A stretch of 64,000 nt of DNA, from the NCBI RefSeq assembly GCF_026011795.1, contig NZ_BRVS01000007.1:62001-126000 (forward strand). The letters are read 5' to 3'. Numbering within the stretch: position 1 is the stretch's first letter; every line of letters starts with the position of its first letter. Made by a program: the position numbers and the translations under genes. The DNA is from Arthrobacter mangrovi (GTDB lineage: Bacteria; Actinomycetota; Actinomycetes; Actinomycetales; Micrococcaceae). The notes beneath the pieces are model-generated. The model saw nothing but the letters and a program-made list of their open reading frames with translations, did no database searches and had not been told where the DNA came from. Below, one piece after another: positions 1 through 64,000 of the stretch.

Positions 1-1
1 G

Positions 2-208
2 CGGATCGAGCATCTGCTGCATGGCGTCGTGGACGAGTTCCGCGAGCACGAGGACATGCCCAACACGACCAACCCGGACGACTGGGCACGCATCTCGGGC
101 AAGAAGGGCGAGCGGATCACCTACATCCGCACCATCATCCAGGGCAAGGAGGGCCAGGAAGCCGGCAAGGCCATCGAAACGACCGCGAATACGGGGCAGT
201 ACCTGTGA
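2..208 (+). CDS. arc: Proteasome-associated AAA ATPase (ARC/Mpa), C-terminal fragment
   Basis: Only the last 68 codons are in the window; the gene begins upstream. The ATPase forms the hexameric ring that unfolds Pup-tagged proteins and feeds them to the 20S proteasome. The fragment ends in GQYL, with the penultimate tyrosine that in the Mpa/ARC family is needed to dock on the PrcA ring and open its gate. The stop overlaps the next start in a GTGA arrangement (205-208), so translation is probably coupled to dop. The function call rests on the C-terminal motif and on its place directly ahead of dop-pup-prcBA. Confidence 0.9.
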
Positions 209-1827
209 GCGTTATCCGTGTGATGGGAACCGAGACGGAGTATGGCATCCATGCTCCGAGTGATCCGCTGGCCAACTCCACGGTGCTCTCGTCCCAGATC
301 ATCAATGCCTACGCCTCGACGGTGCGCGGCGGCATGGGGAACCTGGCCGGCACCAAGTGGGACTACACGGACGAGGAGCCGCTGCATGACGCCCGCGGCT
401 GGTCCGTGTCCCGCGAGAACGCCGATCCCTCCCAGCTGACGGACCAGCCGCCGGTGCTCGACGCCGAGCAGATCGCGATGGCCGGCGGCCGGCCTCCGTC
501 CAGCGAGTTCTACTCCGAGGATGCCGGCTCCGGCGGTGTCCTGATGAACATGGTGCTGAGCAACGGGGCGCGCCTCTATGTGGACCACGCCCATCCCGAA
601 TACTCCAGCCCCGAAGTGACCAGCCCGCGCGACGGTGTGCTGTGGGACAAAGCCGGCGACGTCGTCGTACTCCACGCCCTGCGCCGCATAGCGCGGATGC
701 CGGGGTTCGCCCCGGTCAATGTGTACAAGAACAACACCGACAACAAGTCCGTCTCCTACGGTGCCCACGAGAACTACCTCATGCCCCGCAGCGTGCCGTT
801 CGGGAACATCGTCACGGGGCTCATCCCCTTCTTCGTTTCCCGGCAGGTCATCTGCGGTTCAGGACGCGTGGGGCTCGGGGCCATGGGCAAGCACGGGGGC
901 TACCAGATCAGCCAGCGTGCCGACTTCTTCGAGGCGGAAGTTGGGCTGGAGACGACCATTCGGCGCCCCATCGTCAACACCCGGGACGAACCGCACGCCG
1001 TGGCGGAGAAGTACCGCCGCCTGCACGTCATCATCGGCGACGCCAACCTGAGCGAAATCTCGACCTACCTGCGGCTGGGAACGACGGCTCTCGTCCTCTC
1101 GATGATCGAGCATGGCGAGGCCCCGCGGATCGAGCTGCAGGAGCCGGTGCAGTCGCTGCAGGCCATCAGCCACGACCCTTCCCTGCAGCAGAAGGTCGCG
1201 CTGAAGGACGGCTCGATGGTAACCGGCCTCGACCTGCAGGAAATGTACCTGGAGGCGGCCCGGGAGCATTCCGCTAAGCATGGCCAGGACCACGGCCAGA
1301 CGGCGGACGTCCTGAACCGCTGGGGAGCCCTGCTGGACACCCTGCGGCGGGAGCCAATGGATGCCGCGGCACAGGTCGACTGGGTAGCCAAGCTCAAGCT
1401 GCTGCAGGCCTACCGGGACCGCGACTCGCTCGAATGGTCCGATGCCAGGCTCGGTCTGATCGACCTGCAGTACGCGGACGTCCGGCCGGAGAAGGGTCTC
1501 TACCACCGCCTCGCCGCGCGCGGCAAGATGGAGCGGCTCTTCACCGATGAGCAGATCGCCGCGGCCGTGACGGAACCGCCCCACGACACGAGGGCGTACT
1601 TCCGCGGAAAGTGCATCGAGCGCTTCCCGGCCGAGGTAGTCGGAGCCAGCTGGGATTCAGTGATTTTCGACCTGCCCAGCCGCCGGAAGCTGCAGCGCAT
1701 TCCCACCCGGGAGCCGCTGCGGGGGACCCGCGAACTGACCGGTCCGCTGTTCGATCAGGCGGCTTCGGCGGAGGAATTTATTTCAGCGTTGCTCGGCCCG
1801 GAAAGCGGGCCGGACGTGGCACGATAA
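205..1827 (+). CDS. dop: Pup deamidase/depupylase Dop
   Basis: Dop converts the C-terminal Gln of Pup to Glu and also removes Pup from tagged proteins. The 540-residue product begins with the nucleotide-binding signature GTETEYGI at residues 8-15, and contains [17 protein letters not shown] and NTRDEPHA, all shared with its paralogue PafA encoded at 3649. The GTG start overlaps the stop of the ATPase gene by 4 bases, which fixes it. Dop has the extra loop after the first strand (residues about 40-90) that PafA lacks. Second gene of the Pup-proteasome operon. Confidence 0.97.
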
Positions 1828-1869
1828 GCAGTAAGCAAGTGTGTCGAACCGCACGAAGAGGAGGCCGTC

Positions 1870-2076
1870 ATGGCAACCCAGGACCGCAAGAACGTGGAAG
1901 GCCGCGTACCGGAGGAGGAGTACGACGACGTACCCGAGTCGCCGGAACCCGCACCTGAGGCCGGGGCCCGGACCGAAACGGAGGGAACGGACGATTTGCT
2001 CGACGAGATCGACGGGGTGCTGGAGCAGAACGCGGAGGAATTCGTCCGCGGGTTTGTCCAGAAGGGCGGTCAGTAA
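1870..2076 (+). CDS. pup: Prokaryotic ubiquitin-like protein Pup
   Basis: The 68-residue acidic, probably disordered protein is the tag that PafA attaches to lysines. It ends in GGQ, so this form must be deamidated by Dop to GGE before ligation. The C-terminal half (DDLLDEIDGVLEQNAEEFVRG) is the coiled-coil-forming segment that binds the ATPase and ligases. The ATG follows a strong ribosome site (GAGGAGG at 1857-1863). It lies 42 bases after dop and 3 bases before prcB. Confidence 0.97.
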   Translation: MATQDRKNVEGRVPEEEYDDVPESPEPAPEAGARTETEGTDDLLDEIDGVLEQNAEEFVRGFVQKGGQ

Positions 2077-2079
2077 CCC

Positions 2080-2919
2080 ATGAACTTGCCGGCGGGCGGA
2101 CATAACTCCATCTTTTCCCAGATATCGCACGCGGCCACGTCTTCGTTCAGCGAGTACCTGGCCCGGAGCGCACCGGATATGCTGCCCGGTGCCCGGACGG
2201 CCGGAATGCCGTCCGGCATGGCCGCCGAGGCCGTGGCGCCGCACGCGACGACGATCGTCGCCATGACCTACGCCGGCGGCGTGCTCATGGCGGGGGACCG
2301 GCGGGCAACGATGGGGAACATGATCGCCAGCCGGCATATCGAGAAGGTCTTTCCCGCGGACATGTACTCCGTGCTGGGCATTGCCGGAACGGCCGGCATC
2401 GCGCTGGACGTCACCCGGCTGTTCCAGGTTGAGCTGGAGCACTACGAGAAGATCGAGGGCACCTTGCTGAGCCTTGAAGGCAAGGCCAACCGGCTTGGAG
2501 CCATGATCCGCGGCAACCTTCCGATGGCGTTGCAGGGGCTCGCCGTGATCCCGTTGTTCGCCGGCTTCGACCTGGACCGGCGGGTCGGACGGCTGTTCTC
2601 CTACGATGTCACGGGGGGCCGCTACGAGGAGCAGGAGCACCACTCGGTCGGCTCCGGGTCGGTTTTTGCCCGCGGTGCCCTGAAGAAGCTGTGGAAGCCG
2701 AACCTGGACGAGGCGCAGGCGGTGCTGGTCTCCGTCGAGGCGCTCTATGACGCCGCGGATGACGACTCCGCCACCGGCGGCCCCGACGTGGTCCGCCAGC
2801 TGTGGCCCGTCGTCTATACCGTCAATGCCGCAGGCGCCCGCCGCATCCCCGAACGGGACCTCGCCGCCGCCGCCGAAGCCGTGATTGCCTCGCGCGCTGT
2901 CGCCGGAAGGGAGGCCTAG
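2080..2919 (+). CDS. prcB: 20S proteasome beta subunit PrcB (proteolytic)
   Basis: PrcB carries the proteolytic sites of the 20S core. The 279-residue precursor has a propeptide of about 56 residues, then TTIVA, so Thr57 is the expected catalytic N-terminal threonine after self-cleavage. GDRRATMGN and [18 protein letters not shown] match the family closely. The residue before the cleavage site is Ala (PHA/TTIV) where Mycobacterium has Gly. The gene starts 3 bases after the pup stop and ends 2 bases before prcA, consistent with one operon. Confidence 0.97.
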
Positions 2920-2921
2920 CC

Positions 2922-3647
2922 ATGACGCAGCAGTTCTATGTGTCTCCCGAGCAGCTGATGAAGGACCGGGCGGATTTCGCCCGGAAGGGGATCGCCCGCG
3001 GGCGATCCGTGATGGTGCTCAGCTGCCGCGACGGCATCGCGCTCGTGGCCGAGAATCCCTCGCCCTCGCTGCACAAGATCGGCGAGATCTACGACCGGAT
3101 CGCCTTCGCCGCCGTCGGCAAGTACAACGAGTTCGAGAGCCTGCGCCAGGCCGGCGTGCGCTACGCCGACGTGCGCGGCTACTCGTATGACCGCGACGAC
3201 GTCACCGCGCGCGGCCTCGCCAGCGTCTACGCCCAGAGCCTGGGCACGGTCTTCACGGCGGACAGCAAACCCTTCGAAGTCGAACTGGCCGTGGCCGAGG
3301 TCGGCCTCCGGCAGTCCGATGACCATCTCTACCGCCTGACCTTCGACGGCTCCATCGCGGACGAGCCGGACTTCGTCGTCATGGGCGGCCAGACCGAGGC
3401 GCTGACGGAATCTCTGCGCTCGAACTGGGACGCCGGCCACGATTTCGCCGGAGTCATCCGCGCTGCCGTGTCGTCGCTCGAAGGGAGCGCGGGCAACGCA
3501 GGCGAGAACGGCTCCGCGTCCCGCCGCCTGGGGCCCGACCAGCTCGAAGTGGCGGTCCTGGAGCGTGATCCGGAGTCCAGCCGGGGCAGCCGGAGGGCCT
3601 TCCGCAGGCTTTCTGCGGCAGAAATGACGGAGATATTGGGGAAATGA
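2922..3647 (+). CDS. prcA: 20S proteasome alpha subunit PrcA
   Basis: PrcA forms the outer gated rings of the 20S proteasome and docks the ATPase. The 241-residue product begins [29 protein letters not shown], the usual N-terminal gate and first helix. The open frame extends further upstream inside prcB, but the ATG at 2922 sits just after the prcB stop and has a GGAAGGGAGG ribosome site (2905-2914). The reader should not use the longer frame. It ends one base before pafA. Confidence 0.96.
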
Positions 3648-3648
3648 C

Positions 3649-5010
3649 ATGGACAGGCGCATTTTCGGCATAGAGACCGAATTCGGAATTTCCTACTCGG
3701 CTCCTGATTCGCGGCCGCTTTCTCCCGAGGAAGTGGCACGGTACCTCTTCCGCAAGGTGGTGACCTGGGGCCGGTCCTCCAACGTCTTCCTGACCAATGG
3801 CTCCCGCCTCTACCTGGACGTCGGGTCCCACCCGGAATATGCGACGGCGGAGTGCGACGACGTCGCGCAGCTGATCGCCCAGGACCGCGCCGGGGAGCTG
3901 ATCCTCGAAGACCTGATGAACGAGGCCCAGGACCGGCTCCGCCACGAGGGATTCGACGGCAACGTCTACCTGTTCAAGAACAATACGGATTCGGCCGGCA
4001 ACTCCTACGGCAGCCATGAGAACTACCTGATTCCGCGCAAGCTCGAGTTTTCCCGGCTCGCCGACATCCTGATCCCGTTCCTCGTGACCCGGCAGGTGCT
4101 GGTGGGTGCGGGCAAGGTCCTGCGGACCCAGAACGGCTCGCTCTTCGCGTTCTCGCAGCGGGCGGACCACATCTGGGAGGGTGTCTCTTCGGCGACCACG
4201 CGCTCCCGGCCCATCATCAACACCAGGGACGAGCCCCATGCGGACGCAGAGTTCTACCGCCGGCTGCACGTCATCAACGGGGACTCGAATATGTCGGAAA
4301 CGACCACCCTGCTGAAGATCGGCACCGTCGACCTCCTGCTGCGGATGATCGAGGCCGGCGTCATCATGCGGGACCTGCGGCTGGAGAACCCCATCCGGAG
4401 CATCCGGGACATCTCCCACGACCTCACGGGATCCCGGCCGCTGCGCCTGGCCAACGGACGGGACATGAACGCCCTGCAGATGCAGCGGGAGTACCTGGCC
4501 AAGGCTGGGGACTTCGTCCGCGCGAACGGGGCGCATAATCCGCACGTCGGAAGGATCCTCGATCTGTGGAACCGGACCCTGACGGCGGTCGAGACCCAGG
4601 ACTACTCGGGAATCGACACGGAGGTCGACTGGGCCATCAAGAAGAAGCTGATCGACAGGTTCAGCCAGCGGCACGGGCTGGACCTGGATTCGGCCCGGGT
4701 CGCACAGCTGGACCTGGCCTACCACGACATCTCGCGGCGCCGCGGACTGTTCTTCCTGCTGCAGGCGCGCGGTGAAGCCGCCCGCGTTGTACAGGAACCC
4801 GAGGTGAAGTCCGCCGTCGACAATCCGCCCCAGACGACCCGTGCCAAGCTGCGCGGCGATTTCGTGCGGGCTGCCCGGGAGCACGGCCGCGATTTCACGG
4901 TGGACTGGGTCCATCTGAAGCTCAATGACCGGTCCCAGCAGACCATCCTGTGCAAGGATCCGTTCAAGAACGTGGACGAGCGGGTGGAGGCCCTGCTGGC
5001 AACTCTGTGA
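3649..5010 (+). CDS. pafA: Pup-protein ligase PafA
   Basis: PafA is the ATP-dependent ligase that joins the gamma-carboxylate of the C-terminal Glu of Pup to substrate lysines. The 453-residue product starts [14 protein letters not shown] and contains [17 protein letters not shown] and [12 protein letters not shown], the glutamine-synthetase-like active-site motifs also seen in Dop. It follows prcA by one base. The tight order arc-dop-pup-prcB-prcA-pafA supports a single transcript that makes both the tag machinery and the protease. Confidence 0.97.
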
Positions 5011-5097
5011 CCGCGGTTCAGATTTCTCTGCGACAATGACCCACAGCGGAGCCGGCCGTTCCGCTGTCCTGCCGATGCACCTGACGAAAGTAGTACC

Positions 5098-6006
5098 GTG
5101 CGCAAAATTCTCACCATGCTTCTGCCGGCCGCCCTGCTGCTGAGCGCCTGCAGCTCCGCGGAACAAGGCTCCGACAGCCTGGACGACATCACCGTTACTC
5201 CCGCAAGCGCCGGCACTGCGCCTGCCGTGGAGTTCGAAGCGCCCCTGGAGCTGCCGGAAACCACCGCGCAGGTGCTCGAATCCGGCTCGGGTGACGGCGC
5301 CGGCGCGGTCGACGGCCAGTGGCTGCGATTCCATTACGTGGCCTATGATGCCGTCACCGGTGAAGTCCAGGGCGATACCTTTTCGACGGCCGAGCAGACG
5401 CTGCAGATCAACGAGGAAATGAAGAAGGCCGACGCGGGTCTCTACGACGCGCTCGAGGGCGCCAAGGCGGGCGACCAGGTGGCCTACTACCTCAAGCCGC
5501 AGGCCGCCGCCGGCGCGAGCAGCCCGGCAGACCATGCGCAGCTGCTGGTGCTGAGCATCGAGCGGGTCAAGGACCAGGCGACCAAGGCGGATGCCAAGGA
5601 GGTCGCGGAACTGGAAAAGGCGGGCAAGCTGCCCAAGGTCACCCTGGACGGCAAGGGCGTTCCCTCGGTCAAGATCCCGGAAGGCACCGAGGCCCCCGGT
5701 AACCTGATCGTCCAGGTGCTGGACGAGGGCGATGGCAAGAAAGCCACGGCGGAGAGCACCGTGAAGGCGAACTATGCCGGCTGGAACTGGTCGGAAGGAA
5801 AAGAATTCGATTCGAGCTTCAGCCGTGGCGAGCCGACCGAGTTCCCGCTCAGCGGCGTGATTGCCGGCTGGACCCAGGGCCTGACCGGCCTCAAGGAAGG
5901 CGCCAAGGTTGTGCTGACCATCCCGACGGAGCTCGCGTACGTCCAGGGGCAGGGCGATGCCTCCGGCGACCTGGTCTTCTACGTCGAGCTGACCGAAGTA
6001 AAGTAG
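5098..6006 (+). CDS. FKBP-type peptidyl-prolyl isomerase lipoprotein
   Basis: A 302-residue exported lipoprotein. The N-terminus MRKILTMLLPAALLLSAC is a lipoprotein signal with lipobox LSAC and Cys18 as the anchor. An FKBP-fold segment is clear at the C-terminus (about 200-302: VKANYAGWNWSEGKEFDSSFSRGEP, GVIAGWTQGLTGLKEG); the part before it (about 60-170) looks like a second, degenerate FKBP-like unit. It probably acts as a folding catalyst on the outer face of the membrane. The GTG start is preceded by GAAAG; it lies 87 bases after pafA. Confidence 0.88.
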   Translation: MRKILTMLLPAALLLSACSSAEQGSDSLDDITVTPASAGTAPAVEFEAPLELPETTAQVLESGSGDGAGAVDGQWLRFHYVAYDAVTGEVQGDTFSTAEQTLQINEEMKKADAGLYDALEGAKAGDQVAYYLKPQAAAGASSPADHAQLLVLSIERVKDQATKADAKEVAELEKAGKLPKVTLDGKGVPSVKIPEGTEAPGNLIVQVLDEGDGKKATAESTVKANYAGWNWSEGKEFDSSFSRGEPTEFPLSGVIAGWTQGLTGLKEGAKVVLTIPTELAYVQGQGDASGDLVFYVELTEVK

Positions 6007-6041
6007 CTAGTTCCCACACCCCTTCAGGAAGGTAAGCATTC

Positions 6042-6437
6042 ATGTCTTTCGGCAAGCGCGAGTACGACCGGCAGAAGCCCGAGATCGATTTCCCGGGAAC
6101 CGAGGCTCCCACCGAGCTGCACATCGAGGACATCATCGTCGGTGACGGCGCGGAGGCCAAGCCGGGCGACACGGTGTCGACGCACTACGTAGGCGTGGCC
6201 TGGTCCACGGGCGAGGAATTCGACGCTTCCTGGAACCGCGGTGCGCCGCTGGACTTCCGCGTCGGCGTGGGACAGGTCATCCAGGGCTGGGACCAGGGCC
6301 TGCTGGGCATGAAGGTCGGCGGCCGCCGCCGCCTGGAGATTCCTTCGGAGCTCGCCTACGGCCAGCGCGGCGCCGGTTCCGCGATCGCCCCGGGCGAATC
6401 CCTCATCTTCGTCGTGGACCTGCTCGGCGTCCGCTGA
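6042..6437 (+). CDS. FKBP-type peptidyl-prolyl cis-trans isomerase
   Basis: A 131-residue single-domain FKBP with no signal peptide, so cytoplasmic. It shows the full motif set: THYVGVAWSTGEEFDASWNRG, FRVGVGQVIQGWDQGLLGMKVGGRRRLEIP and AYGQRGAGSAIAPGESLIFVVDL. The AGGAAGGT ribosome site at 6027-6034 supports the start. It follows the lipoprotein FKBP by 35 bases and is closed by a strong terminator at 6454-6500. Confidence 0.95.
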   Translation: MSFGKREYDRQKPEIDFPGTEAPTELHIEDIIVGDGAEAKPGDTVSTHYVGVAWSTGEEFDASWNRGAPLDFRVGVGQVIQGWDQGLLGMKVGGRRRLEIPSELAYGQRGAGSAIAPGESLIFVVDLLGVR

Positions 6438-6453
6438 CCGCCGCGTCGCACGA

Positions 6454-6500
6454 GGACCGGGGCGCAGTAACGTTAGTTCATCGTTACTGCGCCCCGGTCC
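6454..6500 (+). terminator. Strong intrinsic terminator after the FKBP gene
   Basis: A perfect 19-base-pair stem (6454-6472 with 6482-6500) encloses a 9-base loop and is followed by GTTTAAT. It separates the FKBP genes from pafBC. The stem contains the 10-mer GGCGCAGTAA, which also occurs at the pafBC promoter. Confidence 0.85.
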
Positions 6501-6529
6501 GTTTAATCATGTGCGGGCGCCGGGCGCAG

Positions 6530-6535
6530 TAAGTT
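6530..6535 (+). promoter_or_regulatory. Putative -10 box of leaderless pafBC
   Basis: TAAGTT fits the TANNNT -10 consensus and ends 6 bases before the ATG at 6542. No ribosome site is visible, so the transcript is probably leaderless. Confidence 0.45.
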
Positions 6536-6541
6536 GGAACC

Positions 6542-8572
6542 ATGTCCGCGTCCAAGACCGAGCGTCTGCTCAACCTGCTGATCGCCCTGCTGGAACGCCA
6601 GCGGGGGTACAGCAAAGAGGAACTGCGTTCCCTGATCCAGCCGTACCGCGAGGCGACCAGCGAAGAAGCGTTCAACCGGCTCTTCGAACGGGACAAGGAC
6701 GACCTGCGTGAAATGGGCGTCCCCGTCGAGACTTTCAGCGAAGACACGTTCTTCGACTCCGACCACGCCGTCGCCCGGTACCGCATCGACCGGAAGGCCT
6801 ACCGCCTCCCGGAGCTGAAGTTCACCACCGAGGAGACCGCCGTCCTGTCCCTGGCCTCGAGGATCTGGCAGCAGGCTTCTTTGGGGTCTGCGGCGGCCCG
6901 GGCCGTGCGCCGGCTCGATGTCCACGGGGCGCTGGCCGAGGGAGATTCGCCCATCGGGATCGAGCCCCGGCTGCGGACCGCCGAGCCCGCCTTCGACGAG
7001 CTGCTGAAGGCGGTCCTGGGACACTATCCCGTCTCGTTCGAGTACCGGGCGGCCAAGAGCACCGAGACCAGCGTCCGGCGCGTGGAACCCTGGGGCCTCG
7101 GGAACCGGTTCGGCCACTGGTATCTCTCCGGCTTCGACGTCGACCGCCAGGGACAGCGGACCTTCAGGCTGTCCCGGATCAGCTCCGGCATCAGGAAGCT
7201 CAGCGGCGACGTGGAGGTTCCCGCGGACTTCACGATGCGGTCCGCCCTGGACGCCTTGGATCCCGCACGGGAGAAGGGGACCGCCAGGCTCCTGCTGAAG
7301 CCGGGCCGCGCACAGTCCCTGCGTGCCGCGGCATTGCATCCCGCATCGACGGTTTCCGCAAGTGCAGGCGACGGAGGGGGCGCCGAGGGCTGGGACGAGA
7401 TCGAGTGTCCCTACACCGACGTCGAAACCATGGCCGAAGAAATCGCCTCGCATGGCGCAAACGCCGTCGCGCTGGCGCCGCGGGAGCTTGTCGACGCCAT
7501 GATGCGCCGCTTCCAGGATGCCCTCGACGTGGCCGCCGCGCCCCCGCCGTCGTACGCATTCACCGCCCCGGCAGGAACGGCGGGCCATAGGAAATCCTCC
7601 TCGCTGGACCGCCTGCCGCGCCTGCTGGACCTGGTCTCTTATGTCACGGGCAATCCGGGCGTCGAGCTGGAGGCCACCGCGAAAAAGTTCGGCATCAGCC
7701 GCTCCCAGCTGATCAACGATCTGAACCTGCTCTTCGTGTGCGGCACTCCGGGCTACGGACCGGACCAGCTGATCGAAGTGCATTGGGACAACGACACCAT
7801 CTTCATCGAGAACGCCGAAGAGATTTCCCCGACTGTGCGGCTGAGCATCGACGAGGCGCTCTCCCTGGTGGTCGGGCTGCAGGCGCTGGAAACCGTCCCG
7901 GGCGTGGGGGAGCGGCCGGGCGTGCGGAGCGCCCTGAGCAAGCTGCTGGAGGCGACCGGGGGAGAGCACGGGCTGCACCGGTCCCTGGCTGCCGACTTCG
8001 ATGCGGAGGCGACGACGGCCGAAGTACAGGCGCTCCAGGACGCGGTGGCCGCCCGCGAAACGCTGCGGATCGAGTACCTGGTCTCGTCCCGGGACGAGAT
8101 GACCGAGCGCGAGATCGACCCGCTGCAGGTCTTTGCCGTCAACGGACACTGGTACACCGAGGCGTGGTGCCATGACCGGCAGGCCGTGCGGCAGTTCCGT
8201 GCGGACAAAATCCGCAGCCTGCAGCGGACCGGGCGGAACTTCCAGCCCCACGCGCAGCCCAGCTCGGAGTTCCCGCAGTCCCTCTTCACGCCGCGGGATT
8301 CCGACGCGCGTGCCGTGCTGCAGCTCTCGCCGCGCCTGGCCGGTCTGGGGGACCAGTACAACGCCGAGCGGCACAGCGACCTGCCCGACGGCGGGGTGGT
8401 GGTCGAGCTGCGGCTGGGGACGACGGCCATCATCGCCCCGCTGGTTGCCCGGTACGGCGGCGAAGTGCGGGTGCTGGAACCCAGGGAACTGGCAGCCGAC
8501 ACCGTCGAGTGGCTGAGTGCCGCCGCGGCGGCGTATTCGGAAAACCCCAAGGCGGGGGCACTAGACTCCTAA
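6542..8572 (+). CDS. pafBC: Fused WYL-domain DNA-damage regulator PafBC
   Basis: In mycobacteria PafB and PafC are two proteins that together activate the LexA-independent DNA-damage response. Here one 676-residue frame holds both: PafB half about 1-330 (winged helix, WYL segment with VSFEYRAAKSTETSVRRVEPWGL) and PafC half about 350-676 (LPRLLDLVSYVTGNPGVELEATAKKFGISRSQLINDLNLL winged helix, second WYL segment with LRIEYLVSSRDEMTEREIDPLQVF). Such a natural fusion is known from Arthrobacter. No frameshift or internal stop separates the halves. It follows the terminator at 6454-6500, so it has its own promoter. Confidence 0.95.
   Translation: MSASKTERLLNLLIALLERQRGYSKEELRSLIQPYREATSEEAFNRLFERDKDDLREMGVPVETFSEDTFFDSDHAVARYRIDRKAYRLPELKFTTEETAVLSLASRIWQQASLGSAAARAVRRLDVHGALAEGDSPIGIEPRLRTAEPAFDELLKAVLGHYPVSFEYRAAKSTETSVRRVEPWGLGNRFGHWYLSGFDVDRQGQRTFRLSRISSGIRKLSGDVEVPADFTMRSALDALDPAREKGTARLLLKPGRAQSLRAAALHPASTVSASAGDGGGAEGWDEIECPYTDVETMAEEIASHGANAVALAPRELVDAMMRRFQDALDVAAAPPPSYAFTAPAGTAGHRKSSSLDRLPRLLDLVSYVTGNPGVELEATAKKFGISRSQLINDLNLLFVCGTPGYGPDQLIEVHWDNDTIFIENAEEISPTVRLSIDEALSLVVGLQALETVPGVGERPGVRSALSKLLEATGGEHGLHRSLAADFDAEATTAEVQALQDAVAARETLRIEYLVSSRDEMTEREIDPLQVFAVNGHWYTEAWCHDRQAVRQFRADKIRSLQRTGRNFQPHAQPSSEFPQSLFTPRDSDARAVLQLSPRLAGLGDQYNAERHSDLPDGGVVVELRLGTTAIIAPLVARYGGEVRVLEPRELAADTVEWLSAAAAAYSENPKAGALDS
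8562..8567 (+). promoter_or_regulatory. Putative -10 box for the small membrane protein at 8575
   Basis: TAGACT lies inside the last codons of pafBC and ends 7 bases before ATG 8575, the spacing expected for a leaderless start. Confidence 0.35.
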
Positions 8573-8574
8573 CC

Positions 8575-8916
8575 ATGGATTGGTGGTTCTGGATAGTTCT
8601 CTGGGTCGCGCTGGCCGCACTCGCAGTGGTTTTTGTGGGCTTTCTCGCATACCGGATTTTCCGTGCGTTCATGAAGACTTTGGAAGAATTTGAGACGGCT
8701 GCGGCAAAGTTGAGTCCTGCGCTTGGTCCCGCCCCGTCGGCTGAAGGCGAAAACAGCACCGTCTTCCAGCCGGCCGTTTTCCTCGATCCCGCCGTGGCCA
8801 GGGAGCAGTACGCCGATGGAAAGGCAGCGCGGCGCGAGGCCCGCAGGGCACGCCGGGTCGCCCGCAGGTCTGCCCGCGGGCAGCGGCAATCGCTGCACGA
8901 CGTCAAGCTCTCTTGA
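8575..8916 (+). CDS. Small membrane protein of unknown function, upstream of tatA
   Basis: A 113-residue protein with one N-terminal membrane helix (about residues 2-28, WWFWIVLWVALAALAVVFVGFLAYRIF), then a soluble region ending in a strongly basic tail (about 83-107, Arg/Ala-rich). The tail probably sits in the cytoplasm. I chose ATG 8575, two bases after pafBC ends, rather than an in-frame start inside pafBC, because the helix begins there. I do not recognise a named family. The position between pafBC and tatAC is its only context. Confidence 0.75.
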   Translation: MDWWFWIVLWVALAALAVVFVGFLAYRIFRAFMKTLEEFETAAAKLSPALGPAPSAEGENSTVFQPAVFLDPAVAREQYADGKAARREARRARRVARRSARGQRQSLHDVKLS

Positions 8917-8950
8917 CGTAGGATTGGTTTGTTATGAAAGGAACCGCGTA

Positions 8951-9235
8951 ATGGGACGACTCTTCGACAACCCGTGGACAATCATCATCCTCATCATCAT
9001 TGTCCTTCTGCTCTTCGGGGCGCCGAAACTGCCTGGTCTCGCCCGCAGCGTGGGTCAGTCAATGCGTATCTTCAAGTCCGAAGTGAAGCAGATGAGGGAT
9101 GAGAATCCCTCCGACGCCGATGGACGGGACGAGCCGGTAGAAGGCCGCGTGGTCAATCCGCCGCGGAACACCGGCACCCGGGACCAGACGCCGAATGCAA
9201 ATGGCGGAACCACGCCGCCCAGCCAGCAGCAGTAG
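8951..9235 (+). CDS. tatA: Twin-arginine translocase subunit TatA
   Basis: TatA oligomerises to form the pore for folded proteins exported by the Tat route. The 94-residue product has the family layout: a short N-terminus, membrane helix IIILIIIVLLLFG (about 11-23), the hinge FGAPKLPGLARSVGQS with an amphipathic helix, and an unstructured polar tail ending in GGTTPPSQQQ. The ATG at 8951 has a GAAAGGA site (8936-8942); the frame upstream of it is not coding. tatC begins 6 bases later. Confidence 0.95.
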   Translation: MGRLFDNPWTIIILIIIVLLLFGAPKLPGLARSVGQSMRIFKSEVKQMRDENPSDADGRDEPVEGRVVNPPRNTGTRDQTPNANGGTTPPSQQQ

Positions 9236-9241
9236 AGGCAA

Positions 9242-10087
9242 ATGGCGCGGACCAAGGGCCGCAAGGCCAATCCCGAAGGCCGGATGGCCCTCAAAGACCA
9301 CGTTAGGGAGCTCCGCAACCGCCTGGTTATTTCGGGCATAGCAGTCTTGCTGGGCGCCATCGGCGGATGGTTCCTGTACGACCCGGTCATGGTGGCCGTC
9401 CAGCAGCCGCTGATGGAGATCTCGGCCCAGCAGGGCCGGCGGGCGGAAATCAACTACGGCAGCGTGGGCTCCCCGTTCGACCTGAAGATCCAGGTCTCGA
9501 TCTTCCTCGGCCTGCTGATCAGTTCCCCGGTGTGGATCTACCAGATCTGGGCGTTCATCACGCCCGGGCTGAAGCAGAAGGAACGGCGGTACACGCTCGG
9601 CTTCATGTTTGCCGCAGTGCCGCTGTTCCTGCTGGGGATCTACTTCGGCTGGATCGTGCTGCCCGAGATCGTGAAAGTCCTGACCATGTTCACGCCCCAA
9701 GGCGGCGTCAACCAGATCCTGGCAACCGACTACCTGACATTCGTGATGCGGATGTTCCTGTCGCTCGGCGTGGCTTTCCTGCTGCCCGTGGTGCTGGTCG
9801 GAATCAACTTCGCCGGTCTGGTTTCCGGCCGGCAGGTCATCAAGAGCTGGCGCATCGTCGTGTTCGTGGTCTGCGTCGTCGCCGCTATGGCCGCACCCGG
9901 GCCGGACGCAACCTCGATGTTCCTGCTCGCCGGACCGCTCCTGGTCCTCTTCTTCATCGCCGTCGGCGTGTGCCTGCTCAATGACAAGCGCCGCGCCCGC
10001 AGGCGCAAGGAGCAGGAGGAGGAAATCGAGGCCTCGGCGGACAGGGCGACTCCGTTGACGGACCTTGAGGGGCCGGCCGAAGCATGA
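9242..10087 (+). CDS. tatC: Sec-independent translocase subunit TatC
   Basis: TatC is the polytopic receptor for twin-arginine signal peptides. The 281-residue product has the N-terminal motif MALKDHVRELRNRL and about six membrane segments, with FITPGLKQKERRY in the first cytoplasmic loop, a family hallmark. The C-terminal tail is charged (KRRARRRKEQEEEIE). It directly follows tatA, so the two are co-transcribed. Substrates likely include cofactor-containing proteins such as the Rieske subunit encoded at 31311. Confidence 0.96.
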   Translation: MARTKGRKANPEGRMALKDHVRELRNRLVISGIAVLLGAIGGWFLYDPVMVAVQQPLMEISAQQGRRAEINYGSVGSPFDLKIQVSIFLGLLISSPVWIYQIWAFITPGLKQKERRYTLGFMFAAVPLFLLGIYFGWIVLPEIVKVLTMFTPQGGVNQILATDYLTFVMRMFLSLGVAFLLPVVLVGINFAGLVSGRQVIKSWRIVVFVVCVVAAMAAPGPDATSMFLLAGPLLVLFFIAVGVCLLNDKRRARRRKEQEEEIEASADRATPLTDLEGPAEA

Positions 10088-10091
10088 TGGC

Positions 10092-10117
10092 GCGGGACCG
10101 GCACCCACCGGTCCCGC
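10092..10117 (+). terminator. Hairpin between tatC and the helicase gene
   Basis: A perfect 10-base-pair GC-rich stem with a 6-base loop (10102-10107). It has no U-run, so its role as a terminator is only likely from its position. Confidence 0.45.
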
Positions 10118-10124
10118 CAGCTAC

Positions 10125-10130
10125 TAGGCT
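10125..10130 (+). promoter_or_regulatory. Putative -10 box of leaderless helicase gene
   Basis: TAGGCT ends 6 bases before ATG 10137; no ribosome site is present. Confidence 0.45.
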
Positions 10131-10136
10131 CTTAGT

Positions 10137-12962
10137 ATGAGTTCCCCATCCGAGCGGTACCGCGAAGCCAAGGCCAGGGCGGAACACCGAAAGACCCGGC
10201 TCCACGCGTTTTCGCAGACGCTCAGCTTCGAGATGGACCCCTTCCAGCGGGAAGCCTGCGAGGCCCTCGAGCGGGGCCGCGGGGTCCTCGTGGCAGCGCC
10301 CACGGGGGCAGGAAAAACCGTAGTGGGTGAGTTCGCCATCTACATGGCGCTCCAGCGGGGTTTGAAGGCCTTCTACACGACGCCGATCAAGGCGCTGAGC
10401 AACCAGAAGTACACAGAACTGGTCCAGGTGTACGGCCCGGACAGGGTCGGGCTGCTCACCGGCGATGTCTCGGTCAACCCGGCCGCCGAGGTCGTGGTGA
10501 TGACCACCGAGGTGCTCCGGAACATGCTGTACGCCAACTCCGACACCCTCCTCGACCTGGGCTACGTCGTCATGGACGAGGTCCACTACCTGGCGGACCG
10601 GTTCCGCGGCGCCGTGTGGGAGGAAGTCATCATCCACCTGCCGGACGAGGTCCAGCTGGTTTCCCTCTCGGCCACGGTATCCAACGCCGAGGAGTTCGGC
10701 GCCTGGCTCGACACGGTCCGTGGAGACACGGACGTCGTCGTTTCCGAGCACCGGCCCGTCCCGCTCTGGCAGCACGTCATGGTGGGCCCGGAGATCCTGG
10801 ACCTGTTCGCCTCCGACGTAGCCTTCGACGAGGCGGTGCCGAGCTCTTCCGGCCAGGGCGCGGCCGGACGATTCGAGGTCAACCCCGAGCTGCTGGAACT
10901 CGCCTATTCGGAGCAGAAGCTCAACAGGTCCGCCAGCTGGGGCCGGGCCGGCGGCAGGCGCGGCAAGCGCCAGCCTCCGCGGCCGCAGCAGCCCGCCACC
11001 CGGATCCGCCGGGCTTCGCGCCCCGAAGTCATTGCGCGCCTGGACAAAGAAGGCCTGCTGCCGGCCATTACCTTCATTTTTTCCCGCAACGGCTGCGACG
11101 CCGCCGTCCGGCAATGCCTGGACGCGGGTCTCTGGCTGACCACGGAAAGGGAACGGGACATCATCGCCCGCCGCGTCGACGAGGCCGCGCAGGAAATTCC
11201 CGAGGAAGACCTGGCCGTCCTCGGATTCTGGCTCTGGCGCGAGGGGCTCATCCGCGGGATCGCCGCCCACCATGCGGGAATGCTGCCCACCTTCAAGGAA
11301 GTGGTCGAGAAGCTCTTCGCCGACGGCCTGGTGCGCGCCGTGTTTGCCACCGAAACGCTGGCCCTCGGCGTGAACATGCCGGCGCGCACCGTCGTGCTGG
11401 AGAAGCTGGACAAGTTCAATGGCGAAAGCCACGTGAACATCACCGCGGGGGAGTACACCCAGCTGACCGGCCGCGCCGGCCGGCGCGGGATCGACGTCGA
11501 AGGCCACGCCGTGGTCCTTTGGCAGCCGGGCACGGATCCGGCGGCGGTCGCCGGCCTGGCATCCCGCCGGACTTACCCGCTCAACTCAAGTTTCCGGCCG
11601 ACTTACAACATGTCGGTCAACCTGATCGCCCAGTTCGGCCGCGCCAGGGCGCGCGAAATCCTCGAAACTTCCTTCGCCCAGTTCCAGGCGGACCGTTCCG
11701 TCGTAGGACTGGCAAAACAGGTCCGCAGCCGCGAAGAATCCCTCGCAGGCTACGCAAAGGCCATGACCTGCCATCTGGGGGACTTCACCGAGTATGCGCG
11801 CCTGCGGCGCGAGCTGAAGGACGCAGAGAACCAATCGGCCAGGTCCCGAAGCCGGCAGCTGCGTTCGGCCGCCGCCGCGTCGCTGGAACGGCTGCGGCGG
11901 GGAGACATCATCGACGTGCCGGGCGGCCGAAACGAAGGCTACGCGGTGATTCTCGCCGTGGACGCTTCGAGCTATGAGCCGCGGCCGACGGTGCTGACCA
12001 TCGACAAGCAGATCAGGCGGATCTCCGTCCAGGACCTCGACGGGCCCGTGCAGGTCCTGTCCACCATCCGGATCCCGAAGAGCTTCAACGGCCGCAGCCC
12101 CAAGGAAAGGCGCGATCTAGCCTCCTCGCTGCGCAACGCCCTCCACGAAAACCGGCCGCCGCGCCGGGGCACCGAGCGCCAGGAGTTCGCGGCGCCGGGT
12201 GCCGAGCAGCAGGAACGTCGGATCGTGGAACTGCGGCGCAAGCTCAAGTCTCATCCGTGCCACGGCTGCAGCGACCGCGAAGACCATGCCCGCTGGTCCG
12301 AGCGCTGGTGGAAGCTGCGGAAGGAAACCGACCAGCTGATGGGCCAGATCCAGGGACGCACCAACACGATCGCCAAGACCTTCGACCGGGTCTGCGACCT
12401 GCTGGACACCTACGGCTACCTCCAGACGCATGAGGACGGACACGTCACCATCAGCGAATCCGGCAATCGGCTCAGGCGTATCTACGGGGACCGGGATCTC
12501 CTGGTGGCTCTATGCCTCCAGGCCGGCGCCTTCGACGACCTCAGCGCACCCGAAGTCGCTGCCTTTGTATCCTGCCTCGTATTCCAGGCCAAGCGGGAGG
12601 AAACCGGCATCCGCCCGAAGATGCCCAGCGTATCGCTCGAATCGGCCGTGGATATCGCGGTACGGGAATGGTCCGTCCTCACCGATCGGGAAGAGCAGCA
12701 CAAGCTTCCGCTCAGCGGAGAACCCGAACTCGGCCTGGTCTGGCCCATGTACAAGTGGGCGCAGGGACGATCCCTGCTGGCGGCGCTCCAAGGCACCGAA
12801 CTGGCGGCGGGCGATTTCGTCCGCTGGGCCAAACAGGTCATCGACCTGCTGGACCAGCTCGTCAAGGTTCCCGACATGGATCCGAAGCTGGTCACGTTGT
12901 GCCGCCAGGCCATTCCGCTGGTCCGCCGCGGTGTCGTGGCCTATTCCGTGGTCAGCGAATAG
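10137..12962 (+). CDS. helY: HelY-type DEAD/DEAH-box RNA helicase (Ski2/Mtr4-like)
   Basis: A 941-residue superfamily 2 helicase. Motif I APTGAGKT (about 55-62), motif II DEVH (about 146-149), SATVSN (motif III), the HHAGMLP segment, and motif VI QLTGRAGRRGID are all intact, followed by a C-terminal DSHCT-like helical region. It belongs to the family next to tatAC in mycobacteria (HelY), where it is thought to act in RNA processing or decay. It is the last gene of the conserved pafBC-tatAC-helY block. Confidence 0.93.
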   Translation: MSSPSERYREAKARAEHRKTRLHAFSQTLSFEMDPFQREACEALERGRGVLVAAPTGAGKTVVGEFAIYMALQRGLKAFYTTPIKALSNQKYTELVQVYGPDRVGLLTGDVSVNPAAEVVVMTTEVLRNMLYANSDTLLDLGYVVMDEVHYLADRFRGAVWEEVIIHLPDEVQLVSLSATVSNAEEFGAWLDTVRGDTDVVVSEHRPVPLWQHVMVGPEILDLFASDVAFDEAVPSSSGQGAAGRFEVNPELLELAYSEQKLNRSASWGRAGGRRGKRQPPRPQQPATRIRRASRPEVIARLDKEGLLPAITFIFSRNGCDAAVRQCLDAGLWLTTERERDIIARRVDEAAQEIPEEDLAVLGFWLWREGLIRGIAAHHAGMLPTFKEVVEKLFADGLVRAVFATETLALGVNMPARTVVLEKLDKFNGESHVNITAGEYTQLTGRAGRRGIDVEGHAVVLWQPGTDPAAVAGLASRRTYPLNSSFRPTYNMSVNLIAQFGRARAREILETSFAQFQADRSVVGLAKQVRSREESLAGYAKAMTCHLGDFTEYARLRRELKDAENQSARSRSRQLRSAAAASLERLRRGDIIDVPGGRNEGYAVILAVDASSYEPRPTVLTIDKQIRRISVQDLDGPVQVLSTIRIPKSFNGRSPKERRDLASSLRNALHENRPPRRGTERQEFAAPGAEQQERRIVELRRKLKSHPCHGCSDREDHARWSERWWKLRKETDQLMGQIQGRTNTIAKTFDRVCDLLDTYGYLQTHEDGHVTISESGNRLRRIYGDRDLLVALCLQAGAFDDLSAPEVAAFVSCLVFQAKREETGIRPKMPSVSLESAVDIAVREWSVLTDREEQHKLPLSGEPELGLVWPMYKWAQGRSLLAALQGTELAAGDFVRWAKQVIDLLDQLVKVPDMDPKLVTLCRQAIPLVRRGVVAYSVVSE

Positions 12963-13032
12963 CACACAGTGTGCCCACGGCCGGATCGGGCCGGCGAAAC
13001 GATTTGATGGACATGAATGTGATGGGAGATCT

Positions 13033-14679
13033 ATGAGTGCCTTAAGCACAGCCGGACAGCAACGGGCCCAGGTCACGCTGTACCGCAACGGCTCGGTGTA
13101 CAGCCCGGCCGATCCGTACGCGACGGCGATGCTGGTCGAAGGCGGCACGGTCGCCTGGATCGGGTCGGAACAGGCGGCGACGTCGATTGCCGACAGCTCG
13201 ATGGAGATCGTCGACCTGGACGGACGCCTGGTCGCGCCGGGATTCGTGGATTCGCACATGCACACCACCGACAGCGGCCTGGCGCTTGGCAGCCTCGATC
13301 TGTCCCGCACGGCCACGCTGGCCGATCTCCTCGACCAGGTGGCCCGTGCCGCTGCGGCCGGCGACGTGGTCCTCGGCCATGGCTGGGATGAAACCCGGTG
13401 GCCCGAGAAGCGCCCGCCGACGGCGGAGGAACTGGAGCGCGCCGGCGGCGGGAAGAGCGTGTACCTGAGCCGCGTCGACGTCCATTCGGCGGCGGTGTCC
13501 TCCTCCCTCGCCGTGCGGGCCGGACTCGCCGGGATACAAGGCTGGGACGGCGCCGGAGTGGTCCGGACCGAGGCCCATGCCGCCGCCCGACGCTTCGTCC
13601 ACCAGATGACGAACGGGCAGCGGCAGGCAGCCCAGCGCCGTGCGCTGGACCATGCGGCGTCGCGCGGCTATGTGGCAGTGGCAGAGATGGCCGCCCCGCA
13701 GATCGTGCCGGCCGAGGATCTGCTCGCGCTGCTGGAGCTGGCCGATTCCGAGCCGGGAGCATTCCCGAAAATTTTGCCCTATTGGGGAGAACTGGTGTCC
13801 TCGGCCGATGAACTGGCAGCCCTCCTCGACCGGTTCGGAGGCAGGCTGCGCGGGCTGGCAGGGGACCTGAACATCGACGGCTCCCTCGGCTCCCATACCG
13901 CCTGTGTCCACGGCGGCTACGCCGACCTCGTGGCCGAGTCCACCGAACCCTTCCTCAGCGTCGAGCAGGCCGCGGGCCATCTGGCGGTATGCTCCGAAGC
14001 CGGGGTCCAGGGAGGTTTCCATGTCATCGGGGACGCCGGGCTCGACCGCGCGCTGGATGCCCTTGCCGCGGCCGCCGACAGGGTCGGCCTGGAGACGGTG
14101 CGGCGGGCAAGGCACCGGTTTGAACACGTCGAGATGCTCCCGCCCGGGGCGGTGGAGCAGCTGCTGCACTTCGGAGTGACCGCCAGCATGCAGCCGCTCT
14201 TCGATGCCTACTGGGGCGGCTCGGAAGGCATGTACGCCTCGCGGGTGGGCGCGGAACGGGCCTTGGCAATGAATGCCGTCGGCACGCTGCAGACCGCCGG
14301 CGTCCCGGTGTGCCTCGGTTCCGACGCTCCGGTCACCGAGCAGGACCCTTGGGCCGCCGTGAAGGCCTGCCTCGAGCACAACAATCCCGAACAGAGGATC
14401 TCCGCCAGGGCGGCCTTCCTGGCCCACACACGGGCCGGCTGGAGGGCAGCCAACGAGCCGAATCCAATGCAGGGCCAGCTGGCTCCCGGGACCCCGGCTA
14501 CATTCGCCGTCTGGGACGTGGACGAACTGTCCGTCCAGACGGCCGATTCCCGGGTCTCGGCGTGGAGCACGGACGCACGCGCCGGGACGCCGCTGCTGCC
14601 ATCGCTGGACACCGGCCGGCTGCCCGAATGTGTCCGGACGGTCGTGGAAGGCGCCACGATATTCGACGCCGGCTCCTAG
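13033..14679 (+). CDS. Amidohydrolase of the YtcJ type (metal-dependent)
   Basis: A 548-residue amidohydrolase-3 family protein. The metal-binding HxH lies in FVDSHMHTTDSG; later motifs include GFHVIGDAGLDRALDAL, ARHRFEHVEML and CLGSDAPVTEQDPW, the last carrying the catalytic Asp. The substrate cannot be read from sequence. The frame stays open upstream inside the helicase gene, but ATG 13033 is preceded by a GATGGGAGAT site and begins the domain. The intergenic space to the helicase is 70 bases, so it may be co-transcribed. Confidence 0.85.
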   Translation: MSALSTAGQQRAQVTLYRNGSVYSPADPYATAMLVEGGTVAWIGSEQAATSIADSSMEIVDLDGRLVAPGFVDSHMHTTDSGLALGSLDLSRTATLADLLDQVARAAAAGDVVLGHGWDETRWPEKRPPTAEELERAGGGKSVYLSRVDVHSAAVSSSLAVRAGLAGIQGWDGAGVVRTEAHAAARRFVHQMTNGQRQAAQRRALDHAASRGYVAVAEMAAPQIVPAEDLLALLELADSEPGAFPKILPYWGELVSSADELAALLDRFGGRLRGLAGDLNIDGSLGSHTACVHGGYADLVAESTEPFLSVEQAAGHLAVCSEAGVQGGFHVIGDAGLDRALDALAAAADRVGLETVRRARHRFEHVEMLPPGAVEQLLHFGVTASMQPLFDAYWGGSEGMYASRVGAERALAMNAVGTLQTAGVPVCLGSDAPVTEQDPWAAVKACLEHNNPEQRISARAAFLAHTRAGWRAANEPNPMQGQLAPGTPATFAVWDVDELSVQTADSRVSAWSTDARAGTPLLPSLDTGRLPECVRTVVEGATIFDAGS

Positions 14680-15157
14680 CTCAAGGGGGTCCGCCGCATC
14701 GGCACGGAAATGTCCGCCGAAAGTGAACGAATGGTTAAATGTCCCGATCGACATCCGAGCTTAAACGGTTCCGACCTGCGGTTTTGCTTGTAGCTCCAGA
14801 TCAGCTCAACGTTGACAGCAGATTCTCAGTCCGTAGACTTTTGGCTCAATGGATCACTTCGAAATGACGAAGCGGTCCAGGTGCCGGACATCCTGCAGGT
14901 GCGTCTCCACGGACCCGCGGAAGTGCCACAACACAGTCCGGAGCTTCCAATGGGCAGGTCCGCCCGTCAGTAGAAAACAAGTCCCCTGCCGGATTCCGGT
15001 CCGGATTCTTGGCCCGAAGGCGGGCGGACCTGCCGAAGCACTCCCGAGGGCGGCACGCTTCGTCGCATATACTGAACAGCCGGCGTCGTTCCCGGGTCAT
15101 CGACCGGCTTCGCTGTGGAATCTGCGCGGGCAGTAGACAGAACTGAAAGGCAGCTGA
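14680..15157 (+). other. 478-base stretch without a confirmed gene, ahead of the mannosyltransferase
   Basis: It contains a good sigma-70-type promoter (14812-14839) and then a 95-codon open frame from ATG 14849 to 15136 that is rich in Arg and Cys near its start. I cannot tell whether that frame is translated or whether this is a long leader for the gene at 15158. Confidence 0.4.
14812..14839 (+). promoter_or_regulatory. Promoter with consensus -35 (TTGACA, N16, TAGACT)
   Basis: TTGACA at 14812-14817 and TAGACT at 14834-14839 with a 16-base spacer. It is one of the few sites in the window with a perfect -35 box. It would drive the mannosyltransferase gene and/or the small frame at 14849. 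Confidence 0.6.
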
Positions 15158-15901
15158 TTGCGGGTCGTCACCATCATTCCGACGTTTAATGAGATCGACT
15201 CGCTGCCTAGGACCGTCGCGCGGCTCCGCGCCGCCGTGCCAGGCTCCGATGTGCTGGTCGTGGACGACAATTCCCCGGACGGGACCGGCAGGCTGGCGGA
15301 CTCGCTGGCTGCGCAGGACTCCGCCATCCACGTCCTCCACCGCCGCGGCAAGGAAGGCCTGGGCGCCGCGTATATCGCGGGCTTCAAGTGGGGACTGGAC
15401 GCGGGCTACGACGTGCTCGTCGAGATGGACGCGGACGGCTCGCACCAGCCTGAGGAGCTGCAGCGCCTCCTCGACGCCCTCGAGGCCGGCGCCGACATGG
15501 CCAAGGGCTCCCGCTGGATCAAGGGCGGGAAGGTCGTCAACTGGCCGCTGCACCGCAAGCTGCTGTCGCTGGGCGGCAGCCTGTACTCCCGCATCCTGCT
15601 GGGCGTGGGCATCAAAGACATCACCGGGGGCTACAACGCTTTCAAAGCCCCGACCCTGCGGCGGATCGACCTCGAATCCGTCGAGTCCGTGGGCTACTGC
15701 TTCCAGATCGACCTCACGTGGAAGACCCTCAAGGCCGGGCTCACCGTACGCGAAGTGCCCATCACCTTCGTGGAGCGCGAGTTCGGCGACTCCAAGATGA
15801 GCGGCAACATCGTGCTCGAGTCCATCATGCTGGTCACCAAGTGGGGGCTGCGGTCCCGGTGGCACGCGCTGCGCGGAACGAAGGCCGCCAGCCGGGCCTG
15901 A
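15158..15901 (+). CDS. ppm1: Polyprenol monophosphomannose synthase (GT2 family)
   Basis: Transfers mannose from GDP-mannose to polyprenyl phosphate, supplying the donor for mannosylated lipids and proteins. The 247-residue product is the catalytic domain only (no fused lipoprotein N-acyltransferase). Motifs: [11 protein letters not shown], the DXD-type [14 protein letters not shown], and [15 protein letters not shown]. Translation appears to start at TTG 15158 with GAAAGG about 10 bases upstream; residues [11 protein letters not shown] right after it are the first beta strand, so little can be missing. rbpA lies convergent and close, as in mycobacteria. Confidence 0.9.
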
Positions 15902-15960
15902 CCGACTCCCGGCCGGGCCGCGCCAGCAGCCCGGCCGGGCCCGACCCCGGGCAGGCATGA

Positions 15961-15991
15961 AAAAGGAGGGCACCAGCGGTGCCCTCCTTTT
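15961..15991. terminator. Bidirectional terminator between ppm1 and rbpA
   Basis: A perfect 14-base-pair stem (15961-15974 with 15978-15991), 3-base loop, A-run on one side and T-run on the other. It serves both convergent genes. Confidence 0.9.
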
Positions 15992-16000
15992 CGCAGGCTA

Positions 16001-16348
16001 CTAGGCGGAGCGGCGTTCCCCGCGGCGCTCGCGCAGCTTGTTGAGGCGGTCCTCGAGGATCTGCTCCAGCTCCTCAACGGAGCGGCGCTCAAGCAGCATG
16101 TCCCAGTGCGTGCGGACCGGCTTCTCGTTGCTGTCGTCGGGCTTGGCGCCGTTGACCAGCACCGCTTCCTTGCCGGTCTTCGATACCCACGTCGAGGGGA
16201 TCTCGGCCTCGGCGGCGAAAGTCACGAAAACCTGCTCGCCGTCCTCGCAGCGGTACTCGACACGCTGGCGCGGCGCCGGTTCGACACCGGCTTCCGTCTC
16301 CATGCTCTGCGCTCCAAGGCGCATGCCCCGCAGGCTACGATCGCTCAT
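16001..16348 (-). CDS. rbpA: RNA polymerase-binding protein RbpA
   Basis: RbpA binds the principal sigma factor and core RNA polymerase of actinobacteria and stabilises open promoter complexes. The 115-residue product contains RGMRLGAQSMETE, QRVEYRCEDGEQVFVTFAAEAEIPSTW and KPVRTHWDMLLERRSVEELEQILEDRLNKLRERR, matching the core and the sigma-interaction domain. The frame remains open far upstream, but ATG 16348 with GAGGGAGAAACC just before it is the correct start. Convergent with ppm1 across the shared terminator. Confidence 0.95.
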   Translation of the reverse strand: MSDRSLRGMRLGAQSMETEAGVEPAPRQRVEYRCEDGEQVFVTFAAEAEIPSTWVSKTGKEAVLVNGAKPDDSNEKPVRTHWDMLLERRSVEELEQILEDRLNKLRERRGERRSA

Positions 16349-16550
16349 GGTTTCTCCCTCTTGTCTTGTCTGGGACGGCGCAACGCACCATCCCGGTGTG
16401 GCCCGCACAGTATTCAACGCGTGCGCCACCGGAACTGTTCCCGGTTCCGGGCAGGCGGGCACCAGCATCCCGGCAAATAACCAATAGTAGTCCATTGCGC
16501 CCCCACCCGGCAAAGGCAATGGGCCGCACGAGCGCTGGACGGGCGCGGGG

Positions 16551-17504
16551 CTACCCCCGCGCGCTGCCGTCTCCCTGCCCCTGGGCGAGGGGAGCAGGCG
16601 GCTCCGCCGCGTCGGCCTGCCGGGACTCGGTCCGGCCCAGCACATCGCCGATCCCTTTGAGTGCCTCGCCGACTTCACTGGGGATGATCCAGAGCTTGTT
16701 GGAATTGCCTTCGGCGAGCTTGGGCAGCGTCTGCAGGTACTGGTAGGCCAGCAGCCGCTGGGTCGGGTTGCCCTTGTGGATCGCGTCGAAGACCTTCTGG
16801 ATGGCCTGGGATTCGCCGTCGGCGCGGAGGATGGCCGCCTTGGCATCGCCTTCCGCGGCCAGGATGGCAGCCTGCCGCTGGCCCTCGGCGGTGAGGATCT
16901 GGGACTGCTTGGTACCCTCGGCGGTAAGGATCGCGGCCCGCCTGTCACGCTCGGCGCGCATCTGCTTCTCCATCGAATCCTGGATGGACAGCGGGGGATC
17001 AATGGCCTTCAGCTCCACCCTGGAGACCCGGATGCCCCACCGCCCGGTGGCCTCGTCCAATACTCCGCGCAGCTGGCCGTTGATCTGGTCGCGCGAGGTC
17101 AGCGCCTCTTCGAGGTTCAGACCGCCCACGACGTTGCGCAGCGTCGTCGTCGTTAATTGCTCGACCGCCTGGATGTAGTTGGCGATTTCATAGGTGGCCG
17201 CGCGCGGATCCGTGACCTGGAAATAGACCACCGTGTCAATGGACACGACAAGGTTATCCTCGGTGATGACCGGCTGGGGAGGGAAAGACACGACCTGTTC
17301 CCGGAGGTCGAGCAGGGGCAGCAGCCTGTCGACGAACGGGATCAGCAGCGTCAGCCCGGGATTTAGCGTCCGCTGGTACTTTCCAAGGCGTTCGACGACG
17401 CCCGCGCGGGCCTGCGGGATGATCCTGATCGCGCGGGCCAGGACGATCACCACAAAAACGATCAAAACCGCCAGGACGATCCAGAGGCCGAGGCTGTTGT
17501 CCAT
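16551..17504 (-). CDS. SPFH/band 7 (stomatin-like) membrane protein
   Basis: A 317-residue protein with one N-terminal membrane helix (about 5-25, GLWIVLAVLIVFVVIVLARAI), then the band-7 domain (RIIPQARAGVVERLGKYQRTLNPGLTLLIPFVDRL, VSIDTVVYFQVTDPRAATYEI, VGGLNLEEALTSRDQING) and an Ala/Glu-rich coiled coil (about 180-235). Such proteins form oligomeric scaffolds in membrane microdomains. It is preceded by the NfeD-type gene at 17532, the classic partner; the gap is 27 bases, so they form an operon. The start has an AAGGGGAAG ribosome site. Confidence 0.9.
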   Translation of the reverse strand: MDNSLGLWIVLAVLIVFVVIVLARAIRIIPQARAGVVERLGKYQRTLNPGLTLLIPFVDRLLPLLDLREQVVSFPPQPVITEDNLVVSIDTVVYFQVTDPRAATYEIANYIQAVEQLTTTTLRNVVGGLNLEEALTSRDQINGQLRGVLDEATGRWGIRVSRVELKAIDPPLSIQDSMEKQMRAERDRRAAILTAEGTKQSQILTAEGQRQAAILAAEGDAKAAILRADGESQAIQKVFDAIHKGNPTQRLLAYQYLQTLPKLAEGNSNKLWIIPSEVGEALKGIGDVLGRTESRQADAAEPPAPLAQGQGDGSARG

Positions 17505-17531
17505 GCTTCCCCTTCGCTAGTTCAGTTCCGC

Positions 17532-18005
17532 CTATTGGGCCGGAAACGGGCCCGGGCCGGCAGCGGGATAGACGACGGCGGTGGCACCCTCGATGCGTTC
17601 GACCGCCACGCGTGCGCCGGCGGGGATGGCCGTGCCGTCGCTTGAGCGCGCAGTCCACGTGTCGCCGCCGATCTTGACCATTCCCGAGTGGTCCGTCACC
17701 GTTTCCAGCGCCAAGGCCTGTTCGCCGATCAGGCGTTCCACATTCGTCGCCTGTTCCCGGGGTCCTCGCCGCAGGTGGCGGAGCGCAACGGGGCGGACAA
17801 AGAGCACCATCATGAGGGCTACGACGCAGAAGACGACGACCTGGAGCCAGAAGGGCCAGCCCAGCAGTGCGGTGAACAGGGCGACCAGGGCCCCGGAGGA
17901 CATCATGATGAACAGCAGGTCGAGCGTCATCATCTCGATGATGGCCAGGAGCAGGAACAGCACCAGCCACACGAGCCAACTGTTGGTGATGAGCCAATCC
18001 AGCAC
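17532..18005 (-). CDS. NfeD-family membrane protein
   Basis: A 157-residue protein: membrane segments in the first 70 residues (LVWLVLFLLLAIIEMMTLDLLFIMMSSGALVALFTALLGWPFWLQVVVFCVVALMMVLF in pieces), then a soluble OB-fold domain (LIGEQALALETVTDHSG, GDTWTARSSDGTAIPAGARVAVERIEG). It lacks the ClpP-like protease domain of long NfeD proteins. Genes of this type sit beside stomatin-family genes, as here. GTG start with GGGAGG just upstream. Confidence 0.88.
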   Translation of the reverse strand: MLDWLITNSWLVWLVLFLLLAIIEMMTLDLLFIMMSSGALVALFTALLGWPFWLQVVVFCVVALMMVLFVRPVALRHLRRGPREQATNVERLIGEQALALETVTDHSGMVKIGGDTWTARSSDGTAIPAGARVAVERIEGATAVVYPAAGPGPFPAQ

Positions 18006-18181
18006 AGCTGCCTCCCGGGTCAGCGGCTGGCCGCCGGCAGCCAGCCGCGAATGTTACCGACATCACCATCATGCAGGATATTCGGCCCCCGTGCGGGACT
18101 GCGGACGCCGGAACCTCCATGCCGGGGGAACTGTTGTGGATTCGTAATCCCCTATCGGCACTGCATGCGCAGGTGGGGAGG

Positions 18182-19048
18182 TCAGTGCCGCTTGCCGAAG
18201 ATGCTGATCGTGAAGCGGGCCTCGACGCCCGACCGGGGCGCCTCCGCGGCCTTGTCCAGGGCTGCCGGATCGACGTGGTGCGCATTCGGGCCCATCATGA
18301 CGAGGTTGCGCAGATCCTCCGGATCCAGTTCCAGGGGCACCACCAGCTCCTCGGCGCCCTCGGGTTCAAAACTGCTGCCGAGGGAGGCAGCCAGCCGTTC
18401 GGCCTTATCCGTGTCGATGGCCAGCAGCGGGACGATCCTCCGCAGCGCCTCCAGGTGGCCGGGAGCGGGCGTGACCACCAGGAGCCGGCCCCCGGGGCGC
18501 AGGATCCGGGCGTACTCCTCGGGGTTCCGTGGTGCAAAGATATTCAGCACGAGGTCCGCCGCGCCGTCCGCCAGGGGGAGTGGCCGCCACAGATCCCAGA
18601 CCACGCAGAGCGCCTGCGGACACGTGCGGGCGGCGCGGCGCAGGGCATACTTCGACAGGTCAAGCGCCACCGCGCGGCACTGTGGCAGGGACGCAAGAAC
18701 CGGGGCCAGGTAGTGTCCGGTGCCGGCGCCCGCGTCCACCACGACCGGCTCGGCGGTGCCGGCCAGCAGCTGTGCAGCCGCAGCACGAACGGCCTCCATC
18801 AGCGGACGGTAGTGGCCGGCGTCGAGGAACGCCGCGCGGGCTGCCACCATGTCAGCGGTGTCCGGAATGAACGAAGTGCCTTTCCCGGTCAGCAGATTGA
18901 CGTATCCCTGCCTGGCGCCGTCGAAAGCGTGCCCGGCGGTACAGCGGAGGCCGCCGGCCGCTGTGTCCGATGCCGCCGCCATTGCGGCGGAGCAGACGGG
19001 GCAGCGGAGCAAAGCGACCGCGTCGAGCGGTTCCGGGAGGGGCGGCAT
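18182..19048 (-). CDS. 23S rRNA (guanine-N1)-methyltransferase, RlmA type
   Basis: A 288-residue SAM-dependent methyltransferase. An N-terminal zinc-binding unit (LRCPVCSAAM ... LRCTAGHAFD, with CxxC and CxxxH) precedes the Rossmann domain with VVDAGAGTGHYLAPVL (motif I) and LVLNIFAPRNPEEYARILRPGGRLLVV. This architecture is that of RlmA(I/II)/TlrB enzymes, which methylate G745 or G748 of 23S rRNA; the TlrB branch affects macrolide binding. Sequence alone does not decide which base is modified. The start is probably leaderless (see 19055-19060). Confidence 0.85.
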   Translation of the reverse strand: MPPLPEPLDAVALLRCPVCSAAMAAASDTAAGGLRCTAGHAFDGARQGYVNLLTGKGTSFIPDTADMVAARAAFLDAGHYRPLMEAVRAAAAQLLAGTAEPVVVDAGAGTGHYLAPVLASLPQCRAVALDLSKYALRRAARTCPQALCVVWDLWRPLPLADGAADLVLNIFAPRNPEEYARILRPGGRLLVVTPAPGHLEALRRIVPLLAIDTDKAERLAASLGSSFEPEGAEELVVPLELDPEDLRNLVMMGPNAHHVDPAALDKAAEAPRSGVEARFTISIFGKRH

Positions 19049-19054
19049 AGACCG

Positions 19055-19060
19055 ATCCTA
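19055..19060 (-). promoter_or_regulatory. Putative -10 box of leaderless rRNA methyltransferase gene
   Basis: On the minus strand TAGGAT ends 6 bases before the ATG at 19048, with no ribosome site. Confidence 0.45.
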
Positions 19061-19081
19061 GCCGCCGGCGGCACGGCGGAT

Positions 19082-19711
19082 TCAGAAGCCCAGTTCTGCG
19101 CGGGCGCGCGTGATGTCCGGCTGCGCCCAGCGGTGGGTGTATTCGAGGTTGCTGCAGAGCGACCGGCTCAGCGCCTTGTCGATGTAGATCGTGCCGTCCA
19201 GATGGTCGGTCTCGTGCTGGGCGATCCGTGCCTGCCAGCCGCTGAACTCGACCTCGGCACGGAGACCGTCCGCCCGCTGGTAGCTCAGTTCGACCCGGCG
19301 GTGCCGCTCCACCACGGCCTGGTATCCCGTGAAAGAAAGACAGCCCTCGTAGAAGGCCGCGGTCCCGCCGTCCAGGGGGCGGTAGGCCGGGTTGATCACC
19401 GCCAGGAAATCGAGGGGCTCCCGCTGGCGCGTGCTCGCGACCTCGCGCGACACCTCATACCGGTCCTCGAGCACGGCGATCCGGAGCGGGATGCCCAGCT
19501 GCGGAGCCGCCAATCCCACGCCCGGCGCGGCATGCATGACGCGGCGCATCAGCTTGAGCAGGGCGTCCAGGACCGTGTCATCCAGTTGGCCGTCGTAGGT
19601 CACGGCCGGACGCCGAAGCACCGGATGGCCGACCTGGACGATCGCCGGCAGCGGCTCCGCGAGGATGTCTTCCACGGCGGAGCGGATTGACGACGGCGAG
19701 GGCTCACTCAT
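19082..19711 (-). CDS. def: Peptide deformylase
   Basis: Removes the formyl group from the N-terminal methionine of new proteins, using a bound metal ion. The 209-residue product has all three motifs: GVGLAAPQLG (64-73), EGCLS (122-126, ligand Cys124) and HETDH (166-170, ligands His166 and His170, catalytic Glu167). The N-terminal extension of about 25 residues is common in actinobacteria. It lies upstream of, and in the same direction as, the rRNA methyltransferase gene. Confidence 0.95.
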   Translation of the reverse strand: MSEPSPSSIRSAVEDILAEPLPAIVQVGHPVLRRPAVTYDGQLDDTVLDALLKLMRRVMHAAPGVGLAAPQLGIPLRIAVLEDRYEVSREVASTRQREPLDFLAVINPAYRPLDGGTAAFYEGCLSFTGYQAVVERHRRVELSYQRADGLRAEVEFSGWQARIAQHETDHLDGTIYIDKALSRSLCSNLEYTHRWAQPDITRARAELGF

Positions 19712-19979
19712 GCGCGCGGATCCGGCCTTTCGGGGGTTCTAGTTCGGGGTGCGGGTCTCTTCCCATCTTGCCCGAGGAACGGCCCCCGGCGGAACGAAAC
19801 GATAGGCAACGCCCGGCACCCCGGCATGCTCCGTCGTCGTACACCCTGGACACCCTTCGGCGCGGGGACAGCCCGGTCCGGGCGCACGGGACCGGGCACT
19901 GGACATCTACCCGGCAGCGTGGCACGATCGCGCACGTGCCCGCCAAACCCGAAACGGATCACCTCCGCGACTGCGCCGC

Positions 19980-20300
19980 GTGCGCGACCGGATGGACAGC
20001 GAGTACGCGCAGCCGCTGGACGTGGAGGCACCCGCCCGCGGAGCGAACATGTCAGCCTGGCACCTCAGCCGCCGGTTCCGGCGTGCCTACGGTGAATCTC
20101 CCTACTCTTACCTGGTGACGCGGCGGACCGAACGCGCGATGGCCCTGCTGCGCGCGGGCGGCCTCAGCGTCACGGACGTCTGCTTGGCCGTGGGTTGTTC
20201 GTCGCTGGGAACTTTCAGCACACGGTTCACGGAACTGGTCGGGTTTCCACCCAGCGTGTACCGCCGCCGGGCCTCGCGGGGGACCCCGCGGGCAACCTGA
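19980..20300 (+). CDS. AraC-family DNA-binding protein, probably frameshifted at its N-terminus
   Basis: The 106-residue frame covers the two helix-turn-helix units of an AraC domain (MSAWHLSRRFRRAYGESPYSYL; LSVTDVCLAVGCSSLGTFSTRFTELVGFPPSVYR). GTG 19980 has no ribosome site. The frame just upstream reads LRRLRR before the GTG, while the other frame from GTG 19936 reads VPAKPETDHLR; a single missing base near 19968 would join them into the expected N-terminus. So this is either a gene with a one-base deletion, a sequencing error, or a short form starting at 19980. Regulators of this type often sit beside a VOC gene; none follows here. Confidence 0.6.
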   Translation: MRDRMDSEYAQPLDVEAPARGANMSAWHLSRRFRRAYGESPYSYLVTRRTERAMALLRAGGLSVTDVCLAVGCSSLGTFSTRFTELVGFPPSVYRRRASRGTPRAT

Positions 20301-20483
20301 TCCGCCTCCAGAAACTGCGCTGAACCGCCCCGCCGGCTCGCCCCGTCCTGCATCCAGTGGACGCGGGTCTCCGCTGGCCCTGCGGACGGCCCGGTCGAAT
20401 AAGGTAGACAGCGGACCCTGGCCTGCAGGCGCACCGCTCCGGGCCGACCGCTGCCGGCAAATCCGACGAGAGATGGAGACACG

Positions 20484-22871
20484 ATGAGCATGCCCACGGG
20501 GACGACCGCCGAGTCGCAGGCGGTGCCCGCCGCGGACAGCCACGACCTGATCCGGGTCGAGGGCGCGCGGGTGAACAATCTCAAAGACGTCAGCGTCGAG
20601 ATTCCCAAGCGCCGCCTGACCGTGTTCACCGGCGTCTCGGGTTCGGGCAAGAGCTCGCTGGTCTTCGGCACGATCGCCGCGGAGTCGCAGCGGATGATCA
20701 ACGAGACCTACAGCGCCTTCGTCCAGGGCTTCATGCCGACGCTGGCACGGCCCGAGGTGGACCTGCTCGAAGGGTTGACGACGGCGATCATCGTGGACCA
20801 GGAGCGGATGGGCGCCAACCCCCGTTCGACCGTCGGCACGGCCACCGACGCCAACGCCCTGCTGCGCATCCTCTTCAGCAGGCTGGGGGACCCGCACATC
20901 GGGTCGCCAAACGCCTACTCGTTCAACATTCCCACGGTGAAGGCGAGCGGGGCAATCACCGTGGAGCGCGGCGCCAAGACCAAGGCCGAGAAGGCGACCT
21001 TCAACCGGCTCGGGGGCATGTGCCCGCGATGCGAAGGAATGGGCTCGGTCAGCGACTTTGATCTGTCGGCACTGTATGACGACAGCAAATCCCTCTCGGA
21101 AGGTGCCCTGACCGTTCCCGGCTACAGCATGGACGGCTGGTACGGCCGGATCTTCAGCGGTGCCGGCCTGCCGATGGACAAGCCGATCGCGAAGTTCTCC
21201 AAGAAGGACCTGCACAAGCTGCTCTACAGCGAGCCGGAAAAGATCAAGGTCGAGGGCGTCAGCCTGACGTACGAGGGCCTCATCCCAAAGATCCAGAAGT
21301 CCATGCTGTCGAAGGATCGTGAGGCGATGCAGCCGCACGTGCGGGCCTTCGTCGACCGGGCCATCACCTTCACCACCTGCCCTGACTGCGGCGGCACCCG
21401 CCTGGCACCGGAGGCGCTGTCATCGAAGATCCGCGGCAAGAACATCGCCGACGTCTGCGCCATGCAGATCAACGACCTGGCCGGGTGGGTGAGGGAACTG
21501 GATGAGCCTTCGGTAGCACCGCTGCTGAGGGGACTGCAGCATCTGCTCGATTCCTTCGCCGAGATAGGACTCGGCTACCTTTCCCTGGACCGGCCCGCGG
21601 GCACGTTGTCCGGGGGAGAGGCCCAGCGGACCAAGATGATCCGCCACCTCGGCTCCTCGCTCACAGACGTCACCTACGTCTTCGACGAGCCCACGATCGG
21701 CCTGCACCCGCACGACATCCAGCGGATGAACAACCTGCTCCTGCAACTGCGGGACAAGGGCAATACCGTCCTCGTCGTGGAACACAAGCCGGAGACCATC
21801 GCTATCGCCGACCACGTCGTCGACCTTGGACCGGCCGCCGGCACCGGTGGCGGCAGCATCTGCTTCGAGGGGACCGTCGAGGGACTGCAGGCAAGCGACA
21901 CCATCACCGGCCGCCACCTCGGCGACACAACGAGGTTGAAGGAGTCCGTCCGTCCCTCCACGGGCGCTCTCGAAATCCGCGGCGCGTCGACCCACAACCT
22001 CAAGAGCGTGGATGTCGACGTCCCGCTCGGGCTGCTCTGCGTCGTCACGGGCGTGGCGGGCTCGGGAAAGAGTTCCCTCATCCACGGGTCGGTGGCCCGC
22101 AGGGAGGGCGTGGTCGTGATAGACCAGAGCGCCATCAAGGGATCCCGGCGCAGCAATCCGGCCACGTACAGCGGCCTGCTGGAGCCGATCCGCAAGGCCT
22201 TCGCAAAAGCGAACGGGGTCAAGCCGGCGCTCTTCAGCTCCAATTCCGAGGGCGCGTGCCCCACGTGCAACGGTGCCGGCGTGATCTACACCGACCTGGG
22301 CGTGATGGCGACAGTCGAGTCCACTTGCGAGGATTGCGACGGCAAGCGGTTCCAGGCCGCGGTGCTCGAGTTCACCTTGGGTGGCCGGAACATCGCCGAG
22401 GTGCTGGCGATGCCGGTGGCGGAGGCTGAGGATTTTTTTGGCGCCGGCGAGGCCCGCACACCCGCCGCCCACAAGATTCTCGACCGCCTCAAGGACGTGG
22501 GACTCGGCTACCTGACCCTTGGCCAGCCGCTCACCACCCTGTCCGGCGGCGAGCGGCAGCGGCTCAAGCTGGCCGCCCAGATGGCGGAGAAGGGCGACGT
22601 CTACGTCCTGGATGAACCGACTACCGGCCTCCACCTCGCCGATGTCGAGCAGTTGCTGGGCCTGCTCGACCGCCTCGTCGATGCCGGCAAGTCGGTGATC
22701 GTTATCGAACACCACCAGGCGGTCATGGCCCATGCCGACTGGATCATTGACCTCGGCCCCGGAGCCGGCCACGACGGCGGCAGGGTCGTCTTTGAGGGCA
22801 CGCCCAGTGAACTCGTCCGGGACCGGTCCACGCTTACCGGCGAGCACCTCGCCGCGTACGTCGGCCGTTGA
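20484..22871 (+). CDS. UvrA-like ABC ATPase (UvrA2/drug-resistance type)
   Basis: A 795-residue protein with two UvrA-type ATPase modules: Walker A GVSGSGKS and GVAGSGKS, signatures LSGGEAQR and LSGGERQR, Walker B VFDEPTIGLHP and VLDEPTTGLH, and zinc-binding pairs CPRCEG/CPDCGG and CPTCNG/CEDCDG. It is about 150 residues shorter than housekeeping UvrA because the UvrB-binding insert is missing, which places it among UvrA2/DrrC-like proteins. Such proteins are linked to tolerance of DNA-binding drugs or damage without normal UvrB coupling. GAGATGGAG upstream supports ATG 20484. Confidence 0.88.
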   Translation: MSMPTGTTAESQAVPAADSHDLIRVEGARVNNLKDVSVEIPKRRLTVFTGVSGSGKSSLVFGTIAAESQRMINETYSAFVQGFMPTLARPEVDLLEGLTTAIIVDQERMGANPRSTVGTATDANALLRILFSRLGDPHIGSPNAYSFNIPTVKASGAITVERGAKTKAEKATFNRLGGMCPRCEGMGSVSDFDLSALYDDSKSLSEGALTVPGYSMDGWYGRIFSGAGLPMDKPIAKFSKKDLHKLLYSEPEKIKVEGVSLTYEGLIPKIQKSMLSKDREAMQPHVRAFVDRAITFTTCPDCGGTRLAPEALSSKIRGKNIADVCAMQINDLAGWVRELDEPSVAPLLRGLQHLLDSFAEIGLGYLSLDRPAGTLSGGEAQRTKMIRHLGSSLTDVTYVFDEPTIGLHPHDIQRMNNLLLQLRDKGNTVLVVEHKPETIAIADHVVDLGPAAGTGGGSICFEGTVEGLQASDTITGRHLGDTTRLKESVRPSTGALEIRGASTHNLKSVDVDVPLGLLCVVTGVAGSGKSSLIHGSVARREGVVVIDQSAIKGSRRSNPATYSGLLEPIRKAFAKANGVKPALFSSNSEGACPTCNGAGVIYTDLGVMATVESTCEDCDGKRFQAAVLEFTLGGRNIAEVLAMPVAEAEDFFGAGEARTPAAHKILDRLKDVGLGYLTLGQPLTTLSGGERQRLKLAAQMAEKGDVYVLDEPTTGLHLADVEQLLGLLDRLVDAGKSVIVIEHHQAVMAHADWIIDLGPGAGHDGGRVVFEGTPSELVRDRSTLTGEHLAAYVGR

Positions 22872-23777
22872 GCGGGCCTGGGAGGGGCCGAGTAGCCTCT
22901 CCCAGCCGCCCCTTCGCTCCGGGGACAGCGGGCAGCGGCGCGCTTAAGGGGGAGTGGTGGCAACTGCAGCGCCCTCAGAATATGGCACTTCGCGGGCTGC
23001 TCCGAGGCCCGTTGCCAAGCGTGACTGCACGAGCGGGAAGATCCTGGTGCGACGGCTGCGGTCACCGCACCGCTCATCAAGCCGACGGCAACCGCGCAGG
23101 CCCGGCGGTGCGGCACCAAGTGTGGGACTGGCAGGAGGGATGAGCCCGCACGGTATTTCCATGCCGAATTGCTCGAATCTCGGCCATGCGGGGCAATCGA
23201 GCCCCCATTGTGGTAGTTATGTCAAGTTAAGCCTCTTTGCACGCCGCCAAGGGCGCTGCCAGGAAGCGAGACCTGGCAGCCCTCGGACACCTGGCAGCCA
23301 GACTGATGCCAGGCCCACACGATCTTGCCGCCAGCGTGAGCAGCTCGCTCCGTGCGATGAGCCAGCAGCACAGCAACGGAGCTGGGCAAATACAAGCGCA
23401 CCTCGCGGCGACCGATCTTTTCGAAATCGTCAATCCAAGGCGCCAAGCCGCAAGACGCCAGGCTGACTGAGGTTCGCTAATCCGCCTGCAGCACACGGGC
23501 CAACAGAGCTATTTCTCGTCGCGTGCATGTTGAACGGAATAGGGCCAACGTCAGCGAACCGCTGCCGCAAAGCATTAGCTCAAACGGCGGGACGACGGAC
23601 CCCGGAAACCCTGCTTCCGGACCCTTCTCTATTTCGCCGATAATCTACATTATGTCAAGTAGTGGTTTGGGGAGCGCCTGCACTGCCGAGCCGGCCCCTC
23701 CTCCGCTAACTCCATCACCGTCCCGGACATCCCCATGCACGAACAAGGGAAACCGCAATGAGGTAAGGGTTTCGCGG
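22872..23777. other. 906-base gene-poor stretch
   Basis: No convincing gene. A GC-rich hairpin (22878-22905, 10 pairs with one G-U) follows the UvrA-like gene and may terminate it. Further on are a perfect 8-base inverted repeat CTGCCAGG/CCTGGCAG near 23255-23280, extra copies of CCTGGCAG nearby, and an 11-base direct repeat TTATGTCAAGT at 23217-23227 and 23650-23660. A minus-strand frame (23222-23446, TTG start) reads plausible protein but is short, has no ribosome site and matches nothing I know. Confidence 0.5.
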
Positions 23778-24272
23778 TCAGCATTCGCGCCGCGTGGATG
23801 CCTGACTGTCTTCAGTGCTGAGGTCTATAGCCATAAAACGGCTGTGCGGATCGGGCCGGTAATCACCGAAGGGCGCACACTCCCGGAAACCGTGCCGTTT
23901 GTAGAGTCTGCGGGCGGGCGCAAAGAATTCCTCGGTTCCCGTTTCGAGGTTGAGCCGGGTATAGCCACGGTTCCTTGCGGTCTCCAGCAGGTGGATGAGC
24001 ATGCGCACACCGACGCCTCGGCCTCGAACCGCACTGGCGGTTCGCATGGACTTGATCTCACCCGTATCGGGAGCCAGCTCCTTGAGGGCGCCGCAGCCTA
24101 ACAGGGCGCCGGAGTCCCGGACGGACCACAACGTGACGTCCGATGTTGACATGGCATGCCGATCGAGTGCGTGCACGCTCGCCGCGGGAGATATCGCAAG
24201 CATGTCCTTTAGATGTTCGCCAAGCAGGCCGTACACGTCCTCGCTGATCGGCGCCTCGAGTTCAATCCGCAT
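23778..24272 (-). CDS. GNAT-family N-acetyltransferase
   Basis: A 164-residue acetyltransferase. The acetyl-CoA-binding core reads EIKSMRTASAVRGRGVGVRMLIHLLETARNRGYTRLNLETG, with the R/QxxGxG/A motif as RGRGVG, followed by FFAPARRLYKRHGFRECAPFGDY. It resembles the YsnE/YedL-like branch, whose substrates are mostly unknown. The start has AGAAGGG upstream. It is divergent from the monooxygenase gene at 24408. Confidence 0.88.
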   Translation of the reverse strand: MRIELEAPISEDVYGLLGEHLKDMLAISPAASVHALDRHAMSTSDVTLWSVRDSGALLGCGALKELAPDTGEIKSMRTASAVRGRGVGVRMLIHLLETARNRGYTRLNLETGTEEFFAPARRLYKRHGFRECAPFGDYRPDPHSRFMAIDLSTEDSQASTRREC

Positions 24273-24395
24273 GGCAGCCCTTCTGTCTCACTTCCGCGCC
24301 GGGCGTAAGTTGCCCGCACATCGGCCCATCACAGAATACTGACACTCCGGGCTGCCCGACGTGCGCGCGCCCGGGCCGTCGTGCTCCTGCTGAGC

Positions 24396-24401
24396 TATCC
24401 T
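24396..24401 (+). promoter_or_regulatory. Putative -10 box of leaderless monooxygenase gene
   Basis: TATCCT ends 6 bases before ATG 24408, again without a ribosome site. It also argues against the longer start at 24381. Confidence 0.45.
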
Positions 24402-24407
24402 CGGCAG

Positions 24408-25625
24408 ATGGCCACTCCTTCTGCCCTCATTGCAGGGGCCAGCATCGCCGGACCGGCTCTCGCATTCTGGCTTGCGCGCTATGGCTGGCGCACCACGGTC
24501 GTCGAACGGGCACCGGACCTGCGTACCGGCGGACAGAACGTCGACCTCAGAGGCGCCGGACCGGAGGTCATTAGGCGCATGGGATTGGCCGAGCAGGTCC
24601 GCCGTGCACACACGGGCGAGCTGGGACTGGAGTTTGTCGGGGCACACGGCCAGGTCCTGGCGCGCTTTCCGGTTGAAGACACCAGCGGCATGAGCCTGAC
24701 CGCCGAGGCCGAGATTCTGCGCGGCGATCTTGCTGAACTGCTGGTGTCGGCAACACGGGACAGCACCGAGTATCGCTTCGGTGATCGGATCACCAAGGTG
24801 CTGGAGGAAGACCGTGCCGCCCTCGTCACATTCGAACACGCTCCCCCGGAGAGGTTCGATCTAGTGGTCGCCGCGGACGGCATCGGCTCGGGGACCCGCC
24901 GGCTGGTCTTCGGCGACGAACCGGCCGTTCGCTCCCTGGGCGTGGAAGCGACCTGGGCAACCATTCCGCGGACCGCTTCGGATACCAACTGGTGGCGGTG
25001 GTTCAACGCCCCTGGAGGCACCATATCCCTGCGTCCGGACCGCTACGGCACCGTGCGTGCGCTGGTCACCCGCACGCTGTCCCGGTATGAGCGCCGCCAC
25101 CCCGCGGACCAGCGGAGCCCGGAGCAACAGCGGGGCCTGCTGCGCCGGACCTTCGCGTCCGCAGGATGGGAAGCCGACCGCGTGCTCCGGGCATTGGAAG
25201 ACGTCGAGGACCTGTACTTCGAGGTGATGGGTCAAGTGCGCGCTGACCGATGGTCGTCCGGATCTGTCGTCCTCCTGGGTGACGCTGCCTATTGCCCCTC
25301 GCCGGTGAGTGGCATGGGCACAACCCTCGCCCTCGTCGGTGCCTATGTGCTGGCCGGAGAGGTCGCCTCGCATGCCGCCCGGGGCGAAGGGTTGGGCGGG
25401 TACGAGCAAATCATGCGCCCGTGGGCCAACCGGGTGCAGAAACTACCGCCGGGAGTTCCCAGGATCGCCAATCCGATTTCGCGGCCAGGCGTCGCCATCC
25501 TGCGCGCAGCGATCCGCGCCGCCGGCACCCCGATCGCCCGAGGAATCGCCGCGCGCCTAGGCTCAGGCGGCTCCTCGCCGGACGGTTTCGTTCTTCCCGA
25601 TTACACACGCCGCGAGAGGAGCTGA
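24408..25625 (+). CDS. FAD-dependent monooxygenase (aromatic hydroxylase type)
   Basis: A 405-residue flavoprotein. The N-terminal dinucleotide-binding fold reads ALIAGASIAGPALAFWLARYGWRTTVVERAP, the middle has the DG motif VVAADGIGSGTRRLVFG, and the second FAD motif is VVLLGDAAYCPSPVSGMGTTLALVGAYVLAGEV. The layout is that of TetX/PHBH-like hydroxylases, which act on aromatic or drug substrates using NAD(P)H and oxygen. The substrate is not evident. ATG 24408 is preferred because the fold begins right after it. Confidence 0.88.
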   Translation: MATPSALIAGASIAGPALAFWLARYGWRTTVVERAPDLRTGGQNVDLRGAGPEVIRRMGLAEQVRRAHTGELGLEFVGAHGQVLARFPVEDTSGMSLTAEAEILRGDLAELLVSATRDSTEYRFGDRITKVLEEDRAALVTFEHAPPERFDLVVAADGIGSGTRRLVFGDEPAVRSLGVEATWATIPRTASDTNWWRWFNAPGGTISLRPDRYGTVRALVTRTLSRYERRHPADQRSPEQQRGLLRRTFASAGWEADRVLRALEDVEDLYFEVMGQVRADRWSSGSVVLLGDAAYCPSPVSGMGTTLALVGAYVLAGEVASHAARGEGLGGYEQIMRPWANRVQKLPPGVPRIANPISRPGVAILRAAIRAAGTPIARGIAARLGSGGSSPDGFVLPDYTRRERS

Positions 25626-25670
25626 ACCGCCAATGCTCAGAACCGGCCACCCTTCGCGACGAGTGCCTCC

Positions 25671-25676
25671 TACACT
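25671..25676 (+). promoter_or_regulatory. Putative -10 box of leaderless VOC gene
   Basis: TACACT ends 7 bases before ATG 25684. Confidence 0.4.
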
Positions 25677-25683
25677 GAGGTGC

Positions 25684-26061
25684 ATGACATCCCGCATCAG
25701 TGAACTAGTCCTCGACTGCGCCGATCCCGAAAGCCTTGCGAAATTCTGGTGCGGAGTCCTTGGCTACGTGGAACTCGACCGGGAAGACGGAGCCATCGAG
25801 ATCGGCCCGGCCGACGCCGGGTTCGGCGGGCTGCAGCCCACCATCATCCTGAGCCCCAGTAGCGATCCTCGGACCGGAAAGCTGCCCTTGCACATCGACG
25901 TCAATCCAATCGACCGGGACCAGGACGCCGAACTGGAACGCTTGCTCGCACTCGGCGCCCGTCCCGCCGACGTCGGGCAGGCCGGTGACGAACAATGGCA
26001 CGTCCTGGCAGACCCAGAGGGCAACGAGTTCTGCCTTCTGCGCAAGCGCCTCGCGCCCTGA
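25684..26061 (+). CDS. VOC-superfamily (glyoxalase-like) protein
   Basis: A 125-residue single-module protein: SELVLDCADPESLAKFWCGVLGYVEL at the N-terminus and WHVLADPEGNEFCLL at the C-terminus, the two conserved edges of a glyoxalase/bleomycin-resistance-type fold. The middle (LPLHIDVNPIDRDQDAELERLLALGARPADVG) is typical of the small dioxygenase-like subfamily. Its substrate is unknown. The frame is open upstream, but the fold begins at 25684. Confidence 0.82.
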   Translation: MTSRISELVLDCADPESLAKFWCGVLGYVELDREDGAIEIGPADAGFGGLQPTIILSPSSDPRTGKLPLHIDVNPIDRDQDAELERLLALGARPADVGQAGDEQWHVLADPEGNEFCLLRKRLAP

Positions 26062-26340
26062 ACCAGCCGGCCGGCTCCTACAGGTCGGCAAGCAAGGAGC
26101 CTCTCCCCTGCCGACTGTGTGGGCCGCTGCGCCTGTCTATCTTCGGAAGCGAGGCTCCGGACATATTCGAAAGCCTCGCGTGCCATGCGGTGCCACGTTG
26201 CCGCAGTGGCGGCCGTGTCGGCGGCATTGGAGCGCGATAGCCGCGCTGCGCCCGCCGCTCGGATCAGCCACGGAGTCCCCCGCCCGCCGTGCCGCAAGCC
26301 TCGACTCCACACCGTACGGCCGCCGTCGGGAACAACTCTG

Positions 26341-26865
26341 TCACCGCACCAGGACAGCGATCCCGGCAGCTGCGGAAGCCCAAAGGACGCTGGAGAACGT
26401 CCCGAGGATGAACCGTTCGGCGGCACCGGACTGGCCAAGTTCGGAGTAGCGGCCGAGTCCTTTGACCGCCAGGACAACGGCCAGGCCCTCAGGCCAGCCG
26501 GCCAACAGGGTAGATGCGATCGCAGTCCGCTCCAGGACGCCGATCCAGGCGCCGCCGCGGAGCACCGGCTCTTCCTCGGACTCGGCGAGGTTCTCCGGGT
26601 GGGTGGCGTTGTAGGACAGCCTGAGGATCGCGACGGTCACCGGACCGCCGCCGATCGCCGCCGCGGCCACGGCGAATGCGTAGACACCGGCCCCCAGCCC
26701 CGCGTCCCCCAGTGAGGCCAGCAGCCCGGCCAGCCCTAGCAGCAGGACGGTCAGCCCGCTGAGCGTGTACAGGACTGCGTTGCCGCTCCCCCGCATGCGC
26801 TGGAAATACATTGGCGCAGACACCAAGGCAGCGATGCACAGAATGATCAGCCCTGCCGAACTCAA
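26341..26865 (-). CDS. Membrane protein paired with a SatD-like protein
   Basis: A 174-residue protein with about five membrane segments, the first beginning at residue 4 (AGLIILCIAALVSAPMYF). Between membrane segments is the motif GVLERTAIASTLLAGWPEGLAVVLAVKGLGRYSEL, then AERFILGTFSSVLWASAAAG. The start overlaps the stop of the SatD-like gene by 4 bases (26862-26865), so the two are translated together. The pairing recalls the satC/satD genes of streptococci. Function unknown. Confidence 0.75.
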   Translation of the reverse strand: MSSAGLIILCIAALVSAPMYFQRMRGSGNAVLYTLSGLTVLLLGLAGLLASLGDAGLGAGVYAFAVAAAAIGGGPVTVAILRLSYNATHPENLAESEEEPVLRGGAWIGVLERTAIASTLLAGWPEGLAVVLAVKGLGRYSELGQSGAAERFILGTFSSVLWASAAAGIAVLVR

Positions 26866-27452
26866 CGATCAGCTCCTTCCAAAAGCGACTCGGCTACCGA
26901 CAATACCCGGCGCGACTCCTGCCACAGACCGCTTTGCAGCCGGCTGGAGACCGCCTGCTGGCTGATCCCCAACTGCCGGGCGATCTGCTGCTGCGTCAGC
27001 CCCTGGTCGCTGAGTATGCCCGCCTCCTCCGCCATTTTGCTGCGCTTCCGCGCCACCAGCACCAGCAGCTGCAGCAAAGCTTCGGCTTGCTCCGCCAGCG
27101 GGCTCTCCCCAGAAACCGCGATATTGCCCGACGCGGCTTTGGCCGCCGTGACGGCAGTCCGAGCCCTTTCGAAGGCTTCCCCCGCGCCTGCCCTGGTGTT
27201 CTCAGGCAAAGGCTCCTTGACCGGCCCGATCCCAATCCCGACGCTCCAGGACGAGCTGGCGGCGAGCTCCATGGCGATGCTGACCACTACCGCCGGCTCC
27301 GCGATGACAGCCTGCATCTCATCCCCGGCGGTCCGGTCGAAGGGCAGCACCAATGGACGGAGCGCGTCGCCATTGAGCGCGCCCATGGCTGCTTCGACAA
27401 GATCCTGGCGTTGCCGCGACTTCCTTTGGTCAACCGTCAGGACAAACATCAC
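26862..27452 (-). CDS. SatD-family protein with C-terminal helix-turn-helix
   Basis: A 196-residue protein. The first 120 residues resemble SatD: VLTVDQRKSRQRQDLVEAA, FDRTAGDEMQAVI, WSVGIGIGPVKEPLPENTRAGAGEAFERAR. The GDE and SVGIGIG motifs recall the nucleotide-cyclase fold, though I would not infer cyclase activity. The C-terminus carries a helix-turn-helix (GLTQQQIARQLGISQQAVSSRLQ, about 150-175), so it may bind DNA. GTG 27452 and ATG 27449 are both possible starts. It overlaps its membrane partner by 4 bases. Confidence 0.75.
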   Translation of the reverse strand: MMFVLTVDQRKSRQRQDLVEAAMGALNGDALRPLVLPFDRTAGDEMQAVIAEPAVVVSIAMELAASSSWSVGIGIGPVKEPLPENTRAGAGEAFERARTAVTAAKAASGNIAVSGESPLAEQAEALLQLLVLVARKRSKMAEEAGILSDQGLTQQQIARQLGISQQAVSSRLQSGLWQESRRVLSVAESLLEGADR

Positions 27453-27544
27453 AAATCCATAAGCTTGTTCGCATACCTACAAGTATGGAACCTTGTCCAC
27501 AGCACTTACAAGCCGCTGTGGCTGACCAGCCCGAGGGTGTTCCC

Positions 27545-27619
27545 CTACAGCAGGTCGGCGTAGAACCTGGCAGCGCGCTCAAGGTCCTCCACACGCTGGG
27601 CGACTTGGATGATCCCCAT
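27545..27619 (-). pseudogene. Truncated VOC-family gene remnant
   Basis: A 24-codon frame with an excellent ribosome site (GGGAGG, 3-8 bases before ATG 27619) reads MGIIQVAQRVEDLERAARFY and then ADLL, the standard beginning of a glyoxalase-type protein, and stops at TAG 27545-27547. The rest of the domain is absent: the next sequence leads into the start of the SatD-like gene. It looks like the 5' stump of a gene cut by a rearrangement. Confidence 0.65.
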
Positions 27620-27682
27620 TCATCCTCCCTTCCCGAGACGGCGCCGACAGCCCGCCCGCAAAGGCTGCGAGCCGGCCCGCGA

Positions 27683-27688
27683 TAGGCT
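27683..27688 (+). promoter_or_regulatory. Putative -10 box of leaderless DUF3054 gene
   Basis: TAGGCT ends 6 bases before GTG 27695. The intervening GGAAAG could also act as a weak ribosome site. Confidence 0.4.
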
Positions 27689-27694
27689 GGAAAG

Positions 27695-28096
27695 GTGAAC
27701 CGCCTCCCCACCCCTTCAGGCACCCCCAGCATAGTCCTGGCCCTCGCCGTGGACGCCGCCGCCGTCGTTCTCTTTGCTGCCATTGGCCGCGATACCCACG
27801 AACACGGCCTGGATCCGGTAGGCGTCCTGCTAACCGCCGCGCCGTTCCTCGTCGGCGCGCTCACCGGCTGGGCGCTGTCACGGGCTTGGCGGCGGCCGCT
27901 CGCCGTATGGCCATCCGGTGTCGCCGTCTGGCTCTGTGCCGTGGTCCTGGGCTTGGCCCTCCGCGGGCTCACCGGGGGCGGGCTCGCCGTTGCCTTCCAG
28001 GTCGTGACGACCGTGACGCTGGCGGTCTTCCTGCTTGGCTGGCGGCTTGTGGCGGCCGCAGTCACACGGATACGGAATCGCCGCGCGGTGGCATAA
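27695..28096 (+). CDS. DUF3054 membrane protein
   Basis: A 133-residue protein with about four membrane segments: ALAVDAAAVVLFAAIGR near the N-terminus, PVGVLLTAAPFLVGALTGWAL, VAVWLCAVVLGLALRGL, and FQVVTTVTLAVFLLGWRLVAA. The D at the first helix and the GRDTHEHG loop fit the DUF3054 family of actinobacteria and haloarchaea. Its role is unknown. GTG start. Confidence 0.8.
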   Translation: MNRLPTPSGTPSIVLALAVDAAAVVLFAAIGRDTHEHGLDPVGVLLTAAPFLVGALTGWALSRAWRRPLAVWPSGVAVWLCAVVLGLALRGLTGGGLAVAFQVVTTVTLAVFLLGWRLVAAAVTRIRNRRAVA

Positions 28097-28138
28097 CCTC
28101 GAAAGTAGGAACTCATTAGCGAACGAAAGGCTGCCAGC

Positions 28139-28420
28139 GTGGTTACAGCATTTGTCTTCATCCAGACCGACTCGTCCCGGATCCCGGAGTGTGCGCAGGA
28201 GATCTCGGAGATCGAGGGCATCAGCGAGGTCTACTCGGTGACGGGTGAATGGGACCTGATCGCGGTGGCCCGCGTGTCCAGGCACGAGGACCTGGCCGAC
28301 GTCATCGCGGACAAGCTTTCGAAGGTCTCCGGCGTGGAGGCCACCACGACGCATATCGCTTTCCGGACCTACTCCAAGCACGACCTGGACGCCGCCTTCT
28401 CGCTAGGCTTCGACCACTAG
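28139..28420 (+). CDS. Lrp/AsnC-type ligand-binding (RAM) domain protein without HTH
   Basis: A 93-residue stand-alone RAM domain: MVTAFVFIQTDSSRIPECAQEISEIEGISEVYSVTGEWDLIAVARV in outline, then HEDLADVIADKLSKVSGVEATTTHIAFRTYS. There is no DNA-binding domain, so it may sense an amino acid or modulate other Lrp proteins. A gene of this kind is commonly found next to trpD in actinobacteria. GTG start with GAAAGG 7-12 bases upstream. It shares a bidirectional terminator with trpD. Confidence 0.88.
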   Translation: MVTAFVFIQTDSSRIPECAQEISEIEGISEVYSVTGEWDLIAVARVSRHEDLADVIADKLSKVSGVEATTTHIAFRTYSKHDLDAAFSLGFDH

Positions 28421-28430
28421 ACGCGCCCAC

Positions 28431-28472
28431 GGCAAGGGGACCGGAAGATTATAATCTTCCGGTCCCCTTGCC
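28431..28472. terminator. Bidirectional terminator between the RAM-domain gene and trpD
   Basis: A perfect 20-base-pair inverted repeat (28431-28450 with 28453-28472) with AT-rich centre. It lies between two convergent genes. Confidence 0.85.
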
Positions 28473-28479
28473 GTATCCG

Positions 28480-29532
28480 CTAACGGGTGGCTTGAACCCA
28501 GCGGTCCAGGGCGGCAGCGGCCGCGCCGCTGTCAATGGACTCGGCTGCCCGCACGAGCGCCTTGGCGAGCCGGTCCTGGAGCGGGCCTTCCGCGGAGTCG
28601 TCCAGGGCCACCAGAGCCGCGGCGGCGTTAAGTACGACGGCGTCGCGCACGGGACCGCGGTCACCGGCCAGCACGCGCCGGACTACTTCCGCATTGGCCT
28701 TGGCGTCGCCGCCGCGCAGATCATCCAGTGTGGCCCGGGGAATGCCGAGGTCCAGGGGATCGATCACCGATTCGGTGACACCGCCGTCACGGACCTCCCA
28801 GACCGACGACGTCCCGGTGGTGGTGAGTTCGTCAAGTCCGTCCTCGCCTCGGAAGACCAGGGCACGACGCCCGCGGGCCGCAAGGACACCGGCGATCAGC
28901 GGCGCGAGGCGCGGGTCGGCGACGCCGATCGCCGACGCGGTGGGATTGGCCGGGTTCGTCATGGGGCCCATGAAGTTGAAGGCCGTCGCCACCCCGAGTT
29001 CGGCACGGACGGCACCGGCGTAGCGCATCGACGGGTGGAAAACCTGGGCGAAGCAAAAGGTGATGCCGGCCTCGACGGCGGTCGTGGCGACGCGCTCCAC
29101 CGGCAGGTCGAGGCGCACGCCGAGTGCCTCGATGACATCCGCCGACCCCGACGACGATGACGCGGCCCGGTTGCCGTGCTTGACGATGCGGGCTCCCGCT
29201 CCGGCGCACACCAGCGCAGCCATGGAGGAGATGTTGACCGTGTTCTGCCGGTCCCCGCCGGTTCCGACGATGTCCAGCTTCTCCCCGGGGATATCGATCG
29301 GGCGGGCGTGCGCGACCATGGCGTCGACGAGGCCGGTCAGCTCCTCCACGGTCTCGCCCTTGGACCGAAGCGCCACCAGGAACCCGGCGATCTGTGCATC
29401 CGTCGCTTCCCCGCCCATGATGGCGCTCATCGCCCATTGAGTCTGCTCCCGGCCTAGGTCTTCTCCGGCTATCAATGCCGAGAGCAGAACGGGCCAAGTG
29501 GGTGCGGACTGGGGGCTGCTAATGGAAGTCAC
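28480..29532 (-). CDS. trpD: Anthranilate phosphoribosyltransferase
   Basis: Joins anthranilate to phosphoribosyl pyrophosphate, the second step of tryptophan synthesis. The 350-residue product has the PRPP-binding [38 protein letters not shown] and [18 protein letters not shown]. It stands alone, away from other trp genes, next to ctaE as in mycobacteria. GTG start; AGGGGA lies immediately before it, and a possible -10 box (TAGATA) is about 10 bases upstream. Confidence 0.97.
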
Positions 29533-29667
29533 TCCCCTAGGTTATCTACGTTTTGTAGAAACCCGTCGTTTGTTAACCACTCGGCATTCCGCGGAAACAC
29601 GCGGAACCCGAACGATCACGGCTCGCCGATGGTTCCGTTGCATTGGTGAACTCGGCGGTTTTATAGC

Positions 29668-29673
29668 CATAAT
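29668..29673 (+). promoter_or_regulatory. Putative -10 box of leaderless ctaE
   Basis: CATAAT ends 6 bases before GTG 29680, with no ribosome site; transcription would begin at or next to the start codon of the cytochrome operon. Confidence 0.5.
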
Positions 29674-29679
29674 GGCTAG

Positions 29680-30318
29680 GTGACAACTGCAACCCACGCC
29701 CCCAGTACCCCGGCGCATCCTACGCTCAACCGCCCGAATATGGTTTCCGTTGGAACCGTCGTCTGGCTGGCCAGCGAGCTGATGTTCTTCGCCGGTCTTT
29801 TCGCCATGTACTTCACTCTGCGCGCGACGTCCCCCGAAATGTGGGCGGACGAGACGGCAAAGCTGAACGTGCCGTTTGCGCTGGCCAACACCATCGTCCT
29901 GGTGTCCAGCTCATTCACCTGCCAGTTCGGCGTATTCGCCGCAGAGCGCCTCCAGGCCCGCCGCGCCGGCGGGGTCTTCAATATCGCCAAGTGGGGCATG
30001 GTGGAGTGGTTCCTCCTGACCTTCCTGCTCGGCGCCATCTTCGTCTCCGTGCAGGCTTACGAGTACGCCATGCTCGTCTCCGAAGGCGTGTCTCTTTCCT
30101 CGAACGCCTACGGCTCTGCTTTCTACATCACCACCGGCTTCCACGGCCTGCACGTGACCGGCGGTCTCGTGGCCTTCCTGCTGATCATCGGACGCGCCTA
30201 CGTCGCCAAGAAATTCGGCCATTTCGAAGCCACTTCGGCGATCGTGACGTCCTACTACTGGCACTTCGTGGATGTGGTGTGGATCGCGCTGTTCGTCGTC
30301 ATTTACTTCCTGAAGTAA
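29680..30318 (+). CDS. ctaE: Cytochrome c oxidase (aa3) subunit III
   Basis: A 212-residue protein with five membrane helices, typical of the short actinobacterial subunit III. Motifs include [22 protein letters not shown] and [22 protein letters not shown], plus the C-terminal [22 protein letters not shown]. It is the first gene of ctaE-qcrCAB, the arrangement known from mycobacteria and corynebacteria, where the bc1 and aa3 complexes form a supercomplex. The leaderless promoter lies directly upstream, divergent from trpD. Confidence 0.97.
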
Positions 30319-30401
30319 GCCTTACTTGACTGTTCTTCTACAGAGGACAGAATTCAAGAAGCTGCATCCGCCACACGCACCATAAAGTTAGGAACGACCA
30401 A

Positions 30402-31214
30402 GTGAAGGCACTCTCGCAAAAGCGGAGACATCCGCTGGCGGCCATTGCCCTACTGCTCATGGGACTGCTGGTCACCGGCGGCCTGTACGCCGTAGCCGGG
30501 ACCGTCAACGAAGCCCAAGCCGCAACCACCACCTATTCCGCACAGGACATCGAAGAGGGCGAGAAGCTCTTCGTCGCCAACTGTGCAACTTGTCACGGAA
30601 TCGGTGCAGTCGGTGCGCCTGAGGGCGCCCATGGCAACCAGGCAGGTCCTTCCCTGATCGGCGTCGGCGCTGCAGCCGTTGACTTCCAGGTCGGCACCGG
30701 CCGCATGCCCATGCAGATGACCGGGCCGCAGGCCCAGCAGAAGCCGGCCCAGTTCACTGAAGAACAGACCACCCAGCTGGCCGCCTATGTCGCATCGCTG
30801 GGCGCGGGACCGGAGATTCCCTCCGAAGAGATCCTGGACGCGAGCAAGGGCAACCCGGCCGAGGGCGGCGAGCTGTTCCGCGTCAACTGCGCCATGTGCC
30901 ACAACGCTGCGGCTGCCGGTGGCGCGCTGACCCGAGGCAAGTTCGCGCCCACCCTGTCGGGTGTCAGCGAAGAGCACATTTACGAGGCCATGGTGACCGG
31001 CCCGCAGAACATGCCGGTCTTCAACGACGCCAACATCACTCCTGAAGGCAAGCGGGACATCATCGCGTTCCTCAAGACCATCGAGGCCCAGGGATCCCCG
31101 GGCGGCTTCGCACTCGGTTCATTGGGCCCGGTGTCCGAAGGCCTGCTGATCTGGACCGCCGGCTTGGGCGTGGTTATCGCCTTCACCATCTGGCTGACCC
31201 AGCGGTCGTCCTAA
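30402..31214 (+). CDS. qcrC: Dihaem cytochrome c subunit of the bc1 complex
   Basis: A 270-residue membrane-anchored cytochrome cc with two haem-binding sites, CATCH (about residue 62) and CAMCH (about 165). An N-terminal hydrophobic segment (HPLAAIALLLMGLLVTGGLYAVAG) and a C-terminal helix (LLIWTAGLGVVIAFTIWL) anchor it. Actinobacteria have no soluble cytochrome c, so this subunit passes electrons directly to the oxidase. GTG start. A strong hairpin follows before qcrA. Confidence 0.96.
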   Translation: MKALSQKRRHPLAAIALLLMGLLVTGGLYAVAGTVNEAQAATTTYSAQDIEEGEKLFVANCATCHGIGAVGAPEGAHGNQAGPSLIGVGAAAVDFQVGTGRMPMQMTGPQAQQKPAQFTEEQTTQLAAYVASLGAGPEIPSEEILDASKGNPAEGGELFRVNCAMCHNAAAAGGALTRGKFAPTLSGVSEEHIYEAMVTGPQNMPVFNDANITPEGKRDIIAFLKTIEAQGSPGGFALGSLGPVSEGLLIWTAGLGVVIAFTIWLTQRSS

Positions 31215-31223
31215 CTGCTGAGA

Positions 31224-31249
31224 ACCCGGCGGCTGACCAGCCGCCGGGT
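31224..31249 (+). terminator. Intercistronic hairpin between qcrC and qcrA
   Basis: A perfect 11-base-pair stem (31224-31234 with 31239-31249), 4-base loop, no U-run. Inside an operon it may be a partial terminator or an RNA-stability element rather than a true end. Confidence 0.5.
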
Positions 31250-31310
31250 AACTACTGAAAACACACGCACTGAGTAAACTTGAGAGCTACAGAGAAGGAT
31301 GAGAGGGATC

Positions 31311-32345
31311 ATGGGCGACCATAGTCACGGCGGTCCGAAATCCTCGGGCACCGTTGCTACGGCTGGCCAGGGCGAAGTGGAGAAGTTCCAGGATCCTGGA
31401 CTACCTCCGCACCGTCCGCGCCTTGCCGACAAGGATCCCCGGGCCGAAAAGCGTGCCGAACGCCAGGTTGCGATACTCTTCGCAATCTCCGTCATCGGTA
31501 CCCTGCTTTTCTTCGTCGGGTACATTGCCATCCGGTTGGATGAAACCACCGCGATTTCCACGCTGCGCCTGCAGAACTTCCTGCTAGGTATGGGCACCGC
31601 ATTCGCCATGCTCGGGATCGGCGTCGGCATCGTGCATTGGGCAAAGACCCTGATGCCGGACCACGAAATCGCCGAAGAGCGGCATGCAGTTCGGACCGAA
31701 GAGGACCGCCAGATCGCGGAGACGATGGTCAGCGAGATCATCTCGGAGTCGGGCATCAAGCGTCGTCCGCTGATCCGCAACACGCTGCTTGGAGCCATGC
31801 TGCTGGCGCCGCTGCCGGCCATCGGAATCCTGCGCGACCTATCGAAGGATCTCAACCCCGACGTGCTGCGCCACTCCATGTGGGACGCAGGCGTCCGCCT
31901 GACACGCGACCCCGAGGGCACCCCCATCAAAGCCTCGGAGGTCACCATTGGCTCGGCCTTCCACGTCATCCCGGAAGGGCTGAACGAGGCCGAGCACAAG
32001 CTGGAAGAAAAGGCCAAGGCCGTCGTCCTGCTCATGCGCCTCAACCCCGAGGATCTGCATGTCTCCCCCGGCCGCGAGGACTGGAACTACAACGGCATCG
32101 TTGCCTACTCCAAGATTTGCACGCACGTGGGGTGCCCGGTCGCCCTTTACGAGCAGCAGACACACCATCTGCTCTGCCCCTGCCACCAGTCGACGTTCGA
32201 CCTGACCCAGGAATGCAAAGTCATCTTCGGTCCGGCCTCACACGCCCTGCCGCAGCTGCCCATCAGTGTGGACAGCGAAGGCTACCTCGTGGCTACCAGC
32301 GACTTCCACGAACCTGTCGGACCTAGCTACTGGGAGCGTGGCTAA
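31311..32345 (+). CDS. qcrA: Rieske iron-sulfur subunit of the bc1 complex
   Basis: A 344-residue protein with three N-terminal membrane helices, usual in actinobacteria, and a C-terminal Rieske domain whose 2Fe-2S ligands are in CTHVGCP and CPCHQS. The cluster takes electrons from menaquinol. ATG 31311 gives MGDHSHGG; an in-frame ATG 12 bases upstream (31299) is the alternative. It is followed by qcrB after 2 bases. The helices preceding a folded cluster domain suggest partial export by the Tat system. Confidence 0.95.
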   Translation: MGDHSHGGPKSSGTVATAGQGEVEKFQDPGLPPHRPRLADKDPRAEKRAERQVAILFAISVIGTLLFFVGYIAIRLDETTAISTLRLQNFLLGMGTAFAMLGIGVGIVHWAKTLMPDHEIAEERHAVRTEEDRQIAETMVSEIISESGIKRRPLIRNTLLGAMLLAPLPAIGILRDLSKDLNPDVLRHSMWDAGVRLTRDPEGTPIKASEVTIGSAFHVIPEGLNEAEHKLEEKAKAVVLLMRLNPEDLHVSPGREDWNYNGIVAYSKICTHVGCPVALYEQQTHHLLCPCHQSTFDLTQECKVIFGPASHALPQLPISVDSEGYLVATSDFHEPVGPSYWERG

Positions 32346-32347
32346 CC

Positions 32348-34021
32348 ATGAGTGCTTCGACATCACCCGATACGTACCAGCCGAAAACCCGCGTTGGCCG
32401 TATCAGCAACTTCGTAGACACACGCGTCGGTGCTTCGTCCATCGTCAAGGAATTCGGCCGCAAGGTCTTCCCTGACCACTGGTCCTTCATGTTCGGTGAA
32501 GTGGCGCTGTACACCTTCGTCATTCTGCTGCTGTCCGGAACCTTCCTGACGCTCTTCTTCGACCCGTCAATGGCCGAAACGCATTACACGGGCTCTTACG
32601 TCCCGCTAAAGGGCGTGGAAATGTCCGTCGCCTACGCGTCGACGCTGGATCTCTCCTTCGATATCCGCGGCGGCTTGTTCATGCGCCAGCTGCACCACTG
32701 GTCCGCGCTGCTCTTCGTCGCGTCGGTCTCCGTGCATATGCTCCGCGTGTTCTTCACCGGTGCGTTCCGCCGTCCGCGCGAACTCAACTGGGTTGTGGGC
32801 TGCGTCCTCCTGATCCTGGCCCTCGCCGCCGGCTTCACCGGCTACTCGCTGCCTGACGATCTGCTTTCCGGTAACGGCCTGCGCATCATCGACGGTGTCA
32901 TTAAGGCAATTCCGCTGATCGGCACCTACCTGTCGATGCTGATCTTCGGAGGGGAATTCCCGGGCACTGCCATCGTGGGCCGCCTCTACGTCATGCACAT
33001 CCTGGTGGTACCGGCCCTCATCCTGCTGATGATCGCCATCCACCTGTTCATGGTCGTCGTACACAAGCACACTCAGTACCCCGGCCCGGGCCGCACCGAG
33101 AACAACGTTGTCGGCTTCCCTGTTGGACCGGTCTACGCGGCCAAGGCTGGCGGCTTCTTCTTCATCGTGTTCGGTATCGTCGCGGCCATCGCTGCCAACT
33201 TCCAGATCCTCCCGATCTGGGACTACGGCCCCTACGACCCCTCCCCCGTCTCCGCCGGTACCCAGCCTGACTGGTACATCGGATTCGTGGACGGCGCGCT
33301 TCGACTCATGCCTGGTGTTCTGGGAGACTTCCGCTTCGAGTACGTGATCTTCGGCGGCTACACGCTATCGCTGAACGTCCTGCTTCCGGCCCTGGTGCCG
33401 GCCGGCATCCTCTTCGGCCTGATGTTCACCTGGCCGTGGATCGAACGCTGGGTGACCAAGGACAACCGCGAACACCACATCCTGGATCGTCCGCGTAACG
33501 CTCCGTTCCGGACGGCCACCGGTGTCGCAGGCGTCGTCTGGTACTGCGTCATGTGGGCAGCTGCCAGCTCCGACCTGATCGCGACGCACTTCCATGTCTC
33601 GCTCAACGACGTGACTTACTGGCTCCGCGCACTGTTCTTCATTGGCCCGATCATCGGCTTCATGGTGACGCGCCGGATCTGCCTTGCGCTGCAGCGCAAG
33701 GATCGGGAGATCGTCCTGCACGGCCGCGAAACCGGTCGTATCGTCCGCCTGCCGCACGGTGAGTTCATCGAGGTTCACGAGCCGCTCAACGAATACAAGC
33801 TGCACCGCCTGGTCGACTTCGAGTCGCCAGTTGTCCAGCCTGCGGTACCGGATGCGAACGGCCGCATCACGCGGACCGAGAAGCTGCGCGGACGTCTGTC
33901 CCGCTTCTTCTTCGAAGACCGTGTCGCCCCGGTGACTCCTGCAGAGCTCGAAGCAGCCCACAGCCACGGCCACGCCCCGGTTGAGGCAGCCGAGACAAAG
34001 GCTGAAGTAACAACTCGCTGA
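32348..34021 (+). CDS. qcrB: Cytochrome b subunit of the bc1 complex
   Basis: A 557-residue cytochrome b with eight or more membrane helices and a C-terminal extension typical of actinobacteria. Haem-ligand histidines are in RQLHHWSALLFVASVSVHMLRVFF and HILVVPALILLMIAIHLFMVV; the quinol-site segment reads GFTGYSLPDDLLSGNG. It is the subunit hit by bc1 inhibitors in mycobacteria. It ends the ctaE-qcrCAB operon and is followed by a strong terminator. Confidence 0.97.
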   Translation: MSASTSPDTYQPKTRVGRISNFVDTRVGASSIVKEFGRKVFPDHWSFMFGEVALYTFVILLLSGTFLTLFFDPSMAETHYTGSYVPLKGVEMSVAYASTLDLSFDIRGGLFMRQLHHWSALLFVASVSVHMLRVFFTGAFRRPRELNWVVGCVLLILALAAGFTGYSLPDDLLSGNGLRIIDGVIKAIPLIGTYLSMLIFGGEFPGTAIVGRLYVMHILVVPALILLMIAIHLFMVVVHKHTQYPGPGRTENNVVGFPVGPVYAAKAGGFFFIVFGIVAAIAANFQILPIWDYGPYDPSPVSAGTQPDWYIGFVDGALRLMPGVLGDFRFEYVIFGGYTLSLNVLLPALVPAGILFGLMFTWPWIERWVTKDNREHHILDRPRNAPFRTATGVAGVVWYCVMWAAASSDLIATHFHVSLNDVTYWLRALFFIGPIIGFMVTRRICLALQRKDREIVLHGRETGRIVRLPHGEFIEVHEPLNEYKLHRLVDFESPVVQPAVPDANGRITRTEKLRGRLSRFFFEDRVAPVTPAELEAAHSHGHAPVEAAETKAEVTTR

Positions 34022-34035
34022 TTATTCGGCGTAAG

Positions 34036-34079
34036 GAAGCCGGTCGAGGGACGCAAGTCCCCCGGCCGGCTTCTTCGTT
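34036..34079 (+). terminator. Terminator after qcrB
   Basis: A 16-position stem (34036-34051 with 34058-34073; one G-U and one mismatch), 6-base loop, then TTCGTT. It ends the respiratory operon. Confidence 0.8.
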
Positions 34080-34820
34080 AATGCGCGCGGCTGGCCCAAA
34101 GGTGCACGGCGATCCATACAACATCGGACCAAGTCCGGACAACGACCAGCACCTGGACCCCCCCTTCGGCCAGATGACCTCGCACACCCGCTCCACCCCG
34201 GAGCGGTCAGACTTCGAACGCACCAGTGCCAGTAACACCACGTTCGTCCAGTGCCTCCCCAGCCTTTCCGGCAGCGGATCGAAGACTCGCTGCGGTCAGG
34301 GCCGCCGAACGTCGGTCCCGTCCTCGTTATCCCCGGACGGGACCGCAGCCAGCCCCGTCCGGTCCGGGTTCCGGGGACCAGGGTCAGCAACGCTGAGGTG
34401 GACGATCAGCGGCGCAGTCATCGGCCTTCGGACCTCCGCTTACTGTCGGCCCCGCGCAAGAGTGCCCCGGGGCCACCCAAACCTGTCAAAGCCACCCAAG
34501 CCCACCCATGAAATGGAACACCATATCCGTTGTGGAGGTCCCCGCTCCACTTCCTATGAGGCAAAGGCCCGAACTCGAGCTGCGCTTCTCAGTCCGCCCA
34601 CCCGGTCGACGCGCAGCCCAGTTTCGCAAGCTTCAATCTGCTCGCCGGCTCAAGGACGACACCCACGACTTCGTCGTCAGCATTTGGTCCGCCGAAGCGG
34701 ACGACCGGAACCGCGAAACGGCCGCGCCGGTAACACCACGGCAGCCACCCCGCCCTCGTGGTGACCGGCCCGAACCTTTTCAGAGTCCGCAACCCTCGGA
34801 CTCTGAAAAGATGTTCTACG
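34080..34820. other. 741-base gene-poor stretch with several inverted repeats
   Basis: No frame here looks like a gene I know on either strand. It holds a perfect 10-base inverted repeat GGTCCCGTCC/GGACGGGACC (34314-34323, 34335-34344) and a perfect 14-base one (34776-34789, 34797-34810) flanked by A/T on both sides, which may be a terminator for the minus-strand gene at 34821. Several overlapping open frames on both strands suggest eroded coding sequence. Confidence 0.45.
34776..34810 (-). terminator. Perfect 14-pair inverted repeat, likely end of the minus-strand island genes
   Basis: Stem 34776-34789 with 34797-34810, 7-base loop. The outer bases are CTTTT/AAAAG, so it could end transcription coming from the right. 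Confidence 0.55.
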
Positions 34821-35129
34821 TCAAAGCACTGGTAGGACGCTGAACTCGAGCCCTTCGATGATTCGTATTAGCCTCGGCTGATGGCGGAAGAAGGCGTAGA
34901 TCCCCATCAGGAGTAAGGGGCCGATCAGCATGACCACGGGCATGATCCGCTGCCCGAGGGAGATCATGTCTCCTGTTTGCCCGCCGGCAGGGGTTACGAA
35001 GGAGGCATAATGCATAGGGGAAAGCATGGCCGATCCGGCGGCGGCCGATTGCTCATCCGCGTCGGCCGCCGGAGCTGCTCCTTCGCTTCCGTTGGAAGGC
35101 TGAGTTCCCTGGCGAAGAATGTTCTCCAT
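34821..35129 (-). CDS. Small hypothetical membrane protein downstream of the carrier protein
   Basis: A frame of 102 residues from ATG 35129 (126 if it starts at ATG 35201). The N-terminal part is Ala/Ser/Glu-rich and probably disordered. The C-terminus has one membrane helix (RIMPVVMLIGPLLLMGIYAFF) and a short tail RHQPRLIRIIEGLEFSVLPVL. Codons have G or C at most third positions, which favours real coding. GCGGAGAG lies just before ATG 35129. It lies about 180-190 bases after the triple-carrier gene on the same strand. I do not recognise the family. Confidence 0.45.
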   Translation of the reverse strand: MENILRQGTQPSNGSEGAAPAADADEQSAAAGSAMLSPMHYASFVTPAGGQTGDMISLGQRIMPVVMLIGPLLLMGIYAFFRHQPRLIRIIEGLEFSVLPVL

Positions 35130-35311
35130 CTCTCCGCTCTCGCGCCAGGCTGGGAGCCAGCACTGTGGCGGTGCTCTGAATTTGCTGGGAAGCACATCCA
35201 TTTTCCCAGTCCTTCCTATCGTGGTCCGCTGCTACGTTGAAGGGGCTGCCAGGAGGGGCACGGTTTTGCTTTCACGGCGGTCGGGCACCGCCTGCGCCAG
35301 CCAGAGGTTCC

Positions 35312-38300
35312 TCATGAGGGAAGCCCTTCCAGTGCGAGAGGGGACGTGGCGGCGGTTGGGGCCTCTTCGGCCGGGTTGCCGCCCCAGAGGCTGCCCCGAG
35401 GGAGGGTCGTTCCCTTCATTACGAAGGAGTCCGTGGCGACAACGGCGCCGTCTTCGATGGTCACGCCGTAGTGGATGAAGGCTCCGACTCCGAGCGTAAC
35501 GTCGTTTCCGACGGCGTTGTAGTCGGATTTGAACATCCCGTCCTCTTGGGAATGGGACTGGATCGTGGTGCCGTTGTTCAGCGTGCAGCGGGAGCCAATC
35601 GTCACCAGGGTCCGCTCGATGATTCCGCAGCCGTCATCGAATACTCGGGAACCGATCCGGACGCCCAGCAGGCGCCACACCAGCGGTTTGAACGGTGTTC
35701 CGTTGAAGACCGTTGCGTATCGCTGCTGCATGGACATCTTCCAGTACCGCTCGTGGAACCAGAAGTAGGGGTTGTAGATGGAGCACAACTGGGGCCGGAG
35801 CCGCCGGAACCCTGTCGCGAGGCGCTCGATGCCGATCGGGACCAGCGAGCCAACTACGAGCGCCACGACGAAGCCCGCGCTGATAGACAGGAAGCCGAAC
35901 TGGTCGGAGAGTTCGAGGGCGGCGAACATCACCAGAATGGCGGCCGTGACATTGAACCACCGCACCAGCATCAAGAGGGCCATCGTGATCAGGTTGTGCC
36001 TGTTCTTGGCCGCCAGATCCCGGCGGAAGCGTTCAGGGTCCACATGCTCTTCGGGGAGGGCGTCCCGCAGCACGGATCGCGGAATCTCGAACGCCGGTGA
36101 TCCGAGCAGGCCCACGTCCTGCCGGACCGGTCCGTCGACGGGGACCATGACCTTGGTCGCGAGCAGGCAGTTGTCCCCGGTCCTGGCTTCGGCGGGGTAA
36201 AGCACGGCGTTGCCCAGGAAGTTATGAGCACCGATGGACACCCCACTGACCTTGAACGACGTCGCGGAGTAGTCCGTGTTCATGGCGGACAGCCCATCGG
36301 CGATCATCGTGCCGCTGCCGATGGTGGTCAGGTACGGGTTGTCATGCTTGAATCCCGTGCCGAAATTCGAACCGGTCTGTTGGACCTGCGGCTGGCGGTA
36401 CCCGAGCGCCTGCACGTAGTCCACGACGTAGGAGCTGTCGCCGAACAGGCCCCCGAGCATCGGGCTGTTGGTCATCTTGGCCACCGCCCGCGCGGCCGCG
36501 TCCCGCAGCCCGTACATCGGGTACACCGTGTCGGGCTTGACCGCGAGCTGGAGCAGCCGGGGCAGGGTCGTGATGAGGAGCAAGGCGATGACCGTTCCAC
36601 CGAAGACGCTCAGGGCGGCATACCCGGCGGCCTCGGCATAGAAAATCCAGTCGCCGAACGCCCACTCCTGCGACTCCATGAGCGCGGCGACGCTCGGGTT
36701 CGCCAGGACGAACAACGTGATTACCAGTCCCCACATCGTGCGGCCCAGCCCGAGAGTGCTGACGACCTGGGAGACGGCGAACCATCCCCTCCGCCAGGGC
36801 CGGTAGGGCGTCGGCTCGACCGTGGCGTAATCCGCAGCACCGGGCCTGCCCGGCGAACCATGCCACCGCTCGCCCGCAGGCACGGCCTGGCCGGCGTAGA
36901 GGGTGGAGCGGTGGCCCAACTGCGAGTGGTCACCCATCGACGTGTTAATGTCCAGGACGCTACCCTCGCCGATGATGACGTCTTTGCCCAGCTCGACCCC
37001 ACCCAACTGGATGACACCGCCGTGGGCGCGGTACCCGTTGAGCATGGCGTCCTTGCGGATCACCGTGCCCTCACCGATCGTCAGCAGGTCGGTGCAGACC
37101 GGCAGCCGGTTGGTCATAATTGTCACGTTGCGGCCGACTTTCGCACCCATGGCCCTCAGGTAGAAGGTCAACAGCGGCGAACCGGTCATCAGCGACAGCG
37201 GAGAGGTGCGCATCAGCGCTTTGACCAGCCAGAACCGGAAGTAGGCCAGACTCCAGATGCGGATCTCCTTGGGACGGAAGCGTCCAATGAAGATCCATTT
37301 GCCTGCTACCGGCAGAATGCATAGCAGCAGGAAGGTCGCAGCGGCATAGGCGATCGAGCGCAGGTAGATCTCGAAGAAGCTCTGGCCGTGGCCCAGCCAG
37401 TGGTGGTTGCCTGGCCCCGCTGCCGGGAACAACCACTGGTACCCCACGACCGCGATGAAGCCGCCGAGCACGCAATAGCCAAGATAGACGAGTACCTGCA
37501 GGGCGCCGCAGGCGAGATACTCCCACGTCCGCGCATCCATGAGCGGCGGCGTCTCCGGCACGGAGGCCACAGCCGGCGGCGGCCCGGTCACCTCATCCTG
37601 CATTTCGGATACCTGCAGGGCCGCTGCCAGGGCGGAGATATTGGGGTTGCTGTAGATCTCTTTCATGGACACGGCCGGTAGATCCGGCTGCTTGCGCACC
37701 CGGGCGCAGAACTTGGCCATTACCAACGAGTCGGCTCCCAGTTCCTGAAAGAAATCTGCGCCCGCCGGCACATGGTCAACACCCAGGACACCGGCCAGCA
37801 CCTCAGCCAGCCTGTCCCCCACCGGTGACGTCGCCGACGACTTCTCCGCCGGGGCCAGGGCCGCCGCCAGCGACGCGATCGTCGGATGCTGGTAGATGTC
37901 CTTAATCGACACCTGCGGCAGATCCGGCTGCTTGCGCACACGGGCGCAGAACTTGGCCATCACCAACGAGTCGGCTCCCAGTTCCTGAAAGAAATCTGCA
38001 CCCACCGGCACATGGTCAACACCCAGGACACCGGCCATCACCTCAGCCAGCCGTTCCCCCACCGGTGACGCCGCCGACGATTTCTCCGCCGGAGCCAGGG
38101 CCGCCGCCAGCGACGCGATCGTCGGATGCTGGTAGATGTCCTTAATCGACACCTGCGGCAGATCCGGCTGCTTGCGCACACGGGCGCAGAACTGCGCCAT
38201 AACGAGCGAGTCCGCACCCAGATCCTGGAAGAAGTTGGCGTCCACGGGGACTTCGTCCTTCTTCACGGTCGATGCGAGCAAACCCGCCAAGCGGCCTTCC

Positions 38301-38428
38301 AAGGCCCTGCCCGGTTCCCTTGCCGGCGCAGCTGCAAAACCGTTTTCGGCCGGAACCGCGGGAACCGGGGGACTCGTCGAGATTGTGGCACGCGGAGCCG
38401 TTTGCATGTCATCGATGAGCTTTTTCAC
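35312..38428 (-). CDS. Pls-like membrane synthetase with three tandem carrier domains and no adenylation domain
   Basis: A 1038-residue protein. Residues 1-40 are a Pro/Ala-rich leader. Three carrier (T/ACP) domains follow with exact 80-residue period; each has GADSL with the phosphopantetheine serine at 74, 154 and 234. From about 300 on, the protein matches the C-terminal half of epsilon-poly-lysine synthetase (Pls/PosA): helix pairs near 305-330/355-382, 558-582/600-625 and 815-840/845-868 alternate with three left-handed beta-helix acyltransferase-like domains (about 425-525, 650-785, 915-1015). Pls has an adenylation domain first and one carrier; here the adenylation domain is absent. 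GTG start with AAGGAG 9 bases upstream. Amino-acid loading would need a separate enzyme. Confidence 0.88.
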   Translation of the reverse strand: MKKLIDDMQTAPRATISTSPPVPAVPAENGFAAAPAREPGRALEGRLAGLLASTVKKDEVPVDANFFQDLGADSLVMAQFCARVRKQPDLPQVSIKDIYQHPTIASLAAALAPAEKSSAASPVGERLAEVMAGVLGVDHVPVGADFFQELGADSLVMAKFCARVRKQPDLPQVSIKDIYQHPTIASLAAALAPAEKSSATSPVGDRLAEVLAGVLGVDHVPAGADFFQELGADSLVMAKFCARVRKQPDLPAVSMKEIYSNPNISALAAALQVSEMQDEVTGPPPAVASVPETPPLMDARTWEYLACGALQVLVYLGYCVLGGFIAVVGYQWLFPAAGPGNHHWLGHGQSFFEIYLRSIAYAAATFLLLCILPVAGKWIFIGRFRPKEIRIWSLAYFRFWLVKALMRTSPLSLMTGSPLLTFYLRAMGAKVGRNVTIMTNRLPVCTDLLTIGEGTVIRKDAMLNGYRAHGGVIQLGGVELGKDVIIGEGSVLDINTSMGDHSQLGHRSTLYAGQAVPAGERWHGSPGRPGAADYATVEPTPYRPWRRGWFAVSQVVSTLGLGRTMWGLVITLFVLANPSVAALMESQEWAFGDWIFYAEAAGYAALSVFGGTVIALLLITTLPRLLQLAVKPDTVYPMYGLRDAAARAVAKMTNSPMLGGLFGDSSYVVDYVQALGYRQPQVQQTGSNFGTGFKHDNPYLTTIGSGTMIADGLSAMNTDYSATSFKVSGVSIGAHNFLGNAVLYPAEARTGDNCLLATKVMVPVDGPVRQDVGLLGSPAFEIPRSVLRDALPEEHVDPERFRRDLAAKNRHNLITMALLMLVRWFNVTAAILVMFAALELSDQFGFLSISAGFVVALVVGSLVPIGIERLATGFRRLRPQLCSIYNPYFWFHERYWKMSMQQRYATVFNGTPFKPLVWRLLGVRIGSRVFDDGCGIIERTLVTIGSRCTLNNGTTIQSHSQEDGMFKSDYNAVGNDVTLGVGAFIHYGVTIEDGAVVATDSFVMKGTTLPRGSLWGGNPAEEAPTAATSPLALEGLPS
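37681..38193 (-). repeat. Tandem 240-base repeat encoding carrier domains
   Basis: 37681-37920 and 37921-38160 differ at 10 of 240 positions by my count, and the identity with the next unit runs on into 38161-38193. The period is exactly 80 codons. The outer edges of the first and third carrier domains are more diverged, which points to recent duplication or gene conversion of the central part. Confidence 0.9.
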
Positions 38429-38958
38429 TGCACAAAACTCCTTAGTGACGCCGGATCGGATTTGTGAGCAACGCTTTCTCCCTAGTGAGTCTTGACGTGC
38501 AGGTTCGCTTGGCGGGAGGCCTGGCCCGGACCTTTGGGCCCGGTCAGAAGCGTCTGGAATCGGCTCCGTCGGGTGGTAGTCAGCTCCCGCTGATCACGAC
38601 CGCTCACATGATGGACGACGCATCTTGTAAAAAAGTCGGATTCCCGAGCCGAAGGCGCTGACTGAGCGCGGCTGTGTGTCGGGGGCCTAGTGCCTCAGCA
38701 GGAGGACGAGACAGTTTTGGGCCGGCGGGGTCGGCCACACACCCGAACAAGCGGCGGAAGGCCACGCCCGTACTGGGCGTGGCCTTCCTTGGTTCCCCTC
38801 GGCAAAGAAGAAACCTGTGCCGGCTGACGTCGTTCCAGCCGGCGGCTCTGGATCGGTGATCATATGTACCGGGAAGCCTGGTTCAGCGCGTCCTTCGATT
38901 GCCGGATGGACCTTCGTGGGGGATTCCAGGAACGTCCCTCAACCCGCCTCTACGAGCA
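38429..38958. other. 530-base intergenic region between the carrier gene and the GntR gene
   Basis: Holds the upstream region of the carrier-protein gene and the 3' side of the GntR gene. Besides the hairpin at 38756-38788 there is a second stem GCCGGCTG/CAGCCGGC (38819-38826, 38836-38843). I see no convincing gene. Confidence 0.5.
38756..38788. terminator. GC-rich hairpin, probable terminator
   Basis: A perfect 14-base-pair stem (38756-38769 with 38775-38788), 5-base loop, followed on the plus strand by TTGGTTCC. It could end the minus-strand GntR transcript before the carrier gene. Confidence 0.55.
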
Positions 38959-39744
38959 TCAGAAACGCTTGACGTTATAGGAACGCGGTGAACGCACTCC
39001 GGGCCGCTGGAGGGGCACCCAGAGCTTGTAGCGGTCGGCCCGATAGTAGGAAACCGAGAAGTCCACCATCGTCTTGGACGCGTAGGCGTGCCGCTGGATC
39101 TTAAGCAGCGGCGCGCCGATGTCCACATTGAGCAGGCGCGCGATTGACGGCTGGGCTGCCGTCGCTTCGATGGTGTCCTCGCCCCACTCGATGACCAGCC
39201 CGTAACGCTCGCTTAGGACGTTGTACAGGGACGACGGCGGCGGATCATCGAGGATGCCCGGCACACGCTGGGCGGGGATGAAGTTTTCGTCCACGCTCAT
39301 GGGGTCGCCGTCCGCGAGGAGCAGCCGCCGGAAACGGATAACGGGCTGCCCCTCGTCAAGCTGTAGCTCGCGGGCCACGAAAGGCGCGGCGCCGATCTGC
39401 TCGAAGGTCAGGACCCGGGCGTCCGGCACCATGCCGCGTCGTTGCATCTCTTCGCTGTAGGAGGTGAGCTTGACCTGCAGGTCAAGCTTTTGCTGGCTCA
39501 CGAAAGTTCCCAGCCCGACGATGCGCTCGAGGACCTCCTCGGACACCAGCGAATCGATCGCCTGGCGGACGGTCATCCTGGCCAGGCCGAACCGCTGGGT
39601 CAGCTCGCGCTCCGAGGGAAATGGACCGCCCGGTTCACACTTCTCCTTCGCATGCCGCCGCAGGATCTCACGCAGCTGGACATGCTTGGCTACCTGCGAA
39701 GCTTCGTCGATGGCGCCGTCGATGGCTGCCGCGCCCTTGGACAC
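38959..39744 (-). CDS. GntR/HutC-family transcriptional regulator
   Basis: A 261-residue regulator: an N-terminal winged helix (LREILRRHAKEKCEPGGPFPSERELTQRFGLARMTVRQAIDSLVSEEVLERIVGLGTFV in outline) and a C-terminal UTRA ligand-binding domain (about 110-250, ending in SVSYYRADRYKLWVPLQRP). The frame is open further upstream, but GGAGGAGG followed closely by GTG 39744 decides the start. It lies between the carrier-protein island and the cta genes; it could control either. Effectors of HutC-type proteins are small metabolites such as sugar phosphates or histidine intermediates. Confidence 0.88.
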   Translation of the reverse strand: MSKGAAAIDGAIDEASQVAKHVQLREILRRHAKEKCEPGGPFPSERELTQRFGLARMTVRQAIDSLVSEEVLERIVGLGTFVSQQKLDLQVKLTSYSEEMQRRGMVPDARVLTFEQIGAAPFVARELQLDEGQPVIRFRRLLLADGDPMSVDENFIPAQRVPGILDDPPPSSLYNVLSERYGLVIEWGEDTIEATAAQPSIARLLNVDIGAPLLKIQRHAYASKTMVDFSVSYYRADRYKLWVPLQRPGVRSPRSYNVKRF

Positions 39745-39883
39745 CAACTCTGCCTCCTCCGTCGATACGCCTGTCCCCCAGACCAAGCTTAGCCTAGGCG
39801 GTCTAGACCACCGATTTGAGGCACGAAAGAGGGGAGAGGCCCGGAGCACATGCTCCGAGCCTCTCCCCTGTTAACGGGCCGAA

Positions 39884-40285
39884 CTAGTGGGCGTGATCGC
39901 CGCGGCTGTACTCGTAGACCCATCCGATGAGTGCCACGAGCGTCAGGCCGAGGGCCACGTAGGTGATCCAGAAGCCGATGGCGATACCGAGGAAGCCGGT
40001 CGCGGCACCTGCACCAAGCACGAGGGGCCACCAGCTCCAGGGGCTGAAGTGCCCCTGCTCGCCGGCACCTTCATGGATCTCGGCGTCAAGGCGGTCCTCG
40101 GGACGCGCACCGACGCGCTTCGCCGTCGTCCTCAGGTACCAGCCGATCATGAGCGACAGGCCGATCAGCAGGAACAGACCGACGATGCCGACCCATTCGC
40201 TCCAGTTCGTCATGTAGCCGTAGACGAGGGCCACGGGCGTGAAGAAGATGACTCCCCCGGAGAACAGCCAGGATTCGATTTTCAT
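39884..40285 (-). CDS. ctaF: Cytochrome c oxidase (aa3) subunit IV
   Basis: A 133-residue actinobacterial subunit IV with four membrane helices: VIFFTPVALVYGYM, WVGIVGLFLLIGLSLMIGWYL, PLVLGAGAATGFLGIAIGFWITYVA and LTLVALIGWVYEY. The loop between pairs two and three is charged (RPEDRLDAEIHEGAGEQGHFSPWSWWP). It begins 3 bases after ctaD ends and is the last gene of ctaCDF. Confidence 0.94.
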   Translation of the reverse strand: MKIESWLFSGGVIFFTPVALVYGYMTNWSEWVGIVGLFLLIGLSLMIGWYLRTTAKRVGARPEDRLDAEIHEGAGEQGHFSPWSWWPLVLGAGAATGFLGIAIGFWITYVALGLTLVALIGWVYEYSRGDHAH

Positions 40286-40288
40286 GGG

Positions 40289-42016
40289 TTATGCATCCTC
40301 TCGGTCGGCCGGGCCGAAGATCTGTGCTGCCGGTACGGGTTCCTTGGGCGTGTGCTTCGGAGCCAGTTCCGGGTGGTGCAGGTCCAGGGCCGGGCGCTCC
40401 GACCGGATGCGCGGCAGCGAGGTGAAGTTGTGGCGCGGCGGCGGGCAGGAGGTGGCCCACTCGAGCGAGGCACCGAAGCCCCAGGGGTCATCCACCTGTA
40501 CCTTCTTGCCATGGCGCCAGGTGATGTACACGTTCCAGAAGAACGGGATCAGCGAGGCACCCAGGACGAACGACGCAATCGTCGAGAACTGGTTCATGGC
40601 GGTGAAGTTGTCTTCCGGCATGTAATCCGCGTAGCGGCGGGGCATGCCGATGACACCCAGCCAGTGCTGGATCAGGAAGGTTCCGTGGAAACCGAGGAAC
40701 AGCAGCCAGAAGTGGATCTTGCCCAGGCGCTCGTTCAGCATCTTGCCGGTCCACTTCGGCCACCAGAAGTAGAAGCCGGCGAACATGGCGAACACGACGG
40801 TGCCGAACACGACGTAGTGGAAGTGCGCCACGACGAAGTAGGTGTCGGAGACGTGGAAGTCCAGCGGCGGGGAGGCCAGGATAATGCCGGTCAGGCCGCC
40901 GAAGAGGAAGGTCACCAGGAAGCCGAGGCTCCAGAGCATCGGTGTTTCGAAGGTGATCGATCCCCGCCACATCGTGCCGATCCAGTTGAAGAACTTCACG
41001 CCGGTCGGGACCGCGATGAGCATGGTCATGAAGGCGAAGAACGGCAGCAGGACGGAGCCGGTGACGTACATATGGTGGGCCCAAACGGTCACCGACAGTG
41101 CGGCGATCGCAATGGTGGCGTAAACCAGGCCCTTGTAGCCGAAGATCGGCTTGCGGCTGAAGACCGGGAAGATCTCGGAGACGATGCCGAAGAACGGCAG
41201 GGCGATGATGTAGACCTCGGGGTGGCCGAAGAACCAGAACAGGTGCTGCCACAGGATGGCACCGCCGTTCTCCGGGTTGAAGATGTGCGCACCAAAGCGG
41301 CGGTCGGCGCCAAGGCCGAACAGTGCCGATGCCAGCGGCGGGAACGCCATGAGGACCAGGATGGAGGTGATCAGCGCGTTCCAGGTGAAGATCGGCATGC
41401 GCCACATGGTCAGGCCCGGGGCCCTCATGCAGATGATGGTGGTGATGAAGTTGACCGCGCCAAGGATGGTGCCGAAGCCCGAGAGCGCCAGGCCGAAGAC
41501 CCACAGGTCACCGCCCGCCCCCGGCGAGAAGGTCGTGCTCGAGAGCGGTGCATACGCGAACCAGCCGAAGGACGCTGCGCCCTGCGGGGTGATGAAGCCT
41601 GCGACGGCGATGGTGCTGCCGAAGAGGAAGAACCAGAACGCCAGGGCATTCAGGCGCGGGAAGGCGACGTCCGGCGCGCCGATCTGCAGCGGCATCATCA
41701 CGTTGGTGAAACCGGCGAACAGCGGCGTCGCGAACATCAGCAGCATGACCGTGCCGTGCATGGTGAACAGCTGGTTGTACTGCTCCTTGGTCTGCAGGAT
41801 CTGCATACCGGGCTCGAACAGCTCGGCACGGATGACCAGCGCCATCACGCCGCCGAGGCAGAAGAAGATGAACGACGAGATCAGGTACATGTACCCGATG
41901 GTCTTGTGGTCCGTGGTCGTGATCCAGTTGACCACGATCCGGCCCTTGGAACGCGGGACGACGCGCGGCGCGACCGTCGTGCCCGTCTCCTCCGCGGTGT
42001 ACTCGTAGGTAGACAC
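40289..42016 (-). CDS. ctaD: Cytochrome c oxidase (aa3) subunit I
   Basis: The 575-residue catalytic subunit carries haem a and the haem a3-CuB centre. Visible motifs: [35 protein letters not shown] (CuB ligand and the proton-channel Glu), [11 protein letters not shown] (the two CuB histidines) and [16 protein letters not shown] (haem ligands). The GTG start shares one base with the ctaC stop (TAGTG), so translation is coupled. Confidence 0.98.
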
Positions 42017-42879
42017 TAGTTCTCCCTCGCTCCTTGCTCAGCCGCTTCCGCGTACGGGTTGCGGTCGTATTCTTCGCCGATCTGGCCGTCCTCGAGGGCA
42101 GACATCCGCTGGGCGAACTCGGCCTCGGAAACAACGGCAACGTTGAACAGCATTTCGGAGTGGTACTCTCCGCAAAGTTCGGCGCACTTGCCGGCGAAGA
42201 CGCCCTCGCGCGTCGGGGTGACGGTGATGTAGTTCGTCTTGCCCGGAATCATGTCGATCTTCTGCAGGAACGCAGGAACCCAGAACGAGTGGATCACGTC
42301 GCGGGAGTTGATCTGCAGTTCAATGCTCTGGTTGACCGGCAGGTACAGCGTGGGCAGGCGGTCGGGCGCACCGGTCTCGCCGTCCAGGTGGGCCTGGACA
42401 CCGACGTCGTGCTTGTCCTCGGTGACGTAGTTAAAGTCCCAAGACCACTGCTTGCCGCGTACGTCGATGATCTGGTCCGGGTTGTCGTCCCGGGCGTTGA
42501 TCGCGGTCATGTCCTTGTCCGTGAAGTAGAACAGGACCAGGATCATGATCAGCGGAACTGCTGTGTAGAAGATTTCCAGCGGCAGGTTGTAGCTGAGCTG
42601 GCGCGGGTAACCCGTCTCGTTCTTGCGGCGCCGGTAGGCAACGATGCACCAGATAATCAAGGCCCACGTGAGAACGCCGACAGCCAACGCGGCAATCCAG
42701 GAGTTCACCCACAAATCGATGATCCGGTCCGTGTGGTTGGTCGTGCCCCGCTCAGTGGGCAGCCATCCCAATTGGACTTCTTCTGAACAACCCGTCAACA
42801 ACAGCGCACCGGCTGCCCCAAGACCAGTGGCCTTGAGGATCCTGGCACGCCGACTGCCGGTTCGGTCCTGCGAACTCAC
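42016..42879 (-). CDS. ctaC: Cytochrome c oxidase (aa3) subunit II, lipoprotein
   Basis: A 287-residue subunit with the CuA centre: [14 protein letters not shown] near residue 235-248 supplies the cysteines, histidine and methionine. The N-terminus is a lipoprotein signal ([15 protein letters not shown], lipobox LTGC), followed by two membrane helices ([37 protein letters not shown]). It receives electrons from QcrC. GTG start with AAGGAAGGG upstream. First gene of ctaCDF. Confidence 0.96.
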
Positions 42880-43067
42880 AGACGGCCCTTCCTTTTTGTT
42901 TCGTGCAAGTGATGCCCGCGCGGCACGGCTATTCCCCCGTTGCGCGCGCTTGCATATTAGTTTTACTACTCACTGTAGAGCTTACCCGCCCCGATGACCT
43001 GGATGTGACAGATCGAAGCAGTGCGTCGCCGTTGCATCCCCAGTGCGACTGGCCCTCTCCCGGAGGT

Positions 43068-43448
43068 TTAGTGGAACGAATCACCACAAGCGCAGGAACC
43101 ACCGGCGTTGGGGTTGTCGATGGTGAAGCCCTGCTTCGAGATGGTGTCCTCGAAGTCGATGGTGGCGCCGCTGAGGTACGGCACGCTCATCTTGTCGACG
43201 ATGACTTCGACACCGTCGAAGTCGCGGACGGCGTCACCGTCCAGCATGCGCTCGTCGAAGTACAGCTGGTAGATCAGGCCGGAGCAACCACCGGGCTGGA
43301 CGGCGACGCGGAGCCGGAGGTCCGTGCGTCCTTCCTGCTCCAGCAGGCTGCGGACCTTGCCCGCGGCCACGTCGGTCAGCTTGACCTCATGGGTAGGCAG
43401 TTCCGTTGCAGTTGCGTTCTCGGTAGCGGTGCTGGTGGTTTCGGTCAT
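43068..43448 (-). CDS. erpA: Iron-sulfur cluster insertion protein ErpA
   Basis: A 126-residue A-type carrier. The three cluster-binding cysteines are in VQPGGCSGLIYQLYF and the C-terminal GGSCACGDSFH. It passes Fe-S clusters to apo-proteins; the Rieske subunit encoded nearby is a likely client. An extra acidic/Thr-rich N-terminus of about 18 residues precedes the domain. The frame is open far upstream, but ATG 43448 with AAGGACAAAG upstream begins the protein. Its position upstream of ctaC is conserved in actinobacteria. Confidence 0.94.
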   Translation of the reverse strand: MTETTSTATENATATELPTHEVKLTDVAAGKVRSLLEQEGRTDLRLRVAVQPGGCSGLIYQLYFDERMLDGDAVRDFDGVEVIVDKMSVPYLSGATIDFEDTISKQGFTIDNPNAGGSCACGDSFH

Positions 43449-43603
43449 TGCTTTGTCCTTATCTCTGAGGCGGCCATCAGTTGACCTTCTGCTATCACTC
43501 AGTGGTGCTGTGGCTCCGCTTCCATGGTACGTCGCCTGGAACCCGGTTCCAGCACTGTTCCCTGCAGGCGTGACATGCGGCCCGCGGGATCCGGCCTGTC
43601 CTC

Positions 43604-45028
43604 CTAGAGGCCTTCCTTGTCGAGCCTTGCCAGCAGCAGGGCCTCGGCGAGTATGGCATTGCGGAAGTCCCCCAAATGCAGGGACTCGTTTGCGGAATGC
43701 GCCCGGGAGTCCGGGTCCTCCACACCGGTGATCAGGATCTGGGCCGCCGGGTAGAGTTCGGTCAGGTCGGCGATGAACGGGATGGAGCCGCCGATTCCCG
43801 TCTCGACGGGTCCGGTCCCCCACGCCTTGCCGAGGGCCCATAGTGCGGCCTGCGCCGCCGGCGCGGTGGTGTCCGTGGAGAACGCGGCGCCCTGTTCTCC
43901 CGGAACGAACCGGACCTTCGCCCCGAAAGGAGCATGGGCGTCGATATGGGCAGCCAGAGCTTCCATGGCCGCCGCCGGATCCTGGCCGGGCGCGAGCCGC
44001 AGGCTGAGCTTTGCGCGCGCCGAGGGCAGCAGCGTGTTGGAGCTGAGGGCGACGCTGGGGACGTCCATCCCGATGATGGAGAGGGCCGGCTTGTTCCACA
44101 GCCGGTCTGCGATCGGCCCCGTCCCGGCCAGCTGGACGGAATCGAGGACCGAACTGTCCCGGCGAAAGTCGGACTCCGGGTAGTCGACCGCCGCCGACTC
44201 CGAGCCGACCAGCCCCTCGATGGCCACGGCCCCCGTTTCATCATGGAAGGTCGCGATCAACCGGGCCAGCAGCGTCGGCGCATCGAGGATCGGCCCGCCG
44301 AACATGCCGGAATGGACGGCATGGTCGAGGACCTGCAGTTCGACAACACCGTCGACGAGGCCCCGCAGGCTCGTGGTCAGGGCCGGCACCCCCACGCGCC
44401 AGTTGCCGGAATCCGCCACGATGATGACGTCGGCCTGCAGCAGCTCGCGGTGGGTTTCCAGGAAGGAACGGAAAGTTGGCGAGCCCGCTTCCTCCTCGCC
44501 CACAATAAAGAACGTCAGGCCCAGGCTGAAATCATCACCCAGTGCAGCGAGCAGTGCTTCGACGGCGCCGACATGCGCCATGATCCCTGCTTTATCGTCC
44601 GCGGCACCCCTGCCATAGAGCCGGCCGTCGATTTCAGTGGCGGCGAACGGCTCCGTCTTCCAGAGCGAGAGGTCCCCGGGCGGCTGGACGTCATGGTGCG
44701 CATACAGCAGGACGGTCGGCTTGCCCGGAGCGGCCTGGCGCCGGGCCACGACGGCCGGCCCGCCGGACTTCTCGCCGTTGGGAACGTTCAGCACCTGGAC
44801 GTCCTCGATTCCCAGGCCGCGAATCAGGTCCGCCACGGTCTCGGCGCTGTGCAGCAGGTCCGCCGGGTCGAAGGCCTCCCAGGCGATTCCGGGGATGGCC
44901 ACGAGCTGCTCCAGCGTGGAAATCGTCCGGCCCATGCGGCCGTCGACGGCGGCGGCCAAAGCGGCGGCGTCAACGTGGACTTCGTCGGATTGCGGTGCAG
45001 GTCGGCCGGTTTCTTCACGAGTCGTCAT
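43604..45028 (-). CDS. M20-family dipeptidase
   Basis: A 474-residue zinc peptidase. Metal and catalytic motifs: LLYAHHDVQPPGDLSLW, YGRGAADDKAGIMAHVGA and FFIVGEEEAGSPTF, then a dimerisation (lid) domain from about 215 to 335. It lacks a signal peptide, so it acts on cytoplasmic peptides. The ATG at 45028 starts the conserved N-terminus; the longer frame runs into the divergent DUF3043 gene. Confidence 0.9.
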   Translation of the reverse strand: MTTREETGRPAPQSDEVHVDAAALAAAVDGRMGRTISTLEQLVAIPGIAWEAFDPADLLHSAETVADLIRGLGIEDVQVLNVPNGEKSGGPAVVARRQAAPGKPTVLLYAHHDVQPPGDLSLWKTEPFAATEIDGRLYGRGAADDKAGIMAHVGAVEALLAALGDDFSLGLTFFIVGEEEAGSPTFRSFLETHRELLQADVIIVADSGNWRVGVPALTTSLRGLVDGVVELQVLDHAVHSGMFGGPILDAPTLLARLIATFHDETGAVAIEGLVGSESAAVDYPESDFRRDSSVLDSVQLAGTGPIADRLWNKPALSIIGMDVPSVALSSNTLLPSARAKLSLRLAPGQDPAAAMEALAAHIDAHAPFGAKVRFVPGEQGAAFSTDTTAPAAQAALWALGKAWGTGPVETGIGGSIPFIADLTELYPAAQILITGVEDPDSRAHSANESLHLGDFRNAILAEALLLARLDKEGL

Positions 45029-45078
45029 ACCGGCCACCCTACTCCCGGCGGGCGAGCGGCAGGCAACCACCTGCAGGG

Positions 45079-45084
45079 TATTCT
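45079..45084 (+). promoter_or_regulatory. Putative -10 box of leaderless DUF3043 gene
   Basis: TATTCT ends 6 bases before GTG 45091; no ribosome site. Confidence 0.5.
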
Positions 45085-45090
45085 TGATGG

Positions 45091-45675
45091 GTGTTTGGAC
45101 GTAAAAAAGAGGCTGCGAACGCGCCGGAAACCACAGACCAGCCTGCACCGGAGGCCAACCGCGGCCCGGGCAAGGGCGCACCGACTCCACGCCGAAAGGA
45201 CCAGGAAGCCGCACGCAAGCGGCCTCTGGTGCCGAACGACCGCAAGGCCGCCAAGGAATCGAGCCGCCAGGCCGCCCAGGAAGAGCGGATCCGGATGCGC
45301 CAGGCGATGGATACCGGAGATGACCGCTACCTCCCGCTGCGGGACAAGGGACCGCAGAAACGCTTCGTGCGGGACTTCGTCGACGCCCGCTGGGTCCTGG
45401 GCGAATTCCTCATCATCTTCGCCCTCATCTTCGTCCTGCTCAGCTTTGTCCGCGACCTGAACGTCCAGGCTTTCATCCTCGTTGGTTTCTGGGTGCTGCT
45501 GGGCCTGGTGGCAGTGGACGCCTTCATTCTTGGCCGGCAGCTCAAGTCGCGGCTCGTAGCGAAGTTCGGCGCGGTCGAGCGCGGCGCCATCTGGTACGGC
45601 GTCATGCGCGGTCTGCAGCTCCGCCGGATGCGGCTGCCGAAGCCCCAGGTCAAGCGCGGCCAGTACCCGTCCTGA
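45091..45675 (+). CDS. DUF3043 membrane protein
   Basis: A 194-residue protein with a basic, disordered N-terminus (about 1-75: MFGRKKEAANAPETT, then many Arg/Lys/Ala), a conserved segment GDDRYLPLRDKGPQKRFVRDFVDARW, two membrane helices (FLIIFALIFVLLSFV, AFILVGFWVLLGLVAVDAFIL) and a basic C-terminus. This is the DUF3043 family, found only in actinobacteria, function unknown. Divergent from the dipeptidase gene. Confidence 0.88.
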   Translation: MFGRKKEAANAPETTDQPAPEANRGPGKGAPTPRRKDQEAARKRPLVPNDRKAAKESSRQAAQEERIRMRQAMDTGDDRYLPLRDKGPQKRFVRDFVDARWVLGEFLIIFALIFVLLSFVRDLNVQAFILVGFWVLLGLVAVDAFILGRQLKSRLVAKFGAVERGAIWYGVMRGLQLRRMRLPKPQVKRGQYPS

Positions 45676-45703
45676 CGGTCTCGACCGCAGCGGACCAACA
45701 TCG

Positions 45704-45742
45704 CGAACGGGCCGGCTCCCATTTTGGGAACCGGCCCGTTCG
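45704..45742. terminator. Bidirectional terminator between DUF3043 gene and pyrD
   Basis: A 12-pair outer stem (45704-45715 with 45731-45742) plus an inner TCCCA/TGGGA stem, between convergent genes. Confidence 0.85.
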
Positions 45743-45753
45743 GTCTTAAGCCC

Positions 45754-46818
45754 CTAGGCCTGGCGGGCCAGTGAGCGGTTGATCCGCGCGGCCCAGAACG
45801 GCCCCTCATAGAGGAACGCCGTGTAGCCCTGGACCAGCGTCGCGCCGGCGTCCAGGCGCTCGCGCACGTCGTCCGCGGATTCCACGCCCCCGACTGCGAC
45901 CAGCACCAGCTTGTCCCCCGCGGCCGCGCGCAGCCGGCGGAGCACCTCCAGCGAACGCTGCTTCAGTGGCGCTCCCGACAGGCCGCCGTCGCCGCAGGCA
46001 GCAACCTTGGCCTCGTCCGCTTTCAGGCCTTCCCTGCCGATCGTCGTGTTCGTCGCGATGATGCCGTCCAGCTTCAGCTCCAGTGCCAGCTTGGCCACGT
46101 CGTCGATATCCTCGTCATTCAGGTCCGGTGCGATCTTGACCAGCAGCGGGACATGCCTCCGCGCCACCGAGTCGGCCGCCTCCCCCACCGCGGCCAGCAG
46201 CGGCCGCAGGGTCTCGACGCTCTGCAGGAGGCGGAGCCCGGGCGTGTTCGGCGAGCTCACGTTGACCACCAGGTAGTCCGCGTGCGGGGCCAGCAGGCGG
46301 GTGCTCTTGAGGTAATCGTCAACGGCGTCCGCCAGCTCCACGGCCTTGGTCTTGCCGATGTTGACGCCGATCACCGGCCGGCTCGCACCAAAGCGCCGCT
46401 GGAGGGACCGCCGTGCGGCGGAAAGCCTCGGCGCGACGGAAGCCGCGCCGTCGTTATTGAACCCCATGCGGTTGATGACGGCACGATCCTCGACCAGCCG
46501 GAACAACCGCGGCTTCGGGTTCCCGGGCTGGGCGGAACCGGTGATGGTCCCGACCTCGACGGCCCCGAAGCCCAGGTCGAACAGCGCCTCGATGCCGTGG
46601 CCCTCCTTGTCGAAGCCCGCCGCAAGCCCGAACGGCGACGGAAACGCCAGCCCCAGGGCCTCGGTCCGCAGCGAAGGCGCGGGCGCCGTGACCCGCCGAA
46701 GCAGCGCTCCGGCTCCGGCCGAGTGGGCCAGGCGGATCATCCGGAAACCGATAGTGTGGGCACGTTCCGGGTCCATCCAGGAGAAGGCGGCACGGAAGAA
46801 GAGTGGGTACAGACGCAT
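45754..46818 (-). CDS. pyrD: Dihydroorotate dehydrogenase (quinone), class 2
   Basis: Oxidises dihydroorotate to orotate in pyrimidine synthesis and passes electrons to menaquinone. The 354-residue product has the class 2 membrane-binding N-terminus (MRLYPLFFRAAFSWMDPERAH), FPSPFGLAAGFDKEG, INRMGFNNDG, VVNVSSPNTPGLR with the catalytic serine, and IATNTTIGREG. ATG 46818 begins this N-terminus; upstream codons in frame do not. Confidence 0.96.
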   Translation of the reverse strand: MRLYPLFFRAAFSWMDPERAHTIGFRMIRLAHSAGAGALLRRVTAPAPSLRTEALGLAFPSPFGLAAGFDKEGHGIEALFDLGFGAVEVGTITGSAQPGNPKPRLFRLVEDRAVINRMGFNNDGAASVAPRLSAARRSLQRRFGASRPVIGVNIGKTKAVELADAVDDYLKSTRLLAPHADYLVVNVSSPNTPGLRLLQSVETLRPLLAAVGEAADSVARRHVPLLVKIAPDLNDEDIDDVAKLALELKLDGIIATNTTIGREGLKADEAKVAACGDGGLSGAPLKQRSLEVLRRLRAAAGDKLVLVAVGGVESADDVRERLDAGATLVQGYTAFLYEGPFWAARINRSLARQA

Positions 46819-46895
46819 GAGCCTAGTTTTCCGCCAAAGGCATCCTTCGGCCAAACGGGCGGGCTTAGCATGAAGGCAAGGAAGGGACGTATCGG

Positions 46896-47963
46896 ATGCC
46901 AACGGTCTGGATCGAGGATATTCTCGGCGCCGAATTCGAATCGACGGCGCTCCAGGTGCCGGCGGCCGGTGGCCGGACGCGGCGGGCTACGCTGGTGCGG
47001 CATCTTCCCGCGAACCGCGGCCCGGCCCAGGGCGGAAACGTGGTGCTGTACCTGCACGGCTGGAGCGACTACTTCTTCAATACCGAGCTCGCCGCGTTCT
47101 GGCACCAGCTGGGGGTGGCGTTCTACGCCCTCGACGTCCACAACCACGGCCGGAACCTGCGGATCGGCGAGCCGGACCCAGGTGATGCGGCGGCGGAGGA
47201 TTCCTCCGGAGCTGATCCCGCAGCCAGGACTGTCGGCGGCGGCGACCTGGCCGGCTATGCCTCGGACCTGAGGGATTACGACGACGAGATCGCCACTGCG
47301 GTGGCAGCCGTCCGCCAGGACAGCGCGGGCCGGCTCGGCCTGGCGGAGGCGGACATCGACCTCACCCTGATGGGCCACTCGACCGGAGGGCTAGTGGCAG
47401 CACTGTGGGCCAACCGCAACCCCGGAGCGGTCAAGGCGCTGGTCCTGAACAGCCCGTGGCTGGAGATGCACCGCAGTTCGCTCGTGCGGCGGGCGGCCGC
47501 CAAGGTCCTCGACCCGCTCTCCCGGCTCAAGCCGGAGGCCGAGATCAAACTGCCGGCCCGCGGGTTCTACTGGCGGACCATCAGCAGCACGGAGGAAGGC
47601 GAGTGGAACCTGGACCCGGATCTCCGCCCGCCGTTTGCATTCCCTGTCCGCGCCGGGTGGCTCAGCGCCATCTGGCACGGCCAGGCCGAAGTGGACAAGG
47701 GGCTCGCCATTGCGGTGCCGATCCTGGTCCTGACCTCGGCCCGCAGCGTCTACGGGCCGCTCTGGCACGAGGACATGAAGGCGGCCGACGCCGTCCTCGA
47801 CGTGGAGACGATGGCCGCCAGCGCGGTCAAACTCGGATCCAGCGTCACCGTTGAACGGATCGAGGCGGCGCTGCACGACATCTTCCTGTCCCCGCCCGAG
47901 GTCCGCGCCGATGCCTACGCCCGGCTGGAGCGCTGGGCCAAGGCGTACATCCTTGCCAGCTAG
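46896..47963 (+). CDS. Alpha/beta hydrolase (serine aminopeptidase/lysophospholipase-like)
   Basis: A 355-residue hydrolase. The nucleophile elbow reads LMGHSTGGLVAAL (Ser about 158), the oxyanion region YLHGWSDYFFNTELAAFW, and a late His lies in ALHDIFLSPPEVR. This is the monoacylglycerol-lipase-like (Hydrolase_4) type; the substrate is unknown. ATG 46896 is preceded by AGGAAGGG. Divergent from pyrD, convergent with uppS. Confidence 0.85.
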   Translation: MPTVWIEDILGAEFESTALQVPAAGGRTRRATLVRHLPANRGPAQGGNVVLYLHGWSDYFFNTELAAFWHQLGVAFYALDVHNHGRNLRIGEPDPGDAAAEDSSGADPAARTVGGGDLAGYASDLRDYDDEIATAVAAVRQDSAGRLGLAEADIDLTLMGHSTGGLVAALWANRNPGAVKALVLNSPWLEMHRSSLVRRAAAKVLDPLSRLKPEAEIKLPARGFYWRTISSTEEGEWNLDPDLRPPFAFPVRAGWLSAIWHGQAEVDKGLAIAVPILVLTSARSVYGPLWHEDMKAADAVLDVETMAASAVKLGSSVTVERIEAALHDIFLSPPEVRADAYARLERWAKAYILAS

Positions 47964-47973
47964 TACGGCCGGT

Positions 47974-48765
47974 TCAGGCGGTAACGGAGGCGGCATCCAC
48001 CGCGCCGCCGTAGCGCCGGTCCCGCCGGGCGTAGATGTCCACGGCTTCCCAGAGCGTCCGGCGGTCGACGTCCGGCCACAGGATGTCCATGAAGACCATC
48101 TCCGCGTAGGCGGACTGCCAGAGCATGAAGTTGGAGAACCGTTGTTCCCCGGAGGTGCGGAGGAAGAGATCGACGTCGGGCAGGTCCGGCTCATCGAGGT
48201 AGCGCTGGATGGTCTTTTCCGACACGGCGGAAGGCTTCAGCCGGCCGGCGGCGACGTCGGCCGCGATAGCCGCCGCGGCGTCGGCGATTTCCGCCCGGCC
48301 GCCGTAGTTGACGCACATGTTGAGCGTGCAGACGTCGTTGCCGGCGGTCTGCCGCTCGGCCACCTCGAGCTCCTTGATGACCGACTGCCACAGGCGGGGA
48401 CGCCGGCCGGACCAGCGGATCCGCACACCCCACTGGTCGAGCTGGTCCCGCTGGCGGCGCAGGACGTCCTTGCTGAAGCCCATCAGGAAGCGGACTTCCT
48501 CCGGCGACCGCTTCCAGTTCTCGGTGGAGAAGGCGTAGACGCTGACGTGGCGCACCCCGATCTCGATGGCGCCTGCCATGACGTCGAGCAGCGCAGCTTC
48601 GCCGGCACGGTGCCCTTCCGTCCTTGGCAGCCCGCGCTGGTTGGCCCAGCGGCCATTGCCGTCCATCACGATGGCGACGTGCTGCGGGACCAGGCCGTTC
48701 GGCAGCCGGGGCGGCCGGGCGCCGGAAGGATGGGGGCCGGGCTTGCTCGGGTTCAGGGTAGTCAC
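47974..48765 (-). CDS. uppS: Isoprenyl transferase (polyprenyl diphosphate synthase)
   Basis: A 263-residue cis-prenyltransferase that makes the lipid carrier for wall synthesis. Motifs: [74 protein letters not shown] and [13 protein letters not shown]. The GTG at 48765 overlaps the recO stop in a GTGA arrangement (48762-48765), which fixes the start and shows coupling. Confidence 0.95.
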
Positions 48766-49514
48766 ACTCGCTCCACGTGTTTGAGGGATCTGACGGATCG
48801 TTCCAGGTGCCACTGCAGGTAGCTGGCCACCAGGCCGGCGGCTTCCCTGCGGGAGGCCTGCGCCGACCCGTCCGCCGCCGGCCAGTCACCGCTGAGCAGC
48901 GCGGCCAGCAGCAACATGGTCTCCGGGGCCGGGGATGCGGAGCCGGGCGGACGGCAGTCGTGGCAGACGGCGCCGCCCAGCGGGGCCGAAAAAGCCGAAT
49001 GCGGGCCCGGTGCCGAGCAGCGCGCGCAGTCGGTGAAGCTCGGGGCCCAGCCGGCGGTCGCCAGGGCCCGCAGCAGGTAGGAGTCCAGCACGAGCTCCGG
49101 CGCGTGCCGGCCGCGGCTGAGGGCGGACAGGGCACCAATGACAAGGCCATAGTGCACCGCCGCGGATTCGCCGTCGATGTCGGTCAGCTTCTCCGCGGTC
49201 TCGCAGATGACAGCGGCGGCGGTGTACTTGGCGTAGTCGGCGACGATGTCGCGCCCGTATGGACCCAGCGTCTGCGCCTGCGTGACGATGTCGAGGTTGC
49301 GTCCGGCAATCAGCTGCAGGTCCGCCACCATGAACGGTTCGAGCATCGCGCCGAACTTGCTGCTGGTGCGCCGGACTCCCCTGGCGACGGCCCGGACCTG
49401 GCCGTGGCGCTTGGTCAGCAGGACGATGATCCGGTCCGCCTCGCCGAGTTTGTGGGTCCGAAGGATGACGCCTTCATCCCGGTAGGTTCGGGAGGCGAAG
49501 GATCGGTTGGACAC
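48762..49514 (-). CDS. recO: DNA repair protein RecO
   Basis: A 250-residue mediator that helps RecA load on single-stranded DNA. The N-terminal OB fold reads [39 protein letters not shown] in outline; a zinc site is formed by [16 protein letters not shown] and CHDC. GTG 49514 is a likely leaderless start (GACAAT ends 6 bases before it). It is followed by uppS with a 4-base overlap. Confidence 0.95.
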
Positions 49515-49520
49515 AGGGCC

Positions 49521-49526
49521 ATTGTC
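49521..49526 (-). promoter_or_regulatory. Putative -10 box of leaderless recO
   Basis: On the minus strand GACAAT ends 6 bases before GTG 49514. Immediately upstream is TGTCAGTGG, which resembles the -35 half of the RecA-independent damage promoter, but the spacing is wrong. Confidence 0.4.
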
Positions 49527-49578
49527 CCACTGACAGCGCCCGGCCCGCACATCGGCGGGCCGGGCGCTGCCGGACGGG

Positions 49579-51482
<1,904 letters not shown>

Positions 51483-51488
51483 AATTTC

Positions 51489-51494
51489 ACCCTA
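51489..51494 (-). promoter_or_regulatory. Putative -10 box of the leuA leader transcript
   Basis: TAGGGT on the minus strand, 6 bases before the leader GTG. Confidence 0.55.
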
Positions 51495-51504
51495 GCACGG
51501 TGCG

Positions 51505-51510
51505 TAGGAT
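51505..51510 (+). promoter_or_regulatory. Putative -10 box for the M13 peptidase gene
   Basis: TAGGAT on the plus strand. Its core overlaps that of the divergent leuA promoter. Transcription would start near 51517 and leave a leader of about 40 bases with an AGAAAGG ribosome site. Confidence 0.4.
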
Positions 51511-51554
51511 GAGGAAGAACATGTCAACTGCTGCTACTTCAGAAAGGTGCTGCC

Positions 51555-53495
51555 ATGACCCGTTCCGGCATCGTCCTCGACCACGTCGATCCCTCCGTGA
51601 GGCCGCAGGACGACCTGTTCCGCCACGTCAACGGCAGGTGGCTGGCCGAAACCACCATCCGCCCGGACCGTCCGCTGGAGGGGTCGTTCACCGCGCTGCG
51701 GGACGAGGCCGAGGCCGCGGTCCGGCAGATCATCGAGGAATCCGCAGCGGATCCGGACCCGCGGACCCCGGCCGGCAAGGTCGGCGTCGTATATTCCAGC
51801 TTCATGGACGAGGCCGCAGCCGAAGCCCGCAAATTCTCCCCGCTCGCGGAACAACTGGCGGAGATCGAGGCAGTAGCGGACCGGGACGAACTGCTGGACC
51901 TGCTGGCGAAGTTCACCCGCCAGGGTGCTGCCTACCCGCTGGCGTTCTACGTCAACAACGACGCCGGTGACCCCACCCGATACCTGGTCTACCTCTACCA
52001 GGCGGGGCTGGGCCTGCCGGACGAGTCCTACTACCGCGAAGACGAGTTCAAGGACATCCGGGGGCGCTACGCGGAGTACGCCGCGGCCATCATGGAGCAG
52101 GCCGGATTCGACCCCGCCGAGGCTACGGCGGCGATCGGACTGGAGCACAAGCTCGCGGCCGGACACCTGGACAAGGTTTCCTGCCGGGACCCGCAGAAGA
52201 CTTACAACCTTCGCGCGGTCGACGAGCTGGCCGGCAGCTTTCCCCGCATCCGGCAGTGGCTCGAAGGCCTGGGCAGCCAGGGGACGGACATCACCGAGGT
52301 GGTCGTGTCCCAGCCGGACTTCGTCACCCTCCTGGCCAAGCTGATCGACGAGGAGCCGCTCGCGGACTGGAAGTCCTGGCTCCGCCTGCAGCTGCTGACG
52401 TCGGCGGCACCGTACCTGCATGCCGAGGCGGTCCAGACGCACTTCGATTTCTACGGGAAGATCCTCAGCGGGACGCCCGAAATCAAGGAACGCTGGCGCC
52501 GCGGCGTCGCCCTCGTCGAAGGCGCCCTGGGTGAAGCCATCGGCCAGGAATACGTGGCCAGGCACTTCCCGCCGTCACACAAGGAACGGATGGAGGAACT
52601 GGTTGCCAACCTGATCGGCGCCTACCGCGAAAGCATCGGTTCGCTCGAATGGCTAAGCGCCGAGACTATCGGCCGCGCCCTGGAGAAGCTCCAGGCGTTC
52701 CGGACAAAGATCGGCTACCCGGCCAAGTGGATCGACTACTCCTCGTACCTGCCGGGCAGCGATGTCTGGCAGAACGTCCTGGGCGCCAACGAATTCGAGG
52801 TCCGCCGCAACCTGGACAAGCTGGGCGGGCCGATCGACATCGAAGAGTGGCACATGACCCCCCAGACGGTGAACGCGTACTACATGCCGACCATGAACGA
52901 AATCGTCTTTCCGGCGGCGATCCTGCAGCCTCCCTTCTTCGACGCCGAGGCCGACCCCGCCGCAAATTACGGAGCCATCGGGGCTGTCATCGGACACGAA
53001 ATCGGGCATGGCTTCGACGACATGGGCTCGCAGTACGACGGGACCGGCGCCCTGCGCAACTGGTGGACCGACGAAGACCGGAAGGCCTTCGAGGCGCTGA
53101 CGGCGCGGCTGGTCGACCAGTACGCGAAGCTCAGCCCCGAGGAAGCAGCCGGCAAGACGGTCAACGGCGAACTCACGCTGGGCGAGAACATCGGCGACCT
53201 CGGCGGCCTGATCATCGCCTACAAGGCCTACCAGCTCAGCCTCGATGGACAGGAGCCGCCCGTCATCGACGGCCTCACCGGGACGCAGCGTTTCTTCTAC
53301 TCCTGGGCCGAATGCTGGCGCCAGAAGATCAGGAGCGAGGAGTCCCAGCGGCGGCTGTCCATTGATCCGCATTCGCCCAACGAGTTCCGCTGCAACCAGG
53401 TGGTCAGGAACATGGATGAGTTCCACGCCGCCTTCGAGGTGCAGTCCGGCGACGGCCTGTGGCTCGATCCCGCCGAGCGTGTCCGGATCTGGTAG
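51555..53495 (+). CDS. M13-family zinc metallopeptidase (neprilysin/PepO-like)
   Basis: A 646-residue oligopeptidase. The zinc site is GHEIGHGFDDMGSQYD (HExxH with Glu as base), the third ligand is the Glu of GENIGDLGGLIIAYKAY, and NAYYMPTMNEIVFPAAILQPPFF marks the substrate region. There is no signal peptide, so unlike mammalian neprilysin it is probably cytoplasmic. The start is supported by AGAAAGG at 51541-51547. A strong terminator follows. Confidence 0.92.
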   Translation: MTRSGIVLDHVDPSVRPQDDLFRHVNGRWLAETTIRPDRPLEGSFTALRDEAEAAVRQIIEESAADPDPRTPAGKVGVVYSSFMDEAAAEARKFSPLAEQLAEIEAVADRDELLDLLAKFTRQGAAYPLAFYVNNDAGDPTRYLVYLYQAGLGLPDESYYREDEFKDIRGRYAEYAAAIMEQAGFDPAEATAAIGLEHKLAAGHLDKVSCRDPQKTYNLRAVDELAGSFPRIRQWLEGLGSQGTDITEVVVSQPDFVTLLAKLIDEEPLADWKSWLRLQLLTSAAPYLHAEAVQTHFDFYGKILSGTPEIKERWRRGVALVEGALGEAIGQEYVARHFPPSHKERMEELVANLIGAYRESIGSLEWLSAETIGRALEKLQAFRTKIGYPAKWIDYSSYLPGSDVWQNVLGANEFEVRRNLDKLGGPIDIEEWHMTPQTVNAYYMPTMNEIVFPAAILQPPFFDAEADPAANYGAIGAVIGHEIGHGFDDMGSQYDGTGALRNWWTDEDRKAFEALTARLVDQYAKLSPEEAAGKTVNGELTLGENIGDLGGLIIAYKAYQLSLDGQEPPVIDGLTGTQRFFYSWAECWRQKIRSEESQRRLSIDPHSPNEFRCNQVVRNMDEFHAAFEVQSGDGLWLDPAERVRIW

Positions 53496-53506
53496 CAGCC
53501 TGCAGG

Positions 53507-53549
53507 AAGGCCGTGCCTCCCGCCCTGGGGCGGGAGGCACGGCCTTTGT
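53507..53549. terminator. Bidirectional terminator between the M13 gene and the LCP gene
   Basis: A perfect 18-base-pair stem (53507-53524 with 53529-53546) with a 4-base loop, followed by TTTGTT. It lies between convergent genes. Confidence 0.9.
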
Positions 53550-53573
53550 TCTTGCCGGGGAGGCTGCTTCCGG

Positions 53574-55145
53574 TCAGAAACCGCCGGAGCCCTGGCAGGT
53601 GACCTGGTCGGCCGTCTGGCCGCGGAGGTTGCCGCCGACTCCCCCGGTTGCCTTGAGCTTCTTGCCGGTGGTGAAGTCGGAGCCGACCGCGATACGGACG
53701 CCGTAGCTCTTCTCGGAGGAGAGGACGCTGGCTTTGGGGACGTTGAGTTCCTTGGCCAGTTGGTTGGCCACGTCCTCGAATCCGGCGGAGTAGAAGATCT
53801 GGGTCGCGGGGTTGGTGTCCTTCGCCTCGGTACCCGTGGCCAGCACGTACCCGAGTGCCTGGAGCTGCTCGGCCAGTTCAGCGCCGCGGTCCTCGGCACC
53901 GGAGGAATTCACGACCTCCACCGGCTGCGCCGCGGGGTCGAAGGGAAGTTCCTCCGGCTCGGGGGACGCCGGGGTAGAGGCCCCGTCGCCCGGCTCGGGT
54001 GTCGGTGACGCGGAGGGCTTTTCTTCGGCCGTTGCGGTGACGTCGCCATCCGCCCGGAGGATGCTGAACAGCTTCTCCCCCTCGACCTCGTCCATGACCA
54101 GCCTGTTGGGGTCCGGTTCGTAAAGCGTCGTCGGCAGGGAGACGAAGGCGACCTTGCCCAGGTCCACGTTCTTCAGCCGGTCCGCCAGCGCCAGGAGCTT
54201 CGACACGTCGGTGAGCCCCTCGTCCACGGTCAGGTTGCGGGCAATGGCGTCGGCGATGTTGTAGAGGCGCGGGACGTTGGTCAGCGTTCCTTCGGAGGTG
54301 ATCTTGCGTGCCATGGAGGCCAGGAAACTTTGCTGGGCGCGGATCCGGCCGCGGTCGCCGCCGTCGCCGAAGGCATGCCGGGTGCGCAGGAACGCCAGCG
54401 CCTGCTCGCCCTGCACCTCGCTGATGCCGGCGGGCAGCCTGAGCTTGGAGTAGGTGTCGTTGATGGGTTCGTTGACGCAAACCTGCACGCCGCCGATGAC
54501 GGTCGACAGTTCCTTGACCGCGTTGAAGTCGGCCATCATGAAGTGGTCGATCTCCATTCCGGTCAGCTGGTTGATCGCCGCGACGGTGCAGCCGGCACCG
54601 CCGTAGCTGAGCGCCATGTTCAGCTGGGCGGACTGCTGCTCGGGGTAGATCTCCCCGGTCTGCGGATCCTCGCAGGCGGGGATGTCGGTGAGGAGGTCGC
54701 GGGGCAGGCTCACCACCGTCACCCGCTGGCGGTCGGCGGAGAGGTTCATCAGCATCATGACGTCGGAATTGCCCTTGCCGTCCGACGACGGGTCATGGCC
54801 GTACGAGCCGCCGGTCTCGGCCCGGGAGTCCGTGCCCAGGATCAGGATCTGCACCGGATCCGTGCTCAGGTCGACCGGCAGGCCCTGGGCCTCCGTGCCG
54901 AGGTTCAGGGGCTCCGTCGTCAGGCTGGCGCGCAGGCCGACTACCTTGACGACGATGACCCCGAGCCCGGCAACCAGGGCGCAGGCGAGCACTGCGGAAA
55001 CGATCTTCAGCCAGGTGAACCGCTTCCCTGAGCGCATGTGCCGGGCGCTCCCGGGCACGGCCGGGTGCCTTTGCGCTGCCGGCTGCGGAGGAACACCGCC
55101 TTCGTGATGCAGCGGATCATCACTCGAACTGCCGCGACGACCCAC
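53574..55145 (-). CDS. LytR-CpsA-Psr (LCP) family wall-polymer transferase with LytR_C domain
   Basis: A 523-residue membrane-anchored protein. A cytoplasmic N-terminus (1-45), one helix (about 48-70), then the LCP domain: ILILGTDSR, SDVMMLMNLSADRQRVTVVSLPRDLLTDIP, INQLTGMEIDHFMMADF, FLRTRHAFGDGGDRGRIRAQQSFL. LCP enzymes move polymers such as arabinogalactan or teichoic acids from lipid carriers to peptidoglycan. A Pro/Ser/Glu-rich linker (about 365-400) leads to a C-terminal LytR_C domain (VEVVNSSG...). GTG start with AAAGG upstream. Confidence 0.92.
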   Translation of the reverse strand: MGRRGSSSDDPLHHEGGVPPQPAAQRHPAVPGSARHMRSGKRFTWLKIVSAVLACALVAGLGVIVVKVVGLRASLTTEPLNLGTEAQGLPVDLSTDPVQILILGTDSRAETGGSYGHDPSSDGKGNSDVMMLMNLSADRQRVTVVSLPRDLLTDIPACEDPQTGEIYPEQQSAQLNMALSYGGAGCTVAAINQLTGMEIDHFMMADFNAVKELSTVIGGVQVCVNEPINDTYSKLRLPAGISEVQGEQALAFLRTRHAFGDGGDRGRIRAQQSFLASMARKITSEGTLTNVPRLYNIADAIARNLTVDEGLTDVSKLLALADRLKNVDLGKVAFVSLPTTLYEPDPNRLVMDEVEGEKLFSILRADGDVTATAEEKPSASPTPEPGDGASTPASPEPEELPFDPAAQPVEVVNSSGAEDRGAELAEQLQALGYVLATGTEAKDTNPATQIFYSAGFEDVANQLAKELNVPKASVLSSEKSYGVRIAVGSDFTTGKKLKATGGVGGNLRGQTADQVTCQGSGGF

Positions 55146-55261
55146 AGATGCCTGCCTTTCGGGGGTGATGCCAGAACGGACCAGATAAAAGGATAAACGT
55201 GCAGAGTGCTATTCATGCACACGGACACGTAACGCCGAAAGTTCCCGTCTCCTCTGCCGGA

Positions 55262-56233
55262 TCAGAATCCGAGCCTGACCAGCTGCTTTGGATCCCGCTG
55301 CCAGTCCTTCGCGATTTTCACATGCAGGTCGAGATACACGCGGGTGCCCAGCAGGGCTTCGATGCCGCGCCGGGCCTTGGTGCCGACGTCGCGCAGCCGC
55401 GCACCGCCCTTGCCGATGATGATGGCCTTCTGGCTGGACCGCTCGACAAAGAGGTTGACCCGCACGTCGAGCAGCGGATTGTCCTCGCTGCGGCCCTCGC
55501 GCGGCACGATCTCCTCCACCACCACGGCCAGCGAATGCGGCAATTCGTCGCGGACGCCCTCCAGCGCGGCTTCCCGGATCAGCTCCGCCACCATGACCGC
55601 TTCCGGCTCGTCCGTCAGCTCCCCGTCCGGGTAGAGGGGCGGCGACAGCGGCATCCTGGCCACCAGCACGTCGGCGACCGTGTCCACTTGGTAGCCATCC
55701 GCGGCGGACACGGGAACGACGTCGGCAAATCCGTCGGGGCCGAAAACTTCCGTGCCCAGCGCGGCAACGGCCAGCAGCTGTTCGGCCAGCGCGCTGCGGT
55801 CCACCAGGTCCGTCTTCGTGACCAGTGCTACGACCGGTTTGCGCGACAGCGCCGCCAGCTGGTTGGCAATGAAGCGGTCTCCGGGGCCGATCTTCTCATT
55901 GGCCGGGAGGCAGAAACCGATGGCATCGACTTCGGACAGGGTGTCCGCCACCAGGTCGTTCAGCCGCTGGCCCAGCAGGGTCCGGGGCCGGTGCAGCCCC
56001 GGAGTATCCACGAGCACGAGCTGGGCATCGGCGCGGTGGACTATCCCGCGGATCGTGTGCCTGGTGGTCTGCGGCTTCGCCGAGGTAATGGCCACCTTCT
56101 GGCCGACCAGCGCATTGGTCAGGGTCGACTTCCCGGCGTTGGGCCGCCCCACCAGGGAGACGAAACCGGCACGGTAGTCCTCGGGCCATCCGCTGGTGGC
56201 CATGGCCATGGCTTTGTCATCGTGTGCTGTCAT
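55262..56233 (-). CDS. era: GTPase Era
   Basis: A 323-residue GTPase that binds the 3' end of 16S rRNA and helps assemble the small subunit. G1 GRPNAGKS (29-36), G3 DTPGLHRPR, G4 TKTD, and a C-terminal KH domain with AIIIGKGGARLRDVG. ATG 56233 overlaps the end of the CNNM/CBS gene by 17 bases; ATG 56278 is an alternative, further inside that gene. Last of the phoH-ybeY-CBS-era run. Confidence 0.94.
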   Translation of the reverse strand: MTAHDDKAMAMATSGWPEDYRAGFVSLVGRPNAGKSTLTNALVGQKVAITSAKPQTTRHTIRGIVHRADAQLVLVDTPGLHRPRTLLGQRLNDLVADTLSEVDAIGFCLPANEKIGPGDRFIANQLAALSRKPVVALVTKTDLVDRSALAEQLLAVAALGTEVFGPDGFADVVPVSAADGYQVDTVADVLVARMPLSPPLYPDGELTDEPEAVMVAELIREAALEGVRDELPHSLAVVVEEIVPREGRSEDNPLLDVRVNLFVERSSQKAIIIGKGGARLRDVGTKARRGIEALLGTRVYLDLHVKIAKDWQRDPKQLVRLGF

Positions 56234-57557
56234 TTTCGGGCTCCGGTTCTGCTCTGGCGGGGGTGTGTCTTGGTTCATGGCCGCCGGCGGCGGCCTCGGT
56301 CGCAGCGGGGTCCCGCCATGCCAGCACGTGCGACACCCGGTTCCGCCGGCCTTCCAGCCGCTCGGCATGGATGTGCAGCCCGTCGATCGTCACCTCGCTG
56401 CCGACGATCGGCACCCGGCCGAGGGACTTGGCCAGCAGGCCGCCGACGGTATCCACTTCCTCGTCGTCGAGGTCCATGCCGAAAAGCTCCCCGACGTCGT
56501 CGATCGAAGTCCTCGCACTGATCCGGAAGCGGCCTTCCTCGAGGACTTCGATCTCCGGCCGTTCGGAGTCGTACTCGTCCACGATCTCGCCGACGATCTC
56601 CTCGATGAGGTCCTCCAGTGTCACCAGGCCCGCGGTGCCGCCGTATTCGTCAATGACGATCGCCACGTGGGTCGACTCGCGCTGCAGTTCCTTGAGCAGT
56701 TCGCCGACGGCCTTCGACTCGGGTACATAGCGGACGTCGCGGCATGCTTCGTCCACCGAGGTCCGGGCCGCCGCCTCGGGCCTGATGTGCAGGCGGGCGG
56801 CGACGTCCTTCAGGTAGAGAATGCCCTTGATCTGGTCCGTGTTCTCCCCGATGACCGGGATCCGGGAGTAGCCCGAGCGCAGGAAGAGCGACATCGCCTG
56901 CTTCAGCGACGAGCCGGAATCGATGGTGACGATGTCCGTGCGCGGGACCATCACGGCCCGCACCTTCGTGTCGCCGAGGTCGAACACGGACTGGATGAGT
57001 TCGGCCTCCGCGTCTTCGATCATGTCCGCCTCGGTGGCCCGGTCGACGAAGTCGCGGAATTCCTCCTCGGAAAAGAAGGCGGCGTCCGCCCGCGGCGCAT
57101 TGGGGGCGACGGCGCTGCCCAGCCGGACAAGCCAGCCCGGGATCGGGCCCAGGATCGCGCACAGCAGCCTGACTGCGGGGGCGGTCGCCAGGACCACGCC
57201 CGTGGCGTGCATCCGGCCGAATTGCCGGGGCGAAACGCCGACGAGGACAAATCCGACTGCCGCCATGGCGGCGGTCGCCAGCAGTCCGGCCAGCCAGACG
57301 TTGCGCAGCAGGTCGTAGAACAGGAGTGCGACGGCGACCGCGCCGGCGGTCTCGAACCAGATCCGCCAGAAGCGCAGCGCGTGCATGTGCGCCACCGGCT
57401 CCTGCAGGATGGTGGCCAGCCGGCGTCCCCGCCCGCTGGCGAGCAGCTGTTCCGCCTCCTGCCGGGGCAGGTAGGTGAAGGCCGATTCCGCGGCGGTAAG
57501 GACGGCGGCCAGCAGAATAAAGACCAGCGCGAGGCCGGTCAGCATCCAAATGATCAA
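56217..57557 (-). CDS. CNNM/CBS-domain membrane protein (HlyC/CorC family)
   Basis: A 446-residue protein: N-terminal DUF21/CNNM membrane domain (about 1-140, with [16 protein letters not shown]), two CBS motifs (about 200-320: [38 protein letters not shown], and [29 protein letters not shown]), and a C-terminal CorC domain (about 350-430). Such proteins are linked to magnesium or cobalt efflux. The TTG at 57557 overlaps the ybeY stop in TTGA, with GGAG upstream; I prefer it to ATG 57545. Confidence 0.9.
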
Positions 57558-58023
57558 AGGGTGGTCTCCGTGGGCGCTTCCTTGCCGAGGAAGTCGGCCA
57601 GCAGGCGCCGCTGCAGCCCGAACATTTCCTTCTCCTCTTCGGGCTCGGCGTGGTCGTAACCGAGCAGATGCAGCATCCCGTGCGTCGTGAGCAGGAGCAG
57701 CTCCTCGCCGATGCTGTGCCCGGCCTTCCGGGCCTGCTCCTCCGCGACCTGGGGGCAGAGCACCACGTCTCCGAGCACACCGGCCGGAGTCTTCTGGGAA
57801 GGCGTACCCGGGCGCAGCTCGTCCATCGGGAAGGACAGGACGTCGGTAGGTCCTGGTTCGTCCATCCACTCGATGTGGAGCCGCTCCATGGCCTCCTTGT
57901 CCACCAGGATGATGGAGAGCTCGGCTTCGGGATGGACATACATGCTGTCGAGCACGAACCGGCCCAGCCGCGCCAGCTCGGCCTCGTCCGCGGCCATGGC
58001 TGACTCGTTATTGACCTCGATGC

Positions 58024-58027
<4 letters not shown>
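57554..58027 (-). CDS. ybeY: Endoribonuclease YbeY
   Basis: A 157-residue metal-dependent RNase involved in 16S rRNA maturation and ribosome quality control. The zinc triad is in [12 protein letters not shown] (three histidines), and [12 protein letters not shown] is also conserved. It overlaps phoH by 4 bases (58024-58027, ATGA) and the CNNM/CBS gene by 4 bases. Confidence 0.96.
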
Positions 58028-59064
<1,037 letters not shown>

Positions 59065-59389
59065 AGTGCGGCCTGACCCGGCCTTCCATCGCCCCTTCAG
59101 TAGTGTTCGGCTGCTGGCCGACTGCTCGGTTCCGCCCGCCCGGACGGACGCGCGATCAATACATCAATGCTACGGCACGCAGCCGCCGTCGACCCATGGC
59201 CTGCACACCGGCCGTTCGGTATCGATCCTGTTTCGATCCTGCATCAGTCCGGTTGAGAGGGCGCGAAACATCCCCGGCACGGACCGCGGATGTGCCAAGC
59301 TAGTCTCTCGGACATCGGCACCGGCCGGTTCCGCAGGTCCCTTGTGGACTTGGACGACGAACGAAGCCGCAAGATAAAGGAACGCAGCT
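59065..59389. other. 325-base divergent intergenic region between phoH and the GerMN lipoprotein gene
   Basis: It carries the promoters for both directions. A direct repeat TCGATCCTG occurs at 59222-59230 and 59233-59241. The ribosome site AAAGGA (59376-59381) for the following gene lies at its right end. No gene seen. Confidence 0.5.
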
Positions 59390-60352
59390 ATTTCCCCCGA
59401 CCAGACCCGGCACCCGGCCCCGGCGCGCAAGTTCCGCGCCTGGCTGGCCGTCCTGACGCTAGGCAGCGTCGTGCTGATCGGCTGTTCCCCGGCGGGTCCC
59501 GGCAGCGAGCCGCGGACGTCGATGCCGCCCAGCACGGGGGGCCCCACCATCATGAGCAGCCCGCTGGTCACCAGCGCCCCGCTGGAAACACCGGAGAGCA
59601 CGTCGCTTTCGCCCGTGTACTGGCTCGGCGAGAACGCGGACAGTGTTTTCCTCTACCGCGAGTTCCGTTCGGCCGAGGACCTCGGGGATCCCATAACGAC
59701 GGCGGTCAACGCCGCCCTGTCGCTGCAGCCGCTCGATTCCGACTACTTCAATCCCTGGCGGCCCGCCTCGAAGGTCGGCACGTCGATCACTAAGGGCTCG
59801 GTCATCACGCTGGACATCTCCTCGGATGCTTTCGAGGCCAACGTGGACGAAGGCATCGCCGAGCGGGCCATCCAGCAGCTGGTTTACACGGCCACCGCCG
59901 CCGCCGCCAACGCCGGCCTCAGCACCCCCGGCAATCCCCTGGAAGTGGAAATCCTGGTGGACGGCCACCGCGGGTACAAGGCCTTCGGCTACGTGGAGCT
60001 CGGCGCCTTGATGACCCGCAATCCGGAACTGACGGCGCCGATCTGGGTCATCGACCCCCAGCAGGACGCCGCCTTGGACGGCCGGCTGGAAGTCTACGGC
60101 CGCGCTGTGGCCATCGACGCCGAGCTGTCGTGGCAGGTATCCCGGCTCGAGGATGCCGAAGACACCGGCAGCGGCAGCAAGGTCAAGTCCGGCACGGTCG
60201 CGATCAACGCCCCCGACGGCGAGTCCGGCGAGTTCCGCTTCGGCCTCGACCTCCCCGCCGGGACGTACCGGCTCAGCGTGTTCGATGCCGCCCAGGACGG
60301 GTCTGCCGCGGCCGAAGTGGATCCGGACAGCAAGGTCTTCACCGTCAAGTAG
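59390..60352 (+). CDS. Lipoprotein with GerMN and Gmad2-like domains; apparent ATT start
   Basis: A 320-residue lipoprotein if it starts at ATT 59390: ISPDQTRHPAPARKFR, a hydrophobic core AWLAVLTLGSVVLIGC, lipobox LIGC with Cys32. A GerMN-like domain follows (about 80-200: VYWLGENADSVFLYREF, ALSLQPLDSDYFNPW, AIQQLVYTATAAAANAG), then a Gmad2 immunoglobulin-like domain (about 225-320). The in-frame stop TAA at 59375-59377 rules out starts further upstream and no ATG/GTG/TTG precedes the signal peptide. AAAGGA lies 8 bases before the ATT. GTG 59471 would lose the signal peptide. Confidence 0.75.
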   Translation: MSPDQTRHPAPARKFRAWLAVLTLGSVVLIGCSPAGPGSEPRTSMPPSTGGPTIMSSPLVTSAPLETPESTSLSPVYWLGENADSVFLYREFRSAEDLGDPITTAVNAALSLQPLDSDYFNPWRPASKVGTSITKGSVITLDISSDAFEANVDEGIAERAIQQLVYTATAAAANAGLSTPGNPLEVEILVDGHRGYKAFGYVELGALMTRNPELTAPIWVIDPQQDAALDGRLEVYGRAVAIDAELSWQVSRLEDAEDTGSGSKVKSGTVAINAPDGESGEFRFGLDLPAGTYRLSVFDAAQDGSAAAEVDPDSKVFTVK

Positions 60353-60389
60353 CCGCCCATCGAGCGGTAGCAGGCAGGCCGGCGCGGCT

Positions 60390-61151
60390 CTACCAGCGCC
60401 GCAGCAGGACGCTCAGCAGCGTGACGGCCGCGGGTCCCGCAGTGGACGAGCGCAGCACATGCGGCCCCAGCCGGACGGCGACCGCGCCGGCTGCCAGCAT
60501 CTGCTCCACCTCCTGCGGGCTCATTCCGCCCTCCGGCCCCACAATCATGAGGACGCTGCCGTCCCCGTCCCCCGGCAGTCCGGCCTCTGCCACGGCGTCG
60601 GCCAGCGATTGCTCTGCGTTTTCGTGGAGGATCAGCGCCAGGCGGCTGGAGGCAATCAGCCGGCACAGGTCCTTCAGGCCCACGAGCGGGCCGACCTCAG
60701 GGATGACCGCGCGGCGCGACTGCTTCGCCGCGGCCTTGACCGTCGCCTCCCACTTCGCCTGCCCCCTGGCCGCCTTCGCGTCCCGCCAGCGGACGATGCT
60801 GCGCTCGGACTGCCAAGGCACGACGCTGTCGACACCGAGCTCCGTGGCGGCCTCGATCGCCATCTCGTCCCGGTCGCCCTTCGCCAGCGCCTGGACCAGC
60901 GTCAGGCGGTAGGGAGGCGCGGGATCGACGGCGAGGGACTCGGCCCGGACGGTCAGTTCCTGGGGCGCCACGGCGGTAACCGTGCCGGAGAGGCGCTTTC
61001 CGGTCCCGTCCACGATGTCCACCGCTTCGCCCGCGGCCAGGCGTTTGACCGCGACCGCATGCCGCGCCTCCGCGCCGGTGAGGACGAACAGCGCGCCGGG
61101 GGCAACGCCGTCGAACTCTGATGGCTCAGCGAAAAAGACCGGGTTGGTCAT
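60390..61151 (-). CDS. rsmE: 16S rRNA (uracil-1498-N3)-methyltransferase RsmE
   Basis: A 253-residue SPOUT methyltransferase that modifies U1498 of 16S rRNA. The knotted SAM-binding region reads LMIVGPEGGMSPQEVEQMLAAGAVAVRLGPHVLRSSTAGPAAV in pieces; the N-terminal PUA-like domain includes EARHAVAVKRLAAGEAVDIVDGTG. It begins 3 bases after dnaJ2, so hrcA-dnaJ2-rsmE are one operon. Confidence 0.95.
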   Translation of the reverse strand: MTNPVFFAEPSEFDGVAPGALFVLTGAEARHAVAVKRLAAGEAVDIVDGTGKRLSGTVTAVAPQELTVRAESLAVDPAPPYRLTLVQALAKGDRDEMAIEAATELGVDSVVPWQSERSIVRWRDAKAARGQAKWEATVKAAAKQSRRAVIPEVGPLVGLKDLCRLIASSRLALILHENAEQSLADAVAEAGLPGDGDGSVLMIVGPEGGMSPQEVEQMLAAGAVAVRLGPHVLRSSTAGPAAVTLLSVLLRRW

Positions 61152-61154
61152 GGA

Positions 61155-62285
61155 TCACAGGTGTCCGAGCTTGTCGCGGAGCCGGGCGAAGACACCGGTG
61201 CCGCTGCCGGCGAGCTTTCCCTCGGTGTACTGCTCGCCGCGGGCCTGGGAGAGCTGCCGCAGCAGGTTCTCCTGCTCGGAATCCAGCTTGGTCGGCGTCT
61301 CGACGTGGATGTGGACCTTGAGGTCGCCGCGGCCGTAGCCGCGCAGGTGCGTGACGCCGAGGCCGCGCAGGTTGATGACCTCGCCGGCCTGCGTGCCGGG
61401 CTTGATGTCCAGCTGCTGGGGGCCGTCGAAGGTATCCAGCTCGAGCTCGGTGCCAAGGGCCGCCGCGGTCATGGGCACGGTCATCGTGACGTGCAGGTCA
61501 TCGCCTTCGCGCAGGAAGTTCTTGTCCTGGGCGACGCGGATCTCCACGTAGAGGTCGCCCTGCGGTCCGCCGCCGGGACCGGTCTCCCCCTGGCCGGCCA
61601 GCTGGATGCGGGTGCCGGTGCCGACTCCGGCCGGAATCTTGATGGTCAGCGAACGGCGGCTGCGGATGCGGCCCTCCCCGTTGCACTCGTTGCAGGGGTC
61701 GGGGATGACGGTGCCGTACCCCTGGCAGCTGCCGCAGGGCGCGGCAGTCATGACCTGCCCCAGGATGGAGCGCACGGCGCGCTGGACCTGGCCGGAGCCG
61801 CCGCAGATGTCGCAGGTGCGCGGACTGGTGCCGGGGCGGCAGCAGCTGCCGTCGCAGGTCGGGCAGACGACGGCGGTGTCCACCTCGATCTTCTTGTTGA
61901 CGCCGAAAACGGCATCCTTGAGGTCGATCTTGACGTTGATCAGGGCGTCCTGCCCGCGCTGGCGGCGCGAGGCCGGCCCGGCGCCTCCTCCGGGGCCGCC
62001 GAAGAACGTCTCGAAGATGTCCTGGAAGGCGAAGCCGGCGCCGGAGTAGCCGCCGCCGAAGCCGCTGTCCGTGCCGTTCTCATTGCCGGTCGTGTCGTAC
62101 ACCCGGCGTTTCTGCGGATCGGAGAGCACTTCGTAGGCGTGGCTGACGCGCTTGAACTCTTCGGCCGCCTGGGGTCCGTCGTTGACATCCGGATGCAGCT
62201 TCCGTGCCAGCTTGCGGTAGGCCTTCTTGATTTCCTCAGCCGTGGCATCCTGGCTGACACCGAGAACGTCGTAGTGGTTGCTCAC
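61155..62285 (-). CDS. dnaJ: Chaperone DnaJ (DnaJ2)
   Basis: A 376-residue Hsp40: J domain (2-65, with HPDVND), Gly-rich segment (about 75-105), a zinc region with four CxxC units (CPTC, CDIC, CGSC, CNEC) and the C-terminal substrate-binding domains. The first zinc unit reads CPTCDGSCC where the usual form is CxxCxGxG. GTG 62285 begins the J domain; the longer frame upstream is leader. It follows hrcA. Confidence 0.95.
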
Positions 62286-62353
62286 CTGGTTAACTTCTTT
62301 CCTGGAATCGGTTGGCGGACAGTGACTGTCCAACTGCTGCTTGCTGCCGGCGC

Positions 62354-63367
62354 TTAGCCAGCGAGGATCCTCGAAAGGTAGCGTGCGACCGCACGTACTG
62401 CCGCCATCGTCGTCGGGTAGTCCATCCTGGTAGGACCAAGGATGCCGACCTTCGCGGAGGCATCCGGCCCATAGCCCGTGGCAATCACGGAGGTCTCGGC
62501 CAGCGAACCGTACGGGTTCTCGCTGCCGATCCGCACGGAGACACCTCGCGCGTCCTGCTGCATCTCCGAGAGCAGGCGGAGCATGACCACCTGCTCTTCA
62601 AGTGCCTCGAGGATGGGCCCGATGGTCAACGGGAAATCCATGGTGGAACGGGCGAGGTTGGCGGTACCGGCCAGCAGGATCCGCTCCTCGTGGGTGGCCT
62701 CCGCGAGTCTAACCAGCGCCGCACCGAGCTCCCGTGCCACGGCGGCCGACTCGGGGCGGACCTGCTGCACAGTTCCGTCCACCAGTCCGCGCAGGGCTTC
62801 CAGCGGGTGGCCGGAAAGTCCGGACAGGAAGGCGGTCCGCAGGTCGGACAGCTGCTGGTCCGTCACCTCCGCAGGGAGGCCGATGACCTGCTGCTCCACC
62901 TTGCCGTTGTCCGCAATCACCACGACCAGCGCCCGGGCCGGTGCCAGCAGGACGAACTCGATATGCCGCAGCCTGGCACGGCCGAGCTGCGGGTACTGGA
63001 TGACCGCGACCTGGTGCGTCAGCTGCGAGAGCAGCCGCACCGTCCGGTCCATCACGTCGTCCAGGTCGTCCGCGCCCTCGAGGAGGGTCTGGATCGCCCG
63101 GCGTTCGGCCGGCGAGAGCGGTTTGACGTCCGAGATGCGGTCCACGAACAGGCGGTAGCCCTTGTCCGTCGGAATGCGGCCGGCGCTGGTATGCGGGGCC
63201 ACAATGAGCCCCTCTTCCTCCAGCGCCGCCATGTCGTTGCGGATCGTGGCCGATGAAACACCGAGGTGGTGCCTCTCCACGAGGGCCTTCGAACCGACAG
63301 GTTCGCGCGAATGAACGTAGTCTTCAACGATCGCACGAAGCACTTCCAGCCGTCGGACTTCGCTCAC
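62354..63367 (-). CDS. hrcA: Heat-inducible transcription repressor HrcA
   Basis: A 337-residue repressor that binds CIRCE operators and releases them on heat shock. Winged helix: [47 protein letters not shown] in pieces; then [18 protein letters not shown] and a GAF-like domain. GTG 63367 follows a strong AGGAGGT site. The CIRCE at 63409-63435 lies upstream, so it represses itself and dnaJ2-rsmE. Confidence 0.95.
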
Positions 63368-63408
63368 GGTACACCTCCTGATTCTGCTTGGCCGGCGGGC
63401 GCACAGCA

Positions 63409-63435
63409 TTAGCACTCAACACGCCTAAGTGCTAA
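63409..63435. promoter_or_regulatory. CIRCE operator (HrcA binding site)
   Basis: TTAGCACTC, 9 bases, AAGTGCTAA: the consensus inverted repeat with one mismatch in the second arm (A for G). It lies 42 bases before the hrcA start and 136 bases before the divergent DUF3097 gene. Confidence 0.92.
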
Positions 63436-63570
63436 GTCTAATACGTTACGGCCGTTGTTAGCATTGTCGGGCGGCCCGAGGCCGTCCCGCGGTTCGCCGG
63501 CGGCCCGGCTGTGGCCTTGGCGCTGCCGCTCCCGTCTTCACTCACTACGGCACGAACAAAGGAAGTCGCT

Positions 63571-64000
63571 ATGAGCAGTTACGGTTGGGGCCCGCAGGAT
63601 CTCGCCGCCCCCAAGGCCCGGCAGCTGCGCGAGGTTCCCGCCGAACCGGGGCTGGTCCTGGAGGACGTCCAATCCGGCTGGGTCGGCGCCGTCGTCCGCG
63701 TGGAAAAGTCCGGTGGCATCCATCTTGTCTCGCTCGAGGACCGACGCGGCAAGACCAAGTCCTTCCCCCTCGGTTTCGGCTTCCTGCTCGAGGGTGAGCC
63801 GGTGAAGGTCGTCGCCGCGGCGCCGAAGGCGAGCCCCGCCGGTCCGCAGCGGACAGCCTCCGGTTCCGTACGGGTGGAGGGGCTCCGCGCCCAGGTCGCC
63901 AAGGCCAGCCGGATCTGGGTCGAAGGCAAGCACGATGCGGAACTGGTCGAGAAGGTCTGGGGGCACGACCTGCGGGTCGAAGGCATCGTCGTCGAACCCC
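63571..64000 (+). CDS. DUF3097 family protein, N-terminal part
   Basis: The first 143 residues of a gene that runs off the window. It begins MSSYGWGPQDLAAPKARQ and continues with VEDVQSGWVGAVV-like and FPLGFGFLLEGEPV segments, then RIWVEGKHDAELVEKVWGHDLRVEGIVVEP, which resembles a Toprim-like fold and matches the DUF3097 family of actinobacteria. AAAGGA lies 7 or more bases before ATG 63571. Divergent from hrcA; in this group it often neighbours hemW. Confidence 0.85.
   Translation, partial: MSSYGWGPQDLAAPKARQLREVPAEPGLVLEDVQSGWVGAVVRVEKSGGIHLVSLEDRRGKTKSFPLGFGFLLEGEPVKVVAAAPKASPAGPQRTASGSVRVEGLRAQVAKASRIWVEGKHDAELVEKVWGHDLRVEGIVVEP

Follow-up and report, generated by a model that had tools for sequence, protein, structure and literature searches.

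A Pls/PosA-type membrane protein of Arthrobacter mangrovi with three tandem carriers and no adenylation domain: a possible half of a split synthetase

How could an enzyme related to amino-acid polymer synthetases work without the domain that activates its amino acid? The question is raised by an open reading frame at 35312-38428 on the reverse strand of the window, the 64,000-nucleotide stretch of Arthrobacter mangrovi DNA analyzed here. The frame codes for 1038 residues from a GTG start, and we use the name plsC for this and other Pls/PosA-type genes and proteins without an adenylation (A) domain. Pls (epsilon-poly-L-lysine synthetase) and PosA (delta-poly-L-ornithine synthetase) resemble window plsC in the whole C-terminal membrane part and in the carrier directly before it. 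However, they have a fused A domain and one carrier, while window plsC has no fused A domain and three carriers.

The window protein

The membrane condensation part, C1-C2-C3, spans residues 306-1020 (35369-37513, reverse strand) and was delimited by family match, hydropathy, partial internal similarity and conserved residues. The NCBIfam model TIGR02353, 'Pls/PosA family NRPS', matches it along its entire length (positions 1-695 of 695) with 668.4 bits against a cut-off of 423.1, bearing out the Pls-like membrane part proposed in an earlier note on this DNA. The same note described three helix pairs alternating with three beta-helix domains. Three groups of hydrophobic stretches are indeed seen (residues 303-384, 558-631 and 813-873), but similarity among the soluble domains is partial: the first resembles the third (E 1.8e-8) and weakly the second (E 0.001), the second and third match only at chance level (E 1.0), and the Pfam hexapeptide match is significant in the third alone. 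A model of the membrane half, from a two-row alignment that was too shallow, reached a pLDDT of 31.

Upstream of the membrane part are the three carriers, at residues 45-112 (38093-38296), 125-192 (37853-38056) and 205-272 (37613-37816), all on the reverse strand and each found with both Pfam PP-binding (three stretches, 1.1e-34) and a carrier HMM. In these carriers GADSL begins at residues 71, 151 and 231, respectively, placing the serines at 74, 154 and 234 as the earlier note had read them. At the DNA level the carriers form a 240-nt tandem repeat, in which two copies share 87% and 64% identity with the reference. A structure model of carrier 2, built on the three carriers of the window protein aligned with one from locus L019, had a mean pLDDT of 84, and its best PDB matches were carrier proteins, NRPS carriers first. 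The start predicted directly before the carriers also holds, as the GTG is preceded, nine nucleotides upstream, by the ribosome binding site AAGGAG (38438-38443, reverse strand). The leader (38429-38486, reverse strand) is common to other lone copies of plsC, those outside the operon described below, with a 58-nt match at 83% to the lone copy of genome G009 and recognizable counterparts in G005 and G008. No sigma-70-like promoter for the gene was found in a promoter scan.

The lack of an A domain was likewise confirmed: window plsC has no AMP-binding Pfam match, and the A protein of the operon has no match at E <= 1e-15 in the 20 kb surrounding the gene. Since the stop-to-stop frame is 1093 residues long, at most 55 additional residues are possible. 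Among fetched relatives at least 67% identical in the membrane part, none has an A domain before the carriers as far as the contigs show, the copies at L019, L052 and L083 and those with N runs being cut at the N-terminal end, where a fused A domain would lie. The A-fused members encountered were at most about 47% identical; a class-level match with a long frame, G415, which was not fetched, is 49% identical, and it and a second such match, G781, are probably A-fused. The case that the earlier note set against itself, an A domain fused in close relatives and lost here by a sequence error, is therefore rejected. Judged by its sequence, the window protein looks like the carrier-bearing, bond-forming half of an amino-acid polymer synthetase, not a broken fused enzyme; activation probably falls to another protein, whose gene would lie elsewhere in this genome.

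All ten genomes of the genus encode A-less relatives, with one to four carriers, the carrier count leaving out L103, L115 and those own-family copies with N runs or cut at a contig end (L019, L052, L083). As single-carrier A-less forms exist, three carriers are not required.

Genomic setting and the operon

Window plsC lies in extra DNA (34022-38958) recognized by comparison with nine other genomes of the genus, where the distance between qcrB and gntR is about 130-460 bp (between match ends) versus 4.9 kb in the window. Given that the two genes adjoin in all nine, GntR is no special partner of plsC; the earlier suggestion that it belongs to an island with plsC was not upheld, gntR being a core gene of the cytochrome locus, and a role as partner regulator is rejected. 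Downstream of plsC, a 126-residue frame with one hydrophobic stretch (34821-35201, reverse strand) has no relative in any comparison locus and no Pfam or NCBIfam family match, and may be spurious. Beyond it is a perfect 14-bp inverted repeat (34776-34810), absent from the terminator scan listing. A repeat search around the insert gave nothing convincing as a flanking mobile element or target duplication. From these comparisons, window plsC is a lone extra copy, relocated between qcrB and gntR and unlinked to the operon.

That operon, on contig C2 of the same genome, has the order sbnA - plsC - A - tauD - sbnB - luxE-like, the first five genes overlapping by 4 bases each. Its A protein joins an AMP-binding domain (275.6 bits) to a PP-binding domain of its own (A-T), and the gene for it, absent at the window copy, directly follows plsC. 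The same arrangement, on the same strand, was found by tblastn in 31 of 45 large loci; gene calls get the A gene wrong in many loci and lack plsC in L103 and L115. The A gene is followed by tauD in 30 of the 31, the exception being L019, where the contig ends within the A gene. Of the 31 loci, 29 have sbnB and 27 have sbnA, and those that lack either gene are truncated by a contig end. Both sbn genes are for 2,3-diaminopropionate synthesis. The genome also has two phosphopantetheinyl transferase candidates. Gene order supports the earlier idea that plsC would receive its amino acid from a separate ligase.

At the family level, plsC (E <= 1e-250) and the A protein (E <= 1e-200) are encoded in the same 19 of 395 genomes, ten from the genus itself and the rest from four other genera; in the searches at family, class and phylum level no more than two candidates per genome were scored, so that additional copies are undercounted. 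Part of this co-occurrence comes from gene adjacency and shared descent.

The carriers, the membrane part and a last domain resembling hexapeptide-repeat acyltransferases could also belong to a protein that modifies a surface polymer, the second option in the earlier note, acting as in D-alanylation. Such a role is very improbable: no cell-wall polymer genes were recognized among the listed shared neighbors, annotated mostly by eye, and the nearest characterized relatives make free polymers (PMC10522769 and the available part of PMC4668381). None of the results of this analysis supports it.

The pocket code of the A protein, DIWQSTADDK, is identical in all 31 operonic A proteins read and has Trp at position 3, under a mapping of pocket positions that we take to be correct. 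A literature search returned no match for this code. Pls and PosA instead have Glu at position 3, a residue conserved in all known cationic homopolymer synthetases, though other NRPS A domains bind the side-chain amine from other positions (PMC10522769). Without this Glu, the candidate A protein may activate a unit outside the usual diamino acids, and what is made may be something other than a cationic homopolymer.

Lone copies and their exchange

Seven lone plsC copies were counted in six genomes, and all six also have the operon; L080 and L116, at contig ends by sbnA-like sequence, are labeled lone in the tree and in the invariant-residue comparison and excluded from this count. Neighbors differ among the lone copies. 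One, C28, is directly upstream of siderophore uptake genes, a position that hints at a metal-binding product.

In the plsC tree, which excludes L103 and L115, the window copy clusters with operonic plsC from G009, G091, G005 and G008, and the operonic copy of its own genome with lone plsC from G009, G005 and G008. Scans along the operon and the gene agree with this grouping. The tree has long branches and nine open forks and gives no order of the split and fused forms. Going by the grouping, lone and operonic plsC have changed places in the lineage of this genome, a pattern that fits the two kinds being used interchangeably with a single A protein.

One alternative is that window plsC is a duplicate, selfish or in decay, that has no current role: it stands alone at a new site, lone copies have unlike neighbors, and it has accumulated roughly double the changes of its operonic sister (281 versus 137 changes with G007 as outgroup; branch lengths 0.087 and 0.047). 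Yet the share of changes at codon positions 1 and 2 is similar in the two, the frame is intact, and 139 of the 140 residues invariant in 29 operonic rows (L103 and L115 excluded) are kept, along with the three carrier serines, the ribosome binding site and the leader. The dN/dS ratio is 0.233 against the operonic copy of G009; for operonic G009 versus operonic G005 it is 0.294. On the other side, two recent pairs outside the window gene are under weaker constraint (0.623 and 0.442). By its own dN/dS, window plsC is under purifying selection, and a duplicate without a role is improbable.

A proposed split synthetase

Given the above, we consider it rather probable that plsC supplies the carriers and the condensation part of a split Pls-type synthetase and that the A-T protein of the operon loads it in trans. 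The steps that we infer, which concern trans loading, polymer formation, the unit loaded and the role of the extra carriers, would be as follows. The A-T protein would activate an amino acid and attach it, acting in trans, to the phosphopantetheine arms on the plsC carriers. The membrane part would link the units held on these carriers to an acceptor, either free or growing, and deliver a short polymer, as Pls and PosA do. Several carriers in a row may keep several loaded units close to one active site. The relocated window copy would use the A protein of the operon. Synthesis of a homo-oligomer by plsC, as suggested earlier, would be one outcome.

However, the A protein also bears its own carrier and might load that one alone. 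An example of a tailoring enzyme in stand-alone A-T systems is SyrB2, an iron/2-oxoglutarate enzyme. The stand-alone A-T proteins SyrB1 and Alb04 feed another NRPS in trans, much as the separate A-T protein here would, and there, as in the plsC operon, a tailoring enzyme gene is near the A-T gene, according to the available part of PMC8949500. Their acceptor is a modular NRPS with a C domain, whereas here it would be a Pls-type membrane enzyme with a carrier array. The SyrB1 route, in which the amino acid is altered while bound to its carrier and afterwards moved to another carrier (same part of PMC8949500), is a precedent for a two-step line: the A-T protein would load its own carrier, the product of the adjacent TauD-family gene would modify the amino acid there, and the unit would then move on to the carriers of plsC or be condensed with diaminopropionate made by SbnA and SbnB, giving a mixed or branched oligomer instead of a homopolymer. 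A pocket code that is uniform among operonic A proteins and not of the Pls/PosA type is consistent with such a predicted line, which we regard as possible though on balance unlikely.

Direct trans loading of plsC, the preferred reading, also has to be set beside the PDAP synthetase of Streptomyces albulus PD-1, which, in the available part of PMC4668381, is like plsC in its membrane part and, as in the plsC operon, is linked to diaminopropionate through cysteine-synthase-like and ornithine-cyclodeaminase-like enzymes. Unlike plsC, it has a fused A domain, and only a single carrier, all in one protein (4,338 bp); its Dap enzymes form an adjacent gene pair that this part of the source does not place in an operon with the synthetase, and with these two enzymes the SbnA/SbnB substrates gave no Dap (PMC4668381, same part). 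The plsC operon differs in having sbnA and sbnB together with plsC, a separate A-T protein and TauD. Streptothricin ORF19 is similarly a stand-alone adenylating enzyme serving an amino-acid oligomer, but it forms the amide bonds itself (available part of PMC9606270), where the plsC operon has a Pls-type condensation part.

By its domain make-up, plsC looks like a split, repeat-expanded version of poly-lysine synthetase, and our literature search found no description of a split, carrier-expanded Pls form. Tentatively, and with rather less confidence than the trans loading itself, we propose a class of split synthetases in which a Pls-type membrane polymerase with one to four carriers would be fed by one trans-acting A-T protein, its pocket fixed across three actinobacterial families, to make a diaminopropionate-derived, TauD-modified oligomer outside the known poly(diamino acids). 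Lone polymerases would share this feed, and chain length or output would be adjusted through carrier number and polymerase copy.

Pls and PosA combine activation and polymerization in a single chain, making the polymerization step hard to study by itself. Here the two halves appear to be separate, with an increased number of carriers and with the polymerase used again as a stand-alone unit. If so, A proteins and polymerases could be mixed in vitro, the setting of chain length could be tested, and genomes could be mined for polymers missed by searches for fused A-T-C enzymes. The operon itself predicts a product drawing on 2,3-diaminopropionate.

Domain architecture and Pls-type genes of the genome

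The window copy of plsC, the gene for a Pls/PosA-type protein lacking a fused adenylation (A) domain, lies on the minus strand at 35312-38428 and encodes 1038 residues from a GTG start with AAGGAG nine bases upstream. A Pfam search of the protein detected three phosphopantetheine carriers and, near the C-terminus, a hexapeptide-repeat match, but no AMP-binding domain; the Pls/PosA family model TIGR02353 (NCBIfam) covers residues 306-1020 over its full length (668 bits, cut-off 423). Together with the sequence itself, these searches bear out the earlier note on the ORF, its start, the carrier serines (74, 154 and 234) and the missing A domain. The carriers form a 240-nt tandem repeat at the DNA level (85% identity between carriers 2 and 3, 79% between 1 and 2, 68% between 1 and 3), and the confident predicted model of carrier 2 best matches carrier proteins, with those of NRPSs at the top.

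The known architecture, as outlined in PMC8117764, is an A domain, a carrier and then C1-C3 with six membrane helices. By hydropathy, the hydrophobic stretches of the window protein fall into three groups. Soluble domain 1 resembles domain 3 and, weakly, domain 2, while internal comparison found no similarity between domains 2 and 3. The hydrophobic groups and partial internal similarity agree with a C1-C2-C3 plan. Judged by the sequence of its membrane part, the protein is a Pls/PosA relative; however, Pls/PosA proteins are defined by a fused A domain and a single carrier, and the window protein has neither feature. No description of a Pls-type protein that lacks an A domain, has several carriers or is served in trans was recognised among the leading matches for broad queries in the full-text literature searched, a negative that is not proof of novelty as most subscription journals lay outside its reach.

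Five proteins exceed the Pls/PosA cut-off in the 4.43-Mb assembly (52 contigs), in which the window occupies 62001-126000 of contig C7. An A-fused Pls of about 1290 aa on contig C3 has an M1 peptidase gene and one for a phosphopantetheinyl transferase beside it (together L022:8251-14271); the transferase is a candidate that may serve the carriers of the window protein. Another, of up to 1370 aa on C13, adjoins a dihydrodipicolinate-synthase-like gene. The A-less proteins are the window copy, one on C2 (1039 aa, three carriers) and one on C28 (891 aa, one carrier). The C28 gene lies about 50 bp upstream of genes encoding two FecCD permeases, an ABC ATPase and a siderophore-interacting protein (whole stretch L021:10502-17293), a neighbourhood that hints at a metal-related product. 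Elsewhere in the genus, loci L061 and L062 encode A-fused Pls-type proteins of about 1410-1430 aa with the pocket code DFECLSVVTK, in which Phe occupies position 2, a feature given for PDAP/PDAB synthetases in PMC10522769; an aminotransferase-like gene, annotated by eye, lies near that of L062.

An operon with a separate A protein

On C2, one strand encodes in order SbnA (TIGR03945, 397 bits, cut-off 350), the A-less Pls, an A protein of 851 aa that includes a carrier of its own, a TauD-family protein, SbnB (TIGR03944, 413 bits, cut-off 327) and a LuxE-type acyl-protein synthetase (L020:6571-7692), which ends the operon in the organism's own family, Micrococcaceae. Four-base overlaps link the first five genes. 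When the six genes were searched by tblastn in 45 large loci, an A gene lay directly 3' of an A-less Pls in 31, the Pls was A-fused in four (L022, L023, L061 and L062), and no operon A was found in ten. Among the 31 operon loci, tauD is present in 30, sbnB in 29 and sbnA in 27, the misses being cut contigs. In the same search a luxE-like match occurs in most own-family loci, though not in L081 or L082; the loci from families reached by the class-level search gave none. In these class-level loci the A gene is followed by tauD and sbnB, with sbnA either last or divergent (the L111 locus is cut).

The remaining neighbours vary between loci. A member of one gene cluster stands close to plsC or to the operon in each of six own-family loci; the member tested, L051:1291-2427, encodes a lipoprotein-like M28 peptidase and adjoins the operon. 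As PMC8117764 describes a peptidase gene beside pls, the M28 peptidase is possibly by analogy a product-degrading enzyme. In one genome of family f26, a CbiM-type cobalt uptake gene adjoins the operon (L112:8847-14440), and L115 holds members of the same neighbour clusters.

A-less relatives were found in 10/10 genus genomes and 19/395 family genomes (E <= 1e-250), the latter comprising ten of the same genus and nine from four other genera. The A protein was found in the same 19 of 395 (E <= 1e-200). Class and phylum searches, whose samples overlap with each other and with those of genus and family, gave matches in 16/394 (E <= 1e-200) and 5/396 genomes; the class-level matches in G415 and G781, with long frames, are probably A-fused. 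Carrier number varies: of 23 uncut own-family copies, one has a single carrier, four have two, fourteen three and four four. The ten f26 copies have one each, and of two f20 copies one has two and the other, which is cut, at least two.

Lone copies of plsC

We define a lone copy as one whose 20-kb locus contains no A match and which does not lie at the end of a contig. Seven such copies occur in six genomes (the window copy, C28, L056, L058, L060, L078 and L109), and all six genomes also encode the operon (L020, L049, L050, L051, L077 and L110). In the 20-kb locus of the window copy, tblastn matched no operon gene besides plsC. The earlier note had grouped the GntR regulator with plsC as an island. 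This grouping does not hold: as qcrB, gntR and ctaF adjoin in 9/9 other genus genomes, gntR is part of an older locus. The qcrB-gntR gap between matches is about 130-460 bp in those genomes and 4.9 kb in the window, with plsC inside. Neighbours of the lone copies appear dissimilar to one another. A leader before the start codon is common to the lone copies of the window, G009, G005 and G008; comparison of upstream sequences did not reveal it in those of C28, G189 and G575.

The window copy has dN/dS of 0.233 against the G009 operonic copy, compared with 0.294 between the G009 and G005 operonic copies and 0.623 and 0.442 in two recent pairs elsewhere. Since their split (outgroup G007) it has accumulated 281 changes versus 137 in this operonic sister, about twice as many, and a similar fraction of the changes on both branches falls in codon positions 1 and 2 (43% and 45%). 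Among 29 operonic rows 140 columns are invariant; the window copy matches 139 of these, and the other six lone copies match 138-140. These figures suggest that its function has been retained.

A tree built from 41 membrane parts pairs the window copy with the G009 operonic copy as sisters (99/94 support); the operonic copies of G005, G008 and G091 join them in one clade (100/100), and the C2 operonic copy groups with three lone copies, from G005, G008 and G009 (100/100). The N-terminal 90 or so residues of the C2 protein are closest to the G009 operonic copy; beyond these it is mostly closest to the G005 lone copy and further on to that of G008, and near residues 301-360 to C28. The window copy is mostly closest to the G009 operonic copy, except around residues 841-960, where C28 is as close or closer. 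These patterns are most simply read as recombination among copies that would have placed a body of the lone type in the operon, with the operonic type remaining at the lone site. Compared with the G009 operon, the C2 operon has an identity of 0.85-0.91 in sbnA and 0.72-0.83 along the Pls gene, apart from one segment at 0.88; identity is 0.68-0.76 over the opening part of the A gene and then 0.80-0.94. A tract that runs into the A gene is not accounted for by a lone donor.

Supply in trans and the activated unit

By analogy with Pls, PDAP synthetase and PosA, as treated in PMC4668381 and PMC10522769, the carriers would hand activated units to the membrane part, which would form the bonds. For the carriers of the window copy, the A domain would have to act from a separate protein. 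With a carrier of its own and TauD encoded alongside, the A protein could have its bound unit modified before it is passed on, as PMC8949500 describes for SyrB1. The presence of SbnA and SbnB suggests that 2,3-diaminopropionate is a precursor. All 31 operonic A proteins read have the pocket code DIWQSTADDK. PMC10522769 gives Glu at position 3 as a feature shared by every known cationic homopolymer synthetase, and adds that other NRPS A domains can hold the side-chain amine from another position. The split A proteins have Trp at position 3. Given this Trp, the unit activated by the split A proteins may differ from those of the known polymers. The earlier proposal that a separate enzyme supplies plsC with activated amino acid is well supported by the genomics, namely the A protein of the operon and the occurrence of lone copies together with it.
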